Of a DNA stretch of 32,256 nt, positions 1 through 32,256 are shown in pieces (the stretch's first letter is position 1; every line of letters starts with the position of its first letter). The notes under the pieces were generated by a model. That model saw only the letters and a list, made by a program, of their open reading frames with translations. It was not told where the DNA came from and did no database searches. The stretch is from a virus: the IMG/VR virus record IMGVR_UViG_3300017772_000064, positions 1 to 32,256 of that record. The stretch is one strand, 5' to 3'. The translations under genes were made by a program, and so were the position numbers.

Positions 1-44
1 CTACTGAAGAGCAGTTACGCCTAGAACACCCTGATATGACTTAA
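1..44 (+). CDS. 3' end of an unidentified plus-strand gene
   Basis: The only frame open from the window edge reads TEEQLRLEHPDMT and stops at TAA 42-44. A strong intrinsic terminator begins 11 bases later, which supports this being the true end of a plus-strand gene or operon. Too little is visible to name it. If the genome is circular or circularly permuted, it would belong to the same plus-strand transcription unit that starts at the right end of the window, but this cannot be seen here. Confidence 0.5.
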   Translation, partial: TEEQLRLEHPDMT

Positions 45-54
45 CCTCTGATTA

Positions 55-80
55 CCCTGTCTTCGGACAGGGGTTTTTTT
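55..80 (+). terminator. Intrinsic terminator with UUCG tetraloop
   Basis: CCCTGTC (55-61), loop TTCG (62-65) and GACAGGG (66-72) form a perfect 7-bp stem closed by the very stable UUCG loop, followed by G and seven T residues (74-80). This is a textbook Rho-independent terminator for the plus-strand gene ending at 44. Its T tract runs directly into the promoter that serves the next gene. Confidence 0.93.
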
Positions 81-95
81 GGTATAATCGACCCT
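80..95 (+). promoter_or_regulatory. Extended -10 promoter, apparently giving a leaderless mRNA
   Basis: TGGTATAAT at 80-88 is a perfect extended -10 element. No good -35 is seen; the expected place is occupied by the terminator hairpin. With usual spacing the transcript would start near 95, one base before the ATG at 96, and there is no Shine-Dalgarno sequence between the two. The same GGTATAATC-to-ATG spacing recurs at 11085-11101, and a close variant at 25718-25730. Confidence 0.65.
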
Positions 96-374
96 ATGAA
101 AAAAGATAGTAAATTAAAGAGGGTAGGTGTCTCTGGGTATAATAAACCTAAGCGCACTCCTAATCACGCCACTAAGTCACACGTTGTAGTTGCTAAGTCA
201 GGCAATGAAACCAAAACAATACGCTTTGGGCAGCAAGGTGTTTCAGGCGCTGGTAAGAATCCAAAGACGGCTAGTGAAAAGGCTAGACGCAAATCCTTCA
301 AGGCTCGCCATGCTAAGAACATTGCTAAAGGGAAAATGTCGGCAGCATATTGGGCTTCAAAAACCAAGTGGTAG
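96..374 (+). CDS. Small basic phage protein of unknown function (92 aa)
   Basis: A 92-residue Lys/Arg-rich protein. It contains segments such as KTIRFGQQGVSGAGK and KARHAKNIAKGKMSAAYWA that I recognise as a conserved small protein of marine tailed phages; its function is not known to me. No signal peptide or membrane segment is visible. The strong positive charge would suit binding to DNA or to an acidic partner in the capsid, but that is inference. It is the first gene after the extended -10 promoter and has no Shine-Dalgarno site, so it is probably translated from a leaderless transcript. It ends with TAG, ten bases before the next ATG, so TAG acts as an ordinary stop here. Confidence 0.85.
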   Translation: MKKDSKLKRVGVSGYNKPKRTPNHATKSHVVVAKSGNETKTIRFGQQGVSGAGKNPKTASEKARRKSFKARHAKNIAKGKMSAAYWASKTKW

Positions 375-383
375 GAGAATGAT

Positions 384-494
384 ATGCCAAAAGTAGCTGG
401 AAAAAGTTATTCGTACACTAAAAAAGGCATGGCAGCAGCTAAGAAAGCAGCCAAGAAAACTGGTAAGAAAGTATCGTATAGGAAGAAAAAGTAA
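384..494 (+). CDS. Very small Lys-rich phage protein (36 aa)
   Basis: The frame starts MPKVAGKSYSYTKKGM and continues with Ala/Lys repeats to a basic C-terminus, 36 residues in all. Shine-Dalgarno GGAG sits about 8 bases before the ATG. Its TAA overlaps the ATG of the next gene (TAATG), so the two are translationally coupled. Similar tiny basic proteins accompany the neighbouring gene family in other phages. The function is unknown; binding to DNA or to the virion interior is inference from charge alone. Confidence 0.75.
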   Translation: MPKVAGKSYSYTKKGMAAAKKAAKKTGKKVSYRKKK

Positions 495-643
495 TGGCTA
501 AAGGTCTATACGCTAACATTCACGCTAAGCGTAAACGCATCAAAGCTGGCTCAGGCGAGACTATGCGTAAAGCTGGCACTAAAGGCAGACCCACAGCTAA
601 ATCATTTAAGAAAGTTGCAAAGACTGCCAAGAAAAAGCGCTAG
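494..643 (+). CDS. Small basic phage protein, MAKGLYANIHAKRKRI family (49 aa)
   Basis: A 49-residue, strongly basic protein beginning MAKGLYANIHAKRKRIKAGS. This N-terminus is widespread among podoviruses and other marine phages; the role is not established as far as I know. The start overlaps the preceding stop (TAATG). The stop TAG (641-643) overlaps, on the opposite strand, the TAG of the convergent peptidase gene (640-642 read in reverse); the four bases CTAG at 640-643 serve both. It closes the three-gene basic-protein cluster on the plus strand. Confidence 0.82.
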   Translation: MAKGLYANIHAKRKRIKAGSGETMRKAGTKGRPTAKSFKKVAKTAKKKR

Positions 644-996
644 TAGCTCCACATCACTGGTTCGCCTTCACGAATGTCTACATGGACAAACGTCTTAGCT
701 AAGCCCATTCCATTAAAACATCCCATGTCTACAGCGTGACGTATGATAGAAGCCTTCTGCTGACCGTTTGAGACGTATATGTCGGCAGCTATACCTTTGG
801 TGTGCGTACCACCACCATTTGCCTTACGCGCCTCTATAGAGTGTTTAACAGACCTAAAACCGCTAGTTATACGGAAGCTAAACCCACACCGCTCTCTAAG
901 CTCATCTAGCTTCTCTAGAAACTCAGGCTTCATTTCGTTTTCGCCAGTCTCCTGACAGTTAAACTCTTCTACACTGAAATACTTATAATCGCCCAT
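640..996 (-). CDS. Peptidase M15-family protein, probable endolysin
   Basis: A 118-residue protein with the M15 (D-Ala-D-Ala carboxypeptidase-like) layout: N-terminal YFSVEEFNCQETGENEM, then SGFRS, the zinc-site segment THTKGIAADI (His and Asp) and C-terminal FVHVDIR (second His). Phage members of this fold cut peptidoglycan peptides and act as endolysins or virion lysins. I place the start at 996, where ATG overlaps the TAA of the preceding gene (TAATG), rather than at the ATG at 1014. There is no signal peptide, so export would need a holin. It lies more than 14 kb from the holin candidates. Its stop codon overlaps that of the convergent basic-protein gene. Confidence 0.85.
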   Translation of the reverse strand: MGDYKYFSVEEFNCQETGENEMKPEFLEKLDELRERCGFSFRITSGFRSVKHSIEARKANGGGTHTKGIAADIYVSNGQQKASIIRHAVDMGCFNGMGLAKTFVHVDIREGEPVMWSY

Positions 997-1289
997 TACC
1001 ACGTACCCTTCCATACTCTAAATTTATCAAACTCACCAGACAGGATTTTACGCTTCATAATCTCTTGTCTAGCATCATTATCACTAGGGTCTACACCAGC
1101 CTCTTTCATCCATTCAGTAATTAAATACATTGGGATAGTGCCAACTAGCCTGTTCTCGCCCTTACAGCCTTGCTGTGCCTTTCTTAGCACCTCTGCCCTA
1201 TGTAGGTCGTCACTTACATCATGTTGGCGCTCTAACGTCATTTTACTGCCGTCATTGCTTACGTGTATTTTTTCTTTTGTAGTAGCCAT
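996..1289 (-). CDS. Conserved small phage protein downstream of capsid gene (97 aa)
   Basis: A 97-residue hydrophilic protein. The arrangement 'DVSDDLHRAEVLRKAQQG... LVGTIPMYLITEWMKEAGVDPSD' resembles a small protein often encoded just after the capsid gene in podoviruses and related marine phages. I cannot assign a function. A good Shine-Dalgarno site (GGAGATAAAC) precedes the ATG. A terminator hairpin and a TATAAT box lie between this gene and the capsid gene, so it may be transcribed separately from the capsid gene. It is coupled to the M15 peptidase by TAATG. Confidence 0.78.
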   Translation of the reverse strand: MATTKEKIHVSNDGSKMTLERQHDVSDDLHRAEVLRKAQQGCKGENRLVGTIPMYLITEWMKEAGVDPSDNDARQEIMKRKILSGEFDKFRVWKGTW

Positions 1290-1302
1290 TGTTTATCTCC
1301 AT

Positions 1303-1329
1303 AAAAAAGGGGCAGCCGAAGCCACCCCC
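1303..1329 (-). terminator. Intrinsic terminator after the capsid gene (UUCG loop)
   Basis: On the minus strand GGGGTGGC, loop TTCG and GCTGCCCC pair over 8 bp (two G-U pairs), followed by six T residues (1303-1308 as A on the plus strand). It follows the capsid stop codon by about 22 bases, matching the need for strong capsid expression with reduced expression downstream. A TATAAT box sits just upstream of the hairpin (1332-1337). Confidence 0.88.
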
Positions 1330-1331
1330 TG

Positions 1332-1337
1332 ATTATA
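1332..1337 (-). promoter_or_regulatory. TATAAT box overlapping the post-capsid terminator
   Basis: A perfect TATAAT on the minus strand. No convincing -35 or TG extension is present. The predicted start, near 1325, falls inside the 5' arm of the terminator, so a transcript begun here would lack part of the stem and might escape termination, supplying the 996-1289 and 640-996 genes. Support is sequence-only. Confidence 0.4.
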
Positions 1338-1350
1338 CTACAACTAACAA

Positions 1351-2328
1351 TTAACCTGCAGTATCAAAAACACCACCGCTAGATGCTTCGTTTTTAGCAC
1401 ATAGAGTAAGCTCAGTAACAACCTGACGCTTAGTAGCATCACCTGTTTTGGCTAGCTCAGTGTTCTTAGTGCCACGTAGAACGCCAACTTCCCACATATC
1501 GCTTTGCAGGATGTAAACGTCACTGCCACGACACTCACGGCTTGGAGTAAATTCAACAGTACCCCACGGAGTTACATAAACGTCTACAGAGTTGTAAACA
1601 GTTTCTTTAGCAGCATCAATGTTACGTCTGCTGTTACCACCACCCTCAAAACCAAGAGCAATGTTCATGTTAGTTGGCGAAAGGTATACACGATCTGGAT
1701 TACCACCAGAAGTCCATACTTTTTGCATAACATCATCAAACAAAGTTTGAGTAAACGCACGCGCAGTATCGTTGTCAGTACGTGCTGTAGAGCCAGCTGC
1801 ATTGCTTCCATCAACTACGGGGTCAGCACCAGCTGTAGTAGAGCCTGTACTGTCGAAGTTAGTGTTAGTGTTAACCCAAGCGCCTAGACCTGCTAACTTG
1901 CGTGCAGTAGTAGAATCACCACCTACATATGCTTGGTTAGCAAATAAAGCTTTTTCAATGTCTAATTTTTGCTAGCGTGCAATTTTTAAAGTTTGGTACG
2001 CCATTTCCTTAGCGCGCCCTGCTTTAGATAGACCTTCATCAGTGTCTGCAATGATAACAGCGTTTTTGAAGATTTGAGTGCGGTTGTTTAAGCGAGTTGT
2101 TGGTGTCGCTGCTGCAAATGTAGTCTCGTCACCTTCAATGTGAAAGTTATCGCCAGATGAGCGTAGAGTATCAGTTTGCCACTCAACTAAAGTGTTTTTA
2201 GCTTTAGTCTTTTTACAAGCTGAGTACAGCGGGGTATCATCGGGAGTAATAGAATAAATAACGTCAGATAAGTCTTCTTTTATTCCAGAAATGTCGTATG
2301 AGTCGTACGTGTTTGCTACTTGTGCCAT
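1351..2328 (-). CDS. Major capsid protein, DUF5309/SU10 type, interrupted by an in-frame TAG
   Basis: The N-terminal part (TYDSYDISGIKEDLSDVIYS, then KNTLVEWQTD, IEGDE, PTTRLNNRTQ and GRAKEMAYQ) matches the DUF5309 capsid family, HK97-fold proteins that build the icosahedral shell. A TAG at 1972-1974 stops the frame after 118 residues. The same frame then continues without further stops for 206 residues (QKLDIEKALFANQAYVGG to GGVFDTAG), the expected remainder of a capsid protein of about 325 residues. By comparison with the family pattern, I believe the stop replaces a charged or polar residue, perhaps Glu, Gln or Lys. The start has a good Shine-Dalgarno site (TGAGGAAATAATC). Either the sequence carries an error or mutation, or the codon is suppressed. 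As written, the 118-residue product could not form a capsid. Confidence 0.9.
1972..1974 (-). other. In-frame amber codon within the capsid gene
   Basis: The plus-strand bases CTA read TAG on the coding strand at codon 119, between ...LKIAR and QKLDIEK.... Upstream and downstream parts are in the same frame and both look like one capsid protein. There is no plausible downstream ATG with a ribosome-binding site that would make the second part an independent gene. Confidence 0.9.
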
Positions 2329-2338
2329 GATTATTTCC

Positions 2339-3361
2339 TCAAGATTCTAAGATTAAAGCCAGTGCGTCATTAACGCTACCTGACTTGGATAAGTTTTGTC
2401 GCATTTTCTTTTTTACTTGAGAGCTATTATTGCCTTTTTTTGCTCCTGCCTTCACTGGGCGCTTTTTGCGCTTTGCAGGGCTGGCTTTTTCAACAGCAGC
2501 ATCTTTGCCTGACATTAACTCTTGATACTTGATAGCGTCATGTAACACACGGATAGCCCTGTGATCCATAACCTGAGCGATTTCATCTGCTTCGTAACCA
2601 TACATTTGTGTGCCAGAAGTGATCAATTTATCCTTGATCTGTGTAGCTTTATTCTGGTCTGCAAATTCAGGTAATACCTTCTGCAAATTCATCATCTCTT
2701 GCTGCAAATATGCTTGTTGCGCTGCTTGCTCAGCTTGAGTTTGCTGTTGTGATACTTGCTCCATTTGTTGCATCTGCATTGAATAGTTTTGCAGTTGCTC
2801 GTCATATTTCAGCTTAGCATCCATATAACCAATTGGGTCAGTTTCAAACAGTTCTCTTGCTGGCTCGACAGGCGGCTGAGCTAAAGTGCCTTGCTGTGCT
2901 TGCTGGTAGAGCTGTGCAATATTTTGTCTCTCTTGTAATAAGGCAGAATACACGGCTTCAGCTTCTTTTTTAGCTGTAGCTGCTTCTTGCATACCTTTTT
3001 GGACATACTTTTGACCACTATAACCTTGCTTGAGTTCATCAAGGGTAACAACCTCAGTCTTGCCGTCTACTTTGACGGTGATGGGCTGCGCTTGATTACC
3101 AGCTTGTTCAGTATCTTCTGTGTCCTCATCATCTTCAGATTCATCATCGTCAGATTCTTCTGATTCATCGACATCTTCATCGTCTTCATCAGTTTCAATT
3201 TCAGCCTCTACTTCCTCTTCAACCTCTTCATCCTGCTCCAGAGCTGCCTCTTCTTCTAAGGTTTCTTCTTCAGGTTGTTCAGTTTCTTCAGGTTGTAAAA
3301 TGCTATCAATTGCACCTTCTACAGAGGTGTCTGGTCTTTCTAAAGTTTCAGTCGTTTCCAC
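2339..3361 (-). CDS. Capsid scaffold protein
   Basis: A 340-residue protein directly before the capsid gene and after the portal, the usual scaffold position. Residues about 20-90 are extremely acidic (runs of Glu and Asp). The middle, about 130-230, is Gln/Ala/Glu-rich and predicted helical or coiled coil. The C-terminal 60 residues are basic (AKRKKRPVKAGAKK), as in scaffold proteins whose basic tail contacts the shell. It starts with GTG at 3361, preceded by AAAGGAA at a suitable distance. It overlaps the upstream small gene by 22 bases. Its TGA lies 10 bases from the capsid ATG. Confidence 0.85.
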   Translation of the reverse strand: METTETLERPDTSVEGAIDSILQPEETEQPEEETLEEEAALEQDEEVEEEVEAEIETDEDDEDVDESEESDDDESEDDEDTEDTEQAGNQAQPITVKVDGKTEVVTLDELKQGYSGQKYVQKGMQEAATAKKEAEAVYSALLQERQNIAQLYQQAQQGTLAQPPVEPARELFETDPIGYMDAKLKYDEQLQNYSMQMQQMEQVSQQQTQAEQAAQQAYLQQEMMNLQKVLPEFADQNKATQIKDKLITSGTQMYGYEADEIAQVMDHRAIRVLHDAIKYQELMSGKDAAVEKASPAKRKKRPVKAGAKKGNNSSQVKKKMRQNLSKSGSVNDALALILES

Positions 3362-3600
3362 GGTGCTGTTCCTTTTTCTTTCTTATCGTAGATTGCCTCG
3401 TCTGCAAAAACAGTGTTGAAGTAACCTTCGATGTGGTTTAGCGCACGTACAATATCATGCGCTTCTTTAATGGCATCCATTGATGCCTCATTACTCAGGA
3501 AAACACTGGTCTGTTGTTCCCGAATATTCTCTAAGACTTCCTTAAAGGTTTCGTCTTTATAAATCTCTCTGGCTCGGTTAGCCTTTTCTTTTATGTTCAA
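3340..3600 (-). CDS. Conserved small protein between portal and scaffold (86 aa)
   Basis: An 86-residue mainly helical protein (MNIKEKANRAREIYKDETF at the N-terminus, LNHIEGYFNTVF near the middle). A small helical protein at this place, between portal and scaffold, is common in podoviruses; I do not know its function. It overlaps the portal stop by ATGA (3597-3600) and the scaffold start by 22 bases, so all three are translationally linked. A role in procapsid assembly is inferred from position only. Confidence 0.75.
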   Translation of the reverse strand: MNIKEKANRAREIYKDETFKEVLENIREQQTSVFLSNEASMDAIKEAHDIVRALNHIEGYFNTVFADEAIYDKKEKGTAPWKRLKL

Positions 3601-5693
3601 AATCTACCGCCAGTTACAGCATCTACTGGAGCTTGCTGTGGGTATCTAGGCGCTGCCTGATCTGCCTTAACTTGTGCAACATCTACGCTAGTACCGTACT
3701 GCCCTAGTATCTTAGCTGCATCAACTAATAGGTCTTGATCCATCTGATCACGCGCTCTATCGTCTTTAGCAATAGCCTCTTGAGCATCAATCTGTAGCTT
3801 AGCCATATCAGTCTGAGCCTTAGTTTGTGCTTTCATCTGCTCTGCCTGTAAGTACGCTTCTTGCTGCGTCATTTGTGGCTCTTGTTGCTGCTGCTGTTGC
3901 TGTTGCTGCTGCATGATCTGAGCTTCTGTTTGCTCATCCATAGGATTAAAGTAACGATTAGAGTTAGGCAGCCCATTCATAGCTAGCATATCACCCAGTG
4001 TGTTTCTAATCTGAGTTAAACCAACAATACCGTTTTGTAATCCATAGCCCTGAAGAATCTGCATCTGCATTTGTAGCGTTTGCTGCAGTGCTGCTTGCTT
4101 TTGTTCTTCCTGACCTGTGCCTAAGCCAACATTGACCTTGACATCCATTTTCTTGTCCCAGCTGCGTGGGTCGATAGGCTCATACTGACCGCCTGTTACA
4201 CGCATTACAGTGGCTTCCTCGCAGTTTTCAATTACTAGCTTGAGCATTAGCTTAAATAGCTGGCTAACACCGCCCTGAGCTAAATTACGAGCCATAATCT
4301 CTATCTGGCTTGCAGCACCCTGCATGGTTGCCATTACAGCAGTAGCTGTCTTAGCTTGTAACGCATCAGGATTAAGACCCAGACTAGCTTTTGATACGCC
4401 TACCTTGTTCTCAATCTCTTGGTCATAATACTGGATAGCAGACAATGTTTGACCTGCAACAAAAGGTACAGCCAAAGGTTGTATAGACCCTGCCTGCTTC
4501 ACCCTTACTACACCACCAATTTCATTGTTAAGCACATCGTCAATATTGACTGCGCCATCTAAAATCTCTGTTCTAGGGTTGTTAGTTAATGCGATGTTAT
4601 CTAATACGCCTCTTAGCAACGCTGTAGCGCTATCTTGATCATTCATGATGAGGTCAGCAATACTAGTGCCGTAGAACGTATGTGGCTCTGGCTCTACTTC
4701 AAACACTGCAAATGGCAGGTGTCCGTACTGCTCAATGTCTAGCACCTCGTAGCTGTCACCACCTAACAATAAACGATGTAGCTGCGGAATACCCACGCCT
4801 TCAACATCCATTCTAATGTATAGTTCAGTGACCATTACTTTACGCATACTAAGGTCTTGCTCGTCATCATCGAAGGTATCAACGTAACCAGTACGCTCGA
4901 AATCCTCTAAATCAGCAAACGAGCCACTGTCATCCATGTTGCCTAGCTCTACTACCTCTTCAAAGTCGTAGCCCATCTCAACTAGGTCGCCAACACGCAT
5001 ATCTGTTCTGTGGCATACCGCATAGGCATCATCAATACTACGTGCAGACGCATCTACATAAAACTCTTCAGGTGGCACGCTCTCAATTTTAAGATCGCCC
5101 ATTTCACTAGTCTTCATTACCTTTAGATCATGGCGTGGCGCTTCAACTTCCATGCCCATTTGATCTATTTCCATCTCATACGTAGTTGTATGCTCTACAA
5201 CCTCAATGCCATCGTCATTAACAATAGCAGTAAATTCCATATCGTTCAGGTTGTTGAAGGTGTAGATTTCACCCTCTTCTGTAGTGTCGTAATACGCCTT
5301 AACTATGCCTGTTTTCTTTAACATAGCATCGTGGATAGCATCAGCTAGCACTGTATAGCCGTTTAGCTCTTCAAACTTGTAGTTAACGTATTTAGTCGCT
5401 TGCTCAGCAAAGCGTATCTGATCTGGCTTGTTAGGAACAAACTCTACAGCACGATCTGACTGCAAGAATACACGCATCAGGCTAGGCTTCATGTTTCGGA
5501 TAGAATCACGCACCTTAGTGGCTACCACAGTAGATCGACCCTCTTCCTCGCCAATATCTACCTCACCTTCATAGTAGCGTTGAGCCTTGATTCTAGATGG
5601 AGCAATCTCTGACTCTACAAAACTAACGCAGTTCTCTACTGCTGATTGTGCAATAGACTGTATATCTTGTTCTGTTAACGGCTTAGCATCCAT
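3597..5693 (-). CDS. Portal protein (P22-like)
   Basis: A 698-residue protein, close in length to the 725-residue P22 portal. The N-terminal features (RYYEGE, GRSTVVATKVRDSIRNMKPS, LMRVFL) are characteristic of P22-type portals, which form the dodecameric ring for DNA entry and exit at one capsid vertex. The remainder includes the segment GVSKASLGLNPDALQAKTAT, typical of the long helix region, and a Gln-rich C-terminal helix with a ten-Gln run (3882-3911) that would fit a barrel-like extension. It starts right after the TAA of the upstream gene and is coupled by ATGA to the next. It lies about 18 kb from the terminase genes, an unusual separation for P22-type modules. Confidence 0.93.
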   Translation of the reverse strand: MDAKPLTEQDIQSIAQSAVENCVSFVESEIAPSRIKAQRYYEGEVDIGEEEGRSTVVATKVRDSIRNMKPSLMRVFLQSDRAVEFVPNKPDQIRFAEQATKYVNYKFEELNGYTVLADAIHDAMLKKTGIVKAYYDTTEEGEIYTFNNLNDMEFTAIVNDDGIEVVEHTTTYEMEIDQMGMEVEAPRHDLKVMKTSEMGDLKIESVPPEEFYVDASARSIDDAYAVCHRTDMRVGDLVEMGYDFEEVVELGNMDDSGSFADLEDFERTGYVDTFDDDEQDLSMRKVMVTELYIRMDVEGVGIPQLHRLLLGGDSYEVLDIEQYGHLPFAVFEVEPEPHTFYGTSIADLIMNDQDSATALLRGVLDNIALTNNPRTEILDGAVNIDDVLNNEIGGVVRVKQAGSIQPLAVPFVAGQTLSAIQYYDQEIENKVGVSKASLGLNPDALQAKTATAVMATMQGAASQIEIMARNLAQGGVSQLFKLMLKLVIENCEEATVMRVTGGQYEPIDPRSWDKKMDVKVNVGLGTGQEEQKQAALQQTLQMQMQILQGYGLQNGIVGLTQIRNTLGDMLAMNGLPNSNRYFNPMDEQTEAQIMQQQQQQQQQQEPQMTQQEAYLQAEQMKAQTKAQTDMAKLQIDAQEAIAKDDRARDQMDQDLLVDAAKILGQYGTSVDVAQVKADQAAPRYPQQAPVDAVTGGRF
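3882..3911 (-). repeat. Poly-glutamine tract in the portal gene
   Basis: Ten consecutive Gln codons (mixed CAG and CAA) encode a homopolymer near residue 600 of the portal, within a longer Gln-rich segment. The mix of synonymous codons makes simple slippage growth less likely than selection for Gln-rich helix, but length could still vary between related genomes. Confidence 0.85.
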
Positions 5694-7340
5694 TTATTTT
5701 GATCTCTCTTCTACGTTACCTAACAGCCCTAATTGATACAGAGCGTTGTAAACTTCTGGTTGACGGTATGGCGCTGTCACCTCTGCAATTTTACTGCCGC
5801 CAGCTCTTTGTACTGCTCCAGATGCCCGACCCATTGCGTGAGCTGCCTCACCAGCAATTCTAGGTGAAGATGCTAATGCTGTAGTGACTGCTGCTGGCGC
5901 ACCTGCTAAATTATATGCTTGAAGCGACCCTAGCGTTGTAGTAGCTTGCTGCAACCCTCTAGGTGTCCATGACGACATTTGCTGTCCAGCGATCATAGGG
6001 AATAGTGTACCATCAGATGCTTCATCGAGCATAGACCCTAGACGCAAACGCTCACCATAGTTTGTGTTTACGTTATTACGCATAATAGACGATAGTTTAC
6101 GCAGCGCAGTATCAGCTGATTTATTATTGCCAAGACTCAATGCTCTCTCCATCTCAAACAACAAGTCTGATGATTTGCTGTAATCATCCATAGCTTTAGC
6201 ATAATCAGGCGCTTGTTTTGCTACTGATTTTTTAATTTCATCATAGACGTTTTTAACTGCTGCGTATGCTGTTCTATTTTCAGCAGGCAGCCCCATCAAG
6301 ATTTCCCCAACCGACTGCTTTAACTGATCTAAGCCTTCTGGCGTGTGAAACTCAGCAGGGTCGAGCTTTGCCCAATCATCTACTTTTGCTTGCACAGCCT
6401 TTAAAGCTGCCGCAACAGATTCATTTTTTATTTGTCCTTTAAATGCAGCAAACTTATTAAACGAGTTCTGTAATGAGCTAAAAGTGTCTGTAAGGTCTAA
6501 AACCGTTGCATCTTTAGATACTTCTGCCATGTTTGATTTATAGTTTTCAGACGCACGCATACGCATATCAGTTAGCGCTTGTCTAGCAGTGTCAACAATA
6601 TCTGTTGGGTTTGCTGTACCTCTTAGATTAGAGGTAAACAGGTCGCTTTTTGTGCCACCCGCCTCGCCTGCTCTAAATGCTTGCTTAAGAGGTTCAGTAC
6701 CAGTGCCAGTTAACGTGCCTGATATAGCTTGCGCTGTTGTGCCTACAACAGGAGCTACAGCTTTAGTTGTTGCTGATATAGGCTCTATTGCTTGACCTAC
6801 CGCAGCTGTTTTTGTGCCAAATTGCTGCAATGCTGGTATTTTAGACAGCATACCACCACCGCCCATTAAAACAGTTGACGCATCTGCGAGTATTCCTGCT
6901 GGGTCAGTTGCTACCGCGTCTAAAAATGCTTGCTCGCTACCATATTTGCTTGCGTAATATTGCCCTACAGCATCAGCAACCTGATCGCCAGTCTCATCAC
7001 GACCCAAAAACTCTACAATAGGGTCTGGCACAACTTTTTGCACTATGCCTCGCGCTAATTTTTGCAAGGTAGTTAAAGTCTGCACTGGGCTAGCTAGCGC
7101 GCTGACTGTATCCGCACCTAACTGGTAAACAGATGAAGGTAAGTTAGTAACACCCTCAGCTACTGCACCTAAAACAGAACGGTCTTCAGGTTGCGCTTCA
7201 GTTTGCACCTGCTGAGCCTGCCTATCTTGCGCTCGCTTTAGCTTAATAGCTTTAAGAAACTGTTGCTCATCATCTAAAGGTGTCTCAGATGTAACTAAAA
7301 CAGGCGTTCCTTTAAGGTCTACGTTGTATTCGTATGCCAT
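5694..7340 (-). CDS. Internal virion / DNA-ejection protein candidate (548 aa)
   Basis: A 548-residue protein with an Ala/Gly-rich, partly hydrophobic N-terminal half and a helical C-terminal half. The segment GAVAEGVTNLPSSVYQLGAD followed by IVEFLGRDETGDQVADAVG is a pattern I recognise from putative ejection proteins encoded beside podovirus portals. Hydrophobic, glycine-rich stretches around residues 150-220 could enter a membrane during DNA ejection. It immediately precedes the portal (TAA then ATG). A good Shine-Dalgarno site is not obvious, so coupling to the upstream gene (3-base gap) is likely. Function is inferred from position and composition. Confidence 0.7.
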   Translation of the reverse strand: MAYEYNVDLKGTPVLVTSETPLDDEQQFLKAIKLKRAQDRQAQQVQTEAQPEDRSVLGAVAEGVTNLPSSVYQLGADTVSALASPVQTLTTLQKLARGIVQKVVPDPIVEFLGRDETGDQVADAVGQYYASKYGSEQAFLDAVATDPAGILADASTVLMGGGGMLSKIPALQQFGTKTAAVGQAIEPISATTKAVAPVVGTTAQAISGTLTGTGTEPLKQAFRAGEAGGTKSDLFTSNLRGTANPTDIVDTARQALTDMRMRASENYKSNMAEVSKDATVLDLTDTFSSLQNSFNKFAAFKGQIKNESVAAALKAVQAKVDDWAKLDPAEFHTPEGLDQLKQSVGEILMGLPAENRTAYAAVKNVYDEIKKSVAKQAPDYAKAMDDYSKSSDLLFEMERALSLGNNKSADTALRKLSSIMRNNVNTNYGERLRLGSMLDEASDGTLFPMIAGQQMSSWTPRGLQQATTTLGSLQAYNLAGAPAAVTTALASSPRIAGEAAHAMGRASGAVQRAGGSKIAEVTAPYRQPEVYNALYQLGLLGNVEERSK

Positions 7341-7343
7341 ATA

Positions 7344-8453
7344 TTACAATCCTAACATCTGGTTCATTCGCGCTCTGTATGGCGATAACTGCTTGGCTAA
7401 TACAAGTTGTCTCGATTCAGCAATATCAACTAAATCTTGCAATTCGTCTCTGGCATCTTCCATTGCTTTCTTATAATCTTCATCTGATAAAGTGAATTTT
7501 TGCAGCCTATCAATTGCTGCCGCAGCTGCTGCACCTTCACGCTCAGTAATCTGACCGCCACCTTTAAGCATTTGAAATGCTCGCATAAATGATTTGGCTG
7601 CGAAGTTTTCAATATATGACTCACCTAGTGTCTGATTAGATGTTACAGCTGGCACTCTGCCCTGCAAAACACCAACTTTAGAGCTAATTGCATCCATTAT
7701 TTCAGGGTCAGCTAAGGCATTTTCTAAAGATATCAGCTGTCTACTCATAACGTCAATGCCTTCTTTGCCATCTTGCTCTTTCTCTGTCAGATACTGTAAC
7801 TCTAGCGCAGTAAATTTCTTGCCAGCTGCTGCTGACTCAGACGTTACAGGTGTCGCTCCTTCTGGTAGCTCTAGGTCGCGCTTACCACCAAATGCAGAGG
7901 TTTGGTACGCCTGCGGGTTGCCTTCAGCATCTGTGTAATAATGTACAGATGTCCCGTAAGTTTCTTGCTTGCCTTGCTGTGTTAAAATGGCTTTAAGGAC
8001 TTCAGGCGCTAAACTAGGCTGTTGTCTAACTAAATCAGCTAAATCAGTTCGACCAATACGCTCTAAATATGCAACAGTTTGATTTGCTTGTTGCTGACTA
8101 ACTTGCAACTCTTGCATTTTGTTGTAGTGAGCAGTTATGCCTGCGCTTGGTGCAAATCGCATTTGGTTAAATGCTTCTGCAATACGTGCATTTTTTACAG
8201 GGTCTTTTAATGCATCCCCTACACGCTGAAATAAGTTACGCTTTGGCTGTGGTGGCACTGGTGGTTGTATTGGCTGGACAGGGGCTGGGGCAGGGGCTTG
8301 TACAGGTGCAGGAGCTTGCTGCCCTAGTTGTGGTGTATCAATGCCATTTACGCCCAACTGACGAGCCTGCTGGTTCATTTGATCCATTTGTTGCTGCATA
8401 CGCTTTAGGTTTAAAAGGTCTATTTCCTGTCCACCCATGTTTAACAAACTCAT
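7344..8453 (-). CDS. Putative internal virion structural protein (369 aa)
   Basis: A 369-residue protein. Residues about 8-40 are Gln/Met-rich and likely coiled coil, followed by a Pro/Gln/Ala-rich linker (about 45-90) and a longer helical region to the C-terminus (for example GKQETYGTSVHYYTDAEG and FMRAFQMLKGGGQITEREGA). The last element resembles virion proteins I have seen in other podovirus genomes, where it is unassigned. Shine-Dalgarno AAGGAGC precedes the start. Located between other candidate internal virion proteins and the portal, it is probably ejected or packaged with DNA; this is inference. Confidence 0.65.
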   Translation of the reverse strand: MSLLNMGGQEIDLLNLKRMQQQMDQMNQQARQLGVNGIDTPQLGQQAPAPVQAPAPAPVQPIQPPVPPQPKRNLFQRVGDALKDPVKNARIAEAFNQMRFAPSAGITAHYNKMQELQVSQQQANQTVAYLERIGRTDLADLVRQQPSLAPEVLKAILTQQGKQETYGTSVHYYTDAEGNPQAYQTSAFGGKRDLELPEGATPVTSESAAAGKKFTALELQYLTEKEQDGKEGIDVMSRQLISLENALADPEIMDAISSKVGVLQGRVPAVTSNQTLGESYIENFAAKSFMRAFQMLKGGGQITEREGAAAAAAIDRLQKFTLSDEDYKKAMEDARDELQDLVDIAESRQLVLAKQLSPYRARMNQMLGL

Positions 8454-8463
8454 TGCTAGCTCC

Positions 8464-8949
8464 TTACGCCATTTGTTTAGCTTTAGCTAAAAGCTCCATA
8501 AGCCCCATGTTATCCATAGCAGAGCCGTATGGGTTCATTTGCGCTTGCTGCAAGGGCACATATTGAGCCGTGCTTTGTGCTAATGCATGATGCTCTGGGG
8601 GTGCTTCAGCCGCAAAGTTTGCGCTTGCAAACCTTTCTTGTAGTGAAGGACTTGCTGCTTCAGGTGGTGGCGTGTAGCCCATGCTGGCTAGCTCTTGCGG
8701 TATGTTGTTAACCCCACCGCCTAGCTCTGGCATATTACCTGTCATGAATCCTTCTGGTGCGCCACCCTGTAAAGCTGCCTGCATAGCTTGTGGGTTCATA
8801 CCGCCTGCTGACGGCTGCATACCTACCATGCTAGGTGGCATTTGAGGTAATCCGTTAGCACCAGCAGCAGGTGCAGCAGCTGACTGCGATGCTACAGATT
8901 TCATTAATTTTTCCAGTAAGTCAGGGCTGGCTGCCAATGCTTCGATCAT
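8464..8949 (-). CDS. Low-complexity Ala/Met/Pro-rich structural protein (161 aa)
   Basis: A 161-residue protein rich in Ala, Met, Pro, Gly and Gln, with a short helical N-terminus (MIEALAASPDLLEKLMKSVA) and a C-terminal helix ending LMELLAKAKQMA. No enzyme motif is seen. It overlaps the stop of the upstream gene by 4 bases (8946-8949). Membership in the internal virion cluster suggests a virion component, perhaps a disordered linker between larger ejection proteins. The function is unknown. Confidence 0.6.
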   Translation of the reverse strand: MIEALAASPDLLEKLMKSVASQSAAAPAAGANGLPQMPPSMVGMQPSAGGMNPQAMQAALQGGAPEGFMTGNMPELGGGVNNIPQELASMGYTPPPEAASPSLQERFASANFAAEAPPEHHALAQSTAQYVPLQQAQMNPYGSAMDNMGLMELLAKAKQMA

Positions 8950-10247
8950 GCTAATTCCTCAAATATGTTTCCGTAATTAACAGCTAGATAGCCAGATGGC
9001 ATCGTTACTACATTCTCTGGCATAACCTCTTCTACCTCTTGTGCTATGAATCCTAAACGCATACTGTTGCTTAAACCTGCATTGTCTGCGTCTTCAGTCC
9101 AATCCCAAGAGTAGACACCAAGACCATTATCTAACCTGCCAAGCTCTTTGATGTTAGTTTTCAGGCGCATATCTGATAAAGCAGCCAACTGAGTACCCAT
9201 CGTTAGATAATCCATGATTCCGTTTTGCTTGGTTGTTTGTTGCGACTGTGGAATAGTTGAAGCGCCTAATGCTTGTGATAGATAGCCAATAGTCGATGCT
9301 GGTGCGCCTGTATAGCCTGCAAACTGCTGTTTAGCTGCATCAATAAGTTGCTGTTGCATTAGCTGTTGCAGATTGCCTTGCTCACGCACATCACCAGTAA
9401 GCGTTCGACCCATGTCAAAGCCTTGTTGTGACAATCTACCCAACTGACCTGCCGCTTGTAGTCTCTGCCCTGCACCTTGCAAGCCAGCTGACTGATTAGC
9501 TAAGCCTGCCTGTAACATTCTTTGTAAGCCTTGTTGTTCAACATTTTGGTTAGCCATGCCAGCCTGTAGCTGACGAGCCAGACCTGTTTGCTCTGTTTGT
9601 TGATTTGCGCGTGACGCTGTTAGCTGTGCTTGTTGATTAGCTAGGCTAGCCTGCATTTGACGCTGTAAGTCTTGCTGAGCCATTTGTTGTGCATTCTGGA
9701 AGCCTTGTTGTCTTAACTGTCCAGCCATAGCCCCTGCACGGTCATAGAACGCTCTATTAGACTCTGCCTGTGCGATTCCATGTCGTGACCCACCGAAAGC
9801 TCCAGCTGCGCCCATTTTAGCGTTCTGTTGCATTTGTTGAATCTGTCTAGCACGGTCAAGGTCTGCCATGCTTTGGTTAACAACCTGAGATTCATATGGG
9901 TTTGTATACGCGCCTAAATCAGTGCCTGCCAACTGACCAGCAGTTACATCGCCTGCTTGCGTCATTCTTGACCCCATATCAGTGCCAACCTGCTGTGTTC
10001 CCATACTAGTAGAAACATCCATTGGCTGATACTGAGTGCCAGCTGTAGCAGCTTGCGTGGCATCTGTTAAAGCTGTAGCAGACTGCTGCATCACATTTGG
10101 CGCAGTTGGATTGTTCATTTGCGTCTGGGCTGGCGTAGCTACTGTAGTTTGCGGTGCGTTAGCTCCACCCTTGCCACCTGATGTTGGTGCTGTTGCTGGC
10201 TGTATTTGCTGCGCCCCTTGTATTCCTGCGTTTGCTGCTGCTGCCAT
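8946..10247 (-). CDS. Coiled-coil virion protein with C-terminal peptidase S74 (intramolecular chaperone) domain
   Basis: A 433-residue protein. Residues about 110-310 are Gln/Ala-rich heptad-like repeats with recurring units such as LARQLQAGMANQNVEQQGLQ, expected to form a long coiled coil. The C-terminal 76 residues (358-433) start SDMRLKTNIKELG and contain LGFIAQEVEEVMPE, the signature of the S74 chaperone domain that trimerises a fibre and then cuts itself off at the first Ser. The domain is on the short side for the family. It lies among internal virion protein genes rather than beside the fibre genes. It overlaps both neighbours by one to four bases. Confidence 0.85.
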   Translation of the reverse strand: MAAAANAGIQGAQQIQPATAPTSGGKGGANAPQTTVATPAQTQMNNPTAPNVMQQSATALTDATQAATAGTQYQPMDVSTSMGTQQVGTDMGSRMTQAGDVTAGQLAGTDLGAYTNPYESQVVNQSMADLDRARQIQQMQQNAKMGAAGAFGGSRHGIAQAESNRAFYDRAGAMAGQLRQQGFQNAQQMAQQDLQRQMQASLANQQAQLTASRANQQTEQTGLARQLQAGMANQNVEQQGLQRMLQAGLANQSAGLQGAGQRLQAAGQLGRLSQQGFDMGRTLTGDVREQGNLQQLMQQQLIDAAKQQFAGYTGAPASTIGYLSQALGASTIPQSQQTTKQNGIMDYLTMGTQLAALSDMRLKTNIKELGRLDNGLGVYSWDWTEDADNAGLSNSMRLGFIAQEVEEVMPENVVTMPSGYLAVNYGNIFEELA

Positions 10248-10717
10248 TAGTATCTACCCCTTCTGCCACGAATATTCGCCTTGTTATACTCAGTCATCAT
10301 GCTGTTAAATTGTTCTTGATCTGTCAGCACTTTGGTATCTGCGGGATTAGGGTTGCCAAACAAGCTGTCGTAGATTTTTTGCTGCTCTGGGTTCTTTCTA
10401 GCTAATTCTTGCTGAGCTTGCTCAAACAGCGGGAAGGCACTGTAGCCTTTCATACCACCACCAAAGTCTTGCGCTTCTGGCATACCTTGCATTGGTGTAG
10501 ATGGTGCAGATAACCCAAAGGCACTTGCAGCATCTAGCTGGTTTTGCATGGCAGACATTTGTGTCGGATTGATTGCAGCTAAGTCTGCGCCCATGTAAGG
10601 CTGATAGCCTACTTGCTGTGCAACTTCTGACCGCGCTAAGTTTCTTATAGTAGGCTCTTTTGCCCACTCTGGAATAGTTGCTTCTGTAGTTTGACCGCCA
10701 CCTTTACCGCCACTCAT
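10247..10717 (-). CDS. Conserved virion-associated protein (156 aa)
   Basis: A 156-residue protein beginning MSGGKGGGQTTEATIPEWA, then a segment with GYQPYMGADLAAINPTQMSA. This start and the 'xYxGADxAAxxPxQ' region recur in marine podovirus and siphovirus proteins encoded beside structural genes; I know no demonstrated function. The C-terminus is basic (NIRGRRGRY). It abuts the upstream gene and shares one base with the downstream one. Probably a small component of the tail-nozzle or internal core; inference from location. Confidence 0.68.
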   Translation of the reverse strand: MSGGKGGGQTTEATIPEWAKEPTIRNLARSEVAQQVGYQPYMGADLAAINPTQMSAMQNQLDAASAFGLSAPSTPMQGMPEAQDFGGGMKGYSAFPLFEQAQQELARKNPEQQKIYDSLFGNPNPADTKVLTDQEQFNSMMTEYNKANIRGRRGRY

Positions 10718-10718
10718 G

Positions 10719-11084
10719 CTATAGCTCCTTCGCTAATGTGGTGAAGGCTTCGCTCCACCCATGTTCTTTCAAAACCTTAGACCAGCCTTTTCTACCTGCC
10801 AATGACATTCCCTGACAGCCTTGTTGTTTAGCAAATATTGCTGCCGAGCTTTCCATGTCAACAATTTGATCCATCTCACCGCCTGCTAGAAACACATGAA
10901 ATACCTTCTTTCTTGGGTATTCTATGATCTCTGTTACAGCGCATCCCTTCTCTGCTGGCCAAAACTGATACCGTAAAGCGTGTATGCCTTCTACAATATC
11001 TTCATATTCATGCGTGCCACCACTGTATGCTAAGGCAGCTTCAATCCATTTGCGACATCTAGCTAATTCTGCGTCTATGCTCAT
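10719..11084 (-). CDS. T7 gp13-like internal virion protein (GNAT-fold)
   Basis: A 121-residue protein with the pattern 'VFHVFLAGGEMDQIVDMESSA... GCQGMSLAGRKGWSKVLKEHGW'. It resembles the acyltransferase-like family that includes the T7 internal virion protein gp13 and many phage proteins annotated so. The catalytic status is unclear; in the phage members a structural or assembly role is usually assumed. The start is preceded by TGGTATAAT, only 8 bases before the ATG, with no Shine-Dalgarno site, so the mRNA may be leaderless. It heads the block of internal virion genes that ends at the capsid. Confidence 0.75.
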   Translation of the reverse strand: MSIDAELARCRKWIEAALAYSGGTHEYEDIVEGIHALRYQFWPAEKGCAVTEIIEYPRKKVFHVFLAGGEMDQIVDMESSAAIFAKQQGCQGMSLAGRKGWSKVLKEHGWSEAFTTLAKEL

Positions 11085-11092
11085 AGGCTCTG

Positions 11093-11101
11093 ATTATACC
11101 A
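11093..11101 (-). promoter_or_regulatory. Extended -10 promoter for the internal-virion/capsid block
   Basis: TGGTATAAT on the minus strand. The hexamer at 11093-11098 leaves 8 bases to the ATG at 11084, so the predicted transcript starts about two bases before the codon. It matches the promoter at 80-95 in both sequence (TGGTATAATC) and spacing. It lies in the only gap in this stretch, between 11111 and 11084. Confidence 0.65.
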
Positions 11102-11110
11102 TTTTTTAAG

Positions 11111-11320
11111 TTATCGAGGTATTTCGTGTGATACGTTGTAATCTACTTCAGTATCAGAAACTCTATGCCCGCGTAGCACCTCAAAAACTTCTTCGTTATT
11201 TACTGATGCTAAAGCTAATGCTTCTGCCGCCTCAATAGCCTGTGCTTTAGTTTCACACTCTTGGTGTATGATTATTTCTCTACGATATTCACTATCTAAT
11301 CTACTGTATGCAACTATCAT
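11111..11320 (-). CDS. Small unknown protein after the fibre gene (69 aa)
   Basis: A 69-residue acidic protein (MIVAYSRLDSEYRREIIIHQ; an Ala/Glu-rich helix in the middle; C-terminus YNVSHEIPR). The ATG lies one base after the TAA of the fibre gene, so it is likely translated by coupling. No motif is recognised. Its position right behind a fibre gene would suit a fibre chaperone, but nothing in the sequence shows this. Confidence 0.6.
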   Translation of the reverse strand: MIVAYSRLDSEYRREIIIHQECETKAQAIEAAEALALASVNNEEVFEVLRGHRVSDTEVDYNVSHEIPR

Positions 11321-11321
11321 T

Positions 11322-13628
11322 TTATGGCTCTTGTTTTGAAATTTTTACAAAAGATTGCATTATTTGACCTGAATCACCGCTTCCAATCTCCCTGATTTCC
11401 ATAGAATATTTTAACTCTCTGCTTTCATAAGCAGTTTTAAACATCAACGCTGCGTTTTGCGTTCCGCTAAAATATCTTTCATCAATATCCCTGTATTCTA
11501 TTAGCGCTGTACCAGCGCTTTCCCACGCGTAAGGATGCCAGTATAAAGTTGTCCCACTAGCAGGTGCAGAAGGGTAGGTAGTCAGCAAAAAATACGTTCT
11601 ATTCTGGGAAGGCATATACTGCCACGAATATATTTTTTTCTCAAAAGAACCGCCTGACTGGTTTTCATGCACCGCCCCAAACTCAGTAAATAAGTGCGTT
11701 TTGTTCCCTGCAACAGAATACCATTGCTCGTATATGGACACTGTGCTGTATTCCCCGCCAGTGATCTGTGTTGCGCTTCCTAAACTTTCACCGTTTGAGG
11801 ATACGCCTGTTGGAACATATAAAGAAAACTTTACCTGCAAATCATTAGTTGTGGATGTGTAGCCCCAACTAATTTTCAAGTTGGCATCGACAAACCGCAT
11901 GGTTGCCATAGGCGTTAACATATCGTATATGTAGCAATAATTCCCAACACAACTGAATGATGTTGTTAGTGGCTTTTGCCCACCATCTCTTATCATCAGA
12001 TAGTCTTCTTTATGATACTTGAGATTACCTACATCAACGCCATCTACTGTGCCTGTAACTGTAATATCACCTGTTACATCGAGACCGCCAGTTACTCCAC
12101 CCTACAAATTAGTTGTACCTGCCACAGTCAACGACTGTGTGCCTGATGGCGGCATGCCTATGAGTACATTGCCAGTAAATGTAGCACCTGATAGGTTTGC
12201 TTTTCCTGAGATGTCTTGATGGGCTGTTAGGTAAGCACCTAAATCACTAATCTGACTTTCAGTAATGCTTAATGCCGCTTGGTGCTGAGTAACACTACTT
12301 TGTGTAATGTTTGCATCTGGTACGTTTGCCCATGTAACAGCAGTGGATAGATCGTTAGCTTCTGTAAATGACGCTAGGTAGCCAGCATCTGCGTGATTAC
12401 CCCACCCATGCGCTGTATTCCAATCTCCAGAGTTGTCTGTGACTATAGAATACGAGCCTGAAGTAGCATCTCGCTTCATCAAGCCTTCTGAAGCAAAATC
12501 TCCATCAACAACTACGTCAGAATGGCTAGTTTCTAAGGTAGAAACCTGTGTAGCTAGGCTAGTTGTTACGGCTTGATTATTACTGTCGCCTATGAAGATA
12601 TTACCATCGTTGAGGTTAGGAGTAGCGTTAGTACGCCCTGCGCCCATGATTTTTACAGAACCAGCTGAGGCGTGTGATCTAGTAACCTTGCCTATTTTTT
12701 GTACAGATGAGCCTTCACCTGTTGGTGCTGTAGATACAAGCGCGCCAGCTGTAGCGCCTACAAATAACTCATCACCTTCTGTGTAGCTACTGGTGTCTAA
12801 TCCAGCCAATGTACCAAACGTGTAAACCTCAAGGTTAGCATTGTTGTTAGCGTCTATGGCTGCCAGACCAAAAGCAGGCATTTTTGCAGCATCGTCTGCA
12901 TCTGCTTTACTAACGACAGTTGTGTTGCCAGATATACCAGAAATATAGACAACATCACCTTTTGTTAGCGCCTCACCTGCTTGTGCTTTGAACACTACAG
13001 CGCCACGCAAATCACCTATAAACTCTGTTGCCTCTACGTCACCTGTAACTGTAACACCATCAGCAGTAGCTTCTGCCTTGATGTTTCCGCTGTGGTACAG
13101 AGCAGATACTTGCGTGTAGTCTACAGTGCCGTCAGCGCCTCTCAAATCGCCTGTGCTAAATCCTAACCCATCATCTGAGGTAAAGGTAACTATGCCTGTA
13201 GAGCCATTATATGATCCACCAGTAAATCCATCACCATCTGCACCATTAGTGCCGTTCGTACCATTAGTACCATTAGTGCCGTTAGTGCCTCGCACATCTG
13301 CGGTTGAGAAGCCTAAACCATCATTTGACGTAAATGTGATTATTCCAGTATTGGAGTCGTATGAACCACCAGTGAAACCAGTGCCATCTGTGCCATCAGT
13401 ACCATCAGCGCCTGCAACACCATTACCTATAGTATTCCATTGACCGTTGCCACTGTATAAGATTGTTTTGTTATCGTCATCCCACACCAACATACCGTCA
13501 CGATACGCTGTAGCCCCTGAAACATAAAAAGCTAAGTGTGACTTTGTTCTCGTTAAAAAAGAATTTAGTCGCTCAGCCCAATGCTTGTACTCAGTTTGCC
13601 CTGCTACTGGCGGTCTTTCTACACTCAT
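11322..13628 (-). CDS. Tail fibre/spike protein with collagen-like repeats, interrupted by an in-frame TAG
   Basis: The frame spans 768 codons with one TAG at codon 509 (12102-12104). Before it come an N-terminal virion-attachment region (VERPPVAGQTEYKHWAERLN), two copies of a 34-residue beta module (81-114 and 131-164) flanking a Gly-Thr-Asn collagen-like stretch, then a region with ALTKGDVVYISG, and beta repeats. After TAG, 'GGVTGGLDVTGDITVTGTVDG' continues the same repeat style and leads to a C-terminal domain of about 220 residues, probably receptor-binding. In such repeats TNLQGG or similar is common, so the stop may replace Gln (CAG). It overlaps the nozzle-like gene by ATGA. Confidence 0.85.
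12102..12104 (-). other. In-frame amber codon within the fibre gene
   Basis: The coding strand reads TAG between LTVAGTTNL and GGVTGGLDVTG. Both sides are in one frame and belong to one continuous beta-repeat region, so the stop divides a single gene. Termination here would remove the last 259 residues, including the probable receptor-binding domain. Readthrough would give two fibre forms. Confidence 0.88.
13137..13388 (-). repeat. Duplicated 34-residue beta module around collagen-like triplets
   Basis: Residues 81-114 and 131-164 of the fibre share the pattern DGxGFTGGSYxxxTGIxTFTS followed by xDGLGFSTxDxRG. Between them lie Gly-Thr-Asn triplets (residues 115-130) like those of phage collagen-type fibre stalks. 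The nucleotide copies are 13287-13388 and 13137-13238. They probably arose by tandem duplication and could recombine to change fibre length. Confidence 0.88.
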
Positions 13629-15427
13629 CGTTTACTACCAGCCTTAACGTCTAAACGTATTGTGCCAAGTGTAGCAGTCTGCCCTTTGCCTACAAAGGTT
13701 AAATATTTTTCAGTAGCTGGCAAATTTGCTACTAGCGTTGGCATTACGGTGTTATCAATATACTCACGACTCGCACCTGTGAGAGTTTCGTAAGTTAACA
13801 TTGCAAATGAATCAGCAGCAGATATATCCCCATCATTATTAATATCACCTAACTGCCTGCCATTTATAAGCGTGTTAAATATACTGTCTGGTTGCAAGCC
13901 AGAGCCAACATCGAGAAGATCGAGTGCTGCATCTCCGTGATTTAACAGCCAATCTCCCTGCCTCACATTTAACTGCGCCTCTCTTGCAGTAATCCTAACG
14001 TCTGTTGGGCTGCCTGATGCTTTGATGAACTTGCTGACAGACTCAGGGCTATTGGGATAATTTCTTGTTGCAAACGACACATGAATGTTACCCTCAGAAA
14101 TATGATCTGGTATTACCTGTGTAATATCCATAACCTGATCGCCACTGCCAATTTGTATTTTGCCAGTCTCTGCGCGTGGGTAGTCATCATAGTCTGGCGT
14201 ATTGAATGAAAACTCATGCTCGTATATCTTGCCAGATGGCGCTGCATAAACAGGGTGTGCAAAAATACCTGAGTCTATGCCAGATGTTCTGTCCATCTTG
14301 CCAATATTCCAATGCCCTTCTTTATAATCATAAACTACATAACTGTCGTTTTCCGTGCCTGCGTTGCTAGGATAGAACCACCACACTTCATTATGCTGAC
14401 CGTTGTGGACACACACAGCTTTAGAGCGCTGCCCTATGTTTAAGTTTTTAAAAACATGGTCATGCACATCACATGGTAAGTCTTGTACAGCTGAGCCGTT
14501 GTATACGAAAAATCCATTCGCTCCCATCCAGAATGCGCCTTCGTCTATAGACACAGCGCAGTGTCGAGAGATAGCACCACAGTCTCTACCTACCTGCTCA
14601 AAACCATAAACTGTTGGCGGTGCTTGGTACGTAGCTGTAAACGCATCTACTGTTGTAAGTATAAGTGTACGCCCCCTAGTGCCTATGCCTAGCATTATCT
14701 CGCCAGTAGTAGCTAATTCAAAGTCGCCTGCTTGGTTTGTTGCTGCTGGTGTCCACTGGGTTAAATCCTCTTGGTCGCACCATGCTATCCTGCGAAGGTT
14801 AGTGGTGTTAGCAGTTGCTCCTGCACATAACATAAAGACAAAACGCTCTTCTGTAACAACCATAGATTTAGCGCCATCAGGCGCTTGTGTAACTAATGTA
14901 GCAGGGTTTGCGTTGTTTAATATCCACTGATATAACTTTCCATCTTCTGATGACACGCCTACAAGGTACTCACCCCAAGAATCTAACGACCAAGTTGTAG
15001 CCTCTTGGATGATACCGCCACTTGGTCTTTCAATGCCAAATGCGCCTTTACCATAAGCAAAACCACCATAACTTATGTTTTGGTCTGCATCTAAATCACC
15101 AGCTGTGAAGCTAGATGGCGTAATATCTGTAACAGTCCCAGACTCGTTTATGCCAAACAGCTTATTGTATGTTCCGCACGCAATATGTGCCGTACCGCTG
15201 TTATCCTTCCAGCTAACCATGCCTCTTGCAGTCTGACCTGTACCTAATGTAACGCCAGCTGTGTTGTTCGTGTTTGTACGGTCTTCCTTTTGTCTCCAGC
15301 CGCCAATTGTTCTTAGGCTGCCATTTTCCCAGCGCATTAAGTTAGCATCGCGCCAACGCCCTGCTGACTGCGATTCTGTGCCGTGCTTTACTACGCCTGC
15401 TGGTATATCTAAACTAATTAATGGCAT
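13625..15427 (-). CDS. Tail nozzle/stabilisation-like protein with a dockerin-like calcium loop
   Basis: A 600-residue protein starting MPLISLDIPAGVVKHGTESQ and continuing with RWRDANLMRWENGSLRTIGG, a conserved opening of podovirus and related tail proteins assigned to beta-propeller nozzle or packaged-DNA stabilisation roles. The bulk shows repeated Trp/Tyr/Gly beta-strand patterns as in a propeller. Residues 528-539 read DINNDGDISAAD, an EF-hand calcium loop of dockerin type (DxNxDGxxxxxD), followed by a helix; only one such loop is visible. It overlaps the downstream fibre by ATGA and shares one base with the upstream holin candidate. Role in the tail tip is inferred from family and neighbours. 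Confidence 0.75.
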   Translation of the reverse strand: MPLISLDIPAGVVKHGTESQSAGRWRDANLMRWENGSLRTIGGWRQKEDRTNTNNTAGVTLGTGQTARGMVSWKDNSGTAHIACGTYNKLFGINESGTVTDITPSSFTAGDLDADQNISYGGFAYGKGAFGIERPSGGIIQEATTWSLDSWGEYLVGVSSEDGKLYQWILNNANPATLVTQAPDGAKSMVVTEERFVFMLCAGATANTTNLRRIAWCDQEDLTQWTPAATNQAGDFELATTGEIMLGIGTRGRTLILTTVDAFTATYQAPPTVYGFEQVGRDCGAISRHCAVSIDEGAFWMGANGFFVYNGSAVQDLPCDVHDHVFKNLNIGQRSKAVCVHNGQHNEVWWFYPSNAGTENDSYVVYDYKEGHWNIGKMDRTSGIDSGIFAHPVYAAPSGKIYEHEFSFNTPDYDDYPRAETGKIQIGSGDQVMDITQVIPDHISEGNIHVSFATRNYPNSPESVSKFIKASGSPTDVRITAREAQLNVRQGDWLLNHGDAALDLLDVGSGLQPDSIFNTLINGRQLGDINNDGDISAADSFAMLTYETLTGASREYIDNTVMPTLVANLPATEKYLTFVGKGQTATLGTIRLDVKAGSKR

Positions 15428-15801
15428 TACTTCTTCCTTAGACTCATTAACTTATCAGCGCCCTTAATACCAAAGCTGCTGCTGACCGCAATAAACAATA
15501 GATACTGATACCACTCAGGCAAGCGCGACAATGCTGCAAAGCCTTCTTCTACCCTAGCGATAATTGTAGGGTCATCTACACCTACCGCATAACCTATAAA
15601 AACGATAGGCGCGGTGAGGCAAATTACTAGATACTCGTCTTTCCAGCTTTCCTTCGAAGCCTCAGCCATCTTAGCTTCCCAGTCAGCATCATTCTCGCTC
15701 ATGGTCATCTTGGCTTTGTGCTTAGCTTGCTTCTCTTCAGCCTTGTTCTTCATGTAACCGCCAGCTAAGTTAGCTATTGGTGATATTAAACTTTGCCACA
15801 T
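15427..15801 (-). CDS. Holin candidate (3TM/GTA-type)
   Basis: A 124-residue protein with an amphipathic N-terminus (MWQSLISPIANLAGGYMKN), a charged middle, then two clear hydrophobic segments (YLVICLTAPIVFIGYAVGV and YQYLLFIAVSSSFGIKGA). The 'LPEWYQYLL... SFGIKGADK' end resembles the three-helix holin family of gene transfer agents and many phages, which make inner-membrane holes to release endolysin. The downstream gene begins on its TAATG. With the smaller membrane protein at 17676-17834 it gives two holin-like genes in one cassette. Confidence 0.72.
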   Translation of the reverse strand: MWQSLISPIANLAGGYMKNKAEEKQAKHKAKMTMSENDADWEAKMAEASKESWKDEYLVICLTAPIVFIGYAVGVDDPTIIARVEEGFAALSRLPEWYQYLLFIAVSSSFGIKGADKLMSLRKK

Positions 15802-15807
15802 AATCTA

Positions 15808-16284
15808 TTACCTCAAAGGGTCACTAACATGGTCTAACCCCATCCAAAGGTCAGAAATTTCTCTTTCGATAACTTTATACTCATCTCTAAGCTCTGTCAT
15901 CGACTCGGACACCAATTCTGCTTGCTTAACTACTGACTTCATCCCTTCTATCTCTTTAGATAGCTCAGATACGTCTGATTGCAGTTCTAAGAGGTTTTTT
16001 TGGCTTTCTGCCATAACTGATAGGGTTGTTCCTAAAGTAGCTAATTTAGCGCTTAACTGGCTTATATCGTTATCTTGTAATTGTTGCTGTATTAGCTTAA
16101 TTTCTTCCTCAATAGGAGCAACATCAGGAACGGTTACAGCTTCTACTGTCTCTAGTCTGCCGTATAAGCTGCTGGCAGCCCAGATAAATGAGCCAATCGT
16201 TGTTGCAAGCGAGAACACCACGGCAATGTAAATACCTTTGAGCTTAACGCCACCAATTGATAATTCTGTATCTGCTAAACTCAT
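15808..16284 (-). CDS. Membrane-anchored coiled-coil protein (158 aa)
   Basis: I start this at 16284, where ATG overlaps the TGA of the upstream gene (ATGA). That gives 158 residues. Residues about 16-36 form one transmembrane segment (IYIAVVFSLATTIGSFIWAA). The rest, about 40-155, is a long heptad-rich coiled coil ending REISDLWMGLDHVSDPLR. The orientation suggests the coiled coil on the periplasmic side, which would suit an unusual spanin-like or lysis-accessory role, but there is no lipoprotein partner, and similar proteins in marine phages remain unassigned. It lies between secreted proteins and the 3TM holin candidate. Confidence 0.68.
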   Translation of the reverse strand: MSLADTELSIGGVKLKGIYIAVVFSLATTIGSFIWAASSLYGRLETVEAVTVPDVAPIEEEIKLIQQQLQDNDISQLSAKLATLGTTLSVMAESQKNLLELQSDVSELSKEIEGMKSVVKQAELVSESMTELRDEYKVIEREISDLWMGLDHVSDPLR

Positions 16285-17111
16285 TCGCAATCCATATTAA
16301 AGAAACAATCATAGCCCTGTGCTATAGGCGATGTATGATAAAACTCTGATTCAGCACCTAACGCCAGTATTTCTGCCTCAGATGCGTACAGGTCTAACCC
16401 GAAGTCATTGTTGCCTGCTAGCATAACTACGGTCAGGTTACGTGTCGTGTTATATCCCATTGACACCCATTGCGCGTTAGCGTCATAGAATATATTAACA
16501 TCATCCGCTGTAGTGTTATTGTCTTCGATACTATCTTGTAGGTAGGTAGCAGCATCGCTTGCAGCTACGGCTAGGTACACTGCTGCCGCATTAGCATTTG
16601 TCTCTATGTCGTCAGTTGCTTGGTTAAATTCTTCTGTCTGCTGCTCAGTGATTACAAGCATATCTTGGTTAGCCTGCACAAACTCTTGAACCCCTGCCTT
16701 GTCATTGGGGGTGACGGCTTCTGCGACTTTTTCGTTTACCTGTATAGCGGTACTCATAGATACAACCACTTCGGTAAACTGATCTACGCTGTCGTGCATA
16801 ATGTTTAAATGCTCTTCAGCCTTTTGTTCAAGCACTTGCCTGATGTCACCATGTGGTAAGTAGTTGCTAGCGTAGTTGGATAAAGCAGTGTTGTAAGCGT
16901 CTAGCATTTCTGTACTAATGTGCGCTGTGCTAGACAATGTACCATCACTAATTCCAACACCCTGATGCGCGTACTCCATGCCCGCACCAGCTAACTTAAT
17001 AGCACGGTCTATCTGACCTACGATATCTCCGCTACTGTTGAGCAGGTTTTCATGCTCACTGCTTTGTGCTGCGGTACTTATCGCTAATAGAAATATAATC
17101 CTCTTCAACAT
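16281..17111 (-). CDS. Secreted phage protein of unknown function (276 aa)
   Basis: A 276-residue protein starting MLKRIIFLLAISTAAQSSEH, a standard signal peptide with cleavage probably near the AQS. The mature part is Ala/Glu/Asn-rich and helical, with a C-terminal pair of cysteines (YDCFFNMDCE). I choose the ATG at 17111 over the TTG at 17132 because it has a good Shine-Dalgarno site (GGTGGAAGACA) and leaves an intact signal peptide. It overlaps the upstream secreted-protein gene by 56 bases. Export to the periplasm or envelope is likely; whether it aids lysis, superinfection exclusion or assembly is unknown. Confidence 0.7.
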   Translation of the reverse strand: MLKRIIFLLAISTAAQSSEHENLLNSSGDIVGQIDRAIKLAGAGMEYAHQGVGISDGTLSSTAHISTEMLDAYNTALSNYASNYLPHGDIRQVLEQKAEEHLNIMHDSVDQFTEVVVSMSTAIQVNEKVAEAVTPNDKAGVQEFVQANQDMLVITEQQTEEFNQATDDIETNANAAAVYLAVAASDAATYLQDSIEDNNTTADDVNIFYDANAQWVSMGYNTTRNLTVVMLAGNNDFGLDLYASEAEILALGAESEFYHTSPIAQGYDCFFNMDCE

Positions 17112-17679
17112 TGTCTTCCACCTTTTTGCCAATTCCCAACACCCCGTTGTACCAGTCTTTATGCTCCAAGTAATCTGGAATATATAGCTCTGGCTGCTGC
17201 TTTATTACTAATAATCCTTTTCTTCCTGCTATTAACTTGCCATTTAAGATCAACGGACACGGACTTCCAGCGGTTAGCATGGCTCTGTACACTAACGGTG
17301 ACTGGCAAAGTCGTGACACGCTAGCAACCTTTAGGTTTAAGTCAGCCAGCATCTTTGCGTCTTTTATTCTCTGGCACTCTTTATCAACAACATACTTACC
17401 AGACGAAAACCCAACAGCAACAGTCTGTAACGAGCCGCCAATGCCTTGCAAGCACGTATCTGACCCACTGCTCATGTAGCTAGGACTAATCGCACTGCCT
17501 ACTGGTATTTCTGAAGAGCTGCCAGCACCTTGATAGGTGTTACTGACACTGTGGTCTTCACTTACGTTATTGCTACTGACCGTGCTGTCAATGGCGCTAG
17601 TATTTAGGCTGCCCTCTTGATTATTCTGAGCATTAGCCATAACGCCAAACAATAATAAACCAAACCAAGCCTTTCTCAC
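17056..17679 (-). CDS. Secreted Cys-containing phage protein (207 aa)
   Basis: A 207-residue protein with a signal peptide (MRKAWFGLLLFGVMANAQNN), starting with GTG at 17679 that overlaps the upstream TGA (GTGA). After a Ser/Asn-rich linker comes a domain with SGSDTCLQGIGGS, VGFSSGKYVVDKECQRIKDA and SRLCQSP, a pattern with conserved cysteines that I recognise from many marine phage proteins of unknown function encoded near lysis or tail genes. Disulfide formation in the periplasm is probable. It could form a lysis accessory with the neighbouring secreted and membrane proteins. Confidence 0.72.
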   Translation of the reverse strand: MRKAWFGLLLFGVMANAQNNQEGSLNTSAIDSTVSSNNVSEDHSVSNTYQGAGSSSEIPVGSAISPSYMSSGSDTCLQGIGGSLQTVAVGFSSGKYVVDKECQRIKDAKMLADLNLKVASVSRLCQSPLVYRAMLTAGSPCPLILNGKLIAGRKGLLVIKQQPELYIPDYLEHKDWYNGVLGIGKKVEDNVEEDYISISDKYRSTKQ

Positions 17680-17834
17680 TTTAACAGCTTCTGCACCGTT
17701 TCTGACTCATATATTCTTATGCCTAGCCAGATAATAGTAAATATACTTGCTAATGGTGGCAACCATGCAGCTACGGACATAACGCCTGTTGATGCAGCAA
17801 TCACATCAATTGCTTGTTTCGATTCTTCAGTCAT
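17676..17834 (-). CDS. Small membrane protein, holin candidate (52 aa)
   Basis: Starting at the ATG with a good Shine-Dalgarno site (AGGAAATACA), this encodes 52 residues (MTEESKQAIDVIAASTGVMS...). It has one long hydrophobic region (about 16-42, AAWLPPLASIFTIIWLGIRI) and a charged tail ending YESETVQKLLK. This pattern, with 'WLP..A...IIW..IRIYE..TVQ', is common to small phage holins. The longer frame to 17897 would use a start without a ribosome site and overlap the fibre gene, so I reject it. It sits directly downstream of a fibre gene, with the secreted-protein genes after it. Confidence 0.72.
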   Translation of the reverse strand: MTEESKQAIDVIAASTGVMSVAAWLPPLASIFTIIWLGIRIYESETVQKLLK

Positions 17835-17872
17835 TGTATTTCCTGTAATTTTGTGCATGATTACACCTAAAA

Positions 17873-19633
17873 TTATCCTAAAGTAGCTCTCTTCCACATA
17901 TAAACACCATAACTTGCCTGCTGGACATTAAAGGCAGTACCACTACCAGTAAAGCTAGTCGTTGTTGACCAAGTGGTGTTTTCGTCTAAGTGATCTAACT
18001 TATCACCCTCTGAGACGTTTATCGAAAGGCTGTTATCTACCATTGTTTTATTTGTCCCCTCAACGCGAAGATTTGTGTTATGGGCGTGGGATGGCATATT
18101 GCTGACGCTAATACCGCGACTATTATCGCTATAATTACTACCTGCGGATGGGGTTGTACCATTAACAGTTTGCAATACACGACCCCCACCAATAGCCGTC
18201 CAAGTGCCACCAAATAAGGTTGCTGGCGAGGTTGAAGAGGTAGATATATAAACTGCACCTACAGGGTAGATTTGATTAAATATTGACTGTACTAAAGTGC
18301 CTTCAAGGCTATTAGCTTTTACTTTGCCTCTAAACTCCCAATCATTACTGTTGTAATGGTTTTTAGCAGTCCAATGGTTAGCGCCACCATTTCTACGGAA
18401 TAAAGCAATTTTGTCATTTCCCGCACCTGACAATACTGGGTCGCCATTACCACAATACTCAATACCACCGCCAGTAGCATTTGACTGTCCGACATAAACG
18501 CGACCATTACCCTGATTGCCGCCCATTGCCCTTATATTAGCCGTACCGCCATCGTCACAAAGCACATCGAGAACAGTACTTGTACCACCGTCAAATTTAC
18601 CGTCACCTGCAACGTGTAGCCTTGAAGAAGGACTAGTAGTACCTATACCTAATTTGCCTGATGAGTCAATACGCATACGTTCTGTCATGGTTACTTCTGA
18701 GCCTACGGCTGTTGTTGTAGATGCCGCGTTAAAAAACTTTAGCTCGTTATCGAGAGTTAATGCGCCTCTAGTGAAATTTGAATTGGATGCTGTTGAAATA
18801 AACTTGTTTGCTTGTGACTTGTGAGATTCTACACCAAACCCTATAAGAGTTTCAGCTGAAGAATACGTAGCCCCAAAGTTGTTTAGTGTGTGTCCTGTTA
18901 TATACTTAACACTTAAAGCTGTACCACCGCCAGTCGCTGCAACGTCACCGCCTTTAATTACACCCGCAACATCTAATTTGCTATCAGGACTAGTAGTACC
19001 AATACCTACGTTTCCACTAGTTGCTACAGTTACTTGCGGGGTGAATGTGCCAGATTGAACCTTACCAATGTTAAATTGCCATTCAGTTCCATCTGTATCG
19101 TACCAGAGATTACCCCTTTCTGGACTTGACGAAGTGCCGTAGTTAAATCCTACATTACCTGTAGCGCTTTTAACATTCAGTGGGGATAAAGGACTATCAG
19201 TACCTATACCTACGTTGCCACCATAAGGATTTAATGATAAATCATACGAAGTTGTACCACTATTGTTTGCTATTTGAGTATACCAAGAGTTACCTGTATA
19301 TCCATGAAAAGAGGACAAGCTAGACGCGCTATGATTTTCATGCCTAACTTTAGCATTTGTTGCTGATGTTGCTAAATTAGTTCCATTAGAAGCATCACCA
19401 ACTGTATGCAGTTTAGCCGAAGGACTACTAGTACCTATACCTACGAGACCAGAAAAGGTTGCTGCAACATCTGTAGCTGCGGCTGGAACAATACTTAAAG
19501 CAAGAATATCAGTATCGCCTGCCAATACACTGTCAACCGTATCCCAGTTAGCATTAAGGGTTGTACCCCAAGTGTCTGTATCACCGCCTACCGCTGGTTT
19601 AGAAAAATAGTTATTAGTCGTATTAGTTGCCAT
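17873..19633 (-). CDS. Tail fibre protein with GIGT repeats and gp10-type collar-like C-terminus
   Basis: A 586-residue protein. The N-terminus (YFSKPAVGGDTDTWGTTLNA) is typical of proteins that attach fibres to the virion. Four repeats of the form V/LGIGTxSPxxxL (from about residue 65 on) are the tail-fibre repeat found in many phage fibres. The C-terminus, from IYPVGAVYISTSSTSPATLF to a final YGVYMWKRATLG with a PSHAHNTN His-rich segment, matches the collar/gp10 C-terminal receptor-tip family. Shine-Dalgarno GGAGCTAAAGC precedes the start. It is the second fibre gene in the window, 4 kb away from the collagen-type one. Confidence 0.88.
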   Translation of the reverse strand: MATNTTNNYFSKPAVGGDTDTWGTTLNANWDTVDSVLAGDTDILALSIVPAAATDVAATFSGLVGIGTSSPSAKLHTVGDASNGTNLATSATNAKVRHENHSASSLSSFHGYTGNSWYTQIANNSGTTSYDLSLNPYGGNVGIGTDSPLSPLNVKSATGNVGFNYGTSSSPERGNLWYDTDGTEWQFNIGKVQSGTFTPQVTVATSGNVGIGTTSPDSKLDVAGVIKGGDVAATGGGTALSVKYITGHTLNNFGATYSSAETLIGFGVESHKSQANKFISTASNSNFTRGALTLDNELKFFNAASTTTAVGSEVTMTERMRIDSSGKLGIGTTSPSSRLHVAGDGKFDGGTSTVLDVLCDDGGTANIRAMGGNQGNGRVYVGQSNATGGGIEYCGNGDPVLSGAGNDKIALFRRNGGANHWTAKNHYNSNDWEFRGKVKANSLEGTLVQSIFNQIYPVGAVYISTSSTSPATLFGGTWTAIGGGRVLQTVNGTTPSAGSNYSDNSRGISVSNMPSHAHNTNLRVEGTNKTMVDNSLSINVSEGDKLDHLDENTTWSTTTSFTGSGTAFNVQQASYGVYMWKRATLG

Positions 19634-19636
19634 GCT

Positions 19637-20329
19637 TTAGCTCCAGCGTACATGATTTGGTTGTTTAGAACGGCTTGTATCTAAGCCTAGCTTGCGTGTT
19701 CTTAATCTGTCGTGCTTGTATTCAGCATCGTTAGATGATGCATTAACTCTCTGCACTGCTGCTCCATACATCTGTGAAAACAATGCTAGTCTTTCGTCAT
19801 CTTTTAGGTAGATTGCAGCGTGTATTAGCGAGCCATATAAATATACATCAGGTGAATCTTCTAGAAGCCAGTTTTCTTGACTATTAGTCGATAAAGAAAG
19901 TTCAGTTAGATAGGACAAGTTAACCTTGTCGAAAGTGCGCGTCTTTGGCTGCGGGAACAGCATCACTATTCCCGTTCCGTTTAAAGCTGCAAAAGTGTAA
20001 TATTGCGGTTCGCCAATCTTGTTTTCACTGTTCATTTTGCGCTCGTCATACGCATTCTGTGATAAATACTCTAGCGGATGAAACTTGGCAGTATCACTAA
20101 TATCTGGGTAGTAGTGGACATTTTTAGTTTCTAGCCAGTCAGCAGGCAGGTAGGCAAAATCACCACTTACTGATAATTGCGCTGTTGTTTCCATCTTCCA
20201 GTGACGCACATCGCGATTGATCTGACCCTCAGCCATATCAATAAAGGTTGGAATAACATCTGTTAGGTCATCCCGATTTAAAAAATCTGCAATGCCAGAC
20301 TTCAGTTTGTCATATGTAGAAATTGCCAT
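19637..20329 (-). CDS. Head-tail adaptor protein
   Basis: A 230-residue protein with the signature 'YDKLKSGIADFLNRDDLTDVIPTFIDMAEGQINRDVR... PADWLETKNV', recognised as the phage head-tail adaptor (gp6/connector-like) family that docks under the portal in podoviruses. Later segments (GTGIVMLFPQPK, SPDVYLYGSLIHAAIYL, LRTRKLGLD) agree. It starts with a good ribosome site (GGAGCG), and a TATAAT with TG extension lies 23 bases upstream. It is separated from the portal gene by 14 kb although the two proteins should contact each other. Confidence 0.87.
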   Translation of the reverse strand: MAISTYDKLKSGIADFLNRDDLTDVIPTFIDMAEGQINRDVRHWKMETTAQLSVSGDFAYLPADWLETKNVHYYPDISDTAKFHPLEYLSQNAYDERKMNSENKIGEPQYYTFAALNGTGIVMLFPQPKTRTFDKVNLSYLTELSLSTNSQENWLLEDSPDVYLYGSLIHAAIYLKDDERLALFSQMYGAAVQRVNASSNDAEYKHDRLRTRKLGLDTSRSKQPNHVRWS

Positions 20330-20352
20330 TATTGCGCTCCAGTTATCATGCG

Positions 20353-20361
20353 ATTATAACA
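20353..20361 (-). promoter_or_regulatory. Extended -10 promoter before the adaptor/fibre/lysis block
   Basis: TGTTATAAT on the minus strand (TATAAT at 20353-20358), in the 54-base gap between the polyvalent protein stop and the adaptor start. No clear -35 is seen. The predicted leader is about 16 bases and contains the GGAGCG ribosome site, so it is not leaderless, unlike the promoters at 80 and 11093. Confidence 0.5.
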
Positions 20362-20383
20362 AATTTAGACCTGTCACTCTTGT

Positions 20384-23300
20384 TTAGTTTAACAAGCCTT
20401 GTGGCACGTAAAAACTTTCAGCATCTATGAAGGGTCTGTCTAGCAATCCTGACGCTGGTTGTTGCAAAGTTTGCCGAGGTGGTATCAGCTCACCCTCTAA
20501 TGGCTTACTAACTAACCCTCGTCTATAAAAGTCTAGCAACCCTAATGCACCTAGCGCTCCATAACCTGCTGCTGGTATAAGGTTGTCTTTTACATAACCC
20601 TCATCCATATTTCTGTATGCACTACGTATACCTCGCAAAGCGTCTGCTATAGACGATTGCTCTACCATAGACTGTGGCAGCATATCTTGCTCTAGCAATG
20701 CCTTGAGGTATGGCTCGGCAGTGTCATAGAGGTTGCCAGTATTAACTCTTACATTCTGCGCCATCTTGTCACGTAACCTACGTGATCGTTCGCTGCTTGC
20801 TTCAACCTCTGGGTTAAAAAACTCTCTGACATTTTCTTTATAGTTTTTGCTATCTGGGTCGCCTGATAAATACTCGCCAGCAGTAGCAAACGACTCAGGT
20901 ATAAAGCTAAGCGCTTCTAACAGTGTTTCAGTTGCGCCCTCGCCCACTGCTGCTGGGAATGCTGCTACATTTGATACTGTGTTTAATATGCCATCAACTT
21001 TGTCTTGCTTAGAGTCTCTGGCTAGCATATCTTCAATGGCAGCTCTGTTCTCTTCTCGCTGCGTATCTGTGTCATCATAGACAATGTTATCCGCCTGCTT
21101 GTTACTGCCGTTAGAAAGCAATCCTGTAGTCACAGCTGTTGCTGTCGCACCCCCGATCAAAGGGTGACTAAACACTGATACGCCTTTATTCTTTAACTCT
21201 TTACGCATCTTGTCAGTTATTGGCAGTGTCAGCACTTCCTGACCAGTCTTATCAGCTATCCACTCGTATGCTTCTTTTTCAGAGTCAACGTCAGCATTTA
21301 CTCTGATATTATCATCGTCACGAATTTCCCAGCCTACATCATTCTCATCATAAAACACCTCGTAGCCTTTATTCTTAGCCTTCAGCTTTGTAGGTGTCAG
21401 CTTAACGCCATACTGTTTAGCCCAATTGTTAATGTGATTCTTTAAGGTGTTGTCGTAAAAGTTAACTACGCCTTTTATGTCAGCTGCGCCCTTCCAGCGC
21501 TCACCCTGTGTTTTGCCAGTAGTGAATGAGATACTGTCATAGTCGCCTTCTGCTGCATCAACTAGTGCGCGCTTGAATGCTAAGTCATACCAGCTAGACT
21601 TGTCACTAGACTTAAATGGCATATCAGGCACAGCTATTTCGGCTGTAGTAATCTTGTCGCGCAAGTTATCGACCTGCCTATCTAGGCTACCAATTCTATC
21701 TACAATACTTTCGCCAAATTCTTCCTGAAACGCTTTGTTTCTAGCAGCTTCAACCCTCTTACCAGCTAGAATAGCCTCGTCGCTAGCTACATCTGCCGCA
21801 CTAAGAATCATGTCTAGCTCTTTAGGCATATTGTCGCCTGCCCACGTTCCAATGCCCCACTTGCCAATCATAAGCTCATCTAACTCATCTTCTAGCTTGT
21901 CCCTGCGAGCAACCATTGCATTGAGTTCTGGCTGCTTAGAGTAACCAACTTTAGCGCCACGCTGATGCATATCTGACTGTATCTCTTCGACCATCAGTGT
22001 ATTGCTATCATCAACGGCTTGTCTATCAGCAACGCGCAAATGTGACAGTATGTTTTCTTGCTCATCAAAATGTGACGTAAGGAAAGGATAGGGTATATTA
22101 GCGCGCTCTTGTTGCAGCTTGTTGATGTTGAGGTTAACCTGTAAGATTTCTGGGTCGTTAACAGCTAGCTCGTCTAGCTCAGCCTGACCACCGCCACTGT
22201 CTAACAGACTGTCATACAGCTGATCTTCACGCACCTCTTTTATTGCGTATTGCTCTGATATTTTTCGCGTAAGGTCTTCTTCTTTTGCTATGTTTACATC
22301 ATCTTTAAGCAGTATTTCACGATAGTTTTCACTGTCGCGCTCTGATAGCTGAAACTCCTCATGCTCAGGCAGTCGCACATCCTCATTTAGCTCAAATTGA
22401 TTAGTACGCGCCTCAGAAGCTGTGTCATATCTACTGTTGACTGTACCATCTGGGTTGTAGACAACAAAGTCGCCAGTGTCGTAGTCTCTTTTTGTTGTAT
22501 AGCGTGGCTGGTCAGTTAATACCGTCTCCCTAATCTTGTACTCATTGTTTTTAAGAAACTCTGCAACCTCATCTTTTGTGATGTCAGGCTTTCTAAATCC
22601 AAACTCATTATCAAAGCCCATTAACTGTAGCTCTTTTGGCTTAACGCCTTGTCCTTTCAGTGCGTTCTTCCATCCAGATGCTGTAGTTGGTTTTTTACGC
22701 TGCGTACGCTCTAACGCTTTCAAAGCATAGCCACCAAACCCTGCTGCATCTGCCTCTTCACTACCTAGCAGGCTCATGGCTGCCGTTCCTAATGTTGCAG
22801 CTGTAGGTAGTAAGCCTGATTTAAACTTAATGCCAGCATCACGCATTGCATTTAGCTTTTCTCTGGTTAAAATGCCAGACGGATTAGCCGTTTTAATGTA
22901 GTATTCAGCATCTTTATCTGCAACTTTCTTTCCTGCTTTAGTGAAGAAACCTTCCGCTGGCTCTGTAAGCTGGCGCGCAGTTAAAGGAGTACTCAACAAC
23001 CCTAACCCCTCGCCATGAAAACCAACTGGGTAATTTATGCTAGTGTTTTTGCTAGTACCTCTACCCACATCTATCTCAGCAACTGCTGGTAGCGTCTGGT
23101 TAGCAGAGTGTATGTAGTCTGGGTTTGTTATAGCTAGCCTTGCATTACCTAGCGACAACCCATCCATGTTCTTTAACTTATCTAGCTCGATTTGCAGTTT
23201 CTTTCGTGTGACTGCTGGCGCATCATAAAACGCTTGCATAGATTGCGCGTCATTAGCATTACGCCAGTTTGGTATATGCTTTCTGATGATATCGTCTTGT

Positions 23301-23824
23301 TCTTTAAGTGTGCTTTTTGGCGCATTGGCTTGGTTATATCGAACCATTGTTGTAGCAATGTTTTTGTCGAAATCAACGCCTTTTGGCCCTAACAATCTAG
23401 GCAGCATTATAGGGTTTTGGCCAGTTTGTTCTTTCAGGGCTTTAGCTTGATTCATCATTCTACTAATGACTGACCCGCCACTTGACCATACTTGCGGGTT
23501 GTGGAACATGAAGTTGCTGCCAGTATTTAGCTCTATTGGCTGAGACAATGGGTTGTTACCTATACCCTCTAGCAGGCGGTTAGAGATAGCTCGATCTGAC
23601 TCACCTAGCACATAACCACGCCCCTCAAAGTCAGATAGGTTAACTAACGGGTACTCTACAGGCTCAATAACTGATTGATTAGGTTTCATCCAGTCTTCTA
23701 ATATCTTGTCTGGATCTTTTGATGTGGAGTGCGAGTATTCAGGCAGCCTACCAGTTTGCTCTAACTTTGGATCATCCAGCAGCTCACTGATTGTATTAAG
23801 TATTCCTAAACCTCGTTGTCGCAT
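20384..23824 (-). CDS. Large polyvalent-type virion protein (1146 aa)
   Basis: The largest gene in the window. Residues 385-400 (WKNALKGQGVKPKELQ), 612-623 (VEEIQSDMHQRG), 732-738 (VPDMPFK), 767-777 (FTTGKTQGERW) and 867-885 (LPITDKMRKELKNKG...) form, in order, a module common to phage and conjugative-element polyvalent proteins, which are carried into the recipient with the DNA. The module's biochemical activity is not known to me. An N-terminal domain of about 340 residues has no confident match. Gly/Ala-rich hydrophobic segments near 337-354, 888-904 and about 1095-1110 could insert in membrane. Its preceding TATAAT at 23852 gives it an own promoter. It sits between terL and the adaptor, where a portal would normally be. 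Probably an ejected internal protein. Confidence 0.7.
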   Translation of the reverse strand: MRQRGLGILNTISELLDDPKLEQTGRLPEYSHSTSKDPDKILEDWMKPNQSVIEPVEYPLVNLSDFEGRGYVLGESDRAISNRLLEGIGNNPLSQPIELNTGSNFMFHNPQVWSSGGSVISRMMNQAKALKEQTGQNPIMLPRLLGPKGVDFDKNIATTMVRYNQANAPKSTLKEQDDIIRKHIPNWRNANDAQSMQAFYDAPAVTRKKLQIELDKLKNMDGLSLGNARLAITNPDYIHSANQTLPAVAEIDVGRGTSKNTSINYPVGFHGEGLGLLSTPLTARQLTEPAEGFFTKAGKKVADKDAEYYIKTANPSGILTREKLNAMRDAGIKFKSGLLPTAATLGTAAMSLLGSEEADAAGFGGYALKALERTQRKKPTTASGWKNALKGQGVKPKELQLMGFDNEFGFRKPDITKDEVAEFLKNNEYKIRETVLTDQPRYTTKRDYDTGDFVVYNPDGTVNSRYDTASEARTNQFELNEDVRLPEHEEFQLSERDSENYREILLKDDVNIAKEEDLTRKISEQYAIKEVREDQLYDSLLDSGGGQAELDELAVNDPEILQVNLNINKLQQERANIPYPFLTSHFDEQENILSHLRVADRQAVDDSNTLMVEEIQSDMHQRGAKVGYSKQPELNAMVARRDKLEDELDELMIGKWGIGTWAGDNMPKELDMILSAADVASDEAILAGKRVEAARNKAFQEEFGESIVDRIGSLDRQVDNLRDKITTAEIAVPDMPFKSSDKSSWYDLAFKRALVDAAEGDYDSISFTTGKTQGERWKGAADIKGVVNFYDNTLKNHINNWAKQYGVKLTPTKLKAKNKGYEVFYDENDVGWEIRDDDNIRVNADVDSEKEAYEWIADKTGQEVLTLPITDKMRKELKNKGVSVFSHPLIGGATATAVTTGLLSNGSNKQADNIVYDDTDTQREENRAAIEDMLARDSKQDKVDGILNTVSNVAAFPAAVGEGATETLLEALSFIPESFATAGEYLSGDPDSKNYKENVREFFNPEVEASSERSRRLRDKMAQNVRVNTGNLYDTAEPYLKALLEQDMLPQSMVEQSSIADALRGIRSAYRNMDEGYVKDNLIPAAGYGALGALGLLDFYRRGLVSKPLEGELIPPRQTLQQPASGLLDRPFIDAESFYVPQGLLN

Positions 23825-23851
23825 GAAAACACCCCTGTTGATTAACGGCTG

Positions 23852-23860
23852 ATTATACCA
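23852..23860 (-). promoter_or_regulatory. Extended -10 promoter before the polyvalent gene
   Basis: TGGTATAAT on the minus strand (TATAAT 23852-23857), with a weak TTCAAG 17 bases upstream as a possible -35. It lies in the 39-base gap between terL and the polyvalent gene. The predicted leader is about 20 bases and includes AGGGG as a ribosome site. Confidence 0.55.
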
Positions 23861-23863
23861 CTT

Positions 23864-25150
23864 TTAAACGATTCCTTGAAGGTTTCGTCTAATAGGTTCA
23901 CCCCAGTTGGTTGTCTCCTTGTAACCTATGGCTAGATACCTCATTGCATCAGCACAGTGGCTTGTCCAGTCGTGTAATGGTCTGCTGCGCCATGTCATGC
24001 CTTTCTCATCGTATTCACGCCTGTATTGACGTAAAGCATCGACACCTCGCTCACACTTGTCCTTGTCGAACCAGCAGCGTGGTATCAATGACCTGACAGC
24101 TTGTATACCATCATCAACATTAAGCTGCGGGGCAATATGTACTGGCCTCACCCCCAAACCATCTAATGTCTCTAAGCGTGATCTACCAGTGCCTAGCTCC
24201 CTGACCCTGACATCATGTGGCAGTATGTGCTGGTCGTATACGTAGCCCTTCTCACCTAATACCCTAGCGTAATGGTCTAGACCTACACCGCTGCTTTCAT
24301 AGTAGTCTATAAGGCGCACCTCAGCCCCTACCATCTGTGCAAACCAGATAGAGGTACTATCGCCTACCCCTAAATCCCAAGCCGTTACAACGCCAATAGA
24401 TCGGTCGTATGGCACATTGGTAATACGCTCATTATGTGTAGCTTCACGCATCTCTACAGCAAAGTATGCACCCTCTGCATGGATGAGCATCTGCCCTTCC
24501 CAGATATGGTCATACAGGTCTGGTCTATTCTTCTTGTCTTCTAGGCGCTCATTCTCTAGCACCTTTGGGAAGAAAGGATTGTCACGCCAGTTAATCTCAG
24601 CGATCTTCATATCAGTTGGTGGATGCACCCTGAACCGTCTGTGCGTTGCTGAGTGCTTTGTCTCTGGATTCCACGTTACCCATATCTCAGAGTCGTCTTC
24701 ACGTACAGTTGGTATTAGCTTCTGCCATGCACTATCGGACACACCTTCTGCTTCGTCTACCCATCATAGGATGATACGTGCTTTAGATTTGATTGAGTCT
24801 AGGTTGCGCCTGAGACCAGCGAACACGTAATTGATTCTACCGTCTTTAGAGCGTATGTACTTCTCACCTAGCTCATAGTAGTCTGAAAGGAATTTAACGC
24901 CTCTAATGGCGCTTTTGACCTCTTCTAGGGATGATTCATCAAGTGAGTTAAGGTGTTCCCTTGCACAGAGTATCTGACCCTGCTTTCCTTCCATACCCCA
25001 TTGGTAACCACGTACTGCTGTCATCAATGCGAATGATCGTGTCTTAGCTGACCCTCGACCACCATAGGCACATCGGTATCTGGCTTCACCCTCAAACAGA
25101 TCAACAATCTTAGGTGGTAGATTAATCTCTACTGTATCAGTCTGACTCAT
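23864..25150 (-). CDS. terL: Terminase large subunit, interrupted by an in-frame TGA
   Basis: The frame of 428 codons has one TGA at codon 129 (24764-24766). Upstream lies the ATPase Walker A GGRGSAKTRS (about residues 30-39). Right after the stop comes WVDEAEG, the Walker B acid pair of the packaging motor. Downstream are VTWNPE (coupling region) and the nuclease motifs AWDLGVGDSTSIWF and HDWTSHCADAMRY. Together they make a normal Sf6/PBSX-type large terminase that pumps DNA through the portal. As read, the first part would lack Walker B and the nuclease. From memory, this family often has Cys or a small residue before WV(D/E)EA, so TGA may derive from TGC or TGT. The start overlaps terS by 14 bases. 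Confidence 0.93.
24764..24766 (-). other. In-frame opal codon within terL
   Basis: Plus-strand TCA reads TGA between ARIIL and WVDEAEG, in a motif that must be intact for ATP hydrolysis. The second part has no start codon with a ribosome site (the first candidate is GTG at 24742, after Walker B), so it is not an independent gene. Confidence 0.92.
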
Positions 25151-25553
25151 TAGACTGCGCTACCAGTTTGATAACTGTCGGCTTAAACGTGTCGTCTGAA
25201 GATGTATGATCTATCTGCTGCTTATCACCATACTTACGTGGTGACATTCTAGCTACCTTCCACTTGCGTGAATCTATCTGTAACTTAGCCCTAGCTAGCT
25301 CACTTGCTTCTGCTACTTCTGACAGCTCATCAGCTATATCTACAATCTGATCTGCGTAGTAATCAGCCTGACAATCCCTTGCGCGCGCGTACTGCTCCGA
25401 AAAGGTCACTTTGTCACTATCAGTAAGCCACTTCATCAACGTACTCATAGCAGGCATAGCATCATCCCTACAGATTTGTCTTGCACTCTCACCAGCTGCT
25501 AAACGTCTGCAAATGTCATCGCCTAAGTCAGTTGTGTATTTACTAGGTCTCAT
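25137..25553 (-). CDS. terS: Terminase small subunit (Sf6-like)
   Basis: A 138-residue protein. Residues about 1-45 (MRPSKYTTDLGDDICRRLAA, then MPAMSTLMKWL) form the DNA-binding helix-turn-helix of Sf6/G20c-type small terminases. Residues about 55-115 (EQYARARDCQADYYADQIVD, ARAKLQIDSRKWKVARM) form the oligomerisation helices, and SPRKYGDK is the usual end of the family. It recognises packaging sites and regulates TerL. It is coupled to the 55-residue upstream gene by ATGA and to terL by a 14-base overlap. Confidence 0.9.
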   Translation of the reverse strand: MRPSKYTTDLGDDICRRLAAGESARQICRDDAMPAMSTLMKWLTDSDKVTFSEQYARARDCQADYYADQIVDIADELSEVAEASELARAKLQIDSRKWKVARMSPRKYGDKQQIDHTSSDDTFKPTVIKLVAQSNESD

Positions 25554-25717
25554 AGGTTTACGTCATACTCTTCATAGGTTGTTTCTAGCCGTTGTTTAGC
25601 TAAGTATACCACCTCATCCAGTAAGGTTGCATCCCGATCTGAGATAGCCTGAGCAAAGTCGTTAATCAACTCTAGGTCGGCTTCATGAATGTCATCGTCA
25701 ATAGTAACTCTAATCAT
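25550..25717 (-). CDS. Small acidic protein upstream of terS (55 aa)
   Basis: A 55-residue protein starting MIRVTIDDDIHEADLELIND and ending EEYDVNL, with TGA overlapping the terS ATG (ATGA). It is acidic and mainly helical after a short beta strand; no family is recognised. The arrangement promoter-ORF-terS with a perfect stop/start overlap supports a real gene. There is no Shine-Dalgarno site, and a TATAAT box lies only 7 bases before the ATG, so it may be translated from a leaderless mRNA. Confidence 0.72.
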   Translation of the reverse strand: MIRVTIDDDIHEADLELINDFAQAISDRDATLLDEVVYLAKQRLETTYEEYDVNL

Positions 25718-25724
25718 AAGCCCG

Positions 25725-25730
25725 ATTATA
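25725..25730 (-). promoter_or_regulatory. TATAAT promoter for the terminase operon, predicted leaderless
   Basis: TAGGGTATAATCGGGCTT on the minus strand lies between the DUF3310 stop (TAG 25733-25735) and the ATG at 25717. With normal spacing the transcript would start about one base before the start codon. There is no TG extension and no good -35, so support rests on the perfect hexamer and its position. Confidence 0.5.
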
Positions 25731-25732
25731 CC

Positions 25733-25942
25733 CTATTTTGTACCGTACTCTAACTCCAACAGTAACTCACAGTAGTGGATAATCTTTTTGATATCCTCAG
25801 CACCGTTCTTGTTTCTGTGGCGTGTTGCGTACTTGATTATGTTGCCTTCAATGTATGGCAGCTTGTTTTTAGTTATGTACTCAATAGGCTGGATAGGCAT
25901 AACGTAATGCTTGCCACCCTCTTGTTTCTTTAATGCACTCAT
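25733..25942 (-). CDS. DUF3310 family protein (69 aa)
   Basis: A 69-residue protein with GGKHYVMPIQPIEYI, followed by LPYIEGNIIKYATRHRNKNG and EDIKKIIHYCELLL, the full signature of the DUF3310 family that is widespread in phages and sometimes called nucleotide-kinase-like. The exact activity is unproven; association with nucleotide metabolism is commonly assumed. It is coupled to the metallophosphoesterase by TAATG and ends with TAG, so TAG acts as a real stop here. Confidence 0.9.
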   Translation of the reverse strand: MSALKKQEGGKHYVMPIQPIEYITKNKLPYIEGNIIKYATRHRNKNGAEDIKKIIHYCELLLELEYGTK

Positions 25943-26751
25943 TACTTACCCTCATACTTGTTGCGTAAGTATTTAATAGACACTGGAAGCTCATCACAGT
26001 TACCGCCAACTACTTCATTAAGCATCCATATGCCGCGCCATGAACCATTTGTCTGCGGGGTTAGGTAATCTTCATCATGTTGATAATAGATGCCAGCAAA
26101 CAAACCCAACATATTGTGACCATCTGCCCTACGCCCATAAGCTATATCACGGTCTTGTACATGACCCATTACACATGATTGAAACTGTGTAGCTAACAGT
26201 CGTTTAGCGTTTGCCACAGGGCGACCCATGATTCCACTAGTGAAGTAATGGCTATAACAAATACCATCTATAACAACTACCTCTAGGAAGTCATACACCT
26301 CGAACCCAAGCTCATTGAGTTTCAGGTCGTCATAGCTTATTAGCCCTTCTAGCTTTGCATCTGATTCGATAGCGCGCTCTATACGCTGCTCATGGTTGCC
26401 TAAAGTGAACACTAGGCGTGGATTCCACTGTTTCTTTTTGTTGCTTATTAGGCGCTTCTGTTCTTCCCTGATAGGCTCTAGGAACACTTCCATAGCTTCT
26501 AAGCCAGCTTTGATGTCGTCTTTGTACCTACGACCCTCAAATGATTTCTTGCCTACATCCCAGTTTGACAGGCTAGGCATATCCCAGTGATCGCCTATGT
26601 GAATGATTACATCAGGCTTCTTCTCTGCTGCATACAAACCAGCCCACCGCAAATGTTCAGTAGGCTGATTTGGTTTTACCTGCGTATCTGGTATTACTAA
26701 GTGCCTAGATGTCTCTTTAAATGCTGTTTGCGTTCTACTAAGTTCTGTCAT
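25942..26751 (-). CDS. Calcineurin-like metallophosphoesterase
   Basis: A 269-residue protein with the metal-binding blocks of the family in order: IPDTQ (Asp), IHIGDHWD, TLGNHEQR, YSHY and MGHVQDR. These would hold two metal ions and hydrolyse phosphodiester or phosphomonoester bonds; the phage substrate is unknown. Spacing suggests a complete domain with a small C-terminal extension. The start is preceded by GCGAGGTAAGCT, similar to leaders of other early genes here. It forms a two-gene unit with DUF3310 upstream of the terminase operon. Confidence 0.88.
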   Translation of the reverse strand: MTELSRTQTAFKETSRHLVIPDTQVKPNQPTEHLRWAGLYAAEKKPDVIIHIGDHWDMPSLSNWDVGKKSFEGRRYKDDIKAGLEAMEVFLEPIREEQKRLISNKKKQWNPRLVFTLGNHEQRIERAIESDAKLEGLISYDDLKLNELGFEVYDFLEVVVIDGICYSHYFTSGIMGRPVANAKRLLATQFQSCVMGHVQDRDIAYGRRADGHNMLGLFAGIYYQHDEDYLTPQTNGSWRGIWMLNEVVGGNCDELPVSIKYLRNKYEGK

Positions 26752-26786
26752 AGCTTACCTCGCTAAGTCTCAGAACCAGTATACAC

Positions 26787-27002
26787 CTATTTATTTAATA
26801 GCAAATTGATCTCGACAGCCTGCTCTTCCGTAACCCATACTCGCATTTCTTTTAAGCCTTCGCTTTTTCTTCTGCTTCTCATCTCACGCATTAGCTGAGC
26901 TTTTGGTTTCGGCTCAGACTTTTGGTTAAAGATGGCATCGAAGTTATCCTCATAAGATTTGCGATCTGGGATAGGTCTTGGCGCTGATCCTTTACCTGAC
27001 AT
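26787..27002 (-). CDS. Small phage protein with GKGSAPRP start, possible RHH C-terminus (71 aa)
   Basis: I use the ATG at 27002 because GGAG lies about 7 bases before it; the ATG at 27008 would be too close to that site. The product begins MSGKGSAPRPIPDRKSYEDN, an opening common to small phage proteins, and ends GLKEMRVWVTEEQAVEINLL, which looks like the strand and first helix of a ribbon-helix-helix DNA-binding element. A DNA-binding regulator is a plausible but unproven reading. It overlaps the end of the HTH_39 gene upstream. Confidence 0.68.
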   Translation of the reverse strand: MSGKGSAPRPIPDRKSYEDNFDAIFNQKSEPKPKAQLMREMRSRRKSEGLKEMRVWVTEEQAVEINLLLNK

Positions 27003-27213
27003 TGTCATTCTCCATAAAGTATTCAGATACGCTGCACTGCTCGTTGTATCTGTTGGTTACTTTAATTCGTTTGCTTTTAACATCATGCCCCTCTTCCTTC
27101 AGTTCATAAATTCTAGCTGCTACCTGTGTGATACCCAGCTCATTAAACGCATTTAGGCACGTTAGTTTCTTGCCTTCCTGCAAATACTCTAAAACTCTTT
27201 CTTGCTGTGTCAT
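26992..27213 (-). CDS. Winged-helix protein, HTH_39-like (73 aa)
   Basis: A 73-residue protein: ERVLEYLQEGKKLTCLNAFN, then ELGITQVAARIYELKEEGHDVKS. This matches the small winged helix-turn-helix domain (HTH_39) common in phages, with the recognition helix around VAARIYELK. It probably acts as a DNA-binding regulator or accessory factor. Upstream gene ends 9 bases before; downstream overlap is 11 bases. Confidence 0.85.
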   Translation of the reverse strand: MTQQERVLEYLQEGKKLTCLNAFNELGITQVAARIYELKEEGHDVKSKRIKVTNRYNEQCSVSEYFMENDNVR

Positions 27214-27222
27214 AACCTTCTC

Positions 27223-27684
27223 CTAGTGAACGGATTTGTGAAACTCATTAAGGATTTCATCTTCAAGCCTTTTCTCCAGATAGAGATAGATAGAATCTCT
27301 AAACGCCTCTGCCAGAGTATAGACCTTACCAAAACATACCTTTTTGTTGCCAACGTACTCCTTGAAGTTTGGCACTGCTAGGCACTCATAAAACATCTCA
27401 GGGTTGTCCTTCTCACTGTACCCCTCATCGGCAGCGTAACTATCACGACTGCTAGCCATTGCAGTATCAAACATATCATCAGTACCATCTGCGTACAGAA
27501 TCTCCAGCAGCATATCAACATCATACTGAGCGCACTCAGGAAACATATCGTGCAACCACGTTTTATGCTCCTTCAGCCATGAGTAAACCGCTACATCCTT
27601 TAGCGTGTCTTCTAGCTCAGCCATGCAGCCATCCCAGTCATCTTCAAGCTGCACAATTAAATCACCAAAAATTTGAGTCTTCAT
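27223..27684 (-). CDS. Acidic early protein of unknown function (153 aa)
   Basis: A 153-residue, strongly acidic protein (MKTQIFGDLIVQLEDDWDGC at the start; YADGTDDMFDTAMASSRDSY near the middle). Four cysteines are dispersed and do not form an obvious metal site. No motif is recognised. High negative charge and small size are typical of phage early proteins that inhibit host factors or mimic DNA, but no specific function can be claimed. It starts 14 bases after the oxygenase gene and is preceded by AAGGAG. Confidence 0.6.
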   Translation of the reverse strand: MKTQIFGDLIVQLEDDWDGCMAELEDTLKDVAVYSWLKEHKTWLHDMFPECAQYDVDMLLEILYADGTDDMFDTAMASSRDSYAADEGYSEKDNPEMFYECLAVPNFKEYVGNKKVCFGKVYTLAEAFRDSIYLYLEKRLEDEILNEFHKSVH

Positions 27685-27698
27685 TTTTATTCTCCTTA

Positions 27699-28274
27699 TT
27701 AACCAAACCTGTACCAGCCAGTCATAATATATTTAGCGTCAGACAGTGGGGGGTTGCCTCTATGCGCGTGGGTGAAGTTAGCAGGAAAAATAATTAGCTT
27801 TCCCGCTTCAGCTTTGATTCTTTTACTGTAATACAAAAACTCAGTTTCACCGCCCTCTTGTATGTCGTTTAGATAAACTATCCACGCCACAGCTCTTGTC
27901 ATTGAGCCAAGCGTTTGTCGCTCACTGTGCCATACGTGGTAGCCCTGCGTAGGTTCTGTTTTCTGCACCAAAACATCTTCGATAGCCATATCCACCTTTG
28001 TCTTCGGGCTGAACATACCCTCTTGATGCGCTTCAACATAGGCTCTCACATAGTTAGATATAGGGGTGATAACGTGATTTCTGCACGTACCTTTCATGTT
28101 AGTCATAAGAGCCGTGGTGTAAGATGCTCTACTATCATTGATTTTTTGATTTGGGTTTTGTGTTTCCCACAACATACCTTGCGACTGCATTACGCTAAAA
28201 TCATCTAGCACTATTTCGCACTCTTGCTGCGTGAGCGCGTTGGGAATTACCTCAATAAAATCAGGTGTTTTCAT
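27699..28274 (-). CDS. 2-oxoglutarate/Fe(II)-dependent oxygenase
   Basis: I start at 28274, where ATG has GGAG six bases upstream and overlaps the upstream TAA (TAATG), giving 191 residues. The iron site is seen as YHVWHSE (H-x-E type) with the distal His in FPANFTHAHRG, and the C-terminal Lys/Arg position (KYIMTGWY) for 2-oxoglutarate. WIVYLNDIQEGGETEFLY is the conserved strand pair. The family includes prolyl hydroxylase-like enzymes common in marine phages. The substrate is unknown; host or virion protein hydroxylation or nucleic-acid modification are both possible. Confidence 0.88.
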   Translation of the reverse strand: MKTPDFIEVIPNALTQQECEIVLDDFSVMQSQGMLWETQNPNQKINDSRASYTTALMTNMKGTCRNHVITPISNYVRAYVEAHQEGMFSPKTKVDMAIEDVLVQKTEPTQGYHVWHSERQTLGSMTRAVAWIVYLNDIQEGGETEFLYYSKRIKAEAGKLIIFPANFTHAHRGNPPLSDAKYIMTGWYRFG

Positions 28275-28555
28275 TACAGTCTCCATAGCATCAATGTGCC
28301 TGCGTCATATGGCTCACAGTAAAAGCCATGCTTATCTGCCATTGCCTCTACACCTTCATGGTACTGGCTGCCAGTCATGCTCCAGTAGTCAAAGTAAGGC
28401 AGCCCATCTTTGTCTAAATCCTCGCTGCCCTTTAACCAGATACCGTCTTGCTCGACCTTATCTTCACCAGTAAATTCATTGTAGGGAACAGCGTCAATGT
28501 TAGGGAACGCTGCGTTTAGTTTTTTGCAAAGAGTGGTTGCTCTTGTCTTTTTCAT
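28274..28555 (-). CDS. Small unknown early protein (93 aa)
   Basis: A 93-residue protein starting MKKTRATTLCKKLNAAFPNI with a central acidic segment (GEDKVEQDGIWLKGSEDLD) and an aromatic C-terminal half (YFDYWSMTGSQYHEG). I recall similar small proteins in phages without function. The leader carries CACAAACGAGGAAATAAAA before the ATG, part of the shared early-gene leader motif. It is coupled to the oxygenase by TAATG, so the two may be made together. Confidence 0.68.
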   Translation of the reverse strand: MKKTRATTLCKKLNAAFPNIDAVPYNEFTGEDKVEQDGIWLKGSEDLDKDGLPYFDYWSMTGSQYHEGVEAMADKHGFYCEPYDAGTLMLWRL

Positions 28556-28578
28556 TTTTATTTCCTCGTTTGTGTGAT

Positions 28579-28594
28579 GCCCCCTTATGGGGGC
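28579..28594. other. Perfect GC hairpin in the early operon leader
   Basis: GCCCCC, loop TTAT, GGGGGC forms a 6-bp all-GC stem between the genes at 28603 and 28555. Neither strand has a following T tract, so it is not a good intrinsic terminator. On the minus-strand mRNA it lies just before the ACAAACGAGG leader motif and could act as an RNA processing or stability element. Confidence 0.55.
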
Positions 28595-28602
28595 GGTTCT
28601 AT

Positions 28603-28902
28603 TTAATTGCTTAAAGATTCAACCAATTCATCATAATTGGTGTATTCTTTTTCAGCCTGTGCAAACAATTCCGCCATAGCATTCAGCAACTTTTCAGTAC
28701 CAACCATAGAAAAGCCCTTGTACCCTCGCACCTCATCCCAAACAATAGTGCTTCTGGCAATGTCAATTTCATGCCATGCTTTTTTGTTGCCCATATAATT
28801 GGCAAACCAAAGTAAGGCTAGGCTTATTTTAAAAAGATGCCCATCATCAGCTTGTACTTTTTTAACAAACTCGCTGATAAATTTTTTATCTAAGTTTTTC
28901 AT
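28603..28902 (-). CDS. Unknown early protein (99 aa)
   Basis: A 99-residue helical protein (MKNLDKKFISEFVKKVQADD, then FKISLALLWFANYMGNKKAW). One hydrophobic stretch (ISLALLWFANYM) is too short for a confident transmembrane helix. The shared early leader motif (CACACAAACGAGGAATAGAT) gives it a strong ribosome site. No family is recognised. Confidence 0.66.
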   Translation of the reverse strand: MKNLDKKFISEFVKKVQADDGHLFKISLALLWFANYMGNKKAWHEIDIARSTIVWDEVRGYKGFSMVGTEKLLNAMAELFAQAEKEYTNYDELVESLSN

Positions 28903-28927
28903 ATCTATTCCTCGTTTGTGTGAAAAA

Positions 28928-29161
28928 TTAAAGTGAATCGTAATAGGCTAACGTGCCGTGTGCTGGCGCGCGATTTACAAACTCTTCTACCCACTCATCA
29001 AGAGTAAGGTCATTTAACTTGCAAACAGGTATAGATGCACAATCTAAGTAGCTCAGGTCAGTTGGGTGCGACCAGTAGAAATATCCTTCGCCTTTTACAA
29101 GCTCCCAGCCAGCTTCTTTTTGCTGTACTGCATTGTTGATTTTTTTGATTGTTAGTCGCAT
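28928..29161 (-). CDS. Unknown early protein (77 aa), start set by promoter and leader
   Basis: The ATG at 29188 lies upstream of the predicted transcript start (about 29184) and lacks a ribosome site. The ATG at 29161 follows ACAAACGAGGATATACAG, the leader motif shared by other early genes, so I take it as the true start (77 residues). The product is MRLTIKKINNAVQQKEAGWE, then an aromatic segment with GYFYWSH and a tail APAHGTLAYYDSL. The Trp/Tyr-rich, small acidic protein has no recognised family. It is the first gene behind a promoter with a palindromic operator. Confidence 0.72.
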   Translation of the reverse strand: MRLTIKKINNAVQQKEAGWELVKGEGYFYWSHPTDLSYLDCASIPVCKLNDLTLDEWVEEFVNRAPAHGTLAYYDSL

Positions 29162-29190
29162 CTGTATATCCTCGTTTGTGTATGGCATCT

Positions 29191-29223
29191 ATTATACAGA
29201 AGTAACTGTTACTTACAAGTAAG
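29191..29223 (-). promoter_or_regulatory. Early promoter with tandem palindromic operator
   Basis: Minus strand: TATAAT at 29191-29196 and TTGTAA at 29213-29218, 16 bases apart. Between and across them lie AAGTAAC-T-GTTACTT (29200-29214), a perfect 7-bp palindrome, and CTTAC-AA-GTAAG (29212-29223), a second, overlapping palindrome. A repressor bound here would block polymerase. The nearby XRE protein or the RHH/HTH proteins are candidate binders; this is inference. Confidence 0.72.
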
Positions 29224-29282
29224 TTGGCACAATTTGCATCACTTTTTGTGCTGTTTTTTTCCAAGTTAAGCTGTAGCCCAAT

Positions 29283-29303
29283 AAAAAAGGGGCTATTGCC
29301 CCC
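29283..29303 (-). terminator. Intrinsic terminator overlapping the end of the 35-aa gene
   Basis: On the minus strand GGGGC, loop AATA, GCCCC and six T residues. The stop codon TAG (29293-29295) of the upstream small gene lies inside the loop and the 3' arm. It separates that gene from the promoter at 29191. Confidence 0.82.
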
Positions 29304-29400
29304 TTTCTACTTTGTACTTTTCTATCGGTCTTCGACCAGCCAAGTCATCTATAGCTATCAAAGTTAGCGATATTAAAGTGAATAGTATGATGTAGTTCAT
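29293..29400 (-). CDS. Small membrane protein (35 aa)
   Basis: A 35-residue protein: MNYIILFTLISLTLIAIDDL at the N-terminus (one transmembrane helix) followed by a basic tail (AGRRPIEKYKVERGQ). GGGGGT precedes the ATG by a few bases and a TATAAT lies 24 bases upstream. A terminator overlaps the stop. The combination promoter-SD-ORF-terminator makes a self-contained single-gene unit. Small phage membrane proteins of this form often act in exclusion or host-membrane effects, but its function is unknown. Confidence 0.68.
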   Translation of the reverse strand: MNYIILFTLISLTLIAIDDLAGRRPIEKYKVERGQ

Positions 29401-29424
29401 TGCACCCCCAGTTATTGAGGCGCG

Positions 29425-29430
29425 ATTATA
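29425..29430 (-). promoter_or_regulatory. TATAAT promoter for the 35-aa gene
   Basis: A perfect TATAAT on the minus strand with a weak -35. The predicted leader is about 17 bases. It lies in a 160-base stretch (29401-29560) that otherwise holds no gene I can support. Confidence 0.5.
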
Positions 29431-29489
29431 GTGTAGATAGGTAGGAGTCGAGAGTGTTATTTGGTTATATTAGATATGATTTTAGGTAA

Positions 29490-29516
29490 TGATGCGTTAC
29501 GACCACCAGTGCATCA
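29490..29516. other. Inverted repeat in the non-coding gap 29401-29560
   Basis: TGATGC and GCATCA (6-bp stem, 15-base loop) in the non-coding stretch between the small membrane gene at 29293 and the one at 29561. CCTATG-type hexamers recur nearby (29531-29554). No ORF with a start and ribosome site, tRNA or terminator is evident here. Confidence 0.35.
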
Positions 29517-29560
29517 AGCTGGCTCACATAGGGAGAGGATTCCCATAGGTCATAGGGGTA

Positions 29561-29752
29561 TTATCCTACAAAGAGTAGCAACAACATGATGGCTGCCACA
29601 CCTAGCGCTTCGCCTTTTGTAACCATGCGCCATTCACTGTTTGACCAGTGCTTAAACTTAGATCGAAGAAAGCTGGTTCTCTTCCTTGCAACTGCTATAG
29701 CTTTATCAGCGTAGCGATGCGCGTCTTTTACTGCCTTTTCTTTATCAGTCAT
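29561..29752 (-). CDS. Small tail-anchored membrane protein (63 aa)
   Basis: A 63-residue protein with a charged N-terminal helix (MTDKEKAVKDAHRYADKAIA, then basic SKFKHWSNSEWR) and a C-terminal hydrophobic segment (GVAAIMLLLLFVG) likely to anchor in the inner membrane. A ribosome site (AGGAGAT) precedes the start. It lies 9 bases after the SSB gene, so it belongs to the recombination operon. The function is unknown. Confidence 0.7.
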   Translation of the reverse strand: MTDKEKAVKDAHRYADKAIAVARKRTSFLRSKFKHWSNSEWRMVTKGEALGVAAIMLLLLFVG

Positions 29753-29761
29753 CTTAATCTC

Positions 29762-30151
29762 CTAAAACGGAATATCGTCTTCTAAAAAGTTACTATTCTG
29801 CTGCGGCTTTTGTGCTTGTTGTTGTGGCGCAGCGCCCTCTTGTTTTTTACCAAAGTGAACATCCCTGACCATGCATACTGGGGTTAGCCGTGCATTACCT
29901 TCTTTGTCAGTCCACTCATCCATCTGAAACTCACCAGACATTGTTACTGGCGTTCCCTTTGTGAGATACGGTGCTAGCTTCTCAGCACGCTCTTTAAACA
30001 TGGTACATTTTACCCATGTAGTTTTCTTGTTGTCACCCCATCCTGACGTTACCGCCACGTTTACAGATCCGATAGCAACACCTTTAGGGGTATGGCGGAT
30101 TTCCATATCTGCTCCGCAGTTGCCTGTAAACACCATTTGATTAATACTCAT
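29762..30151 (-). CDS. ssb: Single-stranded DNA-binding protein
   Basis: A 129-residue protein with a complete OB fold: MSINQMVFTGNCGADMEIRH, WVKCTMFKERAEKLAPYLTK, GEFQMDEWTDKEG. A Gln/Pro-rich linker and the acidic tip DDIPF follow, the usual protein-interaction tail of bacterial SSBs. It binds and protects single-stranded DNA during replication and recombination. The leader CAAGCGAGGATATAAA precedes the ATG. It follows the exonuclease gene with a 4-base overlap. Confidence 0.95.
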   Translation of the reverse strand: MSINQMVFTGNCGADMEIRHTPKGVAIGSVNVAVTSGWGDNKKTTWVKCTMFKERAEKLAPYLTKGTPVTMSGEFQMDEWTDKEGNARLTPVCMVRDVHFGKKQEGAAPQQQAQKPQQNSNFLEDDIPF

Positions 30152-30909
30152 TTTATATCCTCGCTTGGATCATAGTTTTTTGTTAGCTTCCAAAACGTCA
30201 GAAGCGCTTTAAACATCTCAGAATGTTTCTTGTGAGATTCTTTATCCCAGACATGATAGCTCACTATCTCAGGGTTTGCCCTATCAATAAAGATAGACAC
30301 CCTTTCTGGGTCTGTTACGCCTGAGCCTTCCGCATACGCGCTTAGCTGCATACCATGCTCATCGTAAACTAATTTCTTAGGGTCTTTGCCATCCAAGTTG
30401 TCCTTAGTTTTAAAGTCAACAAAGATTCCATTGTCACTACATAGATCTATCTTCCCACCATACCCTAGAGCGCACGTAAACGACTTCTCAGCGCTCCAAT
30501 TGGTTTCTGGGTACAATGTGTCCAATACTTCCTTAACAGCGTTAAAAGATGCTGAACAGCGGTTTTCTACAAAGCCACGCTCTATCTCACCATGTATCTC
30601 TGTACCACGCTCAGCTGCCCTTTTACCTACCTGCCTAGACTCCATCTTAGCCCTAGCCATAAACATCTCTACAGGCTCACCTACTCGAATTTGCATAGTA
30701 GCTGCTGCTAATAACGCTTGGTCTATCTTCCAGTTTTCTAGTGCTGGCTTGGCAGCCATACCCATTACTGTTGTCACGCTAGGTACTAGGTTTAGCTTTC
30801 TGGCATCACGAAGCGTAGTGTTACGCTCCTTACCATTAGCGCCTACTGTGGTGTATGCAGGCTCGCCATCTTTGTCATACCAGTGACCTGACTCTGCTCT
30901 ATAGCTCAT
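30148..30909 (-). CDS. RecB-like / Cas4-superfamily exonuclease
   Basis: I start at 30909 (MSYRAESGHWYDKDG), because the 5' part of the longer frame lies inside the Rad52 gene. The product of 253 residues has the PD-(D/E)XK nuclease blocks in order: His in TEIHGEIE, Asp in GKIDLCS, DFKTK and a Gln in HGMQLSAYAEG. It probably resects double-stranded ends, giving single strands to the Rad52-like annealer. An 11-base overlap with the upstream gene and a 4-base overlap with ssb indicate a single operon. Confidence 0.88.
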   Translation of the reverse strand: MSYRAESGHWYDKDGEPAYTTVGANGKERNTTLRDARKLNLVPSVTTVMGMAAKPALENWKIDQALLAAATMQIRVGEPVEMFMARAKMESRQVGKRAAERGTEIHGEIERGFVENRCSASFNAVKEVLDTLYPETNWSAEKSFTCALGYGGKIDLCSDNGIFVDFKTKDNLDGKDPKKLVYDEHGMQLSAYAEGSGVTDPERVSIFIDRANPEIVSYHVWDKESHKKHSEMFKALLTFWKLTKNYDPSEDIK

Positions 30910-31297
30910 TTGGAATAGCCCACTTAGGTAAGTTGCTTGCAGTAGCATTCTTTGGCAAGTAGTACAGGTAGCGACCAACACCAAACTTTTGTGCTGCACG
31001 TTTAAGGGCATCAGATATACCGCCTTTCTCACCCTCGATATTTGTGTCACCAGCGCCATCAGATTTAGTTATCCACTCACCCTCAACACGGATAGATAGA
31101 TAGCACATAAGGCGACCTGATACCTCTTCATAGCGGTCTTGCCAGTTCTCTATACCGACAACCTCATCTAAACGATTAGCAACGTCACGCGCATCAATAT
31201 AGGCTAGCTGCATACCACCTCTACCCTGTCTCCAGTGTAGTTGGCTTAGCTTGAATGGGGCGCGTAGCCCCGTTTGAATTTCTTTCCACGGATTCAT
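30899..31297 (-). CDS. Rad52/Rad22-type single-strand annealing protein
   Basis: I take ATG 31297, which overlaps the upstream TGA (ATGA), rather than GTG 31312. The product of 132 residues contains YIDARDVANRLDEVVGIENW and GEKGGISDALKRAAQKFGVG-RYLY, the core motifs of phage Rad52/Rad22 annealing proteins. It anneals complementary strands made by the nearby exonuclease. It is short, covering only the core fold. It stops at TAG, which must therefore terminate normally. Confidence 0.93.
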   Translation of the reverse strand: MNPWKEIQTGLRAPFKLSQLHWRQGRGGMQLAYIDARDVANRLDEVVGIENWQDRYEEVSGRLMCYLSIRVEGEWITKSDGAGDTNIEGEKGGISDALKRAAQKFGVGRYLYYLPKNATASNLPKWAIPNEL

Positions 31298-31497
31298 ATT
31301 GAAATACCCCACTGCTCTAGCTGTGATTTACATTGCGCTGACTGGTCTGTGTATTGACCTGAGATAGTCTCTTCACGCGCATACTGCTGGCCGTATCCTA
31401 GAAGGTACTCTTCTGATGCGTTTACGTCAGCCTCATGAAGGTGCAAGCAATCGTACTCGCCCTTCTCAAAATCTGAAAGTTTATTTATATCAGTCAT
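31294..31497 (-). CDS. First gene of the early operon, unknown (67 aa)
   Basis: A 67-residue acidic protein (MTDINKLSDFEKGEYDCLHL; C-terminus SQLEQWGISI). 'F..GE.DCLHLHEAD..A..EYL.GYG..YA.EE' is a small-protein pattern I recall from other phages, without function. It has the early leader motif (AACAAACGAGGTGATGT) and a TATAAT promoter 28 bases upstream. Its TGA overlaps the Rad52 ATG, so it is coupled to recombination genes. Confidence 0.68.
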   Translation of the reverse strand: MTDINKLSDFEKGEYDCLHLHEADVNASEEYLLGYGQQYAREETISGQYTDQSAQCKSQLEQWGISI

Positions 31498-31525
31498 ACA
31501 TCACCTCGTTTGTTATGAGCTATTT

Positions 31526-31557
31526 ATTATACACACCTAAATCACAGGTTCAACTGT
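31526..31557 (-). promoter_or_regulatory. Early leftward promoter with operator-like near-palindrome
   Basis: Minus strand: TATAAT (31526-31531) and TTGAAC (31548-31553) with a 16-base spacer, a good sigma-70 promoter. ACAGGTTCAACTGT (31544-31557), an imperfect palindrome (10 of 14 positions), covers the -35. The predicted leader is about 21 bases and carries ACAAACGAGG. It should control the recombination operon and could be the target of the adjacent XRE protein. Confidence 0.7.
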
Positions 31558-31578
31558 TATTGTAAATTAATTATATGT

Positions 31579-31607
31579 TTGCGTTATGCACTCATAATAG
31601 ATATACT
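31579..31607 (+). promoter_or_regulatory. Rightward promoter of the XRE regulator
   Basis: TTGCGT (31579-31584), 17-base spacer, TATACT (31602-31607), a moderate sigma-70 promoter diverging from the early leftward promoter. AAAGAGG follows before the ATG at 31634. Confidence 0.6.
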
Positions 31608-31633
31608 CGGCACTAATTTATAAAGAGGTACTT

Positions 31634-31837
31634 ATGTTCAATTTAAAGAAAGCAATTAAGGTCGAAGCAGCACGCCAAGACCTGACTATGGCTAAGGTAG
31701 CAGTAGGGGCAGGAATGTCTCCGCAGCACCTGAGTAAGATAGTCGCTCACAACAATTGTAATTTAGAAACATTAATCAGAATCGCAGACAGCCTTCGCAT
31801 CCGTCTAAGCGATTTAGTCAGAGATGGAGAGGTATAG
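31634..31837 (+). CDS. XRE/Cro-type helix-turn-helix regulator (67 aa)
   Basis: A 67-residue protein formed almost entirely by the five-helix XRE domain: AARQDLTMAKVAVGAGMSPQ, HLSKIVAHNNCNLETLIRIA, DSLRIRLSDLVRDGE. The HTH region is about 18-40. It is preceded by AAAGAGG and a divergent promoter region. Location beside the early leftward promoter suggests it controls the early operon (Cro- or repressor-like). No integrase was found in the window, so temperate life cannot be concluded. Confidence 0.9.
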   Translation: MFNLKKAIKVEAARQDLTMAKVAVGAGMSPQHLSKIVAHNNCNLETLIRIADSLRIRLSDLVRDGEV

Positions 31838-31839
31838 AT

Positions 31840-32256
31840 ATGCATCAGGGGTATTTTGCAATAATTCCAGCAGGCGTTAGATATGATAAGTCACTGCCGC
31901 CCAACGCTAAACTTTTATATGGTGAGATCACAGCACTGTGTAATGAGCGTGGGTATTGCTGGGCAACCAATAGTTACTTCGCTGACCTGTATGACGTAAA
32001 GGACAGGTCTATCACAAACTGGTTAGGCGCATTAGAGGAAGCAGGGTACATCTGCCGTGAGCAGATATTCGAGAAAGGCACTAAGAGAGTACAGGAAAGA
32101 CGTATATATCTTAGCGAGGAAAATACTTTCAGCACCCCTAGAAAAAATTTACCTGACCCCCTAGAAAATAATTTCCCCACCCCCCCGAAAAAAAGTTCTA
32201 GGATAATAGAACAAGTTAATAATACATCTAATAATATTGGTCGTTTCACTCCCCCA
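31840..32256 (+). CDS. Winged-helix replication-type protein, incomplete at the window edge
   Basis: From ATG 31840 (GGAGAGG upstream, two bases after the XRE stop) the frame stays open for 139 codons to the window end. MHQGYFAIIPAGVRYDKSLP, then LYGEITALCNERGYCWATNS, YFADLYDVKDRSITNWLGAL is the HTH_36-type winged helix found in phage replication initiator (O-like) and regulatory proteins. After about residue 95 the sequence becomes Asn/Pro/Lys-rich and looks like a linker. A replication-initiator role is likely but the C-terminal part is outside. Confidence 0.83.
   Translation, partial: MHQGYFAIIPAGVRYDKSLPPNAKLLYGEITALCNERGYCWATNSYFADLYDVKDRSITNWLGALEEAGYICREQIFEKGTKRVQERRIYLSEENTFSTPRKNLPDPLENNFPTPPKKSSRIIEQVNNTSNNIGRFTPP

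Follow-up and report, generated by a model that had tools for sequence, protein, structure and literature searches.

Phages with suppressed stop codons in their late genes exist (PMC10607447; PMC11210395), and among the closest described systems are the amber-recoding phages, such as the crAss-like phages and phAss-1, which carry in-frame TAG codons in virion genes. About half (52.4%) of the amber-recoding phages encode a suppressor tRNA with a CUA anticodon (PMC11210395), and phAss-1, a recoded phage of 136 kb, has TAG in 41 open reading frames (ORFs) as well as three suppressor tRNA genes (PMC10607447). In-frame stops under purifying selection have also been reported in bacteria (PMC7918605). 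The locus described here is akin to those of the recoding phages in that TAG interrupts virion genes, but it departs from them in four respects: (i) it comes without a suppressor tRNA gene; (ii) there are two in-frame TAG codons in 32 kb, and TAG is also used as a terminator; (iii) one of its three stops is TGA; (iv) the residues replaced by TAG are Glu and Tyr, not a conserved Gln. With private nonsense changes and consensus errors in assembled contigs it has in common that the changes affect one base each, are found in no relative and are spread over unrelated genes, although fewer missense changes accompany them than random error predicts.

The interrupted major capsid gene

The window (the whole stretch of DNA that was analysed, 32,256 bases) is identical in sequence to an IMG/VR virus record of that length. 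According to the original prediction, a DUF5309 capsid frame carries TAG at codon 119 and then continues intact for 206 codons, and this was confirmed on the minus strand, where the frame starts with an ATG at 2328, is open again over codons 120–325 and closes with TAA as codon 326 (1351–1353). The read-through product matches PF17236 SU10_MCP (formerly DUF5309; E 2e-83, residues 10–321 of 325) and the 'major head protein' profile phrog_1328 (E 1e-85) and, in a profile comparison based on sequence only, two capsid proteins of solved structure, 9ny2 and 7z45. As both PF17236 and phrog_1328 are matched across the TAG, the frame amounts to a single capsid gene that one internal stop interrupts. 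The gene is flanked by a scaffold-like gene (3361–2339) on one side and by small genes on the other. A predicted structure of the read-through protein (pLDDT 33) was too poor for use.

Table 1. Interrupted genes of the window and their in-frame stops
Feature	Coordinates	Strand	Remarks
Major capsid protein gene	1351..2328	-	PF17236 SU10_MCP / phrog_1328; 325 codons when read through
In-frame TAG, capsid codon 119	1972..1974	-	Glu in relatives, GAG in nearest
Tail-fibre-like gene	11322..13628	-	phrog_9729; 768 codons when read through
In-frame TAG, fibre codon 509	12102..12104	-	TAT (Tyr) in six contigs with same flanks
Terminase large subunit (terL) gene	23864..25150	-	PF04466 / phrog_3717, phrog_2; 428 codons when read through
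In-frame TGA, terL codon 129	24764..24766	-	Cys (TGC) in close relatives, mostly Ala in distant ones

A comparison with close relatives had been proposed as a means of learning which residue belongs at the interrupted position, and the answer was uniform. In a first comparison, codon 119 specified Glu in 22 of 22 capsid relatives (GAA or, in nearly all of them, GAG). Three of these are the nearest capsid genes found (93, 84 and 72% identical), the other 19 loci include copies of the same contigs, and identity over the whole set ranges from 31 to 93%. A DNA pattern permitting either GAR or TAR matched 14 viral contigs, every one with GAR, and more distant capsid relatives on bacterial genome contigs, mostly MAG contigs, have Glu at 14 of 15 loci and Ala at the remaining one. 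A DNA search of phage records returned a single weak capsid match. The position is strongly conserved, Glu being kept in the solved homologue 9ny2 and in nearly all members of the SU10-type family seen, and a stop at this codon is absent from all the relatives compared (22 capsid loci, 14 viral contigs and 15 genomic contigs). While the likeness to the SU10-type family extends over nearly the whole length of the protein, the interruption of its reading frame is peculiar to this record. Judging from the sequences compared, the TAG is one substitution away from GAG and private to the record.

These comparisons also bear on the idea that two separate genes meet at codon 119 and that the shell is assembled from two chains, to which we attach virtually no probability. 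Nothing was found in support of it; the relatives carry one continuous gene, the TAG results from a change of a single base, and the next listed in-frame start past the TAG is a TTG at 1743, 77 codons on.

Companion stops in the terminase and tail fibre genes

The capsid gene is not alone in being interrupted: the terL gene contains a TGA and a tail-fibre-like gene a second TAG (Table 1), on both of which the original prediction was silent. Apart from the TGA, the terL frame is up to 99.5% identical to those of relatives. The interrupted codon is TGC (Cys) in the 42 best-matching relatives listed and encodes Ala or Cys in farther ones, and a TGA-specific scan of IMG/VR gave no match to the stop version of the site. 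The affected residue adjoins a WVDEAE stretch, which we take to resemble a Walker B motif. The fibre motif was present in six contigs, one of them the contig of a capsid-bearing relative, and all six have TAT (Tyr). Like the capsid TAG, the terL TGA and the fibre TAG are private to this record.

When the window was screened with the ORFs of relatives and the matches were read by eye, no stop in a real gene came to light beyond these three sites; the other matches were rejected because they lay in antisense or shifted frames, at the ends of genes or upstream of the genuine start. Apparent private stops in three of the relatives (G002, G004 and G010) were judged to be effects of alignment or of start-site choice.

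Two other genes on the minus strand may be mentioned: one of 1146 codons (20384–23824), which matched neither Pfam nor PHROGs and for which the loci fetched included no close relative spanning the greater part of it, and one for a 2OG-Fe(II) oxygenase-type protein (27699–28286; PF13640).

Genetic code, tRNA genes and suppression

In a tally of 39 gene ends, TAA occurred 20 times, TGA nine times and TAG eight times, two entries having clipped ends. The genes that end in TAG include the one adjoining the scaffold gene, in the same operon, and late genes beside the capsid gene are among those that end in TAG or TGA. Although two late genes with in-frame TAG might evoke a reassigned code in which TAG or TGA is read as sense, both codons terminate genes of the window itself and hence are not reassigned; moreover, in-frame TAG occurs only twice and TGA once in ~32 kb, as against 41 TAG-containing ORFs in phAss-1 (PMC10607447), recoded phages described so far having TAG in dozens of genes and often suppressor tRNAs. 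We therefore give reassignment hardly any credence. The same picture emerges from a comparison with translation table 15, the amber-recoding code: where a suppressor tRNA with a CUA anticodon would be looked for, there is none in the window, from which a small part of the genome is missing, or in 11 related loci; in place of TAG in many genes and its avoidance as terminator, there are two in-frame TAG and eight TAG-ended genes; and where relatives would have one residue, Gln, opposite TAG, they have Glu in the capsid and Tyr in the fibre.

The missing part of the genome can be gauged from a relative (G002; IMGVR_UViG_3300017709_000011, loci L173 and L174) whose 35,154 bases begin and end with the same sequence and which is probably a complete circular genome. 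In this relative, the stretch that corresponds to the gap between the window's ends measures ~1.7 kb and holds small genes without a tRNA gene, so if the layout is shared the window would lack only this small part.

The original prediction had offered two options, either a mutation or sequencing error or a codon that is read through, possibly by means of a suppressor tRNA encoded elsewhere in the genome or in the host. The second found no support in the sequence. It would require that the stops be suppressed by the host or by a gene located in the part of the genome that the window lacks, the late proteins being made in a condition-dependent manner, and we consider this improbable. It would accord with the location of all three stops in late genes, with the lack of a missense excess (see below), as though nonsense were tolerated, and with the precedents from phages and bacteria cited at the outset. 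However, neither the window nor the 11 related loci yielded a tRNA gene, including the stretch of the relative that matches the missing part, and TAG acts as an ordinary terminator in the very operon concerned. Two kinds of stop codon stand in for three different residues (Glu, Cys and Tyr), so that one suppressor cannot explain them all; even a single amber suppressor would have to serve both Glu and Tyr, and a near-invariant Glu would give way to whatever residue was inserted. In functional read-through of the kind known for the A1 protein of Qbeta, the stop is kept in relatives, whereas none of the three stops is shared by any relative here. The CAAAAA that follows the capsid TAG is simply the continuation of a conserved GAG-CAA-AAA, and the context thus implies no special read-through motif. 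If the host suppressed amber as well as opal codons, so that nonsense in virion genes was tolerated, the three stops without a missense excess would be explained, but we rate this as even less probable.

Origin of the three stops

The other option, mutation or sequencing error, fits the data: the capsid stop differs from the relatives by one base, is absent from every relative found and is accompanied by two other private stops. On balance, we favour the interpretation that the three stops stem from wrong bases in the consensus or from damaged DNA, the contig being of metagenomic origin, since codon 119 is a sense codon in all relatives, the terL and fibre stops are private too, and capsid, packaging ATPase and fibre cannot all fail in a phage that dominates its sample. 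The amber codon, a private one-base substitution, would then be a consensus base gone wrong through an error in sequencing, through damage to the DNA or through low coverage; in the virus itself, codon 119 would specify Glu as usual, and the capsid protein would be an ordinary one of the HK97 fold. We infer a technical cause rather than a real mutation.

This interpretation is put under moderate strain by the pattern of the accompanying changes. Random substitutions yield 74.3% missense and 5.0% stop changes, that is, ~15 missense changes are expected per stop, but no missense excess was seen. The ratio of missense to synonymous among the private codon changes of the window is 0.28 (54/191), as compared to 0.25, 0.32 and 0.44 in three comparable relatives (G001, G003 and G002, respectively), and the 1444 columns that are invariant among relatives contain five missense changes in the window, a rate close to that of the relatives. 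In tests that were made after the fact, so few missense changes had a P of ~0.015 for the terL stop alone, with the capsid stop discounted and the fibre gene outside the test, and the probability of at least two stops among the errors was 0.085 with 10 errors and 0.26 with 20. Such a case is not startling among many scanned windows. The residual oddity over positions 1–32256 is that three nonsense changes occur without the missense excess predicted by random error.

Each of the three changes is a transversion (GAG>TAG, TGC>TGA and TAT>TAG) and two belong to the G:C>T:A class, whereas the 121 private differences of the window include 51 transversions and only six of that class (5%). Technical error accounts for this somewhat better than natural mutation does, although three sites are few. 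Oxidation of guanine ex vivo is known to leave G>T changes as its signature (PMC12390751). Oxidative damage as the single cause was nevertheless rejected: the private differences of the window show no G:C>T:A excess (6/121), and the fibre change is T>G.

If the stops are instead real, the record would represent one defective genome in which the functions of capsid, terminase and fibre were lost by nonsense mutation, and which could have come from the amplification of one molecule or cell, from a cloned insert or from a prophage in decay; we regard this as a serious possibility, albeit less probable than base errors. Three nonsense changes in virion and packaging genes without a missense excess are what selection for loss of function would favour, and the right end of the window holds a gene for an HTH regulator next to a replication-like gene. 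Against this, frameshifts or deletions, which would likewise be expected if function were being lost, were not found in the virion genes, whereas near-neutral decay predicts the missense excess that is not seen; long decay of the genome was rejected on the basis of the ratio of 0.28 and of the rate at invariant columns. Neither the window nor three relatives, one of them complete-looking (35 kb with matching ends), contain an integrase or resolvase; no prophage state is thus evident, and a prophage inactivated in place is without direct support. By itself, a phage without capsid protein, terminase and part of its fibre could not be common. Apart from the three stops, the genome looks healthy, with no frameshift found and a missense-to-synonymous ratio like that of its relatives.

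Base errors in the contig thus remain our preferred explanation, and the case indicates that a lone in-frame stop in a phage contig from a metagenome should be compared with close relatives, and with the remaining genes of its record, before it is put down to read-through or recoding. Should deep reads confirm the stops, on the other hand, this phage would offer a rare example from nature of several nonsense codons being tolerated.
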